Made by a program: the position numbers and the translations under genes
Shown: in pieces, positions 1 to 64,000 of the stretch
Position numbering within the stretch: the stretch's first letter is position 1
Layout: each line of letters starts with the position of its first letter
Source: Motilibacter deserti
GTDB taxonomy: Bacteria; Actinomycetota; Actinomycetes; Motilibacterales; Motilibacteraceae
Direction of reading: 5' to 3'
Length of the DNA stretch: 64,000 bases
Assembly (NCBI RefSeq): GCF_011250635.1
Contig: NZ_JAANNP010000001.1
Coordinates: forward strand, 652,933 to 716,932
The notes under the pieces: model-generated
Database searches by the model: none
What the model was told of the DNA's origin: nothing
What the model saw: the letters and a program-made list of their open reading frames with translations, nothing else

Positions 1-22
1 CGCGCCCGACGGGACGCCTCCG

Positions 23-1039
23 ATGCGTGAACCTCGCTTCCCCGCTGCCAGCTTCGCCCTTCTGCTCGCGTTCGGGCTGCTGGCCGGCTGCGGCGGAGGC
101 TCGACCGGTGCGACCCCGCGCGAGGCAACGGAGTCGAGCGCCGCGGGCACGGTTCGGGGCGTCGACAGCCGGACGCTGCACCCGCTCGGCACCGTCCCCA
201 CCCCGGAGCTGCCGGTCACCGTCGACTCCGCCGACGGCCGGAAGGTCACGGTGGAGGACGCGAGCCGCATCATCCCGCTCACCGGCTCCATCGCCGAGAT
301 CGTCTTCTCCCTCGGCCTCGGCGACAACGTCGTGGGGCGCGACGTGGCCACGACGTTCCACGAGGCCGAAGGCCTTCCCGTGGTGACCCACGCCCATGAC
401 GTGTCCGCGGAGGGCGTGCTGGCGCTCCGGCCGACGGTGGTGCTGGCGGACACCGACACCGGGCCGAAGGAGTCGCTCGAGCAGCTGCGCAAGGCAGGCG
501 TGCCCATCGTCGTCCTCGACACGGCGACGAGCCTCGAGGACGTCCTCCCGCGCATCACGACGATCGCGAGCGCGCTGGGCGTCGCCAGGGCCGGGAAGCA
601 GCTGGCCGAGCGGACGACCGCCGAGATCCGCGCCGCCCAGGCTCAGGTCCCGTCCGGTGGCACCAAGCCCCGGGTCGCCTTCCTCTACCTGCGCGGCACG
701 GCCGGGGTCTACCTGCTCGGCGGCAAGGGCTCGGGAGCAGACTCCCTCATCGCAGCCGCGGGCGCGCAGGACGCCGGAACGGCCCTGGGGCTCGACGCCT
801 TCACGCCGATCACGACCGAGGCCCTCGTCGCGGCGCGGCCCGACGTCATCCTCGTGATGAGCAAGGGGCTGGAGTCGGTCGGCGGCGTCGACGGCATGGT
901 CAAGATCGCCGGCATCGCCCAGACCCCCGCCGGCCGCGACCGCCGCATCGTCTCGGTCGAGGACGGGGTTCTGCTCAACTTCGGCCCGCGCACGGCGCAG
1001 GTGCTCGCCGACCTGGTCGGCCGGCTGCACGGCTCGTGA
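23..1039 (+). CDS. hmuT: Haem ABC transporter substrate-binding lipoprotein (HmuT-like)
   Basis: This 338-residue protein is the extracytoplasmic receptor of a haem importer. It starts with a lipoprotein signal (hydrophobic residues 8-20, lipobox LAGC with the lipidated Cys at 23), then a low-complexity linker and a periplasmic-binding-protein fold. The stretch with GRDVATTFHEAEGLP followed by SAEGVLALRPTVVL is typical of the haem (rather than siderophore) branch of the family. Its stop overlaps the start of the permease gene, and the ATPase follows, giving a complete hmuTUV set. The ATG at 23 is the first possible start visible; the sequence upstream is cut. Ligand assignment as haem is from family resemblance; a B12 or siderophore ligand is less likely. 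Confidence 0.88.
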   Translation: MREPRFPAASFALLLAFGLLAGCGGGSTGATPREATESSAAGTVRGVDSRTLHPLGTVPTPELPVTVDSADGRKVTVEDASRIIPLTGSIAEIVFSLGLGDNVVGRDVATTFHEAEGLPVVTHAHDVSAEGVLALRPTVVLADTDTGPKESLEQLRKAGVPIVVLDTATSLEDVLPRITTIASALGVARAGKQLAERTTAEIRAAQAQVPSGGTKPRVAFLYLRGTAGVYLLGGKGSGADSLIAAAGAQDAGTALGLDAFTPITTEALVAARPDVILVMSKGLESVGGVDGMVKIAGIAQTPAGRDRRIVSVEDGVLLNFGPRTAQVLADLVGRLHGS

Positions 1040-2100
1040 TGCGGCCGCTCGCTCCCGCCACCGCACGCGGCCGCACGCGCGGGCCCGTGCTGCTCGCCGG
1101 CCTCGCGCTCGCCCTCGTCGCGGTGGTCCTGCTGGCCTGCGCGACCGGGGCGTACTCCGTTCCTCCCCTGCAGGTCCTCTCCTCGGTCCTGCACCGGGTG
1201 GGCGTCGACGTCGGGACGATGCCCGACCCGACCGGTGAAACTGTCTTGTGGGAAATCCGCTTCCCCCGTGTCGTCCTCGGTGCGCTGGTGGGGGCGTCGC
1301 TCGCGTGCGCCGGGGCCTTGATGCAGGGCGTCTTCGGCAACCCGCTCGCAGAGCCAGGGGTCATCGGCGTCTCGTCGGGCGCGGCGCTCGGCGCGGTCGC
1401 GGCCATCGCGCTGGGCGTCTCGGGGTTCGGCGGCTGGACGGTCACGGGAGCCGCGTTCCTCGGCGGGCTCGTGACGACGCTGGGGGTCTACGCGTTCTCC
1501 CGGTCCTCGGGCCGGGCCGAGGTCGTGACCCTGGTGCTGACCGGCATCGCCGTCAACGCCGTGACGGGCGCAGCCATCGGGCTGCTGACGTTCTTCGCCG
1601 ACGACGCGGAACTGCGCAGCATCACCTTCTGGAACCTCGGCAGCATCGGCTCGGCGACGTGGCCGGCGGTGTGGGCGGTCGCGCCGGTCGCGGCGCTGGG
1701 GCTCCTCGCCGCTCCGCGCTTCGCCCGGCGGCTCGACCTGCTCGCGCTCGGCGACCACCCGGCGCGCCACCTCGGGGTGGACGTCGAGCGGCTGCGCCTG
1801 GTGCTGATCGTCGTCGTGGCCCTGCTCACCTCCGCCGCGGTCGCCGTCGCGGGCATCATCAGCTTCGTCGGGCTCGTCGTGCCCCACGCCGTCCGGATGG
1901 TCGCCGGGCCGGGCCACCGGCTGCTGGTGCCCGCGAGCGCGCTCGCCGGCGCGGCCGTCCTCATCGCCGGGGACCTCGCCGCGCGGACGATCGCCGCGCC
2001 GGCCGAGGTGCCGCTCGGCTCGCTCACCGCCCTCGTCGGCGGCCCCTTCTTCTTCTGGCTCCTGCACCGCACGCGCGCGCGGCAGGGAGGCTGGGCGTGA
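1036..2100 (+). CDS. hmuU: Haem ABC transporter permease (FecCD family, HmuU-like)
   Basis: This 354-residue polytopic membrane protein belongs to the FecCD permease family, which normally has ten transmembrane segments. The family signature FGNPLAEPGVIGVSSGAALG lies near residue 100, and the C-terminal half carries the GLVVPHAVRMVAGPGHR loop that contacts the ATPase. Translation starts at GTG 1036, inside the stop of the binding-protein gene, so the two are translationally coupled. The next gene starts at GTG 2097, again overlapping the stop. It forms the membrane channel for the substrate delivered by the lipoprotein encoded just upstream. Confidence 0.9.
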   Translation: MMRPLAPATARGRTRGPVLLAGLALALVAVVLLACATGAYSVPPLQVLSSVLHRVGVDVGTMPDPTGETVLWEIRFPRVVLGALVGASLACAGALMQGVFGNPLAEPGVIGVSSGAALGAVAAIALGVSGFGGWTVTGAAFLGGLVTTLGVYAFSRSSGRAEVVTLVLTGIAVNAVTGAAIGLLTFFADDAELRSITFWNLGSIGSATWPAVWAVAPVAALGLLAAPRFARRLDLLALGDHPARHLGVDVERLRLVLIVVVALLTSAAVAVAGIISFVGLVVPHAVRMVAGPGHRLLVPASALAGAAVLIAGDLAARTIAAPAEVPLGSLTALVGGPFFFWLLHRTRARQGGWA

Positions 2101-2927
2101 GGGGGCTGCTCGGGCGGCTCTCGCCCCAGCCCGACGAGCCGCAGCGCCCGGCGGCCGGGCAGGTGGCAGCCGCAGCACGCGGGGTCGGCGTGCGCCTCGG
2201 CGCGCGCGCCGTCCTCGCGGACGTGACGCTGGACGTACGCAGCGGCGAGGTGCTCGCCCTCGTCGGCCCCAACGGCGCGGGCAAGTCCACGCTGCTGGGC
2301 GTGCTGTCCGGGGACCGGGAGCCCGACGTCGGGGACGTCGAGCTGCTCGGACGGCCCGTGGCCGACTGGTCGGTAGCGCAGCTGAGCCGCCGGCGCGCAG
2401 TCCTGCCGCAGCAGGTCGCCCTCGCGTTCCCCTTCACCGTCTCCGAGGTGGTCCGGATGGGCCGCCGGCCGTGGGCCGGCACGGACGCCGAGGACGACGA
2501 CGAGCGCGTGCTGGCCGAGGCGATGGCGCAGACCGACGTGGAGCAGCTGGCCGGGCGCGGCTTCCTGTCGTTGTCCGGCGGCGAGCGCGGGCGGGTGGCG
2601 CTTGCTCGCGTCCTCGCCCAGCAGACCCCGCTCCTGCTGCTGGACGAGCCCACGGCGGCGCTCGACCTGCACCACGTCGAGCTCGTGCTGCAGGTCGCCC
2701 GCGAGCGCGCGAGCCGGGGCGACGCGGTCGTCATCGTGCTCCACGACCTCGTGACCGCCGCAGCGCACGCCGACCGGGTGGCGGTGCTGGCCGACGGGCG
2801 GGTCGCCGCCTGCGGGCCACCGGCGCAGGTGTTCACGGCCGAGCTGCTCACCCGGGTCTACTCCCACCCCGTCGAGGTCCTCCCCCATCCCCGCACGGGC
2901 GCGCCGCTGGTGCTGCCGGTGCGCTGA
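2097..2927 (+). CDS. hmuV: Haem ABC transporter ATP-binding protein (HmuV-like)
   Basis: A 276-residue ABC ATPase that powers the haem importer. The Walker A motif GPNGAGKST is at residues 58-66, the signature is LSGGERGRVALAR, and Walker B is LLLLDEPTAALD, followed by the switch histidine in VLHDL. I chose the GTG at 2097 because it overlaps the permease stop (GTGA) and gives the normal family length. The open frame extends further upstream but only as antisense-like sequence inside the permease gene. This completes a three-gene hmuTUV operon on the plus strand. No DtxR or Fur box can be judged because the operon promoter lies outside the window. Confidence 0.9.
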   Translation: MRGLLGRLSPQPDEPQRPAAGQVAAAARGVGVRLGARAVLADVTLDVRSGEVLALVGPNGAGKSTLLGVLSGDREPDVGDVELLGRPVADWSVAQLSRRRAVLPQQVALAFPFTVSEVVRMGRRPWAGTDAEDDDERVLAEAMAQTDVEQLAGRGFLSLSGGERGRVALARVLAQQTPLLLLDEPTAALDLHHVELVLQVARERASRGDAVVIVLHDLVTAAAHADRVAVLADGRVAACGPPAQVFTAELLTRVYSHPVEVLPHPRTGAPLVLPVR

Positions 2928-2987
2928 GGCTGTCGGCGACGCCCATTCGTCTGTCATCGTTGGCGGGCCGCCGACGAAGGGACCGCC

Positions 2988-3506
2988 GTGGCCAGGGAAC
3001 TGCTCGCCCGCCGCACAGTGCTCGGCGCCCTCGTCCTCGGAGCGGTCGGGCAGCCCGGTGGCGCGCTGGCCGCCGGCCGGCCGACGCTGCCCGCCCGCGA
3101 GGTCCTCCGTGGCACCGACTGGGCGAACCGCACGTACTCCAGCAGCGACTTCGGCCCAGTACGCATGCAGCGCGGGCGGGCGGCGCTGGACGACGTCACC
3201 GACGTGCATCTGCGGCCGGTGCGCTACGGATCGGTGGCGGGCACGCCGTCCGCGCTGGTGCCCTACCTCGTGATCGACGTCCCGTCGTTGCAGGGCGCCG
3301 ACGACAAGCCCATCTACCTCGGCCTGCACCTGTTCCAGGCCGTCGGCGGCAAGGTGGTGCAGGTGGCGGCGGGCGAGGTGCACCCCGTGCCGCTGAAGGG
3401 GTGGCAGCTCGCCTTCCGCGGTGGCCGGGCCTATTGCCGCCCCGGGCCGGGCCGCCCGGTCCGCGAGCTCCTCGTGGCGAGGCGCCGCATCCGGCTGGCC
3501 CGGTGA
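2988..3506 (+). CDS. Secreted protein of unknown function
   Basis: This 172-residue protein starts at a GTG 60 bases after hmuV. The N-terminus contains RRTVLGALVLGAVG and then GGALAA, which looks like an export signal, possibly Tat because of the paired arginines. The mature part has no motif I recognise; it holds a single Cys (near residue 148) and a strongly basic C-terminus (RRRIRLAR). It lies on the same strand as hmuTUV and may be co-transcribed with it, which would make a role in haem handling possible, but nothing in the protein itself shows this. Function unknown. Confidence 0.6.
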   Translation: MARELLARRTVLGALVLGAVGQPGGALAAGRPTLPAREVLRGTDWANRTYSSSDFGPVRMQRGRAALDDVTDVHLRPVRYGSVAGTPSALVPYLVIDVPSLQGADDKPIYLGLHLFQAVGGKVVQVAAGEVHPVPLKGWQLAFRGGRAYCRPGPGRPVRELLVARRRIRLAR

Positions 3507-3699
3507 CTCCCGCGTAGGCACGGTCGACGCGGTGCGTCCCTCACCCGCGCGACGGCGATGAAGGCCGGGCTTCGTGCCCTCTCGTCAATCCACGAATCCC
3601 AGATCACGAACCACACCGCGCTGGTGAGCGGGCTGTCACTGCCGCCGTGGAAGGGCTGCGGCGACGTGACACGCGACCGCCAGTGGGCAGGATGCGCAC

Positions 3700-4626
3700 A
3701 TGCCGTCGAACCTGCAGGAGGAAGCCCGCCGCCTCGGGAGCTCCCTGGAGGGCTCTCCGCAGATGGTGCCCACGGCAGTGCCGAGGCTCGCGCAGATCCT
3801 CCAGCTGGCCGCGGCGGACGAGATGGTCGTCGAGGAGGCGGTCGACGCGTTGGGCAAGGCGTGGGACGCCTCGGCCGCGCAGGCGCTGCTCGACGCCGTA
3901 CGCCTCGACCACCCGAGCGCGGCGGTGCGGCTGGCGCTGGCCCGGGCGCTCCCCGGCGGCGTCGTGACCGCCGGGCCGCTGCGCGACCGCGTCGTCGCCG
4001 CGCTCACGCAGCTCAGCACCGACGAGCACGCCCGGGTACGCGACTGGGCCGCCTTCGGGCTCGGCCAGGTCGAGGCCGACTCCCCGGCGGCCCGCGACGC
4101 GCTCGCCGCCCGGCTGCACGACCCGGACCCGCAGGCACGCTGCGAGGCCCTGCTCGCCCTGGCCCGGACCGGGGACCACCGGGCCGTCGACGCCCTGCTC
4201 CAGCGCCTCGACGGCGCCGACGACGACCTTTGGCGCCAGGAGCTCGAGGCCGCCGCGGTCCTGGCCGACCCGGCGCTGCACGAGGCGCTGGAGCGGCTGG
4301 GACAGGAGTGGGCGGGCGACCAGGACGAGTTCACGGACGTGCTCGCCCTGGCCCGCGCCCGGTGCCGCCCCGACGCGGCGGGGCAGGCCGCCGCCGCCGA
4401 GGCCCGCACGCTGCGCGCGGTCCGCGCCGCCCTTCCGGCCGGCGTCACGGCCCAGCTGCGGCACGCCTACCCGCGCACGGTCGTCGCCATCGCGCACGCG
4501 AGCCTCGGCGAGATCGAGCTCGCGCTCTGGGGAGAGCTGGAGAACCCGTGGGCCTACGACGCCACAGCCGTCCTCAACGCCGTGGCAGGCACGTTCGGCG
4601 GGCTGCCGGCCGACCGCCGCCGCTGA
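3700..4626 (+). CDS. HEAT-repeat protein
   Basis: A 308-residue soluble protein without signal peptide, built largely of helical HEAT/PBS-lyase-type repeats. Units of about 30 residues with the pattern VRxxAAxALG/ARxxALLALARxG recur between residues 40 and 210, for example around VRDWAAFGLGQVE and ARCEALLALARTGD. Such repeats form protein-binding solenoids; no catalytic residues are evident. It ends 8 bases before the stop of the convergent SDR gene. The preceding 193 bases (3507-3699) contain nothing I can assign. The partner and role are unknown. Confidence 0.75.
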   Translation: MPSNLQEEARRLGSSLEGSPQMVPTAVPRLAQILQLAAADEMVVEEAVDALGKAWDASAAQALLDAVRLDHPSAAVRLALARALPGGVVTAGPLRDRVVAALTQLSTDEHARVRDWAAFGLGQVEADSPAARDALAARLHDPDPQARCEALLALARTGDHRAVDALLQRLDGADDDLWRQELEAAAVLADPALHEALERLGQEWAGDQDEFTDVLALARARCRPDAAGQAAAAEARTLRAVRAALPAGVTAQLRHAYPRTVVAIAHASLGEIELALWGELENPWAYDATAVLNAVAGTFGGLPADRRR

Positions 4627-4633
4627 CCGGCCC

Positions 4634-5338
4634 TCAGCCCGCCAGCCGGCCGTAGAACGCCGCGGGGTCCCCGGCGAGGCTGGCCTTGACGCCGCGGCTC
4701 CAGTCGTCGACGAGGACCTCCCATTGCCCGGCCTGCACGCCGTCGAGCACGGCGCGAGCGACGTCGGCCGGGTCGATCTTGTCCAGGTCGTAGCCCCGCA
4801 TCATGTCGGTGTCGGCGGCGCCGAGGTGCACGCCGGTGACGAGCGTCCCCTGCCCTGCGAGCTCGAGCCGGACCCCGTTGGTCAGGCTCCAGGCCGCCGC
4901 CTTGGCCGCCGCGTACGCGGTGGCGCCGTCGGCGGAGAACCACGACAGCGCCGACAGCACGTTGACCACCGCGCCGCCGCCGTTGGCCGCGAGGACGGGC
5001 GCGAACGCGCGCACCATCGACAGCGGGCCGAAGAAGTTGGTCTCGAGCTCGAGCCGGACCCGGTCCAGGTCGCCGGTGACGAGGTTCGTGCCGGTCGAGA
5101 TGCCGGCGTTGTTGACCAGCAGGTCCACGTCGGGCGCGGCCGCGGCCGCAGCGGCCACGGAGGCAGGGTCCGTGACGTCGAGTGCGAGCACCTCGACCCC
5201 GGGGACGTCGACCGCGCGCGGGTCGCGCGCCGTCGCGTACACCTTTGCCGCGCCGCGCTCGAGCAGCTCGAGCACGAAGTGCCGGCCGATGCCGCGGTTC
5301 GCGCCGGTGACGAGTGCCGTGGCTCCGGAGATGTCCAT
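4634..5338 (-). CDS. Short-chain dehydrogenase/reductase
   Basis: A 234-residue classical SDR oxidoreductase. The NAD(P)-binding motif TGANRGIGRH is at residues 11-20, the NNAG motif follows near residue 88, and the catalytic Ser and YxxxK (YAAAK) are near residues 129-147. The substrate cannot be read from sequence. It is divergently arranged with a MerR-type regulator, and a perfect 18-base dyad (5401-5418) sits in the shared promoter region, so it is probably the regulator's target. MerR-SDR pairs of this type are common in actinobacteria and often respond to electrophilic or redox stress, but the inducer here is not known. Confidence 0.88.
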   Translation of the reverse strand: MDISGATALVTGANRGIGRHFVLELLERGAAKVYATARDPRAVDVPGVEVLALDVTDPASVAAAAAAAPDVDLLVNNAGISTGTNLVTGDLDRVRLELETNFFGPLSMVRAFAPVLAANGGGAVVNVLSALSWFSADGATAYAAAKAAAWSLTNGVRLELAGQGTLVTGVHLGAADTDMMRGYDLDKIDPADVARAVLDGVQAGQWEVLVDDWSRGVKASLAGDPAAFYGRLAG

Positions 5339-5400
5339 GAGTTCGCCGTCCTTGTCGTACGCCGGGCCTGGCGCCCGGGCGATGCGCGGCTACGCTAAGA

Positions 5401-5418
5401 CTTGACGTTGGCGTCAAG
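5401..5418. promoter_or_regulatory. Putative MerR-family operator between SDR and merR genes
   Basis: The sequence CTTGACGTTGGCGTCAAG is a perfect inverted repeat with 7-base arms and a 4-base centre. It lies in the 137-base divergent intergenic region. TTGACG within each arm can serve as a -35 element on either strand, which matches the MerR mode of binding between -35 and -10. The binding protein is inferred from position only. Confidence 0.6.
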
Positions 5419-5475
5419 GGCAAGTCCGCGGACGCATCGAACGGGTGACGTGACGAGCGAGCGGGAGGGCGGGCA

Positions 5476-5841
5476 ATGCGGATCGGCGAGGTCGCCACGG
5501 CTGCGGGCGTGAGCACGCGGGCGCTGCGCTACTACGAGGAGCAGGGGCTGCTGACCTCCGTCCGCAGTGCGAGCGGGCAGCGCCACTACGGCGAGGACGC
5601 GGTCGAGCGGGTGCGCTGGGTCCAGGCGCTCTATGCCGCGGGCCTGAGCAGCAGGGCGATCCTCGGGCTGCTGCCGTGCGTGCACACCGGGGTCGCGACC
5701 CCGGAGATGATCGAGCAGCTCATCGCCGAGCGCGAGCGCATCGACGCGCAGGTCCGCGAGCTGACCGCGACCCGCGACCGGCTCGACGCCGTCATCGCCG
5801 CCGCGCGCGGCCGGAGCCGCGAGTGCTCCTACGCCTCCTGA
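5476..5841 (+). CDS. MerR-family transcriptional regulator
   Basis: A 121-residue one-component regulator. The N-terminal winged helix starts MRIGEVATAAGVSTRALRYY, the standard MerR DNA-recognition helix, and is followed by the YYEEQGLL and RHYGEDAVERVRWV segments and a C-terminal dimerisation coiled coil (residues 78-115). A short tail ending RECSYAS carries one Cys but no clear metal-binding set, so it is more like the soxR/redox or small-molecule branch than a mercury sensor. A strong ribosome-binding site (GGGAGG) precedes the ATG. It probably controls itself and the divergent SDR through the dyad at 5401-5418. Confidence 0.88.
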   Translation: MRIGEVATAAGVSTRALRYYEEQGLLTSVRSASGQRHYGEDAVERVRWVQALYAAGLSSRAILGLLPCVHTGVATPEMIEQLIAERERIDAQVRELTATRDRLDAVIAAARGRSRECSYAS

Positions 5842-5877
5842 CGGGCCGGGCCTGCCGTCCGGAACGGTGCCGGCGGG

Positions 5878-7575
5878 TCAGCCCTCGCGGGTGAGCCGCT
5901 CGCGCACCTGCCGGCGCAGCACCTTGCCCACCTGGCTGCGCGGCAGGTCCGCCACGGCCACGATCCGGCGCGGCGTCTTGTAGCCCGCCAGCCGCTCCCG
6001 GCACCAGGAGCGCAGCGCGTCGAGGTCGAGCTCGTGGCCCTCGGCCGGCTGCACGGCGGCAGCGACGAGCTCATTGCCGGACGCGTCGCGCAGGCCGACC
6101 ACGGCCGCGTCGTGCACCCCCTCGTGCCGGCGCAGCACGTCCTCGACCTCCGACGGGTAGACGTTGAACCCGCCCGTGATGATGAGCTCCTTGATCCGGT
6201 CGACGATGCGCACGAAGCCGTCTTCGTCCATCACGGCGATGTCACCGGTGCGGATCCAGCCTCCGGGCAGCAGGGCCTGCGCGGTCTCCGCCGGCCGCTG
6301 CCAGTAGCCGGCGAACACCTGCGGCCCCTGCACCAGCAGCTCCCCCGCCTCGCCGCGCGGGCGCTCGACCGACGGGTCCTCGGGGTCGACGATCCGCACC
6401 CGGGTCGACGGGAAGGGCACGCCCACCGTGCCCGGGCGGCGCTGCGCCGAGATGGGGTTGCCGATCGTGATGGGCGACGTCTCGGTCATCCCGTAGCCCT
6501 CGACGAGCAGGCCGCCGGTCAGCTTCTCCCAGCGCTCGACGGTCGCTGGTGGCAGCGACATCGCCCCCGAGATGGCGAACCGGATCGAGGAGAGGTCCGC
6601 GCCGCGTTCCTCCACCGCGTCCGCGAGCCGGTCGTAGATCCCGGGAACCCCGGGCAGGAACGTCGGCGGACGGCGCTTGGCGGCGGCGAGGAACGTGTCG
6701 ACGTCGAACCGCGGCAGCAGCACCACGCACGCGGCCAGCCGGACGGCGGCGGTCAGGCAGAGGGTGAGCCCGTACGCGTGGAAGATCGGCAGCACGCCGA
6801 AGAACGTCTCCTGCCCGACCCGCAGGCCCGGGACCCACGCGGCCGACTGCTCGGCGTTCGCAGCGAGGTTGCGATGGGTCAGGACCGCGCCTCTGGGCGT
6901 GCCCGTCGTGCCGCCCGTGTACTGCAGCAACGCGGGGTCGTCGGCGGCCGGCAGCGGCGTCGCGGGGTCGAGCTCGGCGGCCGCGGCGACCAGCCGCTCC
7001 CAGCTGCGCGACCCGGCGGGGACGGGGGCGCGCAGCTGCTCCCTCGTGCGCCGGGCCTTTGCGACCGGGAGCCGCAGCGCGAGCCGCTTGCCCAGCGGCA
7101 GGGCGGCCGACAGGTCGACGGTGAGCACCGTCTCGACCGCGGTCCGGGCGCGCACCGAGTCCACGGCCGCCGCCGTCTTCTCCCAGACCACCGCGACCCG
7201 GGCACCGGAGTCGGCGAGCTGGGCCGCGAGCTCGTCAGCGGTGTAGAGCGGGTTGTGCTCCACGACGACCCCGCCGAGCCGGAGCACCGCGTAGAACGCG
7301 ACGACGTGCTGCGGGCAGTTCGGCAGCACGATCGCGACCCGGTCGCCGGGGCGTACGCCGAGCCGGCGCAGCGCCTCGGCGGCCCGCGCGACCTGCCGGG
7401 CGAGCTGCGCGTACGTCGTCGTGGACCCCATGAAGTCCAGCGCCGTCGAGGGCCCGTGCTCGGCGACGGCCCGGTCGAGCAGCGCCGTGAGCGGCCGGTC
7501 GGGGACGTCGACGTCGGCCGGCACGCCGGGGGCGTACGAAGCGAGCCACGGGCGGTCGATCAAGGGGTCGGCCAT
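5878..7575 (-). CDS. Long-chain fatty acid-CoA ligase (AMP-forming)
   Basis: A 565-residue adenylate-forming enzyme that activates a carboxylic acid, probably a fatty acid, to its CoA thioester. Diagnostic motifs are the P-loop-like YTGGTTGTPRGAVLTH, the adenine-binding GYGMTETSP, the hinge/core motif RTGDIAVMDEDGFVRIVDR with KELIITGGFNVYPSEVE, and the C-terminal catalytic Lys in RSQVGKVLRR. I placed the start at ATG 7575 (MADPLIDRPW); the frame extends 49 codons further but that stretch lacks homology-like features. Length fits FadD-type ligases. It is convergent with the merR gene and divergent from the next SDR gene. Confidence 0.88.
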   Translation of the reverse strand: MADPLIDRPWLASYAPGVPADVDVPDRPLTALLDRAVAEHGPSTALDFMGSTTTYAQLARQVARAAEALRRLGVRPGDRVAIVLPNCPQHVVAFYAVLRLGGVVVEHNPLYTADELAAQLADSGARVAVVWEKTAAAVDSVRARTAVETVLTVDLSAALPLGKRLALRLPVAKARRTREQLRAPVPAGSRSWERLVAAAAELDPATPLPAADDPALLQYTGGTTGTPRGAVLTHRNLAANAEQSAAWVPGLRVGQETFFGVLPIFHAYGLTLCLTAAVRLAACVVLLPRFDVDTFLAAAKRRPPTFLPGVPGIYDRLADAVEERGADLSSIRFAISGAMSLPPATVERWEKLTGGLLVEGYGMTETSPITIGNPISAQRRPGTVGVPFPSTRVRIVDPEDPSVERPRGEAGELLVQGPQVFAGYWQRPAETAQALLPGGWIRTGDIAVMDEDGFVRIVDRIKELIITGGFNVYPSEVEDVLRRHEGVHDAAVVGLRDASGNELVAAAVQPAEGHELDLDALRSWCRERLAGYKTPRRIVAVADLPRSQVGKVLRRQVRERLTREG

Positions 7576-7751
7576 CGGCCCAGTGTCGTACAACGCCCTG
7601 TGGACGGCCTGCGCGAGGCTCCCGGTCGGGCGCCCTGCCCGGCCCCCGTCCGGTCTCTGCCAACCCGGGGCGAGCTCGGCCGCATCGAGACGTCCGTGCG
7701 GGTCGGGCGTCCGGAGATGCACGGCGCGGGCGCAGCGGCGACGATCGTGGG

Positions 7752-9287
7752 GTGAGCGAGAAGCTGTGCCTGGTCACCGGGGCGACCGGCTACATCGGCG
7801 GCCGCCTGGTGCCCGAGCTGCTGGCGGCGGGCCACCGGGTCCGCGTCCTGGCCCGGCGGCCGGAGAAGCTGCGCGACCACCCCTGGGGCGGGGACGTCGA
7901 GGTGGTCGTCGGCGACGTGTCCGTGGAGGACGACGTGCGCCGGGCCCTCGACGGGGTCGACGTCGCGTACTACCTGATCCACAGCCTCGCGGCCGGCCCG
8001 CGCTTCGAGGCGACCGACCGCGCCATCGCCCGCTGCTTCGCGAAGGCGGCGCGGGAGCTGCGCGTGGGCCGGATCGTCTACCTCGGCGGGCTGCTGCCCG
8101 AGCACGAGGAGCTGTCGCCGCACCTGCGCTCGCGCGCCGAGGTCGGCCTCATCCTGCTCGCGTCGGGCGTCCCCACCGCGGTCCTGCAGGCCGCGGTCAT
8201 CCTCGGCTCGGGGTCGGCGTCGTTCGAGATGCTGCGCCACCTCACCGAGCGCCTCCCCGTGATGGTGACGCCCAAGTGGCTGGACAGCCGCATCCAGCCG
8301 ATCGCCGTGCGTGACGTCCTGCGCTACCTCGTCGGCGCCGCGGGCCTGCCGGCCGACGTGAACCGGGCCTTCGACATCGGCGGGCCGGACGTGCTGACGT
8401 ACGAGCAGATGATGAGGAGGTACGCCCGGGTCGCCGGCCTGCCGCGCCGGCGCATCCTCAAGACCCCCGTGCTCAGCCCGTCGCTGTCCAGCCACTGGGT
8501 CGGCGTGGTGACGCCGGTGCCGCGCAGCATCGCGCGGCCTCTCGTCGAGTCGCTGCGCAACACCGTGGTCTGCCGGGAGCACGACATCGCCGAGTACGTC
8601 CCCGACCCCCCGGGCGGGCTCGTCGGCTTCGACCGGGCGGTCGAGCTCGCCCTGACCCGGATCCGCGAGCTGCAGGTGCCCACCGCGTGGACCACGGCGT
8701 CGACGCCCGGTGCCCCGAGCGACCCGCTGCCGACCGACCCGGACTGGGCCGGCGGCGACCTCTACGTCGACGAGCGCGAGCGCTTCGTCGCGGCCTCCCC
8801 CCAGGCGCTGTGGCGGGTGATCGAGGGCATCGGCGGCGAGCGCGGGTGGTACTCCTTCCCGCTGGCCTGGCGGGCGCGCGGCGTGCTCGACCGGCTCAGC
8901 GGGGGCCCGGGCCTGCGGCGCGGCCGGCGCGACCCCGACGACCTGCACGTCGGCGAGGCGCTGGACTTCTGGCGGGTGGAGGAGGTCGAGGAGGGCGTCC
9001 TGCTCCGGCTGCGCGCCGAGATGCGGCTGCCCGGACTGGCCTGGCTCGAGCTCGAGGTCAAGCGCTCGCGCGAGGGGCGGACGGTGTTCCGGCAGAAGGC
9101 GACCTTCCACCCGCACGGCCTGGCCGGCCGGGCGTACTGGTGGAGCGTCTGGCCCTTCCACGGCGTCGTCTTCGGTGAGATGCAGCGCAACGTCGCCCGC
9201 GCCGCGGAGGAGCTCGAGCGCCGCCACCCCGACCCCGGCCACGCCTCCGCGCAGGACCTGCGCGCGGTCAGCAACCCGCTGCGCTGA
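7752..9287 (+). CDS. NAD(P)-binding SDR protein with C-terminal DUF2867-like domain
   Basis: A 511-residue two-domain protein. Residues 1-300 form an atypical/extended SDR (NmrA-like) domain with the nucleotide-binding motif [11 protein letters not shown] at the N-terminus and the YYLIHS segment in place of the usual YxxxK. Residues 330-490 resemble the DUF2867 domain, a START-like fold, with [20 protein letters not shown] and [15 protein letters not shown]-like signatures. The start is a GTG at 7752. The combination is widespread in actinobacteria, but neither substrate nor pathway is known. The gene runs toward the palindrome array at 9340-9498. Confidence 0.8.
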
Positions 9288-9339
9288 CCGACCTCGCCTC
9301 GCAGCCGGTCGCCGTGGCGGCCAGGGCCCGCGGTCTCGG

Positions 9340-9498
9340 TTGGCACGATGCCGCATTCTGGCCGCGGCCCGGTTGGCAGAATGCCGCATTGTCGCGGGGC
9401 CTCGTTGGCAGAATGCCGCATTCACCCGGAGCCCCCGTTGGCAGAATGCCGCATTCTCGCGAACCTATCGCGAGAATGCGGCATTCTGCCAAACGGGG
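9340..9498. repeat. Regularly spaced palindromic repeat array (five copies, last pair forming a hairpin)
   Basis: Four direct copies of the 18-base unit TTGGCAGAATGCCGCATT start at 9340 (two mismatches), 9373, 9405 and 9438, i.e. every 32-33 bases. A fifth copy lies inverted at 9475-9492. The core GAATGC-C-GCATTC is itself a perfect 6-base-arm palindrome in copies 3, 4 and 5. The spacers between the direct copies are unrelated to each other. The array occupies the convergent gap between the SDR/DUF2867 gene and osmC. Its role is unknown; operator array, nucleoid-protein site and repeat-element remnant are all possible. Confidence 0.85.
9433..9498. terminator. Long hairpin, possible bidirectional terminator
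   Basis: The last direct repeat and the inverted repeat together make a stem of 25 perfectly paired bases (9438-9462 with 9468-9492), a 5-base loop, and a further 5 pairs beyond a one-base bulge. It lies between two convergent genes, where a terminator for both would be expected. There is no U-tract on either side. Confidence 0.5.
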
Positions 9499-9514
9499 CG
9501 GGCGCGGGTACGCG

Positions 9515-9940
9515 TCAGGCGAGCGCCGCGTCCAGCGTGATCGTCGTGCCGGCGAGGGCCTGGCTGACCGGGCAGTTCTGCTTGGCCTGCTCGGCCTGGG
9601 CCTTGAAGCCGTCCTCGTCCAGGCCGGGCACGGTGGCGCGCACGGTCAGACGGATCTCGGTGATGCCCTTGCCGGGCTGGAAGTCGACCTCGGCCTTGGT
9701 GTCGACCTTCTCCGGCGGGGTGCCGGCACCGGCGAGGGCGTGCGAGAGCGCCATCGAGAAGCAGGTCGAGTGGGCGGCCGCGATGAGCTCCTCGGGGCTC
9801 GTCTTGCCATTGGGCTCGGCGGAGCGGGCGGCCCAGGTCACGTCGTAGGTGCCGAGGCCGGAGGAGTCCAGGGACACGGTGCCCTGGCCCTCCATGAGCG
9901 AGCCCTCCCAGTGGGCGTTGGCGATGCGCGTGGTGGGCAT
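9515..9940 (-). CDS. osmC: OsmC-family peroxiredoxin
   Basis: A 141-residue OsmC/Ohr-family protein that reduces organic hydroperoxides through two conserved cysteines. Both are visible: Cys60 in [12 protein letters not shown] and Cys123 in NCPVSQAL. The ATG at 9940 gives the family-typical length and the usual start of an OsmC subunit ([13 protein letters not shown]). The sequence resembles the OsmC rather than the Ohr subgroup. It is divergently oriented from the truncated-haemoglobin gene, with 96 bases between them, and convergent with the palindrome array at its 3' side. Confidence 0.9.
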
Positions 9941-10036
9941 GGCGTTGTCCTTCCGTCGAAGTCGGCCGAAGTGGGCGCGGGGTGGCCGGCCCGAGCCGGC
10001 GCGAGTCTGCGATCCCCCGGTGCGACGATAGAACGC

Positions 10037-10471
10037 GTGAGCAGCAGCGACGACAGCAGCGCCTCGTTCTACGAGTCGGTCGGAGGCAGCGAGACGTTCC
10101 GGCGGCTCGTCGCCCGGTTCTACGCCGGCGTCGCCGACGACCCCGTCCTGCGCCCGCTCTACCCCGAGGAGGACCTGACGGCGGCCGAGGGCCGGCTGCG
10201 GATGTTCCTCGAGCAGTACTGGGGCGGCCCGCGCACCTACAGCGAGACCCGCGGCCACCCCCGGCTGCGGATGCGGCACGGCGGCTGGCGCATCGGCGAG
10301 CGCGAGCGCGAGGCCTGGCTGACGCACATGCGGGCCGCGCTCGACGAGATCGCGCTGCCGGCCGACCAGGACAAGCAGCTCTGGGACTACCTCGTCATGG
10401 CGGCGTACAGCCTGGTCAACGAGGCGCCCGAAGGCGCGCCCCTGCCCGTCGTGCCAGGATCGCCGTCGTGA
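10037..10471 (+). CDS. glbO: Group II truncated haemoglobin (trHbO)
   Basis: A 144-residue globin of the truncated 2-on-2 type. [22 protein letters not shown] holds the B10 tyrosine region, [10 protein letters not shown] and [14 protein letters not shown] are the conserved CD/E segments, and the proximal haem-ligating His lies in [13 protein letters not shown] conserved Trp follows in EREAWLTHM. Such proteins bind O2/NO and are linked to respiration and nitrosative stress in actinobacteria. The GTG at 10037 gives the family length. The stop overlaps the start of the GH13 gene (GTGA), the same order as glbO-aglA in M. tuberculosis. Confidence 0.92.
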
Positions 10472-12060
10472 CCCCGGTCGAAGGTCGTGCCCCGTGGTGG
10501 CGTGACGCCGTCATCTACCAGGTCTACGTCCGCAGCTTCGCCGACGCGGACGGCGACGGCATGGGCGACCTGGCCGGCATCCGGTCGCGCCTCCCCTACA
10601 TCCGCGACCTGGGCGTCGACGCGATCTGGATCAACCCGTTCTACCCCTCGCCGATGGCGGACGCCGGCTACGACGTGGCCGACTACCGCGACGTCGAGCC
10701 GATGTTCGGCACCCTCGACGACGCGGACGCACTGCTGCGCGAGGCGCACGAGCTCGGGCTGCGCGTGATCGTCGACCTGGTGCCCAACCACACCTCGGAC
10801 CAGCACGCGTGGTTCCAGGCCGCGCTCGCCGCCGCGCCGGGCAGCCCGGAGCGCGCCCGCTACGTCTTCCGCGACGGCAAAGGCCCCGACGGCGCGCAGC
10901 CGCCGAACGACTGGCGCTCGGTCTTCGGCGGGCCGGCGTGGCAGCAGGTGCCGGACGGCCAGTGGTACCTCCACCTGTTCGCGCCCGAGCAGCCCGACCT
11001 GGACTGGACGAACCCCGAGGTCGTCGCGGAGTTCCACTCGATCCTGCGGTTCTGGCTCGACCGGGGCGTCGACGGCTTCCGCATCGACGTCGCGCACGGG
11101 CTGGCCAAGGACCCCGGGATGCCCGACATCGCGGGCCGCTTCGCCACGAGCGGGCAGGCCGTCGAGGGCCACCCGCACTGGGACCAGGACGAGGTCCACG
11201 AGGTCTATCGCGGCTGGCGGCGCGTCATCGACGAATACCCCGGCGACCGCACGTTCGTCGCCGAGGCGTGGGTGCACAGCCCGGAGCGCCTCGCGCTCTA
11301 CGTGCGCCCCGACGAGCTGCACACCGCGTTCAACTTCAGCTTCCTGCTCGCGCCGTGGGACGCCAAGGCGGCCCGGGCGGCGGTCGACGACAGCATCGAC
11401 GCGCTCTCCGGCGTCGGCGCGCCGCCCACCTGGGTGCTGTCGAACCACGACGTGGTGCGGCACGTGACCCGCTACGGCGGGGGCGGGACCGGGGCCCGGC
11501 GCGCCCGGGCCGCGGCGCTGCTCATGCTCGCGCTGCCCGGCGGCGCATACGTCTACCAGGGCGAGGAGCTCGGCCTGCCCGAGGTCGAGGACCTGCCCGA
11601 CGAGGCGCTGCAGGACCCGACGTTCCTGCGGACCGGCGGGCAGGAGCGCGGGCGCGACGGCTGCCGGGTGCCGATCCCGTGGTCTGGCGAGGAGCCGCCG
11701 TACGGCTTCGGCCCGTCCGGCACGCCCTGGCTCCCGCAGCCGCCGGCGTGGGCGCAGCTCAGCGTGGAGAAGCAGGAGGGCGACCCGGAGTCGATGCTGT
11801 CGCTCTACCGCCACGCGCTCCGGCTGCGCCGGGAGCTGCCGGCCCTCGGCGACGGCACGCTCGGCTGGGCGCCGTCGGCCGACGGGGTGCTCGCGTTCCG
11901 GCGCGAGCCCGGCTTCGTCTGCGTCGTGAACTTCGGCCCCGACCCGGCGCCGATCCCGGACGAGCTGCTCGCCGACGGCGAGGTGCTGCTGGCGAGCGCG
12001 CCGCTCGACGGTGACGGCACGATCCCCGGCGACACCGCGGTCTGGTACGCCGCCAGCTGA
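10468..12060 (+). CDS. aglA: Alpha-glucosidase, glycoside hydrolase family 13
   Basis: A 530-residue GH13 enzyme of the oligo-1,6-glucosidase/alpha-glucosidase subfamily. The four conserved regions are all present: [20 protein letters not shown] (catalytic nucleophile Asp), FVAEAWV (acid/base Glu) and [10 protein letters not shown] (transition-state Asp). The N-terminus [26 protein letters not shown] is typical. No signal peptide is seen, so it acts in the cytoplasm, probably on malto- or isomalto-oligosaccharides or trehalose-related sugars. It is translationally coupled to glbO by a 4-base overlap; the functional reason for this conserved pairing is not known. Confidence 0.9.
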
Positions 12061-12089
12061 CCGCTTCTTCTCCCCGGGAGGACCCTGCC

Positions 12090-12497
12090 GTGTTCCCACG
12101 CGTCGGTGACCTGCGCACCCTCGAGCTCGGCGACGCCGGTGGCATCCGGTCGCGGCTGAACGGCCTCGTGCTGGCCGGGCAGAAGACGGCCACGCTCGGG
12201 CTGCTCGACGAGTACGCCGAGGAGGGCGAGGAGGTCGAGCACGTCGGCGAGCAGATGGTCCTCGTCGACGACGAGGGGCTCCCCATCGGCACCGTGGAGA
12301 TCACCGACGTGCGGCACTCGACCTTCGGCGAGGTCGGCTGGGACTTCGTGCAGGCCGAGAACGAGGGCGACGAGTCGGTGGAGGAGTGGCGCGCCGGGCA
12401 CATCGCCTACTGGGCGAGGATCGGGCGCCAGGTCGACCTCGGGACGAAGGTTGTCCAGCTGCGGCTGCGGCTAGTCCCCACGACGGCCGAAGACTAG
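12090..12497 (+). CDS. ASCH domain protein
   Basis: A 135-residue protein consisting of a single ASCH domain, a PUA-like beta-barrel proposed to bind RNA or modified nucleosides. The segment with VLAGQKTATLGLL followed by GLPIGTVEITDVRHSTFGEV is characteristic, and WDFVQAENEGDESVEEWRAGH matches the family C-terminus. The start is the GTG at 12090, with GGGAGG centred about 10 bases upstream. Some ASCH proteins are amidohydrolases acting on N4-acetylcytidine, but which activity applies here is unknown. It follows the glucosidase gene by 29 bases on the same strand. Confidence 0.8.
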   Translation: MFPRVGDLRTLELGDAGGIRSRLNGLVLAGQKTATLGLLDEYAEEGEEVEHVGEQMVLVDDEGLPIGTVEITDVRHSTFGEVGWDFVQAENEGDESVEEWRAGHIAYWARIGRQVDLGTKVVQLRLRLVPTTAED

Positions 12498-12612
12498 TTC
12501 GGCGATCTCCGACTCGTCACTTGCGCGTTCCTTCCCATGAGCCTCGTGCTCGCGGGAGGGACATGAGCGGTTCCTAGCGTCGGGACCACCTGTCCTCGAC
12601 CTGGGAGCGTCA

Positions 12613-13563
12613 GTGACCCCCTCCACCATCCCGGCACGGCGCCTGGTGGCTCTCGCCGCCGCCGCGCTCGCTGTCGTGCTCACCGTCGGCCTCGCCGTCT
12701 TCCCGCGCTCCTCCGCGGACGCCGCGCAGCGGTCCACGCCCGCCCTCGGCACGATCGCCGCCGACGAGCTGCACGTCATGACGTTCAACCTGCGCTACGC
12801 GAGCACGAGCCGGCCGAACTCCTGGGCCGAGCGCCGCCCGGTGATGCGCGACCTGCTCCGCAAGGAGCGCCCGGACATCCTCGGCACCCAGGAGGGCCTC
12901 TACTCGCAACTGCAGGACATCGAGAAGGACCTGCCCGGCAACGACTACCGCATGATCGGCGTCGGCCGGGAGGGTGGCAGCCGCGGCGAGTTCATGGCCG
13001 TCTTCTACAACACCGACCGGCTGCAGCCGCTCGAGTTCGACCACTTCTGGCTGTCGGACACGCCGAACGTCATCGGCTCCAACACCTGGGGCGGCGGCTC
13101 GATCCGCATGGTCACGTGGGTGCGGTTCCTGGACAAGGTCACGAACCAGCAGTTCTTCGCGTTGAACACGCACCTCGACAACTCCAGCGAGAACGCCCGC
13201 CGCCGGGCCGCCAGCCTGATCGACCAGCGTGTCCGCGCACTCAACCCGGCCCTGCCGAAGATCGTGACCGGCGACTTCAACACCGCCGCGGGCGCGGGCA
13301 GCGTGCCCTACTCCACGCTCGTCACCAACGGGGTGCTGCAGGACACCTGGGTGAACGCCGCGGAGCGCAGCCCGGTCTACGGCACGTTCCACAACTACCG
13401 GCCGCTCACGCCCAACGGCGCCCGCATCGACTGGATCCTCGCCAGCGCCGGCGTGACGACGCGCGCGGTGGCCATCAACACGTTCTCGAAGGGTGGCCAG
13501 TTCCCGAGCGACCACCTGCCCGTCGAGGCGGTCGTGAAGCTGCCGGCCCCCGCCGCCTCCTGA
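12613..13563 (+). CDS. Secreted endonuclease/exonuclease/phosphatase family protein
   Basis: A 316-residue exported metal-dependent phosphodiesterase-fold protein. The N-terminus has a Sec signal (hydrophobic residues 10-30, cleavage near SADAAQ). The catalytic core shows the family landmarks: MTFNLRY with the active-site Asn, GTQEGL with the metal-binding Glu, NTHLDN, TGDFNTAAG and the terminal SDHLPVEA His. Substrates of this superfamily range from DNA to phospholipids and sugar phosphates, and nothing here selects one. The GTG at 12613 is 3 bases after an unremarkable GGGAGCG site. It stands alone, 115 bases after the ASCH gene. Confidence 0.85.
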   Translation: MTPSTIPARRLVALAAAALAVVLTVGLAVFPRSSADAAQRSTPALGTIAADELHVMTFNLRYASTSRPNSWAERRPVMRDLLRKERPDILGTQEGLYSQLQDIEKDLPGNDYRMIGVGREGGSRGEFMAVFYNTDRLQPLEFDHFWLSDTPNVIGSNTWGGGSIRMVTWVRFLDKVTNQQFFALNTHLDNSSENARRRAASLIDQRVRALNPALPKIVTGDFNTAAGAGSVPYSTLVTNGVLQDTWVNAAERSPVYGTFHNYRPLTPNGARIDWILASAGVTTRAVAINTFSKGGQFPSDHLPVEAVVKLPAPAAS

Positions 13564-13624
13564 CCACGCGCGAGGCGAGCGGCGTCGGGTTCCGCCCGGG
13601 CCGTGCACGGGGCATGCTGGCCCC

Positions 13625-14497
13625 GTGGGCAAGATCCTGGTCGGCACCGCGTCCTGGACGGACAAGACGCTGCTCGCCTCGGGCTGGTACCCGCCCGACG
13701 CGAAGACGGCTGAAACGCGCTTGGCGTACTACGCCTCGCAGTTCCCGCTCGTCGAGGTGGACTCGACCTACTACACGCCGCCGAGCGAGCGGAACAGCGT
13801 CGCGTGGGCGGAGCGTACGCCGCCGGGCTTCACGTTCAACATCAAGGCTTTCTCGCTGCTCACCCAGCACCCCACGAAGGTGAGCGCGCTCTACAAGGAG
13901 CTGCGGCCCGAGACGACGAAGCGCAACGTCTACCTCAAGGACCTGGACCCCGCCGTGGTCGACGAGGTCTGGGAGCGCTTCCTCTCGGCACTGGCACCGC
14001 TCGCCGACGCCGGCAAGCTCGGCGCGATCCTGCTGCAGTTCCCGCAGTGGTTCCCCATCGGCACGCGCAACCGCGAATACCTCCTGCAGTGCAAGGAGCG
14101 TTGCGACCCCTACCGCGTCTGCATCGAGTTCCGCAACAGGACGTGGATGTCGGAGGAGAACCGCGAGCACACACTGGACTTCCTCCGCTCGTACGCCCTC
14201 CCCTACGTCAGCGTCGACATGCCCCAGGGCTTCCCCTCCTCCATCCCGCCGGTGGTCGCCGCCACCAGCGACCTCGCGGTCGTGCGGTTCCACGGCCACA
14301 GCGAGAAGTGGGAGAGCAAGGACATTTACGAGCGGTTCGGCTACGAGTACGCCGAGGACGAGCTGCGCGAGTGGGCGCCGCGCATCGAGGGCCTGGGCGA
14401 GCAGGCAAAGGAGGTCCACGTGCTGCTGAACAACTGCTACCGCAACTACGCCCAGGTCAACGCCCGGCAGCTGGTGGACCTGCTGCCCGCGGCCTGA
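13625..14497 (+). CDS. DUF72 (YecE-like) protein
   Basis: A 290-residue DUF72 family protein with a TIM-barrel fold. Recognisable parts are the N-terminus GTASWTDKTLLASGWYP, VEVDSTYY, the central FNIKAFSLLTQHP, the CIEFRNRTWM strand, and the C-terminal NNCYRNYAQVNARQL. The family is broadly conserved but its biochemical activity is not established. The GTG at 13625 gives the normal start of the family. It has its own transcription unit appearance, 61 bases after the secreted phosphodiesterase gene and on the same strand. Confidence 0.88.
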   Translation: MGKILVGTASWTDKTLLASGWYPPDAKTAETRLAYYASQFPLVEVDSTYYTPPSERNSVAWAERTPPGFTFNIKAFSLLTQHPTKVSALYKELRPETTKRNVYLKDLDPAVVDEVWERFLSALAPLADAGKLGAILLQFPQWFPIGTRNREYLLQCKERCDPYRVCIEFRNRTWMSEENREHTLDFLRSYALPYVSVDMPQGFPSSIPPVVAATSDLAVVRFHGHSEKWESKDIYERFGYEYAEDELREWAPRIEGLGEQAKEVHVLLNNCYRNYAQVNARQLVDLLPAA

Positions 14498-14541
14498 CTC
14501 CGCGCGCATGACCGGCACCGTGACCGGGCAGGGTCGAGGTC

Positions 14542-14907
14542 ATGAGTGACGAGCGAGAAGACCTTCCCCAGCGCGACCGCGAGGGGCTGCACGGGGACGT
14601 GCACGACATGGGCGGCAACATCGGCCCCGCCTCGATCCGCCCGTCCAGCGAGCGGCAGGGCAGCGGCAGCGACGCGGACTCGACGGCGCCGCAGGAGGGC
14701 TACGCCGAGCCGTACGGCGTGACCGCCGGCCCGGACGACGAGTTCCAGGAGCGCACCGGCGCGGTGTTCGGCGGCGACAGCGCCCCGCCGCCGGTCGCGG
14801 ACGCCCCCAGCGAGTACGTCTCGATCGACGACGCGGACAACCTCGGCCGCGGGGGCGACGGCGACACCGAGGCACGGCTGCAGCAGAAGGAGTCCGGGGA
14901 GTTCTAG
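14542..14907 (+). CDS. Acidic, low-complexity protein of unknown function
   Basis: A 121-residue protein rich in Asp, Glu, Gly, Ser and Pro with very few hydrophobic residues, so probably intrinsically disordered. It has no signal peptide or transmembrane segment. The start is the ATG at 14542, and codon use follows the third-position GC bias of its neighbours, which supports coding. Small acidic hydrophilic proteins of this kind are common in actinobacteria and are sometimes stress-related, but I cannot name a family. It is convergent with the thioesterase gene. Confidence 0.6.
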   Translation: MSDEREDLPQRDREGLHGDVHDMGGNIGPASIRPSSERQGSGSDADSTAPQEGYAEPYGVTAGPDDEFQERTGAVFGGDSAPPPVADAPSEYVSIDDADNLGRGGDGDTEARLQQKESGEF

Positions 14908-14983
14908 CTCTCGGACGTCGGACGGCCTGCATCCGGTGTCGCTGACACAGCACTGGACACAGGTCGTCCCACGCTGCAGCGGG

Positions 14984-15400
14984 TCAGCGCGGCGCGTCCT
15001 CCGCGAACCGCTCGAGGAACGCGCGCTCCTCCGTGGTGAGCCGCCGGGCGCGCCCCGCGCCGAGGTCGAAGGCCACCATCGTGGACCGCGCCCGGGCGTA
15101 GACCCGCTCGTCGTCCTGAACGACGTAGGCCAGCTCGAACGACGCGCCCCCGACCCGCTCGACCCACACGTCGATGTCGATGCCACGCGGGTGCCACACC
15201 AGTGGTGCGACGTAGTCGATCTCGTGCCGGGCGACGACGACCCCGTCGCGCAGCGCCGCGACGCCGGACTCCTCGCCGAGGACGAAGAGCATGTCGACGC
15301 GCGCCTCCTCCAGATACCCGAGATAGGCGACGTTGTTGACGTGCTGAAAGGCGTCCATGTCGCCCCAGCGCATGGGGACGCGTACGCGGTGGCGCGGCAT
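14984..15400 (-). CDS. Acyl-CoA thioesterase (4HBT hot-dog fold)
   Basis: A 138-residue hot-dog thioesterase. The active-site segment RWGDMDAFQHVNNVAYLGYLEEAR carries the conserved Asp and the HVNN signature of 4-hydroxybenzoyl-CoA-type thioesterases, and IDYVAPLVW and RARSTMVAFD follow. It probably hydrolyses short- or medium-chain acyl-CoA in the cytoplasm. I chose ATG 15400 since residues upstream in the frame are unrelated to the family. It lies 83 bases downstream of the ettA stop and behind the ettA terminator hairpin, so it probably has its own promoter. Confidence 0.88.
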   Translation of the reverse strand: MPRHRVRVPMRWGDMDAFQHVNNVAYLGYLEEARVDMLFVLGEESGVAALRDGVVVARHEIDYVAPLVWHPRGIDIDVWVERVGGASFELAYVVQDDERVYARARSTMVAFDLGAGRARRLTTEERAFLERFAEDAPR

Positions 15401-15430
15401 GCGCGGAACCGTACCGGCGCCGGGGACGCG

Positions 15431-15465
15431 ACGAGGCGGTGGCCCCGGAAGGGCCACCGCCTCGT
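15431..15465 (-). terminator. Terminator hairpin after ettA
   Basis: A perfect 15-base stem (15431-15445 with 15451-15465) and a 5-base loop lie 19 bases after the ettA stop codon. There is no U-tract, as is usual in actinobacteria. Confidence 0.75.
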
Positions 15466-15483
15466 ACGGACCGATCGGACGGG

Positions 15484-17160
<1,677 letters not shown>

Positions 17161-17222
17161 ACCCCCAAGCCTACGGGGAAGCGGCAGTGCGGCCCGCCAC
17201 TCGAGCGCCCATGCCCGTCCTT

Positions 17223-17282
17223 GGACCGCCCGGCCCCACCTCGGCACCGCTGCAGACGGTCCGAGGTGGGGCTGAGCGGTCC
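17223..17282 (-). terminator. Terminator-like hairpin after the ssb gene
   Basis: Two 22-base arms (17223-17244 and 17261-17282) pair with only two mismatches around a 16-base loop. The hairpin starts 17 bases past the ssb stop codon and lies upstream of ettA on the same strand, where it would separate the two transcription units. Confidence 0.65.
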
Positions 17283-17298
17283 GAGGCGGCGCCGCGCC

Positions 17299-17757
17299 TC
17301 AGCCGCCGGTCGCGCCGGCGAGCTCGCGCTGGACGGCCTCGCCCTCCTGCTGCTCGTCGCCGCCTGCGGCCGACGGGGACGCGTCCGGCTCGCGCACCGC
17401 CCGCGAGACGCGGGTGAAGCTGCTCGTCCCGCGGACGAGGTCGTGCCCGACCGACGTGGCGTCGACCTCCACCGCCGTCCCGCTGCGCTCCCCGCTGGTC
17501 CACTGCCGCACCCGCAACGTGCCGATGACGACCACCGGGTCGCCCTTCGCCAGCGACGCGGCCGCGTTCTGCGCCAGCGCCCGGAAGCACCGGACCGTGT
17601 AGTAGCTCGTCTCCCCGTCGACCCACGTGCCGTCCGGGCCCTGGCGCCGCTCGTTCGCCGCCAGCCGGAAGTCGGTCGCGGGTGTGCCCTTGTCCGTCGT
17701 GCCGGCGCGGGGGTCGGTGGCGACGTTGCCGCGCAAGGCCACCGTCGTGTCGTTCAT
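17299..17757 (-). CDS. ssb: Single-stranded DNA-binding protein
   Basis: A 152-residue protein with one OB-fold SSB domain at residues 1-115. The N-terminus NDTTVALRGNVATDPRAG, the FRLAANERR strand and the SYYTVRCFRALAQNAAASLAKGDPVVVIGTLR core are characteristic. The C-terminus ends RELAGATGG and lacks the acidic DDDIPF-type tip by which replicative SSBs recruit partner proteins. It is therefore likely to be an accessory SSB paralogue (for example competence- or recombination-related), not the main rpsF-linked SSB. It is monocistronic, bounded downstream by a hairpin at 17223-17282. Confidence 0.85.
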   Translation of the reverse strand: MNDTTVALRGNVATDPRAGTTDKGTPATDFRLAANERRQGPDGTWVDGETSYYTVRCFRALAQNAAASLAKGDPVVVIGTLRVRQWTSGERSGTAVEVDATSVGHDLVRGTSSFTRVSRAVREPDASPSAAGGDEQQEGEAVQRELAGATGG

Positions 17758-17906
17758 CGCTGTCTCCTCCTCGTCGCGGTCACCGCCGCTGTCGCCGCGA
17801 CGGCCCGGTGTCGACCCTGGCGGCCGGCGGCAGTCGGCGGGGCGGGCGCGGACGCATCTGGGGACGGCGGAGGGGCTGTGGATATCGGAGATCGCGGCGC
17901 GGGGCC

Positions 17907-17974
17907 GGCGTCAGGGCGGAACAGGCGTCAGGGCGGAACCGTCGTCGGGGCGGAACAGGCGTCGGGGCGGGCCT
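17907..17974. repeat. 17-base tandem repeat, four units
   Basis: Four consecutive units of the form GGCGTCRGGGCGGAACM run from 17907 to 17974. Units 1 and 2 differ at one base; unit 4 is degenerate and overlaps the stop codon of the MFS gene at 17973-17975. The array lies between the MFS gene and ssb. The rest of the 215-base gap holds nothing I can assign. Confidence 0.8.
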
Positions 17975-19283
17975 ACGGCACCGGCTCGGCTGCCGGCAGC
18001 GCGGCGTGGCCCGCCCGCCGGACGGCGACGGCGTACCAGGCCGCGGCCGTCACGAGGAGGACCGGGAACACCGTCGCGACCAGCAGCCCCACGCGCAGGC
18101 CGGACGAGTCACCTGCCGGCAGCGCGTCGGCGACCGTGCCGAGCAGGCCGCTACCGCCGGCCGAGGCGTCGGCGACGGCCCCGGCGAGCCACGGCCCGGC
18201 CGCCCCGCCCGCGTCGCCGAAGACGGCGAGCACGCCGAACATCGCCGCGCCCCCGAGCGGGAAGCGGGCCGCCGCGAGGCTGAACGTCCCCGGCCAGAGC
18301 AGGCTCACGGCCAGCCCGCACACCGCGCACCCTGCGAGGCTGAGCGCGGGCACGGGAGAGAGCACGGCGACGAGGTAGCACGCCGTCGCGAGCAGGCCGC
18401 AGCCCACGAGCGCCGGGGCGAGCGGCACGCGCTCGCCCCACAGGCCGTACGCGATCCGTCCGATGCCCATGAGCACCGCGAACAGGCACGGCCCGGCGAG
18501 GTCGCCCCAGACCTTGGACACCCCGAGCCCGTCCTCGGCGAAGAGCGAGGACCACTGCGCCATCGTCAGCTCGGCCGCGCCCGCGCACAGCATGAGCAGC
18601 ATCGCGGTCACGAACGCGGGGGCGCCGAAGAGGGCGCGCAGCGAGGTGCGGTGCTCGTCCGGGACCGTCGCGGGCATCGGCACCCGGACGAACGCGACGA
18701 GGTTGGCGAGCGGCACGAGCGCCCAGACGAGCGGCAGGACGTGCCACGCGGCGTCGCCCACCAACGCCAGCAGCAGCGTCGAGCCGGCCACGACCGAGAC
18801 CTGCCCCCAGCAGTAGAACGAGTGCAGCAGGCTCATCTGCGCCGCCTTGCCCTCGGCCGGGCTGGGCAGGGCGTCGACCACGGGGCTGACGAGCACCTCG
18901 AGCAGGCCGCCACCGACGGCGTACACGACGACCGCGGCGGTGAGCCCGGCGTACGCCGATGGGCTGACCGCCGGTGCGACCGCCAGCAGCACCAGCCCTA
19001 CGACGCTGAGCACGTGGGCGAGGACGAGCGGCCGGCGGTAGCCGACGCGGTCGACGAAGCGCACCGCGACGACGTCGGTCAGCAGCTGCACGCCGAAGTT
19101 GAGCAGCACGAGACGACCGAGCATCTCCAGCGGGACGTCGTAGCGCGTCTGGAAGACGATGAAGAGCAGCGGCGCGAGGTTGTTGACGATGGCCTGGGTG
19201 ACGTAGCCGGTGTAGCAGGCCCGTCGGGTCGCCGCGAAGGCCGCGACGGGGACGGGCGGCTGCGCCGAGGTGAGCGACGTCAC
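17973..19283 (-). CDS. MFS transporter
   Basis: A 436-residue major facilitator with about twelve hydrophobic segments. The cytoplasmic loop after helix 2 reads RFVDRVGYRRPLVLAH, a variant of the DRxGRR motif, and a similar motif occurs in the second half (GRIAYGLWGERVP). The N-terminal region RRACYTGYVTQAIVNNLAPLLFIVFQ and the later LLHSFYCWGQV resemble fucose permease/FHS-like sugar carriers, but substrate cannot be fixed. Start is GTG 19283. The stop codon lies in the last unit of a 17-base tandem repeat. It may be co-transcribed with the decarboxylase-like gene 71 bases upstream. Confidence 0.85.
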   Translation of the reverse strand: MTSLTSAQPPVPVAAFAATRRACYTGYVTQAIVNNLAPLLFIVFQTRYDVPLEMLGRLVLLNFGVQLLTDVVAVRFVDRVGYRRPLVLAHVLSVVGLVLLAVAPAVSPSAYAGLTAAVVVYAVGGGLLEVLVSPVVDALPSPAEGKAAQMSLLHSFYCWGQVSVVAGSTLLLALVGDAAWHVLPLVWALVPLANLVAFVRVPMPATVPDEHRTSLRALFGAPAFVTAMLLMLCAGAAELTMAQWSSLFAEDGLGVSKVWGDLAGPCLFAVLMGIGRIAYGLWGERVPLAPALVGCGLLATACYLVAVLSPVPALSLAGCAVCGLAVSLLWPGTFSLAAARFPLGGAAMFGVLAVFGDAGGAAGPWLAGAVADASAGGSGLLGTVADALPAGDSSGLRVGLLVATVFPVLLVTAAAWYAVAVRRAGHAALPAAEPVP

Positions 19284-19354
19284 GCGCGGACCCTACCGGT
19301 GAAGTCGCGCGGGCCGCCCCGGCTCGTGGTCGGGCGGGTGTGCCCGGACGCAGG

Positions 19355-20998
19355 TCAGGCCGGCCGGGGCGCCTGGACCGAGCCGGCGTCCGAGCGTGCC
19401 GCCGGGATGCCGGGAGCGCGCCGCGCGACGTGCCGCACCGTCGGGATGTCGAAGCCGTTGAACCGGGAGGCGCAGCAGGCGGTGTACGCCCCTGCCGACC
19501 CGAGGAAGACCCGGTCCCCCTCGCGCAATCCCGCGCTCAGCGGGGCCTCCCGCAGCACGGTGTCCTGGCTGTCGCACGTGGGCCCGGTGACGCAGTAGCG
19601 CTGCTGCGGGCCGCCCCGGCTGTCCGCGGTCGGGTACCTCAGGCGCATGCCCGTCTCCAGCGCCTCGATGAAGCCGTTGAGCGCGCCGACGTCCAGGTGC
19701 ACCCACGTCGCCCCCGGCCGACGAGCGACGCCGACCACGGTCGCGACCATCGTCCCGGCGGTGGCGACGAGCGCGCGTCCCGGCTCGGCGACGACCAGCA
19801 CCGGGTAGGGCAGGTGCCGCCGGCACGCCGCGCGGATCACGCGGCCGAACGCGGCGGGCGGCGGGACCGGGGTGTCGTACGCCGCGGGGAAGCCGCCTCC
19901 GACGTCGAGCATCTCCAGGCGTACGCCCCGGCCGGCCAGCTCGCGCATCACCTCGCCCGCGCGCGCAATGGCCTGCTCCCACGCCCGCGGCTGCAGGGTC
20001 TGGGACCCGACGTGGAAGGCGAGCCCGTACGCACGAAGGCCGATGCTTGAAGCTGAGCTCAGGAGTTCGACTGCATCCGCCGGGTCGACCCCGAACTTGC
20101 CCTCGCTGGCCACGGCCCCGGAGCTGCCCACCGCACGCATCCGGACGTAGACGGAGGCGCCCGGGGCGAGCCGGGCCACCTTCTCCAGCTCGGCCCGGCT
20201 GTCGACCGCGAACCGCCACACGCCCGCCTCGGCGCAGCGGGACACGTGCGCGGCGGGCTTGACCGGGTTGCTGTAGAGCACGTCCGCGGGGTCGACGCCG
20301 AGCCCGACGAGCAGGCGGAGCTCCTCCCACGAGGCGATCTCGAACCGGCAGCCGAGCCCGTGCAGGACGTCGAGCACCTGCTGGTCCGGGTTGCACTTGA
20401 CCGCGTAGTGCAGGGCGACCCCCTCCAGGCCGTCCCGCAGCTGCGCGCACGCCGTGGCCACCTCGTCGAGGTCCATCAGCAGGAACGGAGTAGGTGTGTC
20501 GTCGTGCCCGGGCTCCCACCGGGCCGTGGTCGCCGCGGAAGCGGGTGGCCGGCTCCCCCGCCCGCGCACGACGACGTGGGCGCCACCGGCCAGGACGTAG
20601 AACGCGACGTCCGCCGCGACCTTCCCGAGCAGCAGCCCGGGCAGGGCCCACGGAAGCAGGTGCGCACCGGCCCACATCAGAGCCGGCCGCGTGAGCAGGT
20701 CGACGCCCTCGGCGGGGCCGAACTCCAGCACGACCGCGGGCACGCCGCGCACCACCGCGCGGCAGCGTCCGACGAGCCCCACCCCCGGCCGGCGTGTCCC
20801 TTCGGCCACGGCGGCGGCCGCGTAGAAGCCGGCGATCTCGGCCCAGGACGCGGCGACGCTGGCGGCGAGCACCGATCCCGTACGCCCCAGGACGACCGCG
20901 CCGACCAGCAGGGCGCACGCGGTCCCGGCCAGCTCGAGCGGGAGGTAGCGGTGAACCCAGTAGCGCCAGCCACCGTGCGAGCGCCTCCGCGCGCTCAC
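19355..20998 (-). CDS. Membrane-anchored fold-type III PLP decarboxylase (ornithine/diaminopimelate decarboxylase-like)
   Basis: A 547-residue fusion. Residues 1-145 contain about four hydrophobic segments (for example LELAGTACALLVGAVVLG and ADVAFYVLAGGAHVVV), forming a membrane domain. From residue 170 on it is a fold-type III PLP decarboxylase: the PLP-binding Lys201 in HYAVKCNPD, the HVGSQ loop, the glycine-rich GGGFP, the phosphate-binding EPGR, and the catalytic Cys in GPTCDSQD. This set is that of ornithine/lysine decarboxylases, so polyamine formation is likely. I chose GTG 20998 because AGGGGAG lies 8 bases upstream; an ATG at 21049 would start almost in the preceding terminator. The membrane fusion is unusual. 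Confidence 0.82.
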   Translation of the reverse strand: MSARRRSHGGWRYWVHRYLPLELAGTACALLVGAVVLGRTGSVLAASVAASWAEIAGFYAAAAVAEGTRRPGVGLVGRCRAVVRGVPAVVLEFGPAEGVDLLTRPALMWAGAHLLPWALPGLLLGKVAADVAFYVLAGGAHVVVRGRGSRPPASAATTARWEPGHDDTPTPFLLMDLDEVATACAQLRDGLEGVALHYAVKCNPDQQVLDVLHGLGCRFEIASWEELRLLVGLGVDPADVLYSNPVKPAAHVSRCAEAGVWRFAVDSRAELEKVARLAPGASVYVRMRAVGSSGAVASEGKFGVDPADAVELLSSASSIGLRAYGLAFHVGSQTLQPRAWEQAIARAGEVMRELAGRGVRLEMLDVGGGFPAAYDTPVPPPAAFGRVIRAACRRHLPYPVLVVAEPGRALVATAGTMVATVVGVARRPGATWVHLDVGALNGFIEALETGMRLRYPTADSRGGPQQRYCVTGPTCDSQDTVLREAPLSAGLREGDRVFLGSAGAYTACCASRFNGFDIPTVRHVARRAPGIPAARSDAGSVQAPRPA

Positions 20999-21053
20999 GA
21001 GCGCCGCTCCCCTGTCGCCGCCTCCGGGTCTGGCATGCGAGCAAGACACGGCA

Positions 21054-21083
21054 CGGCCCTCCGGGGATACCTCCGGAGGGCCG
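21054..21083 (-). terminator. Terminator hairpin after the M14 peptidase gene
   Basis: A perfect 11-base stem CGGCCCTCCGG (21054-21064 with 21073-21083) and an 8-base loop lie 15 bases after the peptidase stop codon, just before the decarboxylase gene. Confidence 0.7.
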
Positions 21084-21097
21084 CGACCGTGCAGACG

Positions 21098-22765
21098 TCA
21101 GGAGCCGCGCAGCTCCTCGTCCTCGAGCGCCTGCTGCACCTGCACCAGCTCCTCGGCGGCGGCGACGATCGCGTCGCGCGCCGCGGCGTCGTGCCGGATC
21201 TGGTTCTTGGCGCGGGCGATCAGCTGGCCGGTGTAGCCGATGGCCGGCTCCTCACGGCCGACGCTCGCCATGGACGAAGCCTTCTGCAGGCGTTCGAGCA
21301 GGCTCGCCTCGGTCGAAGCGCCGAAGCTGCCCGCCGCCGCGGACGACCGGATCAGCTCGCCGAGCTTCGCGTAGGACGGGAACTCCGAGCGGCACTCGGC
21401 GAGGTCCACGTCGGCCTGCTGCCCGAGGTCGACGAGCACGGACGCCGTCTGCAGCACCTCGCCGTCCGGCGTCGAGCAGGTGAGGGTCCAGCTCTCCTGC
21501 AGGAACTGGCCGGGGCCGGTCGCGACGACGCCGGTCTCGGTGTAGGCGGGGCGCGGCCGGACCGAGGGGTTGACGTTCCACGAGAACGACCCGTCCACCG
21601 CGAACAGCGAGGACTCCAGGTGCGTGGGCACCGGAAGCGGAGTTCCGGCGTTGGCCTCGGGCGCGGTCCACAGGTTGAAGTCCTTGGTGATCGTGAGCTT
21701 CGCCCCACGGGGCGCGTCGCCCTCGATGACCGAGTGCAGGCTCGTTCGCGCGGTCTGCTCGAGCAGCTTCAGGAACGCCGCCCGGTTGGACTTGCCCGCG
21801 TACTGGCCGATGCCAAGGTAGTCGTCGACGACGCGCTGGAACACGGGCGCCGACCCGCCGGTGACGATCTCGAAGGTGTAGGCGAAGCCCCGGGTCGCGA
21901 AGTACGACCAGTCGATCGTCTCGCCCGTGGTCTGGTAGTCGTAGGCGGAGACGCCGGGGACGTAGCCGTTGAGGTCGGTCATCTCCTTGCTCAGCGCGGC
22001 GTACAGCTCCTCGTCCGGGGCGTAGCCGGCGCGCGTCTCGAGCGGCGGGCGCAGCAGGATGTGCCCGGAGGTGTGGTTCGTGGCGAACGACGTGACCTGG
22101 CGGTTGCTGATGAGCCACATGACGTTCTTGTTCTCGGGCTCGGAGCCCGCGGACGGCCCGGCGGCCGCGGGCTGGCCGCCCCAGCCGAACGGGTAGTTGC
22201 GGTTGAGGTCGTAGCCGTTGCGCGCGGTGCACTCGGCCGGCAGTGCCGGACAGCTCTGCCGCTTGTTCAACGCGTAGCCGTCGACGTTGACGATCGGCAC
22301 GAAGATGACCCGGACCTCGTCCAGCAGCCCGGTGATCGTCGGGTCGACCCCGTCGTTCTGCACCAGGTCGAGCGCGAACTCGAAGGTGTGCTCGGCCGCA
22401 GGCTTTTCGTTGCCGTGGATCGCACCCATCATGAACAGCACGGGCTTGCCGTCGGAGGTGCTGTGCACCTGGTGCGTGACCTCGATGCCGTGGACGGGGC
22501 GGCCCTGGTTGGAGAGGTACGGCAGCGTGAACTGCTTGACCGTCCGGGGCGCGGACGCCGCCAGCGCCGCCATGCCCGTGTTGAACTCGTCGAGCGTGCG
22601 ATAGGCCGTCCGCCCGCTCGGCAGCGAGGTGGGCGCCGCTGCCTCGGCCGTGCGGTCACCCGCGAGGGGTGTCAGCAGCGCGAGGACGAGCGCGGCGGCC
22701 AAAGCCAGCGGCAGGTGGCGCAGCCTGCGTGGCGCTGCCGGTGCGTACGGGTTGCTCGAGGACAA
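21098..22765 (-). CDS. Secreted M14 zinc carboxypeptidase
   Basis: A 555-residue exported metallopeptidase. After a Sec-type signal (hydrophobic residues 17-36, cleavage near AEAAA) comes an M14 domain with the zinc motif HGNE in GAIHGNEKPAAEH, the substrate-binding NRNYPFGW segment, a third zinc His in NHTSGH and the catalytic Glu in TFEIVTGG. The C-terminal 200 residues form a separate, probably beta-sandwich, domain. I chose the TTG at 22765 because AGGGAG lies 8 bases upstream and the signal peptide starts there; the frame runs further back without support. It is separated from the upstream cobC-cobA gene by 186 bases and ends at a hairpin. Confidence 0.82.
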   Translation of the reverse strand: MSSSNPYAPAAPRRLRHLPLALAAALVLALLTPLAGDRTAEAAAPTSLPSGRTAYRTLDEFNTGMAALAASAPRTVKQFTLPYLSNQGRPVHGIEVTHQVHSTSDGKPVLFMMGAIHGNEKPAAEHTFEFALDLVQNDGVDPTITGLLDEVRVIFVPIVNVDGYALNKRQSCPALPAECTARNGYDLNRNYPFGWGGQPAAAGPSAGSEPENKNVMWLISNRQVTSFATNHTSGHILLRPPLETRAGYAPDEELYAALSKEMTDLNGYVPGVSAYDYQTTGETIDWSYFATRGFAYTFEIVTGGSAPVFQRVVDDYLGIGQYAGKSNRAAFLKLLEQTARTSLHSVIEGDAPRGAKLTITKDFNLWTAPEANAGTPLPVPTHLESSLFAVDGSFSWNVNPSVRPRPAYTETGVVATGPGQFLQESWTLTCSTPDGEVLQTASVLVDLGQQADVDLAECRSEFPSYAKLGELIRSSAAAGSFGASTEASLLERLQKASSMASVGREEPAIGYTGQLIARAKNQIRHDAAARDAIVAAAEELVQVQQALEDEELRGS

Positions 22766-22951
22766 TGCGGTCTCCCTGCGGGTCGGCACAAAGGAAAGCC
22801 CGGCCCCCGGGGGAAAGCGCGAATTCCGCGGACCAGGAACCGGACGAAGCAGGCGTATCCTGTTATCGCGCGGAACCGCTGTCAACGCCGCGGAGCCGCG
22901 CTTCGCCTCACTGCCGAAGAGTTTTCACGCCCGACACAAGAACCCGCTCGG

Positions 22952-24730
22952 TCAGGCGAGGCCGGGGAGCCCGGCCACGCCGCCCACGACGACGACCGCA
23001 GGGGGCCGGACGCCCGCCCGCGCGCAGTCCTCGGCGGCGGCGGACAGCGTCGTGCGCACCGTGCGCTGCCCAACGAGCGTGCCCTCCTGCACCACCGCCA
23101 CGGGGGTGTCCTCGGCCCGGCCGCCCGCGATGAGAGCCGCGCTGATCGCCCGGAGCCGGTCGACGGCCATCAGCAGGACGAGGGTGCCGTTCAGCCGGGC
23201 CAGGGCCTCCCAGTCCACCGTGGACCGCGGGTCGCCCGGCGGCACGTGGCCCGAGACCACGACGAACTCCTGCGCGAGCTCGCGATGGGTCACCGGGACG
23301 TCGGCGGCCGCGGGCGCGGCGAGCGCGCTCGTCACGCCGGGGACGACCTCGACCGGCACCCCCGCCGCCCGGCAGGCGGCCAGCTCCTCCCACCCGCGGG
23401 CGAAGACGTACGGGTCGCCGCCCTTGAGCCGCACGACCCGCTTGCCCTGCAACGCCAGCTCGACCAGCCGCGCGTTCGTCTCCTCCTGCGGGACCGAACG
23501 GCCGCCCGGCGTCTTCGAGGCGTCGACGACCTCCACCCCGGGCGCGAGCTCGTCGAGCAGCGCCGTGGGCCCGAGCCGGTCGGCGACGACGACGTCGGCT
23601 GCCGCCAGCAGCTGCAGGCCGCGTACGGTCAGCAGCCCCGGGTCGCCCGGGCCTCCCCCCACGAGTGCGACGGAGCCGACCGGCCGAGCCACCCCCGTCG
23701 CGGGCACGTCGTCCGCGAGCAGGGTGTGCAGGGCCGCCACGAAGGCGTCCGAGGTGGCGGGGTCCCGCACCGCGACCCGCAGCCACTCCGGTCCGAGCCC
23801 CGGGAAGGTGTCACCCCGGCGTACGGCGAAGCCGGAATCGCGCAGCTCGCTTCGTACGTCGCGAGGCGTGCGCAGCAGCAGGAACGGGCCGCGCGCTCCG
23901 GGCACCACGTCCACGCCCGGCACGGATGCGAGCACGGAGAGCAGATGCTCGCGGCGGCGTACGAGCTCCTCGGCGTAGGCCCCCGCCTCGGCGACCGCCT
24001 CCGCGGAGCTGCACGCCTGCGCCGCGGTGAGCGCGGGCGCCGAGAGCGGCCAGAGCGGCTGCGCCTGCTGGAGCCGCGTGACGAGGCCCGGGTCCGCGAG
24101 CAGGTAGCCCACGCGCAGCCCGGCGAGGCCCCACGTCTTGGTCAGGCTGCGGACCACGACCAGGCCGGGAAGGTCAGCGCGGCCGGCGAGGGACTCGGCC
24201 TCGCCGGGGACGGCGTCGGCGAACGCCTCGTCGAGCACGACGACCCGGCCGGGCCGGCAGAGCGCAGCGAGGCCTGCAGCCGGGTGCAGCACCGAGGTCG
24301 GGTTCGTCGGGTTGCCCACGACGACGAGGTCGGCGCTGTCGGGCACCAGGGCCGGGTCCAGCGTGAACGGGGGCGCGAGCACCACCCGCTCGACGGCATG
24401 GCCCGCCGCCACGAGCGCCGCCTCCGGCTCGGTGAACTGCGGATGCACCACGACGGCGTGCCGCGGCCTGAGGGTGCGCGCCAGCAGGACGAACGCCTCT
24501 GCCGCTCCGGAGGTCAGCAGCACCGAGTCCGCGCTCCGGCCGTGGCGCGCGGCGACGGCCGCCCGGGCGGCTGCCTGGTCCGGGTACGCCGCCAGCCGTC
24601 CCAGCGCCCCCGTCAGCCGGGCGAGCAGCCAGGCCGGAGGAGCGTCGGGCCGGACGTTGACCGCAAGGTCGACCAGGCCCGGCCCGACGTCGCTGTCGCC
24701 GTGGTGGTGCAGGTCGACGTCAGTGGCCAT
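22952..24730 (-). CDS. cobC-cobA: Fused CobC-like aminotransferase / uroporphyrinogen-III C-methyltransferase
   Basis: A 592-residue bifunctional cobalamin protein. Residues 1-340 are a PLP-dependent class I/II domain of the CobC/CobD kind (threonine-phosphate decarboxylase-like), with the PLP Lys in SLTKTWGLAGLRVGY and NPTNPTSVLHP. Residues 350-592 are SUMT (CobA), which methylates uroporphyrinogen III at C2 and C7 to precorrin-2: GGGPGDPGLLTVRG, RLKGGDPYVFARG and VVPGVTSALA. Both halves have full motifs, so both should be active. Such fusions are known in actinobacteria. Its start overlaps the cbiX stop by 11 bases; it is the last gene of the riboswitch-led cob operon. Confidence 0.9.
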   Translation of the reverse strand: MATDVDLHHHGDSDVGPGLVDLAVNVRPDAPPAWLLARLTGALGRLAAYPDQAAARAAVAARHGRSADSVLLTSGAAEAFVLLARTLRPRHAVVVHPQFTEPEAALVAAGHAVERVVLAPPFTLDPALVPDSADLVVVGNPTNPTSVLHPAAGLAALCRPGRVVVLDEAFADAVPGEAESLAGRADLPGLVVVRSLTKTWGLAGLRVGYLLADPGLVTRLQQAQPLWPLSAPALTAAQACSSAEAVAEAGAYAEELVRRREHLLSVLASVPGVDVVPGARGPFLLLRTPRDVRSELRDSGFAVRRGDTFPGLGPEWLRVAVRDPATSDAFVAALHTLLADDVPATGVARPVGSVALVGGGPGDPGLLTVRGLQLLAAADVVVADRLGPTALLDELAPGVEVVDASKTPGGRSVPQEETNARLVELALQGKRVVRLKGGDPYVFARGWEELAACRAAGVPVEVVPGVTSALAAPAAADVPVTHRELAQEFVVVSGHVPPGDPRSTVDWEALARLNGTLVLLMAVDRLRAISAALIAGGRAEDTPVAVVQEGTLVGQRTVRTTLSAAAEDCARAGVRPPAVVVVGGVAGLPGLA

Positions 24731-25478
24731 GCGAGTGGGAGCTGAACTTGGGACGGTAGAAGCAGGTATCGCAGTTCGTGCGTAGGTCGCCGTCGAGCAC
24801 CTCGGCGTAGCGCTCGAGGACGACGTCGGCGAGGCCCTCGCAGTCCCCTACCGGGGACCCGGCGCGGACGTCGAGCGTCGCGGGCGGCTCGAGCGGCGGG
24901 AGCTCGGCGAAGAGCGCGTAGGGCAGGACCACCGTCCGCTGCGCCCCGAGCCGACGGCAGCGCTCGACCGCCTCGTCGACCGTGGGACGCGAGGAGAGGT
25001 ACGCCGGCTCGACCTGCGCGAAGCCGCGGCCCTCCCACAACAGCCGCGCGACCTTCGCCGTCTCGGCGTTGGCCTGCGGCTCGTCCGGGCCGCGGCCGAC
25101 GAGCACGATCGCGCTCCCGTCGCGCGGGGCGCCGGCGAGGGCCGTGTCCGCCCGCTCCTCGAGCAGGCGCAGGACCGCGGGGTGCGGGCCGAAGGGCCGC
25201 GCGATCGACAGCTCGGCGGCCGGGCCGCGCCGGATCAGCGGGGTCTGCCGCCCGGCGTCCCAGCCCGCCGCGAGCAGCACGAGCGGGACGGCGACGGCAC
25301 GCTCGTGGCCTGCCGCCGACAGGGCGAGGGAGGCCTCGTGCTCGCCGCCCACGGGAGCGGAGAGCACCTCCACGCCGTCGGGGGCGAGCCGCTTGCTCAG
25401 CCGCTCCGTGAGGAGAGCGGCGTCCGATCCGGAGTCCGCAGGGTCGGTCAGCAGGAGCAGCGGAGGCCGGGCCGTCAT
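24720..25478 (-). CDS. cbiX: Sirohydrochlorin chelatase-like protein (CbiX family)
   Basis: A 252-residue class II chelatase-family protein, probably inserting Co2+ or Fe2+ into sirohydrochlorin, or acting in cobalt delivery. It has the duplicated chelatase fold: GGEHEASLALSAAGHERAVAVPL holds the first-half metal-ligand region and VVLPYALFAELPP belongs to the second. The C-terminal CDTCFYRPKFSSHSHGH combines two Cys and three His and is a metal-binding tail. Translation is coupled to cobH upstream by an ATGA overlap. Because CobN is also encoded in the window, which chelatase inserts the cobalt for corrin synthesis is uncertain. Confidence 0.85.
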   Translation of the reverse strand: MTARPPLLLLTDPADSGSDAALLTERLSKRLAPDGVEVLSAPVGGEHEASLALSAAGHERAVAVPLVLLAAGWDAGRQTPLIRRGPAAELSIARPFGPHPAVLRLLEERADTALAGAPRDGSAIVLVGRGPDEPQANAETAKVARLLWEGRGFAQVEPAYLSSRPTVDEAVERCRRLGAQRTVVLPYALFAELPPLEPPATLDVRAGSPVGDCEGLADVVLERYAEVLDGDLRTNCDTCFYRPKFSSHSHGH

Positions 25479-26050
25479 CGCGCCTCCTCGACGTAGAGCA
25501 GCGCGTTGACCGCAGCCGCGGCAACAGCCGAACCGCCCTTCTCCGAACGGTTGCTCACCGCGGGCAGCCCCGACTCGCGCAGCGCGGCCTTGGACTCGGC
25601 CGCTCCGACGAACCCGACCGGAAGGCCGACGACGAGGGCGGGGCGCGCGTCCAGCTCGAGCAGCGTGAAGAGGGCCGTCGGAGCGTTCCCGACGACCCAG
25701 ACCGCCCCGTGCCCGACCTGCTCGAGGGCCTCCCGGAAGCCGGCCGACGAACGGGTCTCACCGGGGCCGGGCACGGCGTCGCGGACCCGGCACAGCACCG
25801 GCCGCGACGTGATGCCGGCGGCGACCATCTCGGCGTCGGCGACGACGGGCACGCCGCTGCGCAGCGCCGCCAGCCCGCGCTCGAGGTCGTCCTCGGCGCA
25901 CACGAGGTCCTGCACGTAGTCCAGGTCCGCGCTCGCGTGGACGACGCGCTCGACGACGGCCCGGGTGAGCGGGGGCAGGTGCGAGGTGTCGACCCGCGAA
26001 CGCAGGATCGCGTACGACTCCTGCTCGATCGGGTGCACGACGCGCGTCAT
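25475..26050 (-). CDS. cobH: Precorrin-8X methylmutase
   Basis: A 191-residue enzyme that moves the C11 methyl to C12 to give hydrogenobyrinate (or the cobalt form). The N-terminal IEQESYAILRSRVDTSHLPP and the catalytic His in ERVVHASADLDY are diagnostic, as are ALLVVGNAPTALFTLLEL-type and GLPVGFVGAAESKAAL segments (the latter binds substrate). I start it at ATG 26050, which overlaps the cobJ stop in ATGA, rather than three codons earlier. It lies between cbiG-cobJ and cbiX in the operon. Confidence 0.92.
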   Translation of the reverse strand: MTRVVHPIEQESYAILRSRVDTSHLPPLTRAVVERVVHASADLDYVQDLVCAEDDLERGLAALRSGVPVVADAEMVAAGITSRPVLCRVRDAVPGPGETRSSAGFREALEQVGHGAVWVVGNAPTALFTLLELDARPALVVGLPVGFVGAAESKAALRESGLPAVSNRSEKGGSAVAAAAVNALLYVEEAR

Positions 26051-27717
26051 GCCATCCACCGGTAGCCCCGGGGCGTGACCATCCGGCCGGCGACGACCCG
26101 CGAGTTGCTGCTTCCCACGACCACGACGGAGTACATGTCGACGTCCTCCGGGCGCAGCGCCTCGACGCTCGTCAGCAGCACGCGCTGCCCCTCTCGCGTC
26201 GCGTTGCGCACCACGCCGACGGGGGTGTGGCCCGGCCGGTGCGCGGCGAGGATCCCGACCGCCTTGGGCAGCTGCCAGTCCCTCGTCCTGCTACGCGGGT
26301 TGTAGAACACGGTGACGAAGTCCGCTTCGGCTGCCGCGCGGACGCGGGCCTCGATCGCGTCCCAGGGCGTGTGCAGGTCCGACAGGCTGATGTACGCGGC
26401 GTCGTGGCCGAGCGGGGCCCCGAGCAGCGCGGCGGCGGCGAGGGCGGCCGTCACGCCGGGCACGCCGACCACGTCGATGTCGTCGCCCGCCACGTCGAGC
26501 GCGGGGCTGGCCATGGCGTAGACCCCGGCGTCCCCCGAGCCGATGAGGGCGACCGCGTGGCCGTGCCGGGCCTGCTCGACCGCGAGCCGGGCACGGGCCT
26601 CCTCGTCGCCGAGGCCGGACGCGAGCACCCGGGTGCCAGGGCGGAGCAGGTCACGGACCTGGTCGAGGTACTGGTCCAGCCCGACGACGACAGACGCCCG
26701 CGCGAGCTCGGCGACGGCGCGCGGTGTGACGAGGTCCCGGGCACCTGGCCCGAGCCCCACCAGGGCCAGCCGGCCACGCGGGCGGTGCCGTGCGACCGCC
26801 ACCGTCGCCATCACCGACTTGCGCTTCGGCACGAGGAGCTCGGCCGTCCCGCCCGCGAGCGCGGCCGCCTCGGCCACGCTCGGCGTGCCCACCTCCGCCA
26901 GCACCACCGCGCTGGGGTTGGGCACGTCGACGCGCGCGAGGTCGCTCGCCGGATGCGTCACGAGCTCCCAGCCGCGGAGCCGGGCCGCCTCGACGATCCC
27001 GGCCTCCTCGGCCTTGAGGTCGACGGTCGCCAGGTGGCGCACGGACAGCGGCGAGACCCCGGCGTCGGCGAGAGCGGCGTCGACGAGGGCGAGCACCTCG
27101 TCGGTGGGCGCGCCGCGGCTCGCCCCGACGCCGACCACGAGCGACGGGGGCCGCAGCACCGCGGTCCGGTCCTCGGGCGCGACCAGCCGGTCGGTGACGA
27201 GCAGCGTCGCCGTCCCCTGCGCGCCGGCGTTCGGCGGGAGCGCGGGCAGCGGCCACACGGCGTCGGCCTGCACCCGGACCGGCTCGCCGTCGAGCAGCGC
27301 GCGGCTCACGGCCGCGACCGCCCCCTCGACCGGCCAGCCGAGGGTGTCGAGGCCGGGGATCCCCACCGCGTCGGTCGCCGTCGTCACCACGGAGGATGCG
27401 CCGAGCACGGCGGACACCCGCTCGGCCAGCGCGTTGGCGCCGCCGCCGTGACCGCCCACGAGCGCGACGGCGTGCCGCCGGCCCTCGTCGACGCACACGA
27501 CGCCGGGGTCGGACGCCTTGTCGGCGAGCAGCGGCGCGACGAGCCGCACCGTCGCGCCCACGGCGAGGAACGCGACGATGCCGTCGCACTCGTCCCAGGC
27601 CTGCGCGAGGGCCGCCCCCACCGGCCCCTCGTAGGCCCGGGCCTCGCCGGGCCAGGCGCTCGCCAGCTGTGCGGCTGCGGACCGGCCCGCGGCGGTCACC
27701 GCGACGAGGCCGATCAC
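26047..27717 (-). CDS. cbiG-cobJ: Fused cobalt-precorrin-5A hydrolase (CbiG) / precorrin-3B C17-methyltransferase (CobJ)
   Basis: A 556-residue fusion. Residues 1-305 match CbiG, which opens the delta-lactone and removes acetaldehyde in the cobalt-early route: VGATVRLVAPLLADKASDPGVV-type N-domain, GGHGGGANALAERV and the C-terminal TVDLKAEEAGIVEAA. Residues 315-556 are the ring-contracting methyltransferase CobJ/CbiH with GLGPGARDLVTPRA, GSGDAGVYAMASP and VFYNPRSRTRDWQL. It overlaps cobL upstream and cobH downstream by 4 bases each. A CbiG half beside an aerobic-type set (CobN, ChlI/D) makes the route mixed. Confidence 0.92.
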   Translation of the reverse strand: MIGLVAVTAAGRSAAAQLASAWPGEARAYEGPVGAALAQAWDECDGIVAFLAVGATVRLVAPLLADKASDPGVVCVDEGRRHAVALVGGHGGGANALAERVSAVLGASSVVTTATDAVGIPGLDTLGWPVEGAVAAVSRALLDGEPVRVQADAVWPLPALPPNAGAQGTATLLVTDRLVAPEDRTAVLRPPSLVVGVGASRGAPTDEVLALVDAALADAGVSPLSVRHLATVDLKAEEAGIVEAARLRGWELVTHPASDLARVDVPNPSAVVLAEVGTPSVAEAAALAGGTAELLVPKRKSVMATVAVARHRPRGRLALVGLGPGARDLVTPRAVAELARASVVVGLDQYLDQVRDLLRPGTRVLASGLGDEEARARLAVEQARHGHAVALIGSGDAGVYAMASPALDVAGDDIDVVGVPGVTAALAAAALLGAPLGHDAAYISLSDLHTPWDAIEARVRAAAEADFVTVFYNPRSRTRDWQLPKAVGILAAHRPGHTPVGVVRNATREGQRVLLTSVEALRPEDVDMYSVVVVGSSNSRVVAGRMVTPRGYRWMA

Positions 27718-28898
27718 AGCTGCTCCCCCCAGACGAGGAGGACCGGGTTCTCGGCCGCCAGCCGGGACGACCCGTCAGGCAACGGGCGCAGTCGGGACGA
27801 CTGAAGCAAGGTTCCGTCGACCGCGTAGCCGCCGGCCGTCAGCGCGTCGCGGACCGGGGCGAGCCGGTCGACCCCCGCCAGCGCGACGACGAGGCGCGCC
27901 GGCTTGCGCCGCGCGCAGGCGGCGACGACCTCGGGCCCGCCGCCGCCCACGAACACGGCGTCCGGGTCGGGGAGCGCGTCGAGGGCGGCCGGGGCCGCGC
28001 CCGCCACCACGTCGACGGCGACGCGGTGCCGACGGGCGTTGTCCGTCACGCGCTCGCACTGCGCCGGGTCGCGCTCCACCGCAACGGCGGCAGCGCCGAA
28101 CCGCGCGCACTCGACGGCGACCGAGCCACTGCCGGCGCCCACGTCCCACACGAGCACTCCCGGCCTCGGGGCCAGCCGCGCCAGGGCGAGCGCGCGGACC
28201 TCCGACTTGGTCACCATGCCGTCGCGATGGGCGAAGTCGTCTTCGGGTAGCGCCCACGACCCGGGGACGGCGCCACGCGGCCACGCCCAGCCCCGCCCGG
28301 ACTCCAGGCGGGCGTCGTCGAGGACGAGGGCCACGTTGGGCTCGGCCCACTCGGCCCTGGCGGCCTCGGCCGGGGAGCACTCGGCCACCCGCTCCTCGGC
28401 GGTGCCGAGCCGCTCGCAGACCACGAGGCGCCGCGCTGCGCCGTCGAGCGCCGCGCCGAGCTCGGCCGGCCCGGCCCCGGGCCCGGTCAGGACCGCGACC
28501 TTCGGGTGGGCGCGGCAGGCGTACACCGCGGCCGCGAGCTCCCGCCCGTGCGCGGAGACGACGAGCGCGTCGTCCCAGGGCAGCCCGGCACGGGCGAAGG
28601 CCTGCGCGACGGAGGACACCGCGGGCAGGACCCGCGGCCGCAGCCCCGCCTCGCGCAGCGCACGGACGACCCCGAAGAACCCGGGGTCCCCGCTGGCGAC
28701 GACCACGGCCGCGCCCTCGTGCGCGGCGATCACGTCGAGGGCCGGCGCCAGCGCTCCCATCACGATCGTGCGCGCACCGCGCGGGACCGGGACCGCGTCC
28801 AGGTGGCGGCGGCCGCCGGCCACGAGCGTCGCGGCGGCGAGCGCGGCCGACGCCTCCACGCCGAGCGGGGCGCCGTCGTACCCGATGACCGTGATCAC
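27714..28898 (-). CDS. cobL: Precorrin-6Y C5,C15-methyltransferase (decarboxylating)
   Basis: A 394-residue two-domain enzyme. The N-terminal CbiE-like half (residues 1-200) holds VASGDPGFFGVVRAL, and the C-terminal CbiT-like half starts at EVRALALARLAPRPG and has the SAM-binding DVGAGSGSVAVECAR with VERDPAQ. Together they methylate C5 and C15 and decarboxylate the C12 acetate. The GTG at 28898 overlaps the cobM stop (GTGA), so I reject the much longer upstream extension of the frame. The 3' end overlaps cbiG-cobJ. Confidence 0.92.
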   Translation of the reverse strand: MITVIGYDGAPLGVEASAALAAATLVAGGRRHLDAVPVPRGARTIVMGALAPALDVIAAHEGAAVVVASGDPGFFGVVRALREAGLRPRVLPAVSSVAQAFARAGLPWDDALVVSAHGRELAAAVYACRAHPKVAVLTGPGAGPAELGAALDGAARRLVVCERLGTAEERVAECSPAEAARAEWAEPNVALVLDDARLESGRGWAWPRGAVPGSWALPEDDFAHRDGMVTKSEVRALALARLAPRPGVLVWDVGAGSGSVAVECARFGAAAVAVERDPAQCERVTDNARRHRVAVDVVAGAAPAALDALPDPDAVFVGGGGPEVVAACARRKPARLVVALAGVDRLAPVRDALTAGGYAVDGTLLQSSRLRPLPDGSSRLAAENPVLLVWGEQL

Positions 28899-29716
28899 GG
28901 CGCGCTCTCCCCCGCACGCCGCGATGCACGAAGCGCCTTGCGCGCTTCGGGGTCCGCCCTGCGGAAGCCGTGGAAGTGGCCGGGGTGGTAGAGGTGCGAC
29001 CGCGTGCCGCCCGCGGTCAGGGCAGGCCCGACGAGGAAGAGCGTGTGCTTCCAGAGCTTGTGCTCCTTGACGGTCTCCTCGAGCGTGCCGATCGTGCACT
29101 GCACGACCAGCTCGTCCGGCCACGTGGCCTGGTAGGCGACGACGACCGGGGTGTCCTCGGCATAGCCGCCCTCCAGCAGCTCCTCCTGCAGCTGACCCGA
29201 CCGCGCCGCCGACAGGAAGAGCGCCATGGTCGTGCCGTGGCGGGCGAAGTCCCGCGTCTCCTCCCCCGGGGGCATCGGCGTCTTGCCGCCACCGAGCCGG
29301 GTGAGGATGACCGACTGCGCCACCTCGGGGATCGTCAGCTCGCGCTGCACGATCGCGGCGACGGCGCTGAACGCGCTCACACCGGGGACGATCTCGGTCT
29401 CGAGCCCGAGCTCCCGGCAGCGGTCCAGCTGCTCCTGCACGGCCCCCCACAGCGCCGGGTCGCCGGAGTGGATCCGCGCGACGCGCAGCCCCTCGGCGAG
29501 CGCGCGCTCGTAGAGCGGGAGCACGCCCTCCATGGGCAGCTGGGCGGAGTCGACGACCTCTGCCCCGGGGCGTACGTGCTGGAGCACGTCCTCGTGCACC
29601 AGGCTCGCGGCCCAGACCACGATGTCGGCCTCGCCGATCGCGCGCGCGGCGCGGAAGGTCAGCAGGTCGGCCGCGCCGGGCCCTGCACCGACGAAGGTCA
29701 CCTTGGCCCGGCTCAC
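28895..29716 (-). CDS. cobM: Precorrin-4 C11-methyltransferase
   Basis: A 273-residue SAM-dependent tetrapyrrole methylase. The SAM-binding VGAGPGAADLLTFRA is at the N-terminus, and HSGDPALWGAVQEQLD and VPGVSAFSAVAA are the substrate-binding loops, all matching CobM/CbiF. It adds the C11 methyl to precorrin-4. The GTG start overlaps the cobI stop in GTGA, and its own stop overlaps cobL. The C-terminal 30 residues are rich in Arg and His (HPGHFHGFRRADPEAR), beyond the usual domain. Confidence 0.92.
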   Translation of the reverse strand: MSRAKVTFVGAGPGAADLLTFRAARAIGEADIVVWAASLVHEDVLQHVRPGAEVVDSAQLPMEGVLPLYERALAEGLRVARIHSGDPALWGAVQEQLDRCRELGLETEIVPGVSAFSAVAAIVQRELTIPEVAQSVILTRLGGGKTPMPPGEETRDFARHGTTMALFLSAARSGQLQEELLEGGYAEDTPVVVAYQATWPDELVVQCTIGTLEETVKEHKLWKHTLFLVGPALTAGGTRSHLYHPGHFHGFRRADPEARKALRASRRAGESAP

Positions 29717-30450
29717 AGCTTGCCTCCACGTCCTGTGCGGCGGGCCGGTGCCACCACGGTCGACAGGTAGGGCGCCTCGGCGCCGGGCTCGACGTCGGCG
29801 AGCGGTCGCACGTCCTCGTCCGGCAGGCCGAGCGCGGCCCCGAAGACGGCCTGGTCCAGGCGCCCGGCGGTGCGCAGCGCCTCGACGACGGCCGGCAGGT
29901 GCCGACCGCCCTTGTAGGCGACGACGGTGTCGAAGTTCGCCAATGCCTCTTCGTACGCCGGCAGCCCCGCCGTCAGCGGCAGCAGCGCGAGCGACTCGGT
30001 CCCCTCGCAGAGGACCGTGCCGCTGCGGGCGGCGAGGTCCTGCATCGCGGTGATCCCGGGCACCGTCTCGACGACGACGTCAGGCACCAGCTCGCGCACG
30101 GTGGCGGCGAGGTAGGCGAAGGTCGAGTAGACGTTCGGGTCCCCGATGGTCGCGAACGACACGGTGGCGGCTCCCGCGGCGAACTCCTCCGCGACCGCGC
30201 GCCCGGCGGCGTCCCACGCGTCGGCCCGGCGGTCGGTCACGCCTCCGCGGTCGTTCAGCGCGAACACCGCGCGGCGCACCTTCGCCCCGTCCACGTGACG
30301 CCGCACGACCTCCTCGGCCCTGCCCGCGACGTCCTCACCCATGACCGGCACGAGCACGACGTCGGATTCCTGCATCACGCGTACGGCTTTGACGGTGACC
30401 AGCTCGGGGTCGCCGGGGCCGACGCCGAGGCCGACCAGCCGCGGGCTCAC
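29713..30450 (-). CDS. cobI: Precorrin-2 C20-methyltransferase
   Basis: A 245-residue SAM-dependent methylase that converts precorrin-2 to precorrin-3A. It begins with VGLGVGPGDPELVTVKAV, the SAM-binding loop; ATIGDPNVYSTFAYL and VPGITAMQDLAARSG are the other conserved loops. In mycobacteria CobI and CobJ are fused, whereas here they are separate and CobJ is instead fused to CbiG. The start is the GTG at 30450 overlapping the cobB stop; the frame continues upstream only antisense-like within cobB. Confidence 0.92.
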   Translation of the reverse strand: MSPRLVGLGVGPGDPELVTVKAVRVMQESDVVLVPVMGEDVAGRAEEVVRRHVDGAKVRRAVFALNDRGGVTDRRADAWDAAGRAVAEEFAAGAATVSFATIGDPNVYSTFAYLAATVRELVPDVVVETVPGITAMQDLAARSGTVLCEGTESLALLPLTAGLPAYEEALANFDTVVAYKGGRHLPAVVEALRTAGRLDQAVFGAALGLPDEDVRPLADVEPGAEAPYLSTVVAPARRTGRGGKL

Positions 30451-31814
30451 GCGGCCTCCCGGAGCCGGGCGGCGAACTGCGTGAAGCGCCGCGCGAGCTG
30501 CGGCGCCCCCGCCCAGTGCACGTGCAGGTAGGACGCGTGCACGCCGCCCTGCACAAACCCCTCTGCGGCTTCCGCCCGCCACTGCCAGGCCGGTTGCGGC
30601 CCGGCCGGCGGGCTGCACGCCGTCCGGTGGAACTCGTGCCCGCGCACGCGCTGGCCCTCCACCGCGAGCGCGTTGTCGCTGACGGCCACGGCGTCGCGGT
30701 AGCCGAGCGACAGGTTGCCCGTCATCCGCGCGTCGACGTCGATCACGCCGCACATCGCCTGCCCGTCGAGCGACTTGGCGAGGTAGAGCAGCCCGGCGCA
30801 CTCGGCGGCGACGGGCGCGCCGGAGGCGGCGAGCTGCGAGACGGCGGCGCGCAGCGGCTCGTTCGCGGAGAGCTCGGAGGCGTACATCTCGGGGAAGCCG
30901 CCCCCGACGACCAGCCCAGCAGTCCCCTCCGGCAGCGCCTCGTCCCGCAGCGGGTCCACGTGGACGACCTCGGCGCCCGCCGCGGTGAGCAGCTCGGAGG
31001 TCTCGGCGTAGGAGAAGGTGAACGCGGCGCCGGCGGCCACGGCGATGCGCGGGCGCCCCGCGACCGGGTCGCCGATCGCCACGCGCGGGTCCCAGGCCGC
31101 GTCGCTCAGCCCCCCGGCCGTGCGGGCCACCTCGAGGACGCCCTCGAGGTCGACGCACGCGGACACCAGCTCGCCCAGCGCGCGCACGGTCGCGACCGAG
31201 GCCGCGCTGCGCTCGGCGACCGGGACCAGGCCGAGATGGCGCGACGGGGCCGAGATCGCGTCCGAGGGCGGCAGGCAGCCCAGGACGGGGACGCCGATCT
31301 CGTCGAGCGCCTCGCGCACGATCTCCTCGTGCCGCTCGGACCCGACGCGGTTGAGGATCACCCCGCCGATGCGTACGTCGGGGTCGAAGGTGGCGAACCC
31401 GTGCACCAGCGCGGCGGCCGAGCGCCCCTGTGCCTTCGGGTCGACGACGAGGATCACGGGCGCCCGCAGGAGCTTCGCCACATGCGCGGTCGAGGCCAGC
31501 TCGCCGTGGCCGGTCGCCCCGTCGTAGAGCCCCATCACGCCCTCGACGATCGCGAGGTCGGCGCCCGCGGCGCCGTGCAGGAAGAGCGGCACGATGCGCT
31601 CGGGCCCGCAGAGGTAGGCGTCGAGGTTGCGCCCGACCCGGCCGGCGGCGAGGCCGTGGTAGCCGGGGTCGATGTAGTCCGGGCCGACCTTGTGCGGCGA
31701 CACCGCGAGCCCACGGCCCGCGAAGGCCGCGAGGAGGCCGGTGGCGACGGTCGTCTTGCCGTGCCCGCTCGACGGCGCGGCGACGACGAACCGCGGGACG
31801 GATCCGCTGCTCAC
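30447..31814 (-). CDS. cobB: Cobyrinate a,c-diamide synthase
   Basis: A 455-residue ATP- and glutamine-dependent amidotransferase acting on the a and c acetates of (hydrogeno)cobyrinate. The N-terminal P-loop is APSSGHGKTTVATGLL, followed by KVGPDYIDPGYH and MGLYDGATGHGE, all diagnostic. The C-terminal class I glutaminase domain has the nucleophile Cys in AAECAGLLYL and the GGGFPEMYASEL motif. Two adjacent GTG codons (31817 and 31814) could start it; I chose 31814 because it overlaps the cobO stop as GTGA, the pattern seen throughout the operon. Confidence 0.93.
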   Translation of the reverse strand: MSSGSVPRFVVAAPSSGHGKTTVATGLLAAFAGRGLAVSPHKVGPDYIDPGYHGLAAGRVGRNLDAYLCGPERIVPLFLHGAAGADLAIVEGVMGLYDGATGHGELASTAHVAKLLRAPVILVVDPKAQGRSAAALVHGFATFDPDVRIGGVILNRVGSERHEEIVREALDEIGVPVLGCLPPSDAISAPSRHLGLVPVAERSAASVATVRALGELVSACVDLEGVLEVARTAGGLSDAAWDPRVAIGDPVAGRPRIAVAAGAAFTFSYAETSELLTAAGAEVVHVDPLRDEALPEGTAGLVVGGGFPEMYASELSANEPLRAAVSQLAASGAPVAAECAGLLYLAKSLDGQAMCGVIDVDARMTGNLSLGYRDAVAVSDNALAVEGQRVRGHEFHRTACSPPAGPQPAWQWRAEAAEGFVQGGVHASYLHVHWAGAPQLARRFTQFAARLREAA

Positions 31815-32425
31815 CACTCGATCCCCCGCTGGCCCTTCTGCCCCGCGTCCATCGGGTGCTTGACCTTCGTCATCTCCACGACCAGGTCGGCCGCCTCGAC
31901 GAGCCGCGGGTCGGCGTCACGCCCGGTGATGACGACGTGCTGGGTGCCGGGCCGGTCGCGCAGGGCCGCGACCACGTCCTCGACGTCGACCCAGCCCCAC
32001 TTCATCGGATAGGTGAACTCGTCGAGGACGTAGAGCTTGTAGGTCTCGGCGGCGAGGTCGCGCTTGACCTGCTCCCAGCCCTCACGGGCGTCGGCGGCGT
32101 GGTCCTGGTCGCTGCCGGCGCGCTGGATCCACGACCAGCCCTCGCCCATCTTGTGCCAGGCGACGGGAGCGCCCTCGCCGGTCTCCTCGTGCACGCGGCC
32201 GAGCGCCCGGAACGCGGCTTCCTCACCGACCTTCCACTTCGCCGATTTGACGAACTGGAACACACCAATCGGCCATCCCTGGTTCCAGGCGCGCAGGGCG
32301 AGGCCGAAAGCCGCAGTCGACTTCCCCTTCATCTCGCCCGTGTGGACGACGAGGAGCGCGCGGTTGCGCCGCTGACGGGTCGTGAGCCCGTCGTCGGGGA
32401 CGGTCGTGGGCTGGCCCTGTGGCAT
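31811..32425 (-). CDS. cobO: Cob(I)yrinic acid a,c-diamide adenosyltransferase
   Basis: A 204-residue CobA/CobO/BtuR-type enzyme that attaches the 5'-deoxyadenosyl ligand to cobalt. The P-loop VHTGEMKGKSTAAFGLALR near residue 35 and GVFQFVKSAKWKVGEE are diagnostic, along with LYVLDEFTYPMKWGW and TGRDADPRLVEAADLVVEM. Its ATG overlaps the chlID stop by one base. Positions within the operon are consistent with cobalt-late or mixed corrin synthesis followed by adenosylation. Confidence 0.95.
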   Translation of the reverse strand: MPQGQPTTVPDDGLTTRQRRNRALLVVHTGEMKGKSTAAFGLALRAWNQGWPIGVFQFVKSAKWKVGEEAAFRALGRVHEETGEGAPVAWHKMGEGWSWIQRAGSDQDHAADAREGWEQVKRDLAAETYKLYVLDEFTYPMKWGWVDVEDVVAALRDRPGTQHVVITGRDADPRLVEAADLVVEMTKVKHPMDAGQKGQRGIEW

Positions 32426-34545
32426 CAGGCGGCCTTCCGTACGTCGCGGACCAGCCCGGCGAGCGCGTCGGCCGCGAGCTCCTCGAGGCGCAGCGCCGGC
32501 CCGCCCAGCCGGGCGGCGAGCTCGGCGGCCAGCCCGAGGCGTACCGGGCCGGACTCGCAGTCCACGACCACGCTCGCGACGCCCCGGGCGGCGAGCAGGC
32601 CGGCGGCCCGGGCCGGGTCGCCCGTGGCCGTCTGCCGGCCGTCCGTCACCACCACGAGCAGGGGCCGCCGCCGGGGGTCGCGGACCCGCTCGACGCGCAG
32701 CACGTCGTACGCCTTGAGCAGGCCGGCGGCCAGCGGCGTGCGGCCGCCGGTGGGCAGCGCCTGCAGCCGGGCGGCCGCAGCCTCGACCGACCAGGTCGGC
32801 GGCAGCACGGTCTCGGCGTCGCGCCCCCGGAACGTCACGAGACCGACCTTGTCACGCCGCTGGTAGGCGTCAAGGAGCAGCGAGAGGACGGCGCCCTTGA
32901 CCGCGCCCATCCGCTGTCGAGCCGCCATGGAGCCGGAGGCGTCGACGCAGAAGAGCACGAGGTTGGACTCCCGCCCCTCGCGGACGGCGGCGCGCAGGTC
33001 GTCGCGCTTCACCACGAGGCCACGGCCGGCCCGCCCGCGGGCCTGCTGCTGCGGCGCGGCGGCCTGCAGCGTCGCGGGCAGGTGCAGCGCGGTGACCTTG
33101 CCCGTCGGGCGCTGGGCGCGGACGGTCCGGCCGCCCGTGCCGCGCGTGGCCGAGCGCCGCCCGGCGACGCCCTCGCCCACCCCGGGGACGGACAGCGTCC
33201 GGACGCGGTACGGGGCGGTGGCGGTCGCCACGGACTCGGGCGCGGGCGCAGATGGCCCCTGGTCGCCCCTCGGCTCGCGCTCGCTCCGGTGCCCCGCGCT
33301 CGACCCGCCGTCGTCCACGGACGGGGCGCCGGAGTCGGAGCGGGGCTCGGACGGCTCCTGGGACTGCGCCGGGCCGGCGTCGGCAGCCGGCGGCGCGGCG
33401 TCTGGGCCGGCCCCGTCGTCCGGCGCGCTCGCCCCCGGCGCGTCGACGCCCCCGCCGGGGCCGTCGTCGTCCGGGCCCCTGTCTTCCGGGTCTTGGTCGG
33501 GCCGGTCCTGCTGGGCGGCGTCGAGCGCGTCGTCCAGCGCGTCCTCGTCCAGCCCGGGGGCGTCGAACGGGTTGCGACGGCGGCGGTGCGGCAGCGCGAG
33601 CAGAGCGGCCTGGCGCACGTCCTCGGGCAGCACCTCGTCGCGTCCGTGCCACGCCGCGAGTGCGACGGCCGTCCGGGCCGTCACGAGGTCGGCGCGCAGG
33701 CCGTCGACGTCGAACGCCGCGCACACGGTCGTGACCTGGCGCAGGGCGGCGTCGGACAGCACGACCTGCGGCAGTCGCTCGCGGGCCGCCACGATCCGCG
33801 CGGCCAGGGCGGCGTCGGCCTCGTGCCAGCGGGCCGCGAACGAGGAAGAGTCGGCCTCGTAGGCCAGCCGGCGGCGTACGACCTCGGCGCGCTCTGCCGG
33901 GTCACGCGTGGCGCGGACCTCGACGGTCAGGCCGAACCGGTCGAGCAGCTGTGGCCGCAGCTCGCCCTCCTCGGGGTTCATGGTCCCGACGAGCAGGAAG
34001 CGGGCCGCGTGCGAGACCGACACGCCCTCGCGCTCGACGTGCGCGCGGCCCATGGCCGCCGCGTCGAGCAGCAGGTCGACCAGGTGGTCGGAGAGCAGGT
34101 TGACCTCGTCGACGTAGAGCAGGCCGCGGTGCGCGGCGGCGAGCAGCCCCGGCTCGTACGCCTTGACGCCCTCGGCGAGCGCCCGCTCGAGGTCCAGCGA
34201 CCCCACGACGCGGTCCTCGCTCGCGCCGACGGGCAGCTCGACGAGCGCGGCCGGCCGGTGCGCCGCGGGCACGCCGGGCTCGTGCGGCCCGTCCGGGCAG
34301 TCAGGGTCCGGGGCGGCCGGGTCGCAGGAGAACCGGCACCCGGGCACGACCGCGACCGTCGGCAGCAGCGCGGCCAGGGCGCGCACGATGGTCGACTTCG
34401 CGGTGCCCTTCTCGCCGCGTACGAGCACGCCGCCCACGGCGGGTGAGACCGCGTTGAGCAGCAGCGCGAGCCGCAGGTCGTCGAGGCCGACGACCGCGGA
34501 GAAGGGGTACTGGGCCCCCGAGGAGCCAGGTGTGCGGGCGGTCAT
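32425..34545 (-). CDS. Fused ChlI/ChlD-type magnesium/cobalt chelatase ATPase subunit
   Basis: A 706-residue AAA+ protein that probably energises CobN for cobalt insertion, in the role CobS/CobT plays elsewhere. The N-terminal AAA domain (residues 10-320) has Walker [10 protein letters not shown] at 44-52 and Walker [11 protein letters not shown] near 155. Residues 330-470 are a Pro/Asp/Ser-rich linker. The C-terminal von Willebrand A domain has the MIDAS motif DASGS near 535 and TDGRQT. Fusion of the I and D parts is usual in actinobacteria. The ATG at 34545 has only a weak ribosome-binding site and overlaps the stop of a 9-codon leader ORF, so it is probably translationally coupled. Confidence 0.88.
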
Positions 34546-34571
34546 CGCCGCCCGCGGAGCGTGAAGCGCAT
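34542..34571 (-). CDS. Nine-codon leader ORF between riboswitch and chlID
   Basis: An ATG at 34571 opens a short frame encoding MRFTLRGRR, ending in a TGA at 34544-34542 that overlaps the chlID start as ATGA. GGAAGGA lies 8 bases before this ATG and is the only good ribosome-binding site between the riboswitch and chlID. The site abuts the 3' arm of the riboswitch hairpin (34586-34607). I infer that the riboswitch controls ribosome entry at this leader and chlID is reached by coupling. No protein evidence is available. Confidence 0.5.
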
Positions 34572-34585
34572 GCCGCGGTTCCTTC

Positions 34586-34775
34586 CCTCGGGTTTCCACG
34601 CCCGAAGTTCCGGTCGGCGACGGCTGGAGTAATCCTGGCTTCCGGATCGACGCTCGGCCCCGGCCTTCCAACCGCCGGAGCGGCCGTGGCCGTGCGCTGG
34701 GGCCTTGCTCCCCGGTGACAGTGGCGGGACCGCGCCGGAGTCTCACCGGCTTCCTCCACTGCCGTCGCAGTGCCC
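34586..34775 (-). promoter_or_regulatory. Cobalamin riboswitch ahead of the chlID-cobA operon
   Basis: On the minus strand the conserved cobalamin aptamer core GGAAGCCGGTGAGACTCCGG followed by CGCGGTCCCGCCACTGT is at 34754-34718, and GGAAGCCAGGA follows near 34640. A hairpin with 7-base arms and the loop CGTGGAAA (34586-34607) sits immediately before the leader-ORF ribosome-binding site, suiting translational control. The aptamer ends are approximate. The rest of the 360-base gap to the TRIC gene holds nothing else I can assign. Confidence 0.92.
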
Positions 34776-34905
34776 GAGCATCCTATGTGGCCGTCCGCTG
34801 GAGCCGCCCGGCGCGCACCCGCGCCCCCAGCCGCGGCCCGCGCCCGGAGCGACGCCCGTCCGGCACGGGCGGAGGCGATGGCGGCGGCTGCGGCAGGCTT
34901 CCTCC

Positions 34906-35556
34906 ATGACGACCCTGGACGCGGGCGACGCGCAGCACGCCCTCGAGCTCGCCGGCATCGTCGCGTTCGCGCTCTCCGGGGCGACGCTCGCCATCCGCAA
35001 GGGGTTCGACGCCGTCGGGATCGTGCTGCTGGCGCTGCTGACCGCGCTCGGCGGCGGGGTCATCCGCGACCTGCTCATCGGTGCCACGCCGCCGGCGGCG
35101 TTCCGAGAGCTCGAGCTGCTCGTGCTGCCCGTCGTGGCGGCGTTGGTGGCGATGGTGGCGCACCCGGTGATCAACCGGCTCTTCCGCGTCGTGCTGCTGC
35201 TGGACGCCGCCGGCCTCGCGCTCTTCAGCGTCACCGGGACACTGATCGCGGCCGAGGCCGGTATCGACCCGGTGCAGGCGGCCGTCCTCGGGATCGTCAC
35301 GTGCGTCGGTGGCGGCGTGCTGCGCGACGTCGTCGCCCGCGAGACACCGGTCCTCGTCCGGGCCGACAGCGATCTGTACGCCGTCCCGGCCGCGCTCGGC
35401 GCCGGGCTGGTCTCGGCCCTGGAGCAGGCCGGCGCCTACACGCCGACGGCCGGCCTGCTGGCCGCGTCCGCCGTGTTCCTGCTGCGGGTCGCGGCCATGG
35501 CGTTCGACTGGCGGGCCCCCGTCGCCCGACGCCCCCGCCGTGCTGCGGAGCGCTGA
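34906..35556 (+). CDS. TRIC-type cation channel family protein (UPF0126)
   Basis: A 216-residue integral membrane protein with about seven hydrophobic segments arranged as two repeats. Each repeat contains the family glycine motif: GGGVIRDLL near residue 48 and GGGVLRDVVARETP near residue 137. Prokaryotic members form homotrimeric, monovalent cation (K+) channels. The ATG at 34906 matches the family start; a longer in-frame extension overlaps the riboswitch region and is rejected. It is divergent from the cobalamin operon; a functional link is not evident. Confidence 0.88.
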   Translation: MTTLDAGDAQHALELAGIVAFALSGATLAIRKGFDAVGIVLLALLTALGGGVIRDLLIGATPPAAFRELELLVLPVVAALVAMVAHPVINRLFRVVLLLDAAGLALFSVTGTLIAAEAGIDPVQAAVLGIVTCVGGGVLRDVVARETPVLVRADSDLYAVPAALGAGLVSALEQAGAYTPTAGLLAASAVFLLRVAAMAFDWRAPVARRPRRAAER

Positions 35557-35600
35557 GCCCGCCACCGGGTGACACGCAGCCGGTTGCTGGACGCCCGCGT

Positions 35601-35638
35601 TGCATACGCGGTATACCTGAGCGCATACCGAGTATGCA
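35601..35638. promoter_or_regulatory. Putative PadR operator
   Basis: The 38-base stretch from TGCATAC (35601) to GTATGCA (35638) is a long imperfect dyad: TGCATACGCGGTATAC pairs with GCATACCGAGTATGCA reversed, at 13 of 16 positions. PadR regulators typically bind such ATAC/GTAT dyads overlapping their own promoter. It lies 11 bases before the padR ATG and is much more AT-rich than its surroundings. Confidence 0.65.
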
Positions 35639-35649
35639 GAGGAGCGCCG

Positions 35650-36234
35650 ATGTCCGTCCGGCAGAGCCTGCTCGCCCTCCTCGAGGAGGGACCGAGCTAC
35701 GGCTACCAACTGCGGGCCGCGTTCGAGGAGCGGACCGGGTCCACCTGGCCGCTGAACGTCGGGCAGGTCTACACGACGCTCGCGCGGCTGGAGCGGGACG
35801 GGCTCGTCGAGCCAGACTCCGCCGACGCCGAGGGGCACGTGTTCTACCGGATCACCGACACCGGTCGGGCCGAGGTGGCGTCGTGGTTCGCCAGCCCGGT
35901 CGAGCGCACCGCGCCGCCGCGCGACGAGCTGGCCATCAAGCTGGCGCTGGCGGTCACCGTCCCCGGGGTGGACGTGCGCGCCGTCATCCAGCGCCAGCGC
36001 ACCGCGACGCTGCGCGCGCTGCAGGACTACACCCGGCTCAAGGTGCGCGGGGCCGACGGCGACCTCGCCTGGTCCCTCGTCCTGGACTCCCTCGTCTTCT
36101 CGACCGAGGCCGAGGTCCGCTGGCTGGACGCGTGCGAGGCGCGGCTCGCCCGCGCCGCCGCCGAGGCCCGCGAGGCGCCGCCGGCACCGCCGCAGCCCCG
36201 GCCGCAGACCGCCCCGAAGGAGGCCCGCCGATGA
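35650..36234 (+). CDS. PadR-family transcriptional regulator
   Basis: A 194-residue regulator. The N-terminal winged helix SVRQSLLALLEEGPSYGYQLRAAFEERTG and the wing segment LNVGQVYTTLARLERDGLVE are diagnostic of PadR; VFYRITDTGRAEV follows. The C-terminal PadR_C-like helical domain mediates dimerisation. GAGGAGC precedes the ATG. The stop overlaps the start of an ABC ATPase gene (ATGA), so it is the first gene of a PadR-ABC operon, an arrangement typical for regulation of drug or peptide exporters, with the operator at 35601-35638. Confidence 0.92.
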   Translation: MSVRQSLLALLEEGPSYGYQLRAAFEERTGSTWPLNVGQVYTTLARLERDGLVEPDSADAEGHVFYRITDTGRAEVASWFASPVERTAPPRDELAIKLALAVTVPGVDVRAVIQRQRTATLRALQDYTRLKVRGADGDLAWSLVLDSLVFSTEAEVRWLDACEARLARAAAEAREAPPAPPQPRPQTAPKEARR

Positions 36235-36971
36235 GCACGTCCATCGAACCCCAGCGCCCGGTCCTGGAGCTGCGCGACGTCCGCCGGATGCACGGGACCG
36301 GCGAGAACGTCGTGCACGCGCTGCGCGGCGTCTCGCTGACCGTGCTCCCCGGCGAGCTCGTCGCGGTGATGGGCCCGTCCGGCTCGGGCAAGTCCACGCT
36401 GCTGACGATCGCAGGTGGCCTGGACACCCCCTCGTCGGGTGAGGTGCTGGTCGAGGGCACGGCGCTGTCGACGCTGAGCCGCAAGGGGCTCGCGGCACTG
36501 CGCCGGCGCTCGCTCGGCTACGTCTTCCAGGACTTCAACCTCATCCCGGCGCTGACTGCCGCGGAGAACGTCGCGCTGCCGCGCGAGCTCGACGGGGCGC
36601 GGGCGCGCGTGGCCCGGGCGGACGCGCTGGCCGCGCTCGAGGAGGTCGAGATCGCCGAACTGGCGGACCGCTTCCCCGACGACATGTCGGGTGGGCAGCA
36701 GCAGCGGGTGGCCATCGCGCGGGCCCTCGTCGGGGACCGGCGGCTCATCCTCGCCGACGAGCCCACCGGAGCGTTGGACTCCGAGACGGGCGAAGCCGTT
36801 CTCCGGCTTCTGCGTTCGCGTGTCGACGCGGGGGCGGCCGGCGTGCTCGTCACCCACGAGGCCCGGCATGCTGCGTGGGCGGACCGGGTCGTCTTCCTGC
36901 GCGACGGCGTCGTCGTGGACGAGACCGGCAGCTCCCCCGGTGCCGACGTGCTGCTGGAGGCGGGGCGGTGA
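36231..36971 (+). CDS. ABC transporter ATP-binding protein (LolD/MacB type)
   Basis: A 246-residue ATPase of the family that works with FtsX-like permeases. Walker A is GPSGSGKST, the Q-loop lies in YVFQDFNLIPALTAAENVALP, the signature is [15 protein letters not shown], and Walker B is LILADEPTGALDSETG. Start and stop both overlap the neighbouring genes by 4 bases, so padR, ATPase and permease are one translationally coupled unit. Substrate unknown; peptides, lipids and antibiotics are typical for this class. Confidence 0.92.
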   Translation: MSTSIEPQRPVLELRDVRRMHGTGENVVHALRGVSLTVLPGELVAVMGPSGSGKSTLLTIAGGLDTPSSGEVLVEGTALSTLSRKGLAALRRRSLGYVFQDFNLIPALTAAENVALPRELDGARARVARADALAALEEVEIAELADRFPDDMSGGQQQRVAIARALVGDRRLILADEPTGALDSETGEAVLRLLRSRVDAGAAGVLVTHEARHAAWADRVVFLRDGVVVDETGSSPGADVLLEAGR

Positions 36972-39769
36972 CGGCGTACGCACCACCGCCCACCACCCCG
37001 TCGACGGAGGCGGGCAGGCGGGGGGCTCGGGTCGGCCTCGCCGCGGCACTGCGCATCGCGCGCCGCGACGCGCTGCGGGCCAGGGGGCGCAGCGCCCTCA
37101 TCGTCGCCATGGTGGCGCTCCCGGTGATGGCGCTCGCCTTCGCGGCGGTGACGTGGAGGACCGTCCAACTTGATCCCGACGAGAAGCTCGACCGCCAGCT
37201 CGGCCAGGCGTCGTACCTCTTCCTGTCCTGGACCGCCGACGGCTCGCCGGTGACACAGACGCCGGAGGGCCAGGTCGGCAGCTACACGGCCACCCGCGAC
37301 GGCGAGCCCGCGGACATCGGGGCGCTCGTCCCGGCCGGCGCCCGCACCATCACCGAGACCACGGACTCCGTGACCGTGCGGACGAGGACGGGCATCGGCT
37401 CGGTGGGCTGGACGGAGACCCCGGCGACCGACCCCGCGATGGCGGGGCGGTGGACGCTCGACTCCGGCCGCGGGCCGCGAGCAACCGATGAGGTGCTGCT
37501 CACCCCGAAGCTGGCCGAGCGCGTGGGCGCACAGGCCGGTGACACCCTGACCGTCACGAGTCCCGAAGAAGAGTTCACGGTTGTCGGGATCGCCCATCGG
37601 CTTGCCGCCGCGAACGCGCAGGAGGTCGTCGCGCTTCCCGGGGCGCTGGCCGCGGTCACCGGCAACGAGAGCTTCGAGCGTCCGCTGCAGAGCCTGTGGG
37701 TCGTCGACGCCCCCATCACCTGGGAGCGCATCCTCGAGCTCAACCAGCTCGGCGTCGCGGTGCTCTCGCGCGAGGTGGCCGAGAACCCCCCGCCGCGCTC
37801 GCAGGTCCCGTTCTACGCCGACCCAAACAACGCCTGGTTCGACGACAACGCCGATCTCGCCTTCACCATCCTCGCCGTCACCGTCGTCGTCGTGCTGGCG
37901 TGCCTCGAGGTGGTCCTGCTCGCCGGCGCCGCGTTCGCCGTCGGGGCGCGGCGGCAGGCCCGCACGCTCGCGCTCGTGGTCGCCGTGGGAGGTGACCGAC
38001 GTGACGCCCGCCGCGTGGTCCTGGCCGGAGGCCTCGTGCTCGGGCTCGTCGCCGGCGCAGCCGGCGTCGTCGTCGGCGGCCTGCTCGCCCTCGGCGCCGT
38101 CCCGGTGCTGCACCGCTTCGGCGCGGACGTCGGCCGCTACGACCTGCGTCCGCTCGAGGTGCTCCCCATCGTGCTCATCGGGGTGGCCACCGGCGTGCTC
38201 GCCGCCGTCGTGCCGGCCCGCGCCGCCGCTCGTCAGGACGTCGTGGCCACGCTCGCGGGGCGGCGCAACGAGGTGCAGGCCAGGCGGCGGGTGCCCGTCA
38301 TCGGCGTCCTGCTCGGCGTGCTCGGCGTGGTCTCGTCCGGCATCGGCTCGGCGGTCGCGCTCGCCGCGGCCGACGGGATGGGCAACCGGACGGCGTACCT
38401 CGTCGCGGCGCTCATCGCCGGTGGCGCGGTGCTGGCCATCCTCGGCCTCGTCGTCCTGTCCCCCACGGTCGTGGGGCTCGCGGGCCGGCTCGCCACAGCC
38501 CTCCCGCTCTCGCCCCGCCTGGCCGTCCGCGACGCGGCCCGGCACCGCGCCCGCACGGCGCCGGCCGTGGCGGCCGTGCTGGTCGCCGTGAGCGGCAGCG
38601 TTGCGCTCAGCTTCGTCGTGCAGTCGTTCGACGACCACGACCGCCGCCAGTACGTCCCGAGCCTGCCCGACCGCTTCGCGTCCGTGGGGCTTCTGACCAC
38701 GAGCTACGGCCAGGACGGCAAGGCCACGAGCCGGCTCGTCCCGGCCGCCGACGTCGAGCGGGTCGTCACCGCCCAACTGCCCGTGGCCGACGTCATCCCG
38801 GTGACGGTGAGCAACAGCTGCCTGGCCGACTCGTGCCCGCAGGCGAACCTGACGACCCCGACGGCCAACTCCTGCCCGACGGGGCAGACGACGCGGGACG
38901 CCGAGGACTGGCGCTGTCGGGACAGCTACGGCAGCACCCGATACAGCTCCACCATCGACGCGGTGGGCGACGCGAGGCTCGCCGAGCGGTTCGGGACCAC
39001 GCTGACCGAGGAGCAGCGCGAGGTCCTGGCCGGCGGCGGCGTGCTCGTCGGATGGCGGGCGCCAGTGCTCGACGGGCGGGCGACGTACGAGGTCTTCGGC
39101 CCCGACGCCTGGGACGCCGGCCCGCCGCCGGGCCAGGAGGCGACGTGGAGCGGGCCGCAGCCCGACGAGCGGGTGACCGTCCCCGCCGCCTGGGTGCCGG
39201 ACCTGCCGTTCACGACGCTGATGTCGCCCACGACCGCCGAGCGGCTCGGCCTCGACCCCATCGTGCGTCAGCTCGGGCTGCGGCTGGACCGGCTGCCGAC
39301 GCAGGCCGAGGAGGACGCCGCCGCCGCCGCACTGGAGCAGTTCGGGCTGGAGGCGTACGACCTCGCCGTCGAGCGCGGCTACCAGAGCACGTACGGCCCG
39401 GGCCTGCTCGCACTCGTGATCGCGTCAGCGGTCATCACGCTGGGCGCGGCCGGGGTGGCGACCGGGCTCGCCCTCGCGGACGCCCGGCCGGACCACGCGA
39501 CGCTGGCGGCGGTGGGCGCGGCTCCCCGGGTACGCCGCCGGCTCGCCGGGGCGCAGGCGCTGACGATCACCCTGCTGGGCACGGTGCTCGGGGTGCTGGC
39601 CGGGCTGGTGCCGGGGATCGCGTTCGTCCGGTCGCTGCCCGAGTACGACCTGGTCGCGCCGTGGCTGTCCCTGCTGGCGATCGTCGTGGTCGTCCCGCTG
39701 CTCGCGGGCGCCGTCGCCCTGCTGCTCACCCGCGGGAGGCTGCCGATGACGCGGCGGGAGGCGGTGTGA
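36968..39769 (+). CDS. FtsX-like ABC transporter permease
   Basis: A 933-residue permease with two FtsX domains. A transmembrane segment lies near residues 45-65 (SALIVAMVALPVMALAFAAV), followed by an extracellular domain, a cluster of helices near 300-400 with the ARAAARQDVVATLAGRRNE coupling region, more helices near 460-560, a second extracellular region with several cysteines (SNSCLADSCPQ and DWRCRDSYG), and four C-terminal helices. The GTG at 36968 overlaps the ATPase stop. Size and layout match the large mechanotransmission-type permeases paired with PadR in actinobacteria. Confidence 0.9.
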   Translation: MTAYAPPPTTPSTEAGRRGARVGLAAALRIARRDALRARGRSALIVAMVALPVMALAFAAVTWRTVQLDPDEKLDRQLGQASYLFLSWTADGSPVTQTPEGQVGSYTATRDGEPADIGALVPAGARTITETTDSVTVRTRTGIGSVGWTETPATDPAMAGRWTLDSGRGPRATDEVLLTPKLAERVGAQAGDTLTVTSPEEEFTVVGIAHRLAAANAQEVVALPGALAAVTGNESFERPLQSLWVVDAPITWERILELNQLGVAVLSREVAENPPPRSQVPFYADPNNAWFDDNADLAFTILAVTVVVVLACLEVVLLAGAAFAVGARRQARTLALVVAVGGDRRDARRVVLAGGLVLGLVAGAAGVVVGGLLALGAVPVLHRFGADVGRYDLRPLEVLPIVLIGVATGVLAAVVPARAAARQDVVATLAGRRNEVQARRRVPVIGVLLGVLGVVSSGIGSAVALAAADGMGNRTAYLVAALIAGGAVLAILGLVVLSPTVVGLAGRLATALPLSPRLAVRDAARHRARTAPAVAAVLVAVSGSVALSFVVQSFDDHDRRQYVPSLPDRFASVGLLTTSYGQDGKATSRLVPAADVERVVTAQLPVADVIPVTVSNSCLADSCPQANLTTPTANSCPTGQTTRDAEDWRCRDSYGSTRYSSTIDAVGDARLAERFGTTLTEEQREVLAGGGVLVGWRAPVLDGRATYEVFGPDAWDAGPPPGQEATWSGPQPDERVTVPAAWVPDLPFTTLMSPTTAERLGLDPIVRQLGLRLDRLPTQAEEDAAAAALEQFGLEAYDLAVERGYQSTYGPGLLALVIASAVITLGAAGVATGLALADARPDHATLAAVGAAPRVRRRLAGAQALTITLLGTVLGVLAGLVPGIAFVRSLPEYDLVAPWLSLLAIVVVVPLLAGAVALLLTRGRLPMTRREAV

Positions 39770-39921
39770 ACGCCGACCTCGACCGGCTCGCGCGGCGGCT
39801 CGAGCGCCGGCGCCGGCTCGTGCTGGTGCTCGAGCGCCGAGCGCAGCGGCTGCAGCCGGCCCGGGCGGGGCGGTCGACGCCGCCCCGCCCGGAAGGCGCG
39901 CCGGTCAGGCGTACCGGGTGA
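39766..39921 (+). CDS. Small Arg-rich ORF coupled to the permease
   Basis: A 51-codon frame starting at GTG 39766, overlapping the permease stop as GTGA. The product (VNADLDRLARRLERRRRLVLVLERR at its start, in pieces) is 30 percent or more arginine by eye and predicted helical in its first half. Its 3' end runs 17 bases into the convergent Tat-signal gene. Coupling favours translation, but the composition could also reflect GC-rich noise. No family recognised. Confidence 0.35.
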   Translation: MNADLDRLARRLERRRRLVLVLERRAQRLQPARAGRSTPPRPEGAPVRRTG

Positions 39922-40456
39922 AGATGACCTTGCCGCCGGAGCAGTGCGCCTCCTCGTGGCCCGAGCCCCCGCTGGGCGTGCACAGGTTGATGTCCGAGAC
40001 CCACGCCTTGACGAAGCTGGCGAGTGTCGGCAGCAGCAGGTAGAGCCCGGTCTTGCCGCTGAGGAAGCCGCCGGACACGGACATGCCGAGGTCGCTGGGC
40101 TTGGACCAGGTGGCGTAGCCCAGCGACCGGAGGAAGTCGGCGTCCCGGTCGCCCTTGGCGGTTGGGATGCAGTCGATGACCCCGTGCTCATCGATCTTGA
40201 CCCCGAGGAGGCACGGCCGGCCCCACTTCCACACCGTGCACAGCAGGAGGCCGGTGGCCGGGATGCAGGGCTTGGGCGGGTCGGCCGGAACGGTCGGCAC
40301 CGGCGGCGTCGGCCCCGCGGAAGCCGCGTCGGCGGTGCCCACGGAGATGGCCTGCATCGCGGGGACGGCCCACACTGCCGCGCCTCCCACGAGCGCGCCC
40401 TTCTTCAGCGCCTCGCGGCGGCTGATCCCCGTCGTGCTCTCGGCCCGTGTCGTCAT
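39905..40456 (-). CDS. Twin-arginine-signal protein, paralogue A
   Basis: A 183-residue exported protein of unknown function. The Tat signal reads SRREALKKGALVGGAAVWAVP, followed by AMQAISVGTADAAS and a Pro-rich linker. The mature domain has CIPATGLLL, LGVKIDEHGVIDCIP, SKPSDLGMSVSGGF, KTGLYLLLP and GKVIFTRYA, each with a counterpart in the protein at 41757-42302, so they are paralogues. This copy has six cysteines in the mature part, the other only two. GAGGAGC precedes ATG 40456. It is divergent from the PqqD/HPr-kinase-like gene. The fold and function are not known to me. Confidence 0.75.
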   Translation of the reverse strand: MTTRAESTTGISRREALKKGALVGGAAVWAVPAMQAISVGTADAASAGPTPPVPTVPADPPKPCIPATGLLLCTVWKWGRPCLLGVKIDEHGVIDCIPTAKGDRDADFLRSLGYATWSKPSDLGMSVSGGFLSGKTGLYLLLPTLASFVKAWVSDINLCTPSGGSGHEEAHCSGGKVIFTRYA

Positions 40457-40525
40457 GCTGCTCCTCGAAGCTCTCGAAAATGCCGTCTCCAGCGTAGGAA
40501 CGGCAGACCCCATGACAGGCCACCT

Positions 40526-40542
40526 CCAGTTCGCCAAACTGG
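40526..40542. promoter_or_regulatory. Small dyad in the divergent promoter region
   Basis: CCAGTT-CGCCA-AACTGG is a 6-base-arm inverted repeat in the 178-base region between paralogue A and the PqqD/HPr-kinase-like gene. It may be an operator for one or both genes; no other element in this gap is clear. Confidence 0.35.
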
Positions 40543-40634
40543 GCTTCACCCGTTCGGCCCCTCGGTTGCCTGCCGACCGGGTGACGCCGCGCTCGACGCA
40601 GCGTTGCGGCGTGGTCACGCACTAGGCTGTCCGG

Positions 40635-41753
40635 GTGCCGGAGCCACGTGTCGGGCCGCCGCTGCCCGGGGTCGTCAGCGTCGACCTGGACGGCCTCGTG
40701 AGCGCCTACTCGCCACTCAAGGACGAAGTCGTCTTCCTGAACGAGACAGCGAGCGACGTCTGGCGCCTCGCCGACGGCGAGCACACGCCGGACGAGCTGG
40801 CCGCACTGCTGGCGACGGGCTACGGCACCGATGCGGCGACGCTGCGCGGCGACGTGGAGCGGCTGCTGGACGGCCTCGCCGCCGCTGGCCTGCTGCCGGG
40901 CGCACGGCCGGCTCCGCCGCCGGTCGCCCTGCGCGTGCTCGACGTGCCGGTGGGCCTCCTGGTGGAGGACGCGGCGCTGCACGGGCTGCTGGGCGGGCTC
41001 TGGGCTGACTGCGCCGAGCCGTCGGACGCCGAAGCGCCGGACGACAGGGCGCCGGACGACGAAGCGAGGCGGCCGGTCGTCGTGCGCGTCACCGGGCACG
41101 GCCCGTGGCAGGTCTCCTCGCCCGCGCACCGCGTCGAGGCCGCCTCCCTGCCCGCGGCGGTCGGTGAGGCCTGTGCCGCCGTGAACCTCTCGGCCGTCGC
41201 GGCCACTCCCCTGCTCGCCTTCCACGCGGCCGTCCTGCGCCACGGCGCGACGACGGTCGCCGTCCCCGGGGCGTCGGGCGTCGGCAAGTCGACGCTCACG
41301 GCCGCCCTGCTCCTCGAGGGCTGGGAGCTCGTCAGCGACGAGGCGCTCGCCCTGCCGTGGCGCGCGGGGCCTCCCGCGGCGTACCCCCGGCCGCTCGCGC
41401 TCTCGGACTGGTCGCGCGCGACGCTGGCCGCCCCCGACGGCGTGGAGGCCGTCGGCGAGCACTTCCTGCGGGCCGCCGACCTCGGCTCGCGGCCGGCGGC
41501 GTCCGTCGGCCCGGTGTCGGACGTCGTGCTGCTGCGCCGTTCGGACGACCCGCCGGAGCTCGTGTCGGTCGGGCGTACCGAGGCGCTGCAGGCCCTGCTG
41601 CCCCGGGGCTTCACCTCGGTGCAGGACCCGGCCGCCGCCCTCGGCGTGCTCGGCGACGTGCTCACCGGGGCGCGCACGTGGGCGCTCGTGCTGGGCGACC
41701 CGCGACGGGCCGCCCGGCTCCTCACCGAGCGGCTCGTCCCAGCGGCCGGCTGA
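40635..41753 (+). CDS. PqqD-like domain fused to HPr-kinase-like P-loop domain
   Basis: A 372-residue soluble fusion. Residues 12-90 are PqqD-like, the peptide-binding fold of RiPP recognition elements, with the hallmark LNETASDVWRLADGEHTPDELAALL in parts. Residues 185-372 resemble the HPr kinase/phosphatase C-domain: FHAAVLRHGATTVAVPGASGVGKST (P-loop 212-220) then LVSDEALAL, where the Asp-Glu would bind Mg. The linker (125-147) is acidic. It would bind a peptide or leader and use ATP to phosphorylate something. Its neighbours on both sides encode paralogous Tat-exported proteins, which are candidate partners. The GTG at 40635 starts it. Function is inferred, not known. Confidence 0.78.
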   Translation: MPEPRVGPPLPGVVSVDLDGLVSAYSPLKDEVVFLNETASDVWRLADGEHTPDELAALLATGYGTDAATLRGDVERLLDGLAAAGLLPGARPAPPPVALRVLDVPVGLLVEDAALHGLLGGLWADCAEPSDAEAPDDRAPDDEARRPVVVRVTGHGPWQVSSPAHRVEAASLPAAVGEACAAVNLSAVAATPLLAFHAAVLRHGATTVAVPGASGVGKSTLTAALLLEGWELVSDEALALPWRAGPPAAYPRPLALSDWSRATLAAPDGVEAVGEHFLRAADLGSRPAASVGPVSDVVLLRRSDDPPELVSVGRTEALQALLPRGFTSVQDPAAALGVLGDVLTGARTWALVLGDPRRAARLLTERLVPAAG

Positions 41754-41756
41754 GGG

Positions 41757-42302
41757 TCAGCAGGCCTTGCTGAACGTCACCCGCCCGCTCACGGGCGTGA
41801 CCGCGGCGTAGTCCAGACCGGCCGGGCTGCCCGGGCCGCCGGACAGGTTGCCGTCCGCCGTCCAGGCGCCGACGAACGTCGTGCCGGTCGGGACGACGAG
41901 GTAGAGCGCCGTGCCACCGGCGGCCTTCCCTCCGGACACCGTGATGCCGGCGGCCGACGGCTTGACCCACCCGGAGTAGCCGCGGGGCGCGGCGCCGAGG
42001 AACTCCGCGTCGCCGTTCTTGGCCGGGATGCCGTCGATCGACCCGTCCTCGTCGACCTTGATGCCGACGAGGACGCCGCCCGCCGTGCGCACCAGCAGCA
42101 GGCCGTGCGAGGGGATGCACGCCGCGGGCTGCGGGCCGGGCGGCGGCACGGTGCCCGAGGCTGCGTCGGCGGTGCCCACGCTCATCGACTGCATCGCCGG
42201 GACGGCCCAGACAAGGGCGCCGCCGACGACCGCGCCGCGCTTGAGAGCGTCCCGACGGGTGAGCTGTCCCGTCACGGGCGACGCGTCCGCATTCTGCTGC
42301 AT
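41757..42302 (-). CDS. Twin-arginine-signal protein, paralogue B
   Basis: A 181-residue exported protein, clearly related to the one at 39905-40456. The Tat signal is TRRDALKRGAVVGGALVWAVP with AMQSMSVGTADAAS, nearly the same as paralogue A. The mature part has CIPSHGLLLV, LVGIKVDEDGSIDGIP, VKPSAAGITVSGGK, GTALYLVVP and GRVTFSKAC. The last residue is Cys, and only two cysteines occur in all. GGAGGT precedes ATG 42302. It ends 4 bases from the convergent PqqD/HPr-kinase-like gene and lies downstream of cobN on the same strand, but with its own promoter-like sequence. Function unknown. Confidence 0.75.
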   Translation of the reverse strand: MQQNADASPVTGQLTRRDALKRGAVVGGALVWAVPAMQSMSVGTADAASGTVPPPGPQPAACIPSHGLLLVRTAGGVLVGIKVDEDGSIDGIPAKNGDAEFLGAAPRGYSGWVKPSAAGITVSGGKAAGGTALYLVVPTGTTFVGAWTADGNLSGGPGSPAGLDYAAVTPVSGRVTFSKAC

Positions 42303-42326
42303 GTGACCTCCAGATAGAGCCTCGAC

Positions 42327-42360
42327 CTTCGGATGCTAGGAGCTTCCGAAGAAAAGGCAA
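42327..42360 (-). promoter_or_regulatory. Candidate promoter with overlapping dyad for paralogue B
   Basis: On the minus strand TTGCCT (42360-42355) and TAGCAT (42338-42333) are 16 bases apart and resemble a housekeeping promoter. The dyad CTTCGGA-N11-TCCGAAG (42327-42351) covers the -10 box and most of the spacer, so a repressor could act there. Confidence 0.45.
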
Positions 42361-42393
42361 TACCCGAATCGGTGGAACCGGAGGAATTCGAGC

Positions 42394-42412
42394 GGAAGAA
42401 TCCGCTTCTTCC
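42394..42412 (-). terminator. Possible terminator hairpin after cobN
   Basis: GGAAGAA and TTCTTCC (7-base arms, 5-base loop) lie about 50 bases after the cobN stop. The stem is short and AT-rich, so this is a weak assignment. Confidence 0.35.
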
Positions 42413-42461
42413 CCTGAGGTCGACAAGCAGTGGGATGCAGACGCTCCGCCCGGAAAGACCC

Positions 42462-45400
42462 CTATTCCTCCCCGCCCTCGAGCTCGCCCTCCAGCTGCAG
42501 GTACGCCTCCCGCAGCCGCTGCAGCGTCTCCGCCTCCGGCTCCGCCCACAGCTGGCGGTCGGCCGCCTCGAGGAGCCGCTCGGTGATGCCGCGCAGCGCC
42601 CAGGGGTTCGACTTCTCCATGAAGGCACGGTTCGTCTCGTCGAACACGTAGGACGCGGCGAGCTGCTCGTACATCCAGTCCTCGACCACGCCGGCGGTCG
42701 CGTCGTAGCCGAACAGGTAGTCGACGGTCGCCGCGAGCTCGAACGCTCCCTTGTAGCCGTGGCGCTGCATCGCCGAGACCCACTTGGGGTTCACCACCCG
42801 CGCACGGAAGACCCGGTGCGTCTCCTCCTGGAGGGTGCGGGTGCGCACGCTGTCCGGGACGGCCGAGTCGCCGACGTAGGCCGCGGGCGAGGCGCCGGTG
42901 AGCGACCGCACCATGGCGACCATCCCGCCGTGGTACTGGAAGTAGTCGTCGGAGTCGACGATGTCGTGCTCGCGGGTGTCCTGGTTCTTCGCCGCGACGC
43001 TGATGCGGCGGAACGCCTGCTCCATGTCCGCGCGCGCCTCGCGGCCGTCGAGCCCGCGCCCGTAGGCGTAGCCGCCCCACACCGCGTAGACCTCGGCGAG
43101 GTCGGCGTCCGTGCGCCAGTTGCGCGCGTCGATGAGCGGGAGCAGGCCGGCGCCGTACGCCCCCGGCTTGGACCCGAAGATGCGCGACGTCGCGCGACGG
43201 CGGTCGCCGTGCCCGGCGAGGTCCTCCTCGACGTGCGCACGGATGAAGTTGGCTTCGGGCTTTTCGTCGAGGTCGGCGACGGTGCGGACCGCGTCGTCGA
43301 TCAGGGCGACGACGTGGGGGAAGGCGTCGCGGAAGAACCCGGAGATGCGGACGGTCACGTCCACCCGCGGGCGGCCGAGCTCCTCGAGCGGCACGACCTC
43401 GAAGCCGGTCACCCGGCGCGAGGCCTCGTCCCACGTCGGCCGGCAGCCCAGCAGCGCGAGCACCTCGGCGATGTCGTCGCCCTGCGTCCGCATCGCGCTG
43501 GTGCCCCAGACCGTGAGGCCGACCGAGCGCGGCCACTCCCCGGTGTCGGCCTTGTGCCGGGCGAGCAGCGAGTCCGCGAGCGCGACGCCCACGTCCCATG
43601 CGTTGCGCGACGGGATCGCCTTGGGGTCGACGGAGTAGAAGTTGCGGCCGGTCGGCAGCACGTTGACCAGCCCGCGGGTCGGGGACCCCGAGGGGCCCGG
43701 CTCCACGAAGCGCCCGTCCAGCGCACGGAGCACGTTGTCCAGCTCGTCGGTCGTGCGCGCAAGGCGAGGCAGGAGCTCGGCTTCGGCGAAGCGGAGCACG
43801 TCCACCAGCGCCGGGTCGGGCGTACCGACCACGGCCGTGACGGCGTCGGCGGGCGTGGACCCGCGCAGCGCCTGCACCAGCCGGAGCGCCAGCGCGTCGA
43901 GCGCGTCCACGACCGCGGAGGCGCGGACGCGCCGCGCCTCGAGCAGGGCGGCCGGGACGTCGACGACTGCGCCGGGGTCGGCGAGCAGCGCCTTCTCGTC
44001 CAGGCCGAAGAACGCTGCAAGTGCGGACCGGATCCCGGGAAGGGCGCCGGTGCGGCCACCCCAGACCTGCGCCGCGCGCAGCACGGACACCGCGAGGTTG
44101 TCGAGCGCCTCGTCCTGCGGCGCCTGGCCGAGGACGTGCAGCCCGTCGCGGATCAGGACGTCCTTGACCTCGCAGAGGTAGCCGTCGATGTGCAGCACGA
44201 AGTCGTCGAAGTCGTCCTCGCCCGGCTGCGCCTCGACGTGCAGGTCGTGGTGGAGCTGCGCCGACTGGACCAGCTCCCAGATCTGCGCGCGCAGCACGGG
44301 GACCTTGGCCGGGTCGAGGGCCTGCACGGTCGCGTACTCGTCGAGCAGCTGCTCGAGCTTGGCCATCTCGCCGTAGGCCTCGGCTCGCGCCATCGGCGGC
44401 ACGAGGTGGTCCACGACCGTCGCGTGCCCGCGGCGCTTGGCCTGCGTGCCCTCGCCCGGGTCGTTGACGATGAACGGATAGATGAACGGCAGGTCACCCA
44501 ACGCGGCGTCGGGGGCGTCCTCGGCCGAGAGCCCGAGCCCCTTGCCCGGCAGCCACTCCAGCGTGCCGTGCTTGCCGAGGTGGATCACGGCGTCCGCACC
44601 GAACCCGCCGGCGGCGGTCGCGGACTCCAGCCAGCGGTAGGCGGCGAGGTAGTGGTGCGAGGGCGGCAGCGCGGGGTCGTGGTAGATCGCGACCGGGTTC
44701 TCCCCGAACCCGCGCGGCGGCTGGATCATCAGCACGACGTTGCCGAACTGCAGCGACGCAAGCACGATGTCGTTGCCGTCGACGTAGAGCGAGCCGGGCG
44801 CCTCGCCCCACTGCTCCACCACGGCGTCCTGCAGCGGCTTCGCCAGAGAGCCGAACCACGATTCGTACGTCGCCAACGGCACGCGCGCCGGCGCGGCCGC
44901 GAGCTGCTCCTCGGTCAGCCACTCGACGTCGTGCCCGCCGGCGGCGATGAGCGCGTGGATGAGGGCGTCGCCGTCCTCCGGGAACTCGCCGACGGCGTAG
45001 CCCGCGTCGCGCAGCGCGGTCAGCAGGTGCACCGCCGAGGCCGGGGTGTCGAGGCCCACGGCGTTGCCGACGCGCGCGTGCTTGGTCGGGTAGGACGAGA
45101 GCACGACCGCCAGCCGCTTCTCGGCCGCCGGGATGGAGCGCAGCCGCGCGTGGCGTACGGCGATGCCGGCGACCCGGCCAGCCCGCTCGAGGTCGGCGAC
45201 GTAGACCGGGGGGCCGTCGTCGTCGGGCGTCTGCTTGAAGGAGAACGGGACCGTGATGAGGCGGCCGTCGAACTCGGGGATCGCGACCTGCATCGCGGCG
45301 TCCATCGGCGAGAGCGCCGCGTCGGAGGCCTCCCACTGCGCGCGCGAAGTCGTCAGGCACAGCCCCTGCACGACGGGCACGTCGAGCTCGGCCAGCGCGC

Positions 45401-46106
45401 CGACGTCCCACGCCTCCTCGTCCCCGCCGGCGGAGGCATCCGCGGCGCGCGTGCCACCGGCCGCGAGCACCGTCGTCACGACGGCGTCGCACCGGCGCAG
45501 CAGCGCCATCAGCTCCTCGTCGACGGCCCGCAGCGATGCGCAGAACAGCGGCAGCGCGTTGGCGCCCTGCGCCTCGATCGCGTCGCAGAGCGTCTCGACG
45601 AACTCGGTGTTGCCCGAGAGCGCGTGCGCCCGGTAGAACACGACGCCCACCGTCGGCCGGCCCTCGAGGGCGGCCCGCGACCCGAGCACACCGGACTGCG
45701 GCATCGCCGCCGGCGGCTCGAACCCCTCGCCGGTCAGCAGCACGGTGTCCGACAGGAACCGTGCCAGCTCGCGCAGGTTGTCCACGCCGCCCTCGCGCAG
45801 ATAGGCCAGCGCCTCGGTCACCACTCCGGCCGGCACCGTGGACAGGGCCTGCAGCTCCGCGTCGGGAGCCGCCTCGCCTCCGAGCACGACCGTCGGCAGG
45901 CCGGCTGCGAGCACCGCGTCGAGCCCCGCCTCCCAGGCCCGACGGCCGCCGAGCAGCCGGACGACGGCGACGTCCGCGCCCGCGAGCAGCGCCGGGACGT
46001 CGGCCGCCTCGAGCCGGGCCGGGTTGGCCGTGCGCCAGCCGGCGGCGGACGACCGTGCCGCGAGCAGCTCGGTGTCGGCGGTGGACAGCAGGACGGGGTT
46101 GATCAC
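42462..46106 (-). CDS. cobN: Cobaltochelatase large subunit CobN
   Basis: A 1214-residue CobN/BchH-family subunit that binds hydrogenobyrinate a,c-diamide and, with an AAA+ partner, inserts cobalt. Recognisable segments include [66 protein letters not shown] and the C-terminal [29 protein letters not shown], here cited in parts. It has the full family length. The GTG start overlaps the cobQ stop (GTGA). Its ATPase partner is probably the ChlI/D fusion at 32425-34545, encoded in the other riboswitch-led unit. Confidence 0.95.
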
Positions 46107-47650
46107 GCGTGCACCTCTGCGACGTTCACTTCGGGGGCTCCGGGCGGGACGAAGGGCAGGCCGGGCGGCGGGCCCTGCTCGAGGAGGCGGAGCACGGCGG
46201 CGGTGTCGAGATGCTCCTCGACCAGGTCGCCGAGGACGTCGAGGCGCGCCTCGCGGGCGGCGGCGAACGACGTGCCGGGCGCAGGGACGAAGCGGCGGCC
46301 CGCGTCACGGGCGACGGCCGCCAGGAAGGACCGGCGGAAGGCGTCGTTCTCCAGCACGCCGTGCCAGGTCGTCCCCCAGACCGCCCCCACCCGGCACCCC
46401 TCGGTGCCGCCGTCGTCGGTGGCGAAGAGAGCGTCGCCCGACGTGGGCGTGACGAGGCCGTGGTGGATCTCGTACGCCGTGACGCGCTCGCCGCCGGAGA
46501 TCGCCGTGCCGGACGGCCGGCCGAGCGTCTTGTGCGGCGCGAAACGGGTCGTCAGCGGCAGCAGGCCGAGCCCGTCCACCGTGCCGGCGCCGCTCTCGAC
46601 GTCGTCGTCGATGCGCGTCCCCAGCATCTGGTAGCCGCCGCAGATGCCGAGGACGGGGCGCCCCTGCGCGGCGCGGGCCGACAGCGCGGCGTCCAGCCCG
46701 CGCGTACGCAGCCACTGCAAGTCGTTGACCGTGGCCCGCGAGCCCGGCAGCACCGCGAGGTCGGCGGCGAGCACGTCCTCGGCCCGGTCGGTGAACGACA
46801 CCTCGACGCCCGGCTCGAGCGCGAGCGCGTCGACGTCCGTGGCGTTGCTCACCCTCGGCAGCCGCACGACCGCGACCCGGAGCGTCTCCTCCCCGACTGG
46901 CCCGCCGACCGAGTCCGGCGCCAGGTCCATGCCGAGGGAGTCCTCGAGATCCAGGCGCAGGCCGCCTACCCAGGGAAGGACGCCGAGCACCGGGCGGCCG
47001 GTCAGCCCGGTCAGCATCTCCAGCCCGGGCGCGAGCAGCGCCGGGTCGCCGCGGAACTTGTTGACCACGAACCCGGCGACGAGGGCCTGGTCCTGCGCTG
47101 ACAGCAGGGCAAGCGTCCCGTGCATGGCCGCGAAGACCCCGCCCCGGTCGATGTCGCCCACCACGACGACGGGCAGGCCGGCCGCCCGTGCCAGGCCCAT
47201 GTTGGCGATGTCGCGGTCGCGCAGGTTGATCTCGGCCGGGCTCCCGGCGCCCTCGCAGATCACGACGTCGAAGCGTTGCCGCAGCCCGTCGAGCGCCTCC
47301 AGGGCGGTCGTCAGCAGCCGCGGCTTGAGGTCGCGGTAGCTCATGGCGTCGACCTCGGCGACCGGGTGCCCCAGCAGGACGACCTGGCTGTGCCGGTCGC
47401 TGCCGGGCTTGAGCAGCACGGGGTTCATGGCGGCCTCGGCCTCGGCCCGGGCGGCGGCCGCCTGCACGGCCTGGGCGCGGCCGATCTCGGCGCCGTCGGC
47501 CGTGACCCAGGAGTTGAGGGACATGTTCTGTGCCTTGAAGGGGGCGACCTTCACGCCGCGGCGGGCCAGCCAGCGGCAGATGCCCGCGGTGAGGACGCTC
47601 TTGCCGGCGTCGGACGTGGTGCCCGCGACGAGCAGGCCGGCGGCGGTCAC
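46103..47650 (-). CDS. cobQ: Cobyric acid synthase
   Basis: A 515-residue glutamine amidotransferase that amidates the b, d, e and g side chains of adenosylcobyrinate diamide. The N-terminal P-loop-like [20 protein letters not shown] and [20 protein letters not shown] are diagnostic; [19 protein letters not shown] and [19 protein letters not shown] follow. The class I glutaminase domain has the nucleophile Cys in [10 protein letters not shown] and the catalytic His in YEIHHGLV. The GTG at 47650 overlaps the cbiB stop and is preferred to a far-upstream extension of the frame. Confidence 0.95.
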
Positions 47651-48642
47651 GCGCGGGCCCGGAGGCGGGCGTAGGGCCGGGCGGCGGCGAGGAGGAGGGC
47701 GACGGCGAGCGCGGACCGCTCCACGGCCAGCGAGAGCCGGGCAGCACGCGCCACGTCGGTGACTTCCGGGGCGCGCCCGTCGCCCAGCTCGGGGCGGTCC
47801 TCGACCCGGCCGGCGTAGACGTTGCGGCCGCCGAGGCGCACCCCGAGGGCGCCGGCGAAGGCGGCCTCGCACCGGCCTGCGTTGGGGCTGGGATGGGCCG
47901 CGCCGTCGCGGCGCAGCGCGCGCCAGGCCGCGCGCGGGGAGCCGCCGACCACGGGGGCGGCGCAGACCGCGAGCAGGCCCGTCAGCCGCGCGGGGGCGAG
48001 GTTGGCGACGTCGTCGAGCCGGGCGCTCGCCCAGCCGAAGCGCTCGTGCCGGAGCGTCCGGTGCCCAACCATGGCGTCGAGGGTGTTGGCCGCGCGGTAG
48101 GCGAGCAGCCCGGGGACGCCCGCGACGGCGCCCCAGACCAGCGGCGCGACGACCGCGTCGGAGGTGTTCTCCGCCACCGACTCCACGGTGGCCCGGGCCA
48201 GCCCGTCGGCGTCGAGCACGGACGGGTCGCGGCCGCAGAGGTGCGGCAGCCGCGCGCGGGCCGCGGCCAGGTCTCCCGCGCGGAGGGCGTCGCTCATCGC
48301 CGCCGCCTCGCGACGCAGCGTGGTGCCACCGAGCACCGCCCACGTCGCGGCGGCCGTCAGCGCGAGCCGCAGCGGGGCCGAGGCGGGCATCCGGCCCAGC
48401 ACCCGGTCGAGAGCGCGGGCGCCGGCGTAGGTGCTCCCGACGCAGGCCAGGGCGTAGGCGGCGCCGCGCGCTCGCGAAGGGGCCCAGGCGCGGCGCTCCA
48501 GCGCTCCGGCGGCGCTGCCGAAGAGGGCCACCGGATGGCCGCGGCGGGGGTCGGCGAGGACGCGGTCCACGACGGTGCCGAGCAGCAGCCCTGCGGGCAG
48601 CACGAGGGCAGCGCTCACCCCGGGTCGTGCGCGTGCGAGCAC
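47647..48642 (-). CDS. cbiB: Adenosylcobinamide-phosphate synthase
   Basis: A 331-residue membrane enzyme (CobD/CbiB) that attaches aminopropanol phosphate to adenosylcobyric acid. [22 protein letters not shown] near the N-terminus, [25 protein letters not shown] and [40 protein letters not shown] (in parts) are diagnostic. I chose GTG 48642, with GAGGAGG 6 bases upstream, rather than the GTG at 48618 which lacks such a site. It is the first gene of the second riboswitch-controlled unit, cbiB-cobQ-cobN. Confidence 0.92.
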
Positions 48643-48659
48643 GCAGAGCCTCCTCGCCC

Positions 48660-48885
48660 CGAGGTGTCCACGCCTCGATCGGCCGGTCCGTACCGAGGGT
48701 CGGAGTCTCCTGGCTCCCGGATCACCGCTCGCCCCCGGCCTTCCCGCCGTCGCCGGCAGTGGCTGGTGCGCCCGGCCACGCGACGGGCGCACGAGCGCCG
48801 TCACGAGGCCTTGCGTGGAGGTTCGCTCTCCGGTCACAGTGGCGGGACCGCACCGGACTCGCACCGGCTTCCTCCACCACCCTCG
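48660..48885 (-). promoter_or_regulatory. Cobalamin riboswitch ahead of cbiB-cobQ-cobN
   Basis: On the minus strand the aptamer core GGAAGCCGGTGCGAGTCCGG with TGCGGTCCCGCCACTGTGACCG lies at about 48872-48831, and GGGAGCCAGGAGACTCC follows near 48718-48702. A hairpin with the loop CGTGGACA (48660-48677) precedes the cbiB ribosome-binding site GAGGAGG, resembling the first riboswitch's CGTGGAAA loop. Ends are approximate. Bases 48886-49080 hold the promoter region of the divergent amino-acid transporter; I see no certain element there. Confidence 0.92.
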
Positions 48886-49080
48886 CCCGCTACTCCATCA
48901 CGCGGGAGCGAGCCCGTCAAAGCACGCCCTCCTCCAGCGTGACGGAGCCCCGCCGCACCGTAGCGACCCCATCTCGTAACAATGGCGAAACTGTCTCGCC
49001 GCAGCGGCCGTGTTCCATCTGCCTCCTGCCCGGCGGGCCGATAACCTCGCCGCGCCGCAAACTTCTGGAGGACACGGACG

Positions 49081-49959
49081 ATGATTCGCACTCGGCGCAC
49101 GACACGGCGCACGACGACTGCCGGCGCCCTGCTCGCCGCCGCGGGGCTCTTCCTCGCCGCCTGCGGCAGCGACGACGAGGACGGCGGCGACACCCCGGCC
49201 GCGCCGGCTCCCACCGGCGCCGTCAGCAACGCCCCGACGACCCCTGACGTCGAGCTGATCAGCGACGGGAAGCTCACCGTCTGCACCTCGCTGCCCTACG
49301 CCCCGTTCGAGGCGAACCAGGACGGCAAGGTCCAGGGCTTCGACATCGACATCATGGACCTGGTCTCGGCCCAGCTCGGCGTCACGACGGACGTCAAGGA
49401 CACCGGCTTCGACGGCATCCAGTCCGGCGCGGCGCTCAACGCCGGCCAGTGCGACATCGCCGCCGCCGGCATGACCATCACCCCCGAGCGGCAGCAGAGC
49501 ATCGACTTCAGCGCCCCCTACTTCGACGCGAACCAGGCGCTCGTGTCCAAGAAGGGCAGCGGGATCACCTCGCTCGAGGCGGCCAAGGGCAAGAAGCTCA
49601 CCTCGCAGGAGGCGACGACGGGCGAGAAGTACGCCCGCGACGCCGGCCTCGACCCGGTCTCCGTCGGCACCCCTGACCTGCAGTTCAACGCGCTCAAGGC
49701 CGGCCAGGCCGACGTCGCGATCCAGGACCTGCCCGTCGTCAGCGAGTGGCTCAAGGACGCGGCCAACGCCGACTTCGAGATCTCCGCGACGATCGAGACC
49801 GGCGAGCAGTACGGCTTCGGCGTCAAGAAGGGCAACAGCGCCCTGCTCGAGGTCGTCAACTCCGTGCTCGAGGGCGCCCGCTCGGACGGCACGTACGACG
49901 AGATCTACACCAAGTGGATCGGCGAGGTGCCGAGCGCGGCGGCCACGCCGGCCAGCTGA
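49081..49959 (+). CDS. Polar amino-acid ABC transporter substrate-binding lipoprotein
   Basis: A 292-residue extracellular solute-binding protein of family 3. The N-terminus is an Arg-rich lipoprotein signal with lipobox LAAC (Cys at 28) followed by an acidic linker. The binding fold shows [54 protein letters not shown] (in parts) and the C-terminal [13 protein letters not shown]. Ligand is probably glutamine, glutamate or another polar amino acid. It heads a three-gene importer operon with a permease and ATPase. Confidence 0.9.
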
Positions 49960-49977
49960 CAGGAGCTAGTACCACCG

Positions 49978-50796
49978 ATGTCCACGACGAGCGCGCCCGC
50001 GCGCCGTTTGACGCGCAAGCAACGGCGCCGGGTGTCGCTCGGCCTCCAGTACGCCCTGCTGGTCGTGCTGGTGCTCGCCTTCGCGTTCCTCGCCGACTGG
50101 GGGACGCTGAAGGAGAACTTCGGCAACACCGACCTGGCCCGGGAGATGTTCCCGGACGTCATCACGACGGCCATGGTCAACACGGTCAAGTACACCGTCT
50201 TCGGCTTCCTGCTCGGCCTGCTGCTCGGGCTCGTGCTGGCGCTGATGCGGCTCTCGCAGATCCGGGCGTACCGGGCGCTGGCCGGCCTCTACATCGAGGT
50301 CTTCCGCGGGCTGCCAGCGCTGATCATCTTCATCTTCATCGGGTACGGCGTCCCCTTCGCCTTCCCCGGCTGGCAGATCCCGGGCGGGCTGACCGGGCAG
50401 GTCACGCTCGCCCTCGGGCTGGTGTCCGGCGCCTACATGGCCGAGACCGTGCGGGCGGGCCTGCAGGCGGTGCCGAAGGGGCAGACCGAGGCGGCCCGCT
50501 CGCTCGGCATGTCCTCCACGCGCGCGATGGTCTCGATCGTCATCCCGCAGGCGTTCCGCATCATCATCCCCCCGCTGACCAACGAGCTCGTCCTGCTGCT
50601 GAAGGATTCCTCGCTGGTCTACGTGCTCGGCATGACGCTGGAGCAGCAGGACCTCACGAAGTACGGCCGCGAGATCACCCAGGCCAACTTCAACAGCACC
50701 CCGCTGCTGGTCGCCGGGCTCTGCTACCTGGTCCTGACCGTCCCGCTGAGCTACCTGGCACGTCGGCTCGAGGCAAGGCAGGCGAAGGCACGATGA
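49978..50796 (+). CDS. Polar amino-acid ABC transporter permease (HisM/GlnP type)
   Basis: A 272-residue permease with about five to six transmembrane segments. The EAA loop reads [35 protein letters not shown], cited in parts, and [17 protein letters not shown] precedes it. AGGAGC lies 10 bases before ATG 49978. It follows the binding-protein gene by 18 bases, and its stop overlaps the ATPase start (ATGA). A single permease gene suggests a homodimeric channel. Confidence 0.92.
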
Positions 50797-51689
50797 CCGC
50801 GACGTCCATGGCCAAGGCGACCGCGACCGGCGGCCGCCCGCCCGTGATCGCCATCTGCGACGTGCACAAGTCCTTCGGGGAGAACCAGGTCCTCAAGGGC
50901 ATCGACCTCGAGGTCCAGGCCGGCGAGGTGGTGTGCGTGATCGGGCCGTCCGGCTCGGGCAAGTCCACCTTGCTGCGCTGCGTCAACCTGCTCGAGCAGC
51001 CGACGTCCGGCACCGTCCACGTCGAGGGCATCGAGGTCACGGACCCCGACGTCGACATCGACGCCGTGCGGCGCCGGATCGGCATGGTCTTCCAGCAGTT
51101 CAACCTGTTCCCGCACCTGACCGTGATGGACAACCTCACAATCGCCCAGCGCCGGGTGCTGGGGCGCAAGAAGGACGAGGCCGAGCGCATCGCACGGCGC
51201 AACCTCGAGCGGGTCGGGCTCGCCGACCGCGGCGACGCGTACCCGGCGAAGCTGTCCGGCGGGCAGCAGCAGCGGGTCGCGATCGCGCGCTCGCTCTCGA
51301 TGGACCCCGACCTCATGCTCTTCGACGAGCCCACCTCCGCACTCGACCCCGAGCTCGTGGGCGACGTGCTCGCCGTCATGCGGGGGCTCGCGGCGGAGGG
51401 CATGACCATGCTCGTCGTGACCCACGAGATGAGCTTCGCCCGGGAGGTGGCGTCCCGCGTCGTCTTCATGGACGGCGGCGTCGTCGTCGAGGACGGGCAC
51501 CCGGACCAGGTCATCGGCAACCCGCAGCACGCCCGGACGCGCACCTTCCTGTCGCGGGTGCTCGACCCCGCGGCGGCGTCGCTCGGCGAGGTGCCGGGGG
51601 CGCCGGCGGGCTCGGCAGGCTCGGCCGGCTCGATGCAGGGGGAGGTCGCGCCGCAGGTCGGCTTCGAGAGAGGCCCCGGCCTACCCTGA
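50793..51689 (+). CDS. Polar amino-acid ABC transporter ATP-binding protein (GlnQ/HisP type)
   Basis: A 298-residue ATPase. Walker A is GPSGSGKST, the Q-loop lies in [18 protein letters not shown], the signature is [15 protein letters not shown], and Walker B is [17 protein letters not shown], followed by the switch His in [13 protein letters not shown]. All are typical of the polar amino-acid family. The C-terminus has an extra Ala/Gly/Ser-rich tail of about 40 residues beyond the usual end. The gene ends 8 bases before tRNA-Arg. Confidence 0.93.
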
Positions 51690-51696
51690 CGCCCAG

Positions 51697-51769
51697 GCGC
51701 CCGTAGCTCAGCGGATAGAGCAGCGGACTTCTAATCCGACGGTCGCAGGTTCGACCCCTGCCGGGCGCG
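51697..51769 (+). tRNA. tRNA-Arg (TCT)
   Basis: The acceptor stem GCGCCCG pairs with CGGGCGC, the D-arm has TAGCTCAGCGGATAGAGCA, the anticodon loop CTTCTAA presents TCT, and the T-arm reads GCAGGTTCGACCCCTGC. This tRNA reads AGA/AGG, rare codons in such GC-rich DNA. CCA is not encoded. No attachment-site duplication is seen nearby. Confidence 0.95.
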
Positions 51770-51904
51770 CTCCGTCTCCTCCCTCTCCGCCGTCGGCGGC
51801 GGTGGCGGGCGGCCTCGCCGTACCCGTAGCAAGCCAGATCGAGCGAAGCGCTTTACGCGATTTTTACTTCCTGTCCCGGTTCTCCGCGTGGTTCCGGCTT
51901 TCTC

Positions 51905-51934
51905 TTGACATGGGGCGAGAAGCGCCACTAGGAA
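51905..51934 (+). promoter_or_regulatory. Candidate promoter for the large M14 peptidase gene
   Basis: TTGACA (51905-51910) and TAGGAA (51929-51934) are 18 bases apart, in an AT-richer stretch 130 bases before the gene. The rest of the 295-base gap after tRNA-Arg shows no gene. Confidence 0.55.
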
Positions 51935-52064
51935 TTCGGGCACGACGCGGGACGGCACCGCCGGTGCGGCCCGTCCCGGCCCGGCTGGTCCGTGCACCGT
52001 CGCTGCTCGTCCCGGGCCGGTGCATCCGCGCGGCCCCAGTGCGACACCTCAGGAGGTCGGGCAC

Positions 52065-54632
52065 GTGAGAGCCCGTTCCGTTCGACTCCCGATGCTGGCG
52101 GGCGCCCTGCTCGCCGGGCTGCTCGTGCCGGTCTCGCAGCCGGCCGACGCCGCCATCGCGCCGCCGTGGTGCGGCACGCCGTCCGCCGACGCGGCCGCCG
52201 CGCTCCCCACCGGCGCCAACGCCGGCGACCCGGCAGGCAGCTTCCCGCACATCCCCTACTACGCCGTCGGGTGCACGCTCGAGCGCATCCAGGGTGAGAG
52301 CAACGGCCGGATGAGCCTCGAGGTCATCGGCGAGTCAGCGCTCGGCCGCCCCATGTACGGCGTGGTGATCAACGCGCTCGAGACGAAGCAGCAGCGCGAC
52401 GACTACCGGGCCTGGACGAAGGTCCGCAAGGAGATGCTGGAGGACCCGGCGAAGGCGCAGAGCCTGGTCGACGCGGCCGGCTCCCGGATCAAGACGCCCA
52501 TGGTGGTGCAGGGCGGCATCCACGGCAACGAGTTCGAGGGCGTCGACGCCGCCATGGAGCTCATCGAGAAGTACGCGACGACGCCGTACGGCGTGGACCC
52601 CGAGGTCGACTACGCGCTCGACCACCTCGTGCTGGTGTTCAACCCGATCCAGAACCCGGACGGCCGCGTCTCCGGCCAGCGCCTGAACGGCAACGGCTTC
52701 GACCTCAACCGCGACTACCTCTCCCAGACCCAGACCGAGACGATCGCGTCGATCAACCTGCAGAAGGAGTGGCTCGCCCCCGAGCTGCTCGACCTGCACG
52801 GCTACGTCGCCCCCACCCTCATCGAGGGCACCACCAAGCCGCACAACCCGAGCGTCGAGTACGACCTCTGGATCAAGTGGAACCAGCCGCGCGTGGCCGC
52901 CAACGTCGCCGCGATGGACGCCGCCGGCTTCGAGACCACCATCCCGGTGACGGAGTGGTGCTCCGACGGGGACTTCCCCACCGCGCCGTCGGGCCTGTGC
53001 GACAACGGGCGGCCGCCCGGCCCCGCCGAGGCGGAGGGCTGGGACGACTGGGGGCCGTTCTACACCGGGATGTACGCCCAGCAGATCGGCCTCGACGCCT
53101 CCACCGTCGAGATGTGCTGGACGCCCTTCGACATCTGCGGCGGCCGCGTGGGCGCCAAGGACCAGCAGGTCGTCGTCGTCGAGTCCACGATGGACTTCGT
53201 CGCGGACAACCGCAGCGCGATGCTTCACGACCAGCTGGAGATCCTGAAGCGCAACGACGTCAACGCCCCGCGCCCGGCCTGCTGCCCGGCGCCGTACGAC
53301 GTCGACAACAACTGGATGAACGAGTACGGCGAGGGCTACGTCATCCCGATGGGCACCGGCCAGCGCAGCGAGGCCGAGGCCAACCGGCTCGTGGAATGGC
53401 TGCTCTACAACGACATCGAGGTGCAGAAGACGACCCAGCCGTACACCTACGGCGGGACGACGTACGCCCCCGGCTCGTACCTCGTGCCGATGGCCCAGCC
53501 GCGCCGCGGGCTCGCGGACACGGCGCTGTCGGTCGGCGTCGACATCTCCGACCGCATCAACCAGCTCTACGCACCGCCGGCGGCCTGGAGCCACGGCTAC
53601 CTGTGGGGCGCCGACGTCGTCCCCGTCGCGCGGGGTGCCGCCCTGCCGGCCAAGGTCAACAAGGTCCGCGGGCCGAGCCTGCTCGGCGGCGGCGTCCAGG
53701 GCGGCAGCGCCGACTACTACGCGCTGGAGATCGACTCCCCCACCGCCGTCCGCTTCCTCAACGGCCTCGTCGCCGACGGCGGCCTGCAGCCGAAGCTCGC
53801 GCTCGGCCCGGTGCAGGCGACGACGGGCACGCTGGCCGCGGGCTCCGTCGTCCTCCCCGCCGGCCGACAGGCCCGTCGCGCCCTCGACGCGCTCGCGAAG
53901 CGGACGGGCCTGGAGTTCCAGCCGGTGAAGGCGGCCGGCGTTCCGGCCCTGGAGGCCATCGACCGGGTCCCCCGGATCGCCGTCCTCGCCGGCAGCCTCG
54001 ACCAGAGCGTGTGGTCGCTGCGCGACCTCGGCTTCCCCGCCAACCCGGTCTCCACGGCCATGCTGAACGGCGCCACCAACCCGCTGGACAGCTACGACGT
54101 GATCTTCAACGCGGGCACCGGCTACCCGGCCAACACGGCGGCCAACGCGACGGCCCGCGCTCGTCTCGCCGCGTTCTTCGCCGCGGGCGGCGGTTACATC
54201 GGAGCGGGTACGACCGGCGCCGGGTTCCTCACCAACGGCGGCCAGGTCACCGGCCTGACCGCGGCGGCGCGGACGGGCGGCGGGCGCTCGGGCATCGTCT
54301 GGTGGGACAACACCGGCGGCACCTCGAGCGTCATCACCGGTGCGTACCCGGCGCGCGACACCGCGATCATGGACCCGCCGACCTGGCTGACCGCCGTGCC
54401 GTCGACGTTCACGGTCGACGCGCGGCTGCCGCAGTCCGGCTTCTTCGCCGCCGGCCTGTGGCGACTGGACGAGCAGTCGGCGTCGGCGCCGGGCAGCGCG
54501 CTCGTCGCCCACGGGACCAACACGACCGGCACCGCCCGCATGACGGTGTTCGCGATGAACCCGCTCTACCGCGCTGACCCCGAGCGGGAGTGGCCGATGG
54601 TGAGCGCGGCCGCGTACTGGGCCGACAAGTAG
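52065..54632 (+). CDS. Large secreted M14 zinc carboxypeptidase-like protein
   Basis: An 855-residue exported peptidase-like protein. A Sec signal (residues 1-30, cleavage near ADAA) precedes an M14 domain at about 60-400 with HGNE in GGIHGNEFEG, NPDGRVSGQR, FDLNRDYLSQTQ, LLDLHGYVAP (third zinc ligand) and a candidate catalytic Glu in VVVESTMDF. The C-terminal 350 residues contain a ThuA/glutaminase-like segment (YDVIFNAGTGYPA, GGGYIGAGTTGAGF) and a terminal beta domain. AGGAGGT lies 8 bases before GTG 52065, and the gene ends at a strong hairpin. It shares little beyond the M14 motifs with the peptidase at 21098. Substrate unknown. Confidence 0.82.
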   Translation: MRARSVRLPMLAGALLAGLLVPVSQPADAAIAPPWCGTPSADAAAALPTGANAGDPAGSFPHIPYYAVGCTLERIQGESNGRMSLEVIGESALGRPMYGVVINALETKQQRDDYRAWTKVRKEMLEDPAKAQSLVDAAGSRIKTPMVVQGGIHGNEFEGVDAAMELIEKYATTPYGVDPEVDYALDHLVLVFNPIQNPDGRVSGQRLNGNGFDLNRDYLSQTQTETIASINLQKEWLAPELLDLHGYVAPTLIEGTTKPHNPSVEYDLWIKWNQPRVAANVAAMDAAGFETTIPVTEWCSDGDFPTAPSGLCDNGRPPGPAEAEGWDDWGPFYTGMYAQQIGLDASTVEMCWTPFDICGGRVGAKDQQVVVVESTMDFVADNRSAMLHDQLEILKRNDVNAPRPACCPAPYDVDNNWMNEYGEGYVIPMGTGQRSEAEANRLVEWLLYNDIEVQKTTQPYTYGGTTYAPGSYLVPMAQPRRGLADTALSVGVDISDRINQLYAPPAAWSHGYLWGADVVPVARGAALPAKVNKVRGPSLLGGGVQGGSADYYALEIDSPTAVRFLNGLVADGGLQPKLALGPVQATTGTLAAGSVVLPAGRQARRALDALAKRTGLEFQPVKAAGVPALEAIDRVPRIAVLAGSLDQSVWSLRDLGFPANPVSTAMLNGATNPLDSYDVIFNAGTGYPANTAANATARARLAAFFAAGGGYIGAGTTGAGFLTNGGQVTGLTAAARTGGGRSGIVWWDNTGGTSSVITGAYPARDTAIMDPPTWLTAVPSTFTVDARLPQSGFFAAGLWRLDEQSASAPGSALVAHGTNTTGTARMTVFAMNPLYRADPEREWPMVSAAAYWADK

Positions 54633-54652
54633 CCCCGGCTCACCGTGCCCGT

Positions 54653-54688
54653 CCGACGGCGGCCCTGCTCCGGCAGGGCCGCCGTCGG
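54653..54688 (+). terminator. Terminator hairpin after the large M14 peptidase gene
   Basis: A perfect 16-base stem (54653-54668 with 54673-54688) and a TCCG loop begin 20 bases after the stop codon. Confidence 0.8.
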
Positions 54689-54780
54689 CGTCCGCGCCCC
54701 TTCCCGCGGCGGGCGCCGGCGCCGGGTGCGCCAGAATGACGGCGCGGCGCGCTCGGCCCGCAGGACCGCGAGGAGCAGGC

Positions 54781-55737
54781 GTGGCAGGCGACGTTCGGTG
54801 GGGCTTCCTCGGCGCGGGCGCGATGGCCCGCAACATCGCCCCCTGTGTGCACGCGGCCCGCGGCGCGCGCCTGGAGTCGGCCGCCGCCCGGGACGCCGGA
54901 AGGGCGCTTCGCCTCGGCCCGGCCGGGTCGGCGTACGACGACTACGAGCTCGTCCTGCAGGACCCCCACGTCGACGCGGTCTACATCGCGCTCAACAACG
55001 ACGCGCACCTGCCGTGGACGCTGCGCGCGCTCGAGGCCGGCAAGCACGTGCTCTGCGAGAAGCCGCTGGGCCTCACCGGCGAGGAGGTACGCCGCATGGC
55101 CGCCGCGGGTGAGGCCGCCGGCAAGCTCGTGGTGGAGGCGTTCTGGTACCGCTGGCACCCGCGCACCCGCCGCGCCGAGGCACTGGTCCGGGCCGGCCTG
55201 CTCGGCGAGATCAGGTCCGTGACGTCGACCTTCACCGGCGGGGTGACCGAGGACCTCGTCAACTACCGCTACGACCCCGCCCGCGGCGGTGGCGCCCTCT
55301 ACGACGTCGGCTGCTACGCCGTGTCGGCCGCGCTCTGGGGGGCGGGGGCCGCTTCCCTGCGCCGGGCCGAGGGCGAGCTGGAGCTGCACGCCAGCGGCGT
55401 CGACCTGGCCGGCCGGGCCGGCCTCACGCTCGGCGGCACGGCAGCCGAGGTGAGGTTCGGCATGTCCGGGGCAGACGTCCAGTCGGTCGTCGTCGAGGGG
55501 ACCGAAGGGCGACTCGAGATCCGGGAGAACGCGTTCGTCTCCCGCTTCGAGGCCGCCGAGCTGCACGTCGACGACCGGGTGGAGCTCTTCGCGCCGGTGG
55601 ACCCGTACCAGCTGATGTTCGAGGCCGTGTCGGCCCGCATCCGCGGCGAGGCGGACACGATCGTCGAGATCGAGGAGTCGATCCGCATCGCGGACGCGAT
55701 CGACGCGGTGTTCGCGGCCGCACGCGAGAGAAGCTGA
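54781..55737 (+). CDS. Gfo/Idh/MocA-family oxidoreductase
   Basis: A 318-residue NAD(P)-dependent oxidoreductase. The N-terminal Rossmann motif WGFLGAGAMARN is followed by YIALNNDAHLPWTLRALEAGKHVLCEKPLG, in parts, where the EKP lysine is the family hallmark, and GGALYDVGCYAVSAAL holds the substrate-domain signature with a conserved His/Cys region. Usual substrates are sugars, inositols or trans-dihydrodiols; this one is nearest in look to the trans-1,2-dihydrobenzene-diol dehydrogenase/glucose-fructose group but cannot be fixed. The GTG at 54781 follows GGAGC. It converges with the copper-related gene, 4 bases apart. Confidence 0.88.
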   Translation: MAGDVRWGFLGAGAMARNIAPCVHAARGARLESAAARDAGRALRLGPAGSAYDDYELVLQDPHVDAVYIALNNDAHLPWTLRALEAGKHVLCEKPLGLTGEEVRRMAAAGEAAGKLVVEAFWYRWHPRTRRAEALVRAGLLGEIRSVTSTFTGGVTEDLVNYRYDPARGGGALYDVGCYAVSAALWGAGAASLRRAEGELELHASGVDLAGRAGLTLGGTAAEVRFGMSGADVQSVVVEGTEGRLEIRENAFVSRFEAAELHVDDRVELFAPVDPYQLMFEAVSARIRGEADTIVEIEESIRIADAIDAVFAAARERS

Positions 55738-55741
55738 CGCC

Positions 55742-57796
55742 TCAGCGCTTGCCGCGCTCGTTCATCTGCCGCAGCCACGCGTTGTAGGCCGCCAGCTCGT
55801 CCTCCTCGCCGCGCGCGCTGGCCCGGTCGGCCGCCCGGTCGGTGCGCCGGGCCTCGCGCTCGTCCGCCCGCGTCCACGCGACGAAGACCGCGATGAGCAC
55901 GATCGCGATCGGCACCTCGCCGAGTCCCCACCCCAGCCCGCCGCCGAGGTGCTGGTCGTCGAGCAGGCCGCGGCCGTAGGGGTCGCCGAGCTCCTCGTAG
56001 TAGTCGGCCGCGAGCAGCGACGTCGTGGACATCACGGCGATCGAGAAGAACGCGTGGAACGGCATCGCGGCGAAGAGCACGCCGATGCGGGCGAGGTAGG
56101 GGAGCTTGCGCGGCGAGGGGTCGATGCCCACCAGGACGTAGAAGAAGAGCGAGCCGGCCGCGAGGAAGTGCGCCGCCATCAGCGTGTGGCCCAGCGCGTG
56201 GTTGCCCATGAGGTAGCCGAACAGCGGCGTGAAGTAGAGGGCGAAGAGGCTGCCGACGAAGATGCCGCCGGCCACCAGCGGGTGCGTGAAGAACGAGACC
56301 GGCCGCGAGTGCAGTGCCGCGAGCAGCGCCTGCCGCGGGCCGCGCTCCTCCGGCGTCCGCCCGTTCGGCAGAGTACGCAGGGCCAGGGTCACCGGGGCGC
56401 CGAGCACGAGGAAGATCGGCGCCACCATCGACAGCACCATGTGCGACATCATGTGCGCGCTGAAGAGCAGGTGGGAGTAGGCCGCCAGGCCCCCGCAGGT
56501 GCAGTAGAGCACCACGGCCAGCCCCGCGTACCAGGACACCGTGCGGCCGACCGGCCAGCCGTCGCCGCGCCGGTGCATCGTCCGCACGCCCACGGCGTAG
56601 AGCGCGCCGGCGAGGATCACGAAGGTGAGGAAGAAGCCGTCGACCTGGTACTCGGTCAGGTAGCGCAGCGGGGTGGGCGCGGGCGGAGGGTCGAAGCCGA
56701 GGATCGAGCGCAGCAGCGACGCCGTGGCCGGCGCCGTGTCGGTCGGGATCGGCGTGGGCGTCCGCGCGAGGGCGACGGCCAGGCCGACCAGGCCCGCCAT
56801 CACGAGCACCTCGACCGCGGCGAGCCGGGCGAAGGCGTCCCGGGAATCGGCCAGCCGGGGCAGCACCGCGAGGCGCATCCGCGCGCCGAACGCGACCAGC
56901 AGCGCGAAGCCGGCGGCCTTCCACAGGACCAGCCCGCCGTACTGCGAGGACAGCACCGCCTCGACACTGCCGAGGCGGAGCCACGCGCTCACGACGCCGC
57001 TGGCCCCGACCGCGACGGCGGCCCAGATCGCGATGCGGCTGTAGCGCGGGACGGCGAGGACGAGGGGCGCCCCCGTCGTGGTGCGCCGCCAGACCCACAG
57101 CAGGGCCGCCAGCCCGCCGGCCCAGAGGACGGCGGCGACGACGTGGACGACGAGGCTCGACACCGCGAGCATGTGGTTGCCGGCGCCGGCCGCATGCCCG
57201 GTCAGCAGCGGCGGGGTCACCGCGCCCACGGCCAGCGCGAGCACGAGCAGCGCGCCGCGTACGGACGTGGTGAATCGCGCCAGGACGGCGACCAGGCACG
57301 CGAGCGCGACCTGCACGACGAGCGCGCGGCCCTGCGGCAGGACGGTCAGGAACTCGTGCAGCGCCGAGCCCGACAGCGCCTCGAGGGGCGGCTGGCCGAA
57401 GACGTCGGAGAGAGTGAGGAGGGTCTGCACGAGCGCGGCGGACGCCCACGCTGCCGCCGCGGTGCCGGCCAGGCGTACGCCGAGGAAGGCGCTGCCGCGC
57501 AGCTGGCCCTCGCGGTTGGCGAGCAGCACCGCGCCCGCGAGCAGCAGCCCGACGGTAGCGACGGCGGCGCCGTCGGCGAGCAGCCGGGCCAGCGGCAGGC
57601 CCCACCCCGTGACGGGGCCGGCGTCGGGCAGCCCGGCGGCAGGCTTCTCCGGCCGTCCCCCACCCACCACCAGCGTCACGAGCAGGACGAGGTAGGCCAC
57701 CGCCGCCGCGGGCGGGCCCCAGGGCCGGCGGGTACGCCGCGGGTCCGCCCGCTCGGGCGCCGGCGCGACAGGGGCGGTCGTCGAGGTCGAGCTCAT
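55742..57796 (-). CDS. CopD-CtaG fusion membrane protein
   Basis: A 684-residue polytopic protein. The N-terminal half (residues 30-340) is CopD-like, with about eight helices and segments such as [36 protein letters not shown] (in parts). The C-terminal half (about 385-640) is a caa3-type cytochrome oxidase assembly factor CtaG, with [26 protein letters not shown] and [13 protein letters not shown] rich in His and Met that can bind copper. It probably moves or chaperones copper across the membrane for oxidase assembly. The copC gene lies immediately upstream. ATG 57796 is 8 bases after the copC stop; a GTG at 57826 is an alternative. Confidence 0.88.
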
Positions 57797-57803
57797 CGGC
57801 CGC

Positions 57804-58424
57804 TCACCGGCCGTCGCGGGCGGCACGGTCGCGTCGGCGGCGGAGCGCGTCGACGACGAGGTATGCCGCCACGACGGCGACCACGACCCAGACGAGGGTG
57901 AGCTGGCCGCCGTGGCGGGACAGCCAGCTGGCGTCGTCGTCGCCGCTGGCCGCCGACGCCACGACGACTCCGGCCGGAGCGGGCTTGCCGTGCGCGACCG
58001 AGAACGTGACTCGCCCGGACACGGGGTGCCCGTCGGCCGAGACGACCCGCCAATCCAGCGTGTAGGCGCCGGCCGCGACGGCGGCGGCGAGCGGCGCCGT
58101 CACCGTGGCACCGTCGGCCGCGGCCTGCCCGAGCTCGACGCCCTGCCCGTCCGGGCCGCTCAGGACGAGCGCGAGGCCCACCGAGGACACGTCCTCGTCG
58201 AAGTCGAGCTCCACCTGCGGCGGCCCGCTCTCCAGCGCCTCGCCCTCGCTGGGGAACGAGGAGACCAGCGCCGTGTGGGCCGCTGCGGGCGACGCGGTCA
58301 GGAGCAGCGCGGGGGCCAGCACGCCGAGGAGCGCGAGCAGGAGGGCACCGGCGGTGGCCACCGGTGCGGGCAGGGCCCGGCGGGCGGGCCGCGACGAGGG
58401 AGGCTGACGGTCGAGGGCGCGCAT
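57804..58424 (-). CDS. CopC-domain copper-binding protein, membrane-anchored
   Basis: A 206-residue protein with a Sec signal (residues 20-50), a CopC domain beginning immediately at the mature [20 protein letters not shown], where the first His would be a Cu ligand, and [19 protein letters not shown] with the second copper-site region. A transmembrane helix near 175-195 ([20 protein letters not shown]) and a basic tail anchor it. It lies just upstream of the CopD-CtaG gene, so both are probably in one operon for copper acquisition or delivery at the outer membrane face. ATG 58424. Confidence 0.9.
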
Positions 58425-58553
58425 GCTGGCGTCAAGTCTGCCTGCCCGGGAACGTGCGCGCGATGCCGGGAACCGTGCCGTCCGACACAGCCGGACCACC
58501 ACGAAGCGTCCCGGCGCGCGCACGATGCGTCCGGGGCTCCTAGGGTGTCGCCC

Positions 58554-59222
58554 ATGGTGGACCGGCTGGTGTGGATCGACTGCGAGATGACCGGTCTCGA
58601 CCTGCGCGCCGACGCGCTCGTCGAGATCGCCGCGCTCGTGACCGACAGTGAGCTCAACATCCTCGGCGACGGCGTGGACGTGGTGATCAAGCCGCCCGCC
58701 GAGGCACTGGCGAACATGCCGGACGTCGTGCGCGAGATGCACACCGCGTCCGGGCTGCTGGCCAGCCTCGAGCAGGGCGTGACGCTGGAGGAGGCCGAGC
58801 GCCAGGTCCTGGAGTACGTCCGCAAGCACGTGCCGGACTCGCGCAAGGCGCCGCTCGCCGGCAACTCGGTCAGCACCGACCGCGGCTTCCTCGCCCGCGA
58901 CATGCCGACGCTCGACGACCACCTGCACTACCGCATCGTCGACGTCTCGAGCATCAAGGAGCTCGCGCGGCGGTGGTACCCGCGCGCCTACTACAACTCC
59001 CCGAAGAAATCCGGCGGCCATCGCGCGCTGGCGGACATCCGCGAGAGCATCGCCGAGCTGGCCTACTACCGGGAGGCGGTCTTCGTCCCGCAGCCCGGAC
59101 CGGACACCGACACGTCCCGTGCGATCGCGGCTCGCCACGTCCTCCCGGCCCCGGAGCCGGGCCTGCCTGCTGCTGCGGGCGAGGTGGCCGCGCCGCAGGG
59201 CGCTCCGGAGGAACTGGGCTGA
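58554..59222 (+). CDS. orn: Oligoribonuclease
   Basis: A 222-residue 3'-5' exoribonuclease of the DEDDh type that degrades 2-5 nt RNA and pGpG to mononucleotides. The three exonuclease motifs are [26 protein letters not shown] and the [11 protein letters not shown] segment carrying the catalytic His and Asp. The C-terminus is about 35 residues longer than the E. coli enzyme, Pro/Ala-rich and probably disordered. Start at ATG 58554, with an alternative GTG one codon on. It is followed by tRNA-His, as in several actinobacterial genomes. Confidence 0.95.
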
Positions 59223-59283
59223 GCTGCGCTCCGGGCGCCCGCTACACTCATCGCTGCCGCGGCGGGCGACCGGCGCGACGTTG

Positions 59284-59356
59284 GTGGGTGTAGCTCAGCT
59301 GGTAGAGCACCGGGTTGTGATCCCGGGTGTCGCGGGTTCGAGTCCCGTCACTCACC
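59284..59356 (+). tRNA. tRNA-His (GTG)
   Basis: Acceptor GTGGGTG pairs with CACTCAC, with a G-1 at 59283 facing C73 as required for tRNA-His. The D-arm TAGCTCAGCTGGTAGAGCA, anticodon loop TTGTGAT (GTG) and T-arm GGGTTCGAGTCCC are all standard. CCA is not encoded. Confidence 0.96.
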
Positions 59357-59364
59357 CCAACTGG

Positions 59365-59396
59365 GAGGCCCTGGCCGCTTCGGCGGCCGGGGCCTC
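59365..59396 (+). terminator. Terminator hairpin after tRNA-His
   Basis: A 14-base stem with one G-U pair (59365-59378 with 59383-59396) and a TTCG tetraloop starts 8 bases after the tRNA. Confidence 0.8.
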
Positions 59397-59437
59397 TGCC
59401 GTTCGGCGGGCCGGCCCGCACCGGCGGCGAGGACGGG

Positions 59438-60001
59438 TCAGTCGGTGCGGTCTGCGTGCCGCAGGCGCAGGGCCGAGACCCCGAAGAACACCCCGCCGAG
59501 GAACGCGTAGCCGGCCACGTTGGCCAGCGTCGGGACGTCCCGGGACGCCAGCACCACGAACGAGGCACCGGCGGCGGTCGAGAGGGCACCGCTGGCCACC
59601 ATCGCCGCCTGCCCGCCCAAGCGCCGCCGGGTCACGCCGACGGCGAGCTGGACGAGCCCCGCGACGACCGCCCAGGCTCCCCATACCCGCAGGACGGCGG
59701 GGATGCCGGAGGCGCACGCGGCGGCGACGGCGACGGCGGCCGCCAGGCTGATCACGACGTTGAGGCGCAGGCCGGCCAGCGCCCCGACCGAGCTCGGCCT
59801 CCGCGCGTCGAGCGCGGCAGCGGCCGCGTCGACCAGGGGGTAGAGCACGAGCAGGGCGACCGCCAGCGGGCCGAGGCGCGACGCCGTGCTCAGCAGGGCG
59901 AGCGCCCAGGCGACGGCGAAGACGCTGCGCGCGGCATGGAGCCGTCGGAGGGCGGACGCTGCGCCCGGGGAAGCGGACGGGGCGGTGGCGGTTGCGCTCA
60001 T
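59438..60001 (-). CDS. Six-helix membrane protein of unknown function
   Basis: A 187-residue integral membrane protein with about six hydrophobic segments in three pairs, for example VFAVAWALALLSTASRLG, NVVISLAAAVAVAAACASG and TLANVAGYAFLGGVFFGVSAL. The arrangement resembles the DUF308/HdeD group of small membrane proteins but I cannot assign it firmly. It is divergent from a TetR-family gene with 142 bases between them; two identical operators (60057-60070 and 60111-60124) are placed so that the regulator would control both. It is therefore a likely TetR target. ATG 60001. Confidence 0.7.
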   Translation of the reverse strand: MSATATAPSASPGAASALRRLHAARSVFAVAWALALLSTASRLGPLAVALLVLYPLVDAAAAALDARRPSSVGALAGLRLNVVISLAAAVAVAAACASGIPAVLRVWGAWAVVAGLVQLAVGVTRRRLGGQAAMVASGALSTAAGASFVVLASRDVPTLANVAGYAFLGGVFFGVSALRLRHADRTD

Positions 60002-60056
60002 CGGAGGTCCGATCGGTCGTGCCACGCCATGGGCCGAACCGGCCACAGGACGGAAG

Positions 60057-60070
60057 AGAACGAACGTTCT
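60057..60070. promoter_or_regulatory. TetR operator 1
   Basis: AGAACGAACGTTCT, a perfect palindrome with 6-base arms and a 2-base centre, lies 56 bases before the divergent membrane-protein gene. An identical copy occurs at 60111. Confidence 0.75.
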
Positions 60071-60110
60071 CTCTCTGAGCTCACCGTCGCACTGCTCGGC
60101 CGAACTGTCA

Positions 60111-60124
60111 AGAACGAACGTTCT
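60111..60124. promoter_or_regulatory. TetR operator 2
   Basis: An exact second copy of AGAACGAACGTTCT, 54 bases from the first and ending 19 bases before the tetR ATG. The overlapping TTGACA on the minus strand (60112-60107) may be a -35 box for the divergent gene. Confidence 0.75.
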
Positions 60125-60143
60125 GCCTAGTAGCCTGGCGAGC

Positions 60144-60740
60144 ATGGCGCGCAGCGAGCCCGAGAGCCGGCCGTCGGAAGCGCGGAACCGGCTGCTCACG
60201 ACGGCGACGAGGGTCTTCTACGCCGAGGGCATCCACTCCGTCGGCGTCGACCGCATCGTCGCCGAGGCGCAGGTGACCCGCGCCACGTTCTACCGGCACT
60301 TCCCCGGCAAGGAGGACCTGGTCCTCGCCTACCTGGGCGCGGTCGACCAAGCCATGCGCAGCCAGGCGGACACGGCGGTCACCGCAGGGCCCACGCCCGT
60401 CGACGCCCTCCGGTCGATCGCAGCCGGGATCGCCCAGGGCATTCGGTCTCCCGGGTTCCGGGGCTGCGCCTTCCTCAACGCCGTGGCCGAATATCCCGAC
60501 CCCGGCTCTGCCGTGCACCAGGCCGTCCTCGCCCACCGCCAGTGGTTCCTCGACATCGTCGAAGGCCAGCTCGCACGGGTCCGGAAGGCCTCGGCCGAGC
60601 CCGCCGCCCGCCACTTCGTCATGCTGCGGGACGGCGCCATGGCGGCCGGGTGCCTGTTCGAGCCCGACCTCGTCTGCGAGACCTTCCTGCGTGGGATCGA
60701 GGAGCTCCTCGAGGGCCATGCCGCACGTCGTCGCCCCTGA
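60144..60740 (+). CDS. TetR-family transcriptional regulator
   Basis: A 198-residue repressor. The N-terminal helix-turn-helix reads RNRLLTTATRVFYAEGIHSVGVDRIVAEAQVTRATFYRHFPGKEDLVLAYL in total, cited here in overlapping parts; the recognition helix is VTRATFYRHFP. The C-terminal ligand domain has GFRGCAFLNAVAEYPDPG, typical of the AcrR/TetR_C_33-like branch. Start at ATG 60144. Two copies of the palindrome AGAACGAACGTTCT in the divergent region suggest it represses itself and the membrane protein on the other strand. The ligand is unknown. Confidence 0.9.
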   Translation: MARSEPESRPSEARNRLLTTATRVFYAEGIHSVGVDRIVAEAQVTRATFYRHFPGKEDLVLAYLGAVDQAMRSQADTAVTAGPTPVDALRSIAAGIAQGIRSPGFRGCAFLNAVAEYPDPGSAVHQAVLAHRQWFLDIVEGQLARVRKASAEPAARHFVMLRDGAMAAGCLFEPDLVCETFLRGIEELLEGHAARRRP

Positions 60741-60970
60741 GGCGGGCGCTCATCCTCCGTGCCTGGCGAGAGCAGCAGTTCAGTGAATAGGGCTTCAGGC
60801 AACTTGTTGCGGCCTTCTGACGGCGTGACATCTCCTGCCGGCGCACAATCGAAGGCAGCGGCTCGGTTCAACGCCTCCGGCCCGGGTAGCCACCCTGCAG
60901 ACCCGCGTGGCGGGACGGCGGCGCCTGTCGTCGTACGCCCGAGGCAGACACCACGGGGAGACAGGCAGAG

Positions 60971-61228
60971 ATGGACCCGAAGCTCGTGTACAGCTTCAGC
61001 GCCTGGGTGGACGTCGCCGCCGACAGCTACGAGGACCTGCTCGAGCTGCAACGCCTGGCGGTCGAAGCCGGGCTGGAGACGCGGCTCACGCGCGTGCCCG
61101 ACGGCGGATTCGACCACCACCTGCGGGTGTCGGTCGCCGGCGACGACCCACGCCTCGCCGACGCGATCAACGACTTCCGCATCCGGGTGGACCAGCTCGT
61201 CACCCAGGCCGTCGACTCGGCGGTCTGA
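60971..61228 (+). CDS. Small protein of unknown function
   Basis: An 85-residue acidic, soluble protein without signal or membrane segment. The sequence MDPKLVYSFSAWVDVAAD, then helix YEDLLELQRLAVEAGL, strand ETRLTRVPDGG, strand HHLRVSVAG and helix DAINDFRIRVDQLVTQAV suggests a small ferredoxin-like alpha/beta fold; I recognise no family. GGGGAG is 15 bases before the ATG. The preceding 230 bases after tetR contain no evident gene. It converges with the glycosyltransferase gene 5 bases away. Confidence 0.6.
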   Translation: MDPKLVYSFSAWVDVAADSYEDLLELQRLAVEAGLETRLTRVPDGGFDHHLRVSVAGDDPRLADAINDFRIRVDQLVTQAVDSAV

Positions 61229-61233
61229 GGCGG

Positions 61234-62001
61234 CTACTCCCCGAGCAGCCGCTGCAGCTCGAGGGCCTCGGAGATCTTGCGCAGCACCTTCGCGTCCACG
61301 GGGTCCCGCTCTCCCAGCCCGAACAGCCCGTCGAGCGCCGCGTCGTCGAAGTTGCCGTTGGTGATCGTGGGGAGCTGGTCGCGGCGGTAGTAGTGGTAGT
61401 CGCAGAGCACCTGGTCCACGTGGCGGATCGCGAACGGGTGGCGCAGCACGACGCGTACGACGAAGTCCCAGTCGACCAGCCGCGTCAGCGTCTCGTCGTA
61501 GCCGCCGACCTCCTCGACCAGCCGGCGCCGGTGCAGCATGACGTTGGTGTCGATGCTGTTGTGGCGCAGCAAAGACGCGGGGTTGTAGGCCGGGCTGTGC
61601 GTCTTGCGCCCGACGACCCGGGCGTCGTGCAGCGGGCCGTCGAGCAGGAACAGGTGGCGGCCGCAGTAGGCCAGCATGTCCTGCTCGCGCAGCTCGCCGG
61701 TCATGACCTCCAGGAACTGTGGGGACCAGACGTTATCCGTGTCGAGATAGGCGACGAGGTCGCCGCGGGCCTCGGCGAGTGCGGCGTTGCGCGCGGCGGA
61801 CACGCCCCGGTGCTCACGGGGCAGGACGCGCAGCCGGCCGTCCGCGCACCCGGCGAGGACCTCGGCCGTGTCGTCGGTCGAGCCGTCGTCGACGACGAGG
61901 AGCTCCAGGTCCGGCATCGTCTGCCCGAGGACGGAGTGGATCGCGCGCGGGAGCAGCCCCGCCCGGTCGTAGGTCGGCATCACGACGCTGACGAGCGGCA
62001 C
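61234..62001 (-). CDS. Family 2 glycosyltransferase
   Basis: A 255-residue GT-A-fold enzyme. The N-terminus SVVMPTYDRAGLLPRAIHSVL, the LLVVDDGSTDDT motif, the metal-binding AYLDTDNVWSP (DxD variant) and the acceptor-side LVDWDFVVRV fit inverting GT2 enzymes. No transmembrane segment is seen. It follows the ATP-grasp-like gene by one base, so the two are almost certainly co-transcribed. Donor and acceptor sugars are unknown; cell-surface or small-molecule glycosylation are both possible. Confidence 0.85.
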   Translation of the reverse strand: MPLVSVVMPTYDRAGLLPRAIHSVLGQTMPDLELLVVDDGSTDDTAEVLAGCADGRLRVLPREHRGVSAARNAALAEARGDLVAYLDTDNVWSPQFLEVMTGELREQDMLAYCGRHLFLLDGPLHDARVVGRKTHSPAYNPASLLRHNSIDTNVMLHRRRLVEEVGGYDETLTRLVDWDFVVRVVLRHPFAIRHVDQVLCDYHYYRRDQLPTITNGNFDDAALDGLFGLGERDPVDAKVLRKISEALELQRLLGE

Positions 62002-62002
62002 G

Positions 62003-63094
62003 TCAGGCCCCCAGCGCGGTCGGCTCGGCGGCGGGGGCCTCGAGCAGGCTCAGGACCGCGGCGTCGAAGCGTGGCCAGAAGCGCCCTTGCGGCTCGTCCA
62101 GCCCCATGCGGGCGGGCGTGTCGAGGAAGTGCCACCGTCCGCGGGCGCGCAGCTGCGCGTCGACGAACTCGGCCACGACCGGTGTCGGATAGACGTTGAC
62201 GTCCGTGAACACCGCCGCGCCATCATCGGCGCGGCGTACGAAGTCCACGCAGAACCAGTCCAGTCCCAGCTCGCGCCCGATCGTTCTCACCTGCTGCTGC
62301 TCCTGCTCGCTCATCTCGAAGACGGGCTCGTGCCCGGCCAACGTGCCCAGCCCTGCTTCCCACCCGGTGCTGACGATGACGTCCGTCGCGTGGACCACCC
62401 CGAGGAAGTGGAACGCGCGGTAGCGCCGGTGCAGCCCGTCCGCCCCGCGGGCGTCGACGTAGCCGAACGCGCGGTGCCCGGCGGGCAGCGGCCCGTCCAG
62501 CCGGCGCAGCTCCTTGCGGCTCGTCTGTCCCGGTCCCTTCACCACGACGAGGTCTCCCTCGCGCGGCTCCGGGTCGGGCACACTCACGCCGGCGTCCCGC
62601 AGCCGGGCGAACGTGTCAGGGCGATGGTAGGCGTCGTGGTTCTCGAGCCGGTTCAGGACCGGCACGTCGTGGCCGACCCTGCTCAGCGATTCACGTATCG
62701 CCGTTCGCACGTGCAGCGGCACCGGGTCCTGGGTCTGCACCCACACGACGTCCGCCCGCTCCGGCTCGTCGTCCACGACGGCGTGCACCACGCTGCTGTG
62801 CTCGTTGATCCAGTACGCGGTCACCGGCCCGAAGCTCGCCCCCGCCACAGGCCCCTCCAGCAGGCACAGGCGCACCGGGCGGCCCGCCCGGGCGTGCCGG
62901 CGCCGGCGCAGCGCGGTCAGCGGGCCCGGGGCGTACCCGATGCGGCCGGGCGGGGTGCCGGTCGCGAGCCAGGCCAGCGGCTGCAGCGGCGAGGCCCAGC
63001 GCCGGAGCCGCCACCCGGGACGGTTGTCGAGCCAGCGGTCCCAGGGGGCGGGGAGCCGGGTGTCGCGTACGAGCTCCTGCCACACCCAGTGCAC
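62003..63094 (-). CDS. ATP-grasp-like protein of unknown function
   Basis: A 363-residue soluble protein. Residues 170-330 look like an ATP-grasp core: DLVVVKGPGQTSRKELRRLDGP may hold the ATP-binding Lys, and the end LDWFCVDFVRRADDGAAVFTDVNVYPTPV (in parts) has the Mg-binding Asp/Asn pattern of RimK- and D-Ala-ligase-like enzymes. The N-terminal 150 residues include a basic Arg-rich segment (TALRRRRHARAGR). AGGAGG precedes GTG 63094. Together with the adjacent glycosyltransferase it could act on a surface or secondary-metabolite precursor; this is inference. Confidence 0.65.
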   Translation of the reverse strand: MHWVWQELVRDTRLPAPWDRWLDNRPGWRLRRWASPLQPLAWLATGTPPGRIGYAPGPLTALRRRRHARAGRPVRLCLLEGPVAGASFGPVTAYWINEHSSVVHAVVDDEPERADVVWVQTQDPVPLHVRTAIRESLSRVGHDVPVLNRLENHDAYHRPDTFARLRDAGVSVPDPEPREGDLVVVKGPGQTSRKELRRLDGPLPAGHRAFGYVDARGADGLHRRYRAFHFLGVVHATDVIVSTGWEAGLGTLAGHEPVFEMSEQEQQQVRTIGRELGLDWFCVDFVRRADDGAAVFTDVNVYPTPVVAEFVDAQLRARGRWHFLDTPARMGLDEPQGRFWPRFDAAVLSLLEAPAAEPTALGA

Positions 63095-63115
63095 CGCGCC
63101 TCCTGAACCGTCCGC

Positions 63116-64000
63116 TCAGCGTCGGTCCGACGTGAGGTCTGCAGGCATTTTCGCCGCTGCAGCCTGGTGGCGCGCGCGGGCTCCCGCGATCGCGCCCAGC
63201 GCGAGGCCCGCGGCGAGCAGCAGGAGGCCGCGCAGCCACACCTCGCCGTCGATCTGGGTGAACAGCACGACGCAGGAGAGGATGGCCAGCACGGGGAGCG
63301 CGGTCGGCGTGCGGTAGTGGTCCGCGGCCGCGTCGGGCCCAGGGCGGCGGCGCAGGACGAGCACCGCGAGGTTCACGCCGACGAAGACGATCAGCAGCAT
63401 GAGCACCAGCGTCGAGGCCAGGGTGGCGACGTCGCCGGTGAGCGCCAGCAGGATCGACAACACGCTGGTGGCGGCGATCGCGACCCACGGGGTGCCGCGC
63501 CCGGGCAGCACGCGGGCCAGCGCTCCCGGCAGCAGGCCGTCGCGGGCCATCCCGTAGGCGAGCCGCGAGGACATGATCCCCGTGAGCAGGGCGCCGTTGG
63601 CCACGGCAACGAGGGCGATGGCGCTGAACAGCTTCTCCGGCACGCCGCCGGCCTCGCGCACCACCTCGAGCAGCGGGCCGCTGGACTCGACGAGCGTCTC
63701 CGTCGGCACGACGGCGCTGGCCGCCAGCCCGACGAGCAGGTAGACCAGGCCCGCCACCAGCAGGGCGCCGAAGAGCGCCCGCGGGTAGGACCGGCGCGGG
63801 TCCTTCGTCTCCTCGGCGATGTTGACCGAGGTCTCGAAGCCGACGAACGAGTAGAACGCGAGGACCGAAGCGCTCAGCAGCCCGGCCGCGACGCCGTGCT
63901 CGGACGTCCCGAGGTCCGTCAGCCGCGCGTAGTCCGCGTCGCCGCGCAGCGCCACCCAGACGCCGAGCACGATCACGAGCACCAGCCCGCCGACCTCGAT
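63116..64000 (-). CDS. APC-family amino-acid permease (5' part outside the window)
   Basis: The C-terminal 294 residues of an amino acid-polyamine-organocation transporter. AFYSFVGFETSVNIAEETKDPRRSYPRALFGAL, cited in parts, is the diagnostic helix 6 / loop region with the conserved Glu-Glu-x-x-x-Pro motif, and SRLAYGMARDGLLPGALARV follows. About eight hydrophobic segments remain in the window. The reading frame stays open to base 64000, so the true start is beyond the edge; the ATG inside it is not the start. It lies 21 bases upstream of the ATP-grasp-like gene on the same strand and may share its operon. Confidence 0.88.
   Translation of the reverse strand: MEVGGLVLVIVLGVWVALRGDADYARLTDLGTSEHGVAAGLLSASVLAFYSFVGFETSVNIAEETKDPRRSYPRALFGALLVAGLVYLLVGLAASAVVPTETLVESSGPLLEVVREAGGVPEKLFSAIALVAVANGALLTGIMSSRLAYGMARDGLLPGALARVLPGRGTPWVAIAATSVLSILLALTGDVATLASTLVLMLLIVFVGVNLAVLVLRRRPGPDAAADHYRTPTALPVLAILSCVVLFTQIDGEVWLRGLLLLAAGLALGAIAGARARHQAAAAKMPADLTSDRR

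Follow-up and report, generated by a model that had tools for sequence, protein, structure and literature searches.

Three adjacent genes in the window, the 64,000-nucleotide stretch of Motilibacter deserti DNA analysed here, appear to form a small module that modifies proteins before their export and in which a single sequence is both Tat signal and RiPP-type leader. We put the probability of this reading at roughly 0.65. The central gene encodes a PqqD/HprK-like fusion, and each of its neighbours a Tat-signal protein. According to the proposed mechanism, the PqqD domain would serve as a RiPP recognition element (RRE) that docks on a W-x-x-P-x-(hydrophobic) motif of the Tat signal, within the signal's hydrophobic core. 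Once docked, the fusion would have its HprK-like kinase next to a Ser shortly past the signal-peptidase site (Ser +2 in the window proteins), and this Ser would be phosphorylated in the cytoplasm with ATP as donor. The signal would then be released, the modified protein exported by Tat and the leader cut off by signal peptidase. The fusion gene and its parts are as follows.

40635..41753, + strand: PqqD (RRE)-HprK-like fusion gene, 372 aa, GTG start (ORF, profile matches, AlphaFold2 model)
40671..40895, + strand: PqqD/RRE domain, about residues 13-87 (profile match and model)
40923..41750, + strand: HprK/PEPCK-like kinase domain, residues 97-372, with His197, P-loop Lys218 and Asp235-Glu236 (alignment and model)
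41268..41294, + strand: P-loop GASGVGKST, residues 212-220 (sequence; invariant alignment columns)

The initial annotation had described this protein as a 372-residue PqqD/HPr-kinase-like fusion, and profile and model agree with it. PF05402 (PqqD) matches residues 30-87 above its cut-off (E 1e-13), and the AlphaFold2 model (mean pLDDT 92) has an RRE winged helix in its N-terminal part, superposable on three TbiB1 chains (5v1u/5v1v; TM by target 0.84-0.86, 1.8-1.9 A), and an HprK/PEPCK fold in its C-terminal part. HprK-related kinase families match the remainder of the protein weakly. The top-scoring NCBIfam model for the kinase part is TIGR04352 (E 4.6e-13), which represents the kinase of the HPr-rel-A system, as TIGR04353 represents its PqqD protein; however, both scores are far below their cut-offs (48.9 vs 200 and 16.4 vs 35 bits). 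The lasso PqqD model NF033530 scores higher than TIGR04353 but also below its cut-off (25 against 70). By the cut-offs of PF07475 (17.1 bits; 33.3) and TIGR00679 (15.1 bits; 240) the fusion falls outside HPr kinase/phosphorylase, the PTS regulator. An SDE triplet is read at residues 234-236. The kinase has the motif His-Lys-Asp-Glu, whereas an excerpt of PMC9266682 gives His-Lys-Asp-Asp for lasso kinases, a point against the proposed reading. Judged by its sequence and predicted structure, the protein is an RRE-type PqqD domain joined to an HprK-like domain.

39905..40456, - strand: Tat-signal protein 1 (P0002), 183 aa, presumed substrate (ORF, Tat model, paralogy)
41757..42302, - strand: Tat-signal protein 2 (P0003), 181 aa, presumed substrate (ORF, Tat model, paralogy)

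The start of protein 1 was set at the ATG at 40456 and not at that of a longer GTG ORF. The two proteins were initially annotated as paralogues with near-identical Tat signals, and indeed they share 48% identity over 176 alignment columns, with 28/36 signal positions identical (counted by hand on the alignment) and about 41% identity in the mature parts. Protein 2 scores above the TIGR01409 Tat cut-off (17.0 vs 16.7 bits) and protein 1 below it (14.2 bits, or 14.9 in a second scan); the twin Arg of protein 1 and its paralogy to protein 2 indicate that it is likely still a Tat protein. No Pfam or NCBIfam model matches their mature domain above its cut-off, and a fold search of the PDB gave no hit at E <= 0.001, although at a model mean pLDDT of 62 that search says little. 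Among 60 relatives searched, full-length matches to this domain are confined to the genus, and a second species of the genus carries all three genes in unchanged order. The eight flanking genes scanned include an ABC transporter with an FtsX permease and cobalamin genes. Scans for sigma-70 promoters and terminators gave no matches.

That the fusion and the Tat proteins are functional partners, as had been proposed from the sequence, is very probable. A search of 393 genomes of the class gave 60 kinase matches, from which 48 loci were examined; the 12 others include G000:C157 and G019:C169, and some lie within listed regions. Wrong-frame pattern matches were removed from the tally by eye (L125, L137, L139, L144 and second matches elsewhere). 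All 22 of the best kinase loci (E <= 1e-35) have PqqD at a distance of at most about 1.3 kb, and 21 have a Tat protein with the W-x-x-P motif (WxxP-Tat) within 5.2 kb; the 22nd is at a contig edge, where the start of a Tat signal is visible. Among the 26 weaker loci, seven have a WxxP-Tat protein and two a PqqD-Tat fusion. The other 17 have no such Tat protein, so the HprK-like family also serves other systems. A search of genome contigs with the fusion protein alone gave no matches; with alignment A2 it gave 80 loci, roughly a dozen of them in this subfamily.

The partnership is also seen from the side of the signals. A model built from kinase-neighbour signals (A3) has 29 matches at E <= 1e-11 in 20/393 genomes, and 28 of these adjoin PqqD and/or HprK. 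The invariance of WxxP in alignment A3 is a selection effect, since the signals were partly collected by a pattern requiring W..P. Signal model A4 matches 19 genomes that belong neither to the training set nor to the Jiangellaceae-like family, the best match having RR and WxxP in 15. Reading the A4 matches took G205, G238, G272, G391 and G406 out of the WxxP counts. HprK is present in 8/15 of these genomes vs 1.0 expected, and in the family of G145 PqqD is present in 9/11 genomes with a read WxxP-Tat protein vs 2.9 expected, with the proviso that the associated probabilities overstate independence because the genomes share ancestry. In the remaining 7/15 no HprK reaches E <= 1e-8. The WxxP-Tat proteins at L262, L263, L267, L268, L269 and L273 have no PqqD/HprK closer than about 8 kb, and G135 (a complete genome with three matches) and G410 have WxxP-Tat proteins with no PqqD found. 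In the M. deserti genome there are three WxxP-Tat proteins without such genes nearby; one lies at C232:422194 (L262), and the 5-kb contig C154 carries the other two. The expectation that homologues of the exported proteins come with a PqqD-HPrK neighbour hence stands at the level of genomes, where co-occurrence is above chance, but not for every gene.

Four PqqD genes of the M. deserti genome are above the cut-off and three of them adjoin WxxP-Tat proteins. All 35 generic Tat matches of the genome were read, and RR is visible in 33. Five of these 33 contain WxxP, all five at the three PqqD/HprK loci (Fisher 4e-6), and none of the other 28 does. As regards the generic Tat signals of M. deserti, the idea of WxxP as a feature common to Tat signals was rejected; it may hold in genomes that have WxxP-Tat proteins and no RRE found.

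40361..40372, - strand: WAVP (W-x-x-P) in the Tat signal of protein 1 (sequence)
42198..42209, - strand: WAVP (W-x-x-P) in the Tat signal of protein 2 (sequence)
40319..40321, - strand: Ser46 of protein 1, +2 from the predicted AxA cut, candidate phosphosite (putative function)
42156..42158, - strand: Ser49 of protein 2, +2 from the predicted AxA cut, candidate phosphosite (putative function)

RREs bind [Y/W]xxPx[L/V/I/F/A] in the leaders of lasso peptides and of linear polyphosphorylated peptides (LPP; PMC13381572). In both window proteins WAVPAM sits at -16, within the hydrophobic core of the signal, and fits this [Y/W]xxPx[hydrophobic] motif, which is found near -16 in leaders. The recognition of the conserved N-terminal region, postulated in the initial annotation, thereby gains a concrete basis, and the placement of an RRE motif inside a Tat signal implies that the signal would also serve as a RiPP-type leader. 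The register is shared: counted from the predicted cut, 32/47 collected signals have their W at -16, the AxA nearest -16 having been chosen when several were possible. This set excludes wrong-frame rows L259 and L260 and incomplete row L178; a rule of the count passed over L270, L271 and L274, and one L013 signal that had been entered twice is counted once. On the RRE side, PqqD profile A7 matches LppB (9x8z) at E 5.5e-7, and in the ungapped profile alignment N36 and D73 of the fusion would correspond to LppB N33 and D70. LppB needs that Asn, which is kept in 14/17 aligned PqqD rows. We consider it likely that the RRE binds the WxxP of the Tat signal. Phosphorylation of a Ser near the mature N-terminus is somewhat favoured: Ser occurs within +1 to +5 of the predicted cut in 45/47 of the collected signals and in 5-7 of 26 ordinary Tat signals.

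The closest likeness is to LPP of Bacillota, with precursors of 35-200 aa (Popov et al. 2026, PMC13381572). Both systems have an RRE and an HprK-like kinase, assigned here by fold and motifs and below curated sequence cut-offs. Both also share the [Y/W]xxP motif (Y-16/P-13 in LppA), a Ser near the start of the core, removal of the leader by a signal-peptidase-type enzyme, and an occurrence in capsule loci. In contrast to LPP, the leader here is a Tat signal, the cargo is a protein that is secreted or has an LPxTG tail, and a single fusion protein unites RRE and kinase. LPP clusters have their own peptidase LppS and an MsbA-like exporter (PMC13381572); no SpI-like peptidase of the LppS kind, MsbA-like exporter or NTP transferase is among the eight flanking genes of the window locus. 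Tat, twin-arginine and sortase are absent from the text of the LPP paper, and in the open-access literature we found no description of an RRE-kinase paired with Tat signals. Phosphorylated lasso peptides of the paeninodin type (PadeK, ThcoK, PsmK/PsmN) likewise use an HprK-like kinase; paeninodin itself is modified on the C-terminal Ser according to an excerpt of PMC9266682.

Such clusters suggest another target. As in lasso and LPP clusters, the fusion might act on a small precursor peptide that has escaped annotation and is encoded close by or at another site, with the Tat proteins acting downstream; phosphorylated RiPP clusters typically combine an RRE with an HprK-like kinase. We regard this as highly improbable, since the motif read by RREs sits in the Tat proteins themselves, direct PqqD-Tat fusions exist, and the eight flanking genes scanned contain no lasso enzyme family, neither a macrolactam synthase/cyclase nor a B2 peptidase. 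A lasso cluster was dropped on the last of these grounds, as the initial annotation had anticipated. The direct fusions, which also speak for the main reading, occur in two further families, where a PqqD-like domain is joined to the Tat protein with HprK adjoining and WxxP missing. In the alignment a short stretch and the key Asn are missing from these domains, which may not be working RREs.

Two other explanations were weighed. The PqqD domain could be a Tat proofreading chaperone like the REMPs, keeping hold of the signal while folding or a further step is completed, with the HprK-like domain powering or regulating release and no phosphorylation of the cargo. REMPs, however, have other folds than RRE/PqqD and serve cofactor loading, and the pairing with HprK, the Ser just beyond the cut and the LPP precedent all point to phosphate transfer. 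This explanation seems unlikely to us, even though REMPs bind Tat signals before export, as proposed here, with the hydrophobic core directing the binding (excerpt of PMC3316669), and WxxP lies in that core. Slightly less likely still is that WxxP marks one class of actinobacterial Tat signal, found beside PqqD/HprK through shared surface polysaccharide loci with no recognition involved. It would account for the WxxP-Tat proteins away from PqqD/HprK and for the several loci rich in glycosyltransferase-like genes (seen by eye, one confirmed by Pfam). Yet the trio is kept in the window locus, whose flanking ABC transporter and cobalamin genes do not make a polysaccharide region, WxxP is found in 0/28 of the other generic Tat signals of the genome, and PqqD-Tat fusions occur without the motif.

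If the pre-export modification reading is true, RiPP-style leader recognition extends beyond small peptides, and an export signal can carry a second code that directs an entire protein to an enzyme that modifies it before exit. This would add a modification step that suits the Tat route, as Tat exports folded proteins. It would also give a function to the PqqD/HprK gene pairs scattered through actinobacteria and make substrates nameable by a readable motif, RR...W-x-x-P...AxA...S.

A more speculative extension, to which we give rather little weight, is a dispersed, genome-wide labelling of actinobacterial surface proteins, in which one RRE-kinase set would serve as many as a dozen unlinked cargoes, or more. 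The phosphate near the mature N-terminus would be an anchor for sugar or polysaccharide, installed by a PF14907 nucleotidyltransferase much as PsmN adds hexose to phospho-Ser. A Pfam scan of three relatives finds PF14907 at their loci (L127, L136 and L182); it is the annotated type of PsmN, which is putatively a PF14907 enzyme itself. Many cargoes have LPxTG-type tails (read by eye, with one model match) and are encoded in what read as polysaccharide loci, so under the labelling reading protein and polysaccharide would be linked at the cell surface. Genomes G079 and G092 each have 14 matches to signal model A4.

The PqqD-HprK fusion gene of the window is flanked on both sides by genes on the opposite strand for secreted proteins with a Tat signal, the presumed substrates:

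39905-40456, minus strand, Tat-signal paralogue 1
40635-41753, plus strand, PqqD-HprK-like fusion of 372 residues with a PF05402 match and a P-loop domain
41757-42302, minus strand, Tat-signal paralogue 2

The two Tat proteins are 48% identical in pairwise alignment. The PqqD domain forms the N-terminal part of the fusion (PF05402, E 1e-13) and an HprK-like P-loop domain its C-terminal part. When the AlphaFold2 model (mean pLDDT 92) is searched with Foldseek, the PqqD part resembles TbiB1 (5v1u, 5v1v; best chains 1.8-1.9 A), structures that hold a RiPP recognition element (RRE) together with its lasso leader peptide, while the remainder aligns to PEP carboxykinase and HPr kinase structures. 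The trio is bordered by FtsX-type ABC transporter and cobalamin genes, and its gene order is kept in a second species of the genus.

In the proposed mechanism, the RRE would dock on a W-x-x-P motif inside the Tat signal, a Ser just past the cut would be phosphorylated by the fused or separately encoded kinase, and Tat would then export the protein, with processing to follow. According to Popov et al. (2026, PMC13381572), RREs of lasso peptides and of linear polyphosphorylated peptides (LPP) target [Y/W]xxPx[L/V/I/F/A] in leaders, binding depends on the Y/W and P, the motif of the LPP precursor LppA is Y-16/P-13, and its phosphorylated Ser is residue 3 past a signal-peptidase-like cut. Both window Tat proteins carry W-16, P-13 and Ser+2. 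Among 47 distinct signals (one duplicate removed), counted from the predicted AxA cut, W lies at -16 in 32, at -14 in 7, at -15 in 4 and at -17 or -18 in 4; Ser is found at +1 to +5 in 45.

Because the pattern used to collect part of these signals demanded W..P, its invariance in alignment A3, the signal model built from PqqD/HprK-neighbouring Tat proteins, proves nothing alone. The unbiased test was the generic Tat model TIGR01409, which gives 35 matches in the organism's own genome, 33 of them with RR on reading. WxxP occurs in five of the 33, all encoded at the three PqqD/HprK loci of the genome; the other 28 lack it (Fisher 4e-6). An AxA is present in 26 of these ordinary signals; depending on the AxA chosen, 5 or 7 of them carry a Ser at +1 to +5. 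Three more WxxP signals of this genome, matched only by A3, lie away from PqqD/HprK (C232:422194 and two on the 5-kb contig C154). At L013 (679-2031, 2551-3759), a 5-kb contig of this genome that lacks PqqD/HprK, two WxxP-Tat proteins stand in tandem and have VGSPPPG behind the signal.

On the RRE side, a profile of 17 PqqD domains matches TbiB1 (1.3e-13), LppB 9x8z (5.5e-7) and PbaB1 9x90 (5.1e-5) in the PDB. PMC13381572 states that changing N33 of LppB, the LPP RRE, to Ala almost abolishes complex assembly and that D70 fixes the Tyr. By our mapping on an ungapped alignment, these residues are N36 and D73 of the window protein; across the 17 rows, the Asn is conserved in 14 and the Asp in 9. 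The lower conservation of the Tyr-specific Asp fits Trp-bearing leaders. The lasso-kinase His-Lys-Asp appears to be present in the window kinase, as His197, Lys218 and Asp235 in our mapping; the fourth motif residue is Glu here and Asp in lasso kinases (PMC9266682).

Four PqqD genes of this genome score over the Pfam cut-off, and three of these neighbour an HprK-like gene as well as Tat proteins, one or two per locus, of the same signal type. The three loci are the window, C231 (L012), which has unfused PqqD and kinase genes and a Tat protein about 5 kb off, and C232:41-47 kb (L011). The fourth (C227, L149) has neither an HprK-like gene nor a Tat protein in a 12-kb stretch.

When 393 genomes from the class were searched with a kinase profile trained on the first relatives, 46 gave matches, 60 in all (E <= 1e-8), and 48 of the loci were inspected. 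The best 22 (E <= 1e-35), among them Jiangella, Phytoactinopolyspora, Haloactinopolyspora and one Frankiaceae MAG, all have PqqD at a centre-to-centre distance of no more than about 1.3 kb. A WxxP-Tat protein lies within 5.2 kb in 21; the remaining locus is truncated, and the beginning of a Tat signal is visible where its contig stops. Read by eye, the Tat product of the 13 Jiangella-like-family loci begins with the signal, in most cases followed by A(S/V)PSG, and continues with a Pro-rich stretch. An LPxTG-type tail follows in 11 (by eye, one model-scanned); the remaining two are truncated or have a broken frame. A similar tail was seen by eye at L023, L038, L039, L040 and L112. The 26 weaker matches include seven with a WxxP-Tat protein and two with PqqD-Tat fusions; 17 have neither (two of these at or near contig ends), and therefore the wider kinase family also serves other systems.

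Substrates may also be encoded at a distance, as WxxP-Tat proteins without PqqD/HprK within about 8 kb occur at six loci (L262, L263, L267, L268, L269, L273). In the family of genome G145, a second WxxP-type signal model, A4, matches in 12 of 81 genomes (one, G406, without WxxP on reading) and PqqD is found in 21 of 81. PqqD is present in 9 of the 11 WxxP-Tat genomes against 2.9 expected (P 4e-5, uncorrected for kinship); it was not found in G135 and G410. Genomes G079 and G092 each have 14 A4 matches, some read by eye, against one or two PqqD genes; such an excess suggests substrates dispersed through the genome. In G409 and G423, outside the model's training, PqqD and a WxxP signal are 1.2-1.7 kb apart. 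Across the 393 genomes, A4 matches in 31, the kinase in 46 and both in 20. Removing training genomes and the Jiangella-like family leaves 19 A4-matching genomes, in 15 of which the top-scoring match shows both RR and WxxP when read. Eight of the 15 have the kinase against 1.0 expected (P 5e-7, uncorrected for kinship); it was not found at the threshold in G050, G079, G135, G229, G239, G327 and G364. Of the two among these seven that were searched for PqqD, G079 has it and G135 does not.

In genome G015, two proteins adjoining the HprK-like kinase gene (L127:7146-8261, 12028-13140) consist of an N-terminal PqqD-like domain, a Tat signal immediately after it and a secreted domain. When residues 1-120 of one of these proteins were searched against the 393 genomes, one extra genome came up, G024, of a different family, with a kinase of the same type adjoining (L126:375-1061 and 3-323, the second fusion interrupted by a contig end). 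The fused domains are recognised by our own profile; the Pfam PqqD model gives no match to the L127 protein, and the L126 protein falls just under its cut-off. WxxP is absent from all three complete fusion signals; in the PqqD alignment both the key Asn and a short segment are missing from the fused domains, and our profile finds no separate PqqD gene in either stretch. On a simple reading the covalent link would make the docking motif dispensable; the sample is small, with three complete signals, and the domains may be degenerate.

The proposed working is like that of LPP and paeninodin modification. However, the exporter, peptidase and cyclase genes of those systems were not found in the window cluster, and cargo and leader differ; the module is therefore not filed under either. 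Searches of open-access literature found no description of a Tat signal that carries an RRE motif, and the terms Tat, twin-arginine and sortase are absent from the text of PMC13381572. Three scanned relatives (L127, L136, L182) contain a PF14907 nucleotidyltransferase. Since addition of a hexose to phospho-Ser requires PsmN, a lasso enzyme annotated as a nucleotidyltransferase (PMC9266682), the analogy suggests a further sugar step after phosphorylation at those loci. Next to the window trio, no gene of this kind was found.

Another natural PqqD-HprK fusion, of 373 aa, occurs in an Actinomycetes MAG (L190:9494-10615); the product of the next gene looks similar to nucleotidyltransferases seen at other loci, and a WxxP-Tat signal lies about 1.2 kb upstream. 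A gene resembling the metallo-beta-lactamase fold stands between Tat protein and HprK at L011:6083-6760 and in a related species (L036:4436-5113). At L012 a DUF4012 protein (11196-12965; PF13196, E 7.6e-36) adjoins the Tat protein, and several glycosyltransferase-like genes are present. By eye, the module adjoins housekeeping genes resembling rplY-pth or mfd at L012, L023, L038, L039, L040 and L112, in several families, as if it held an old fixed position.
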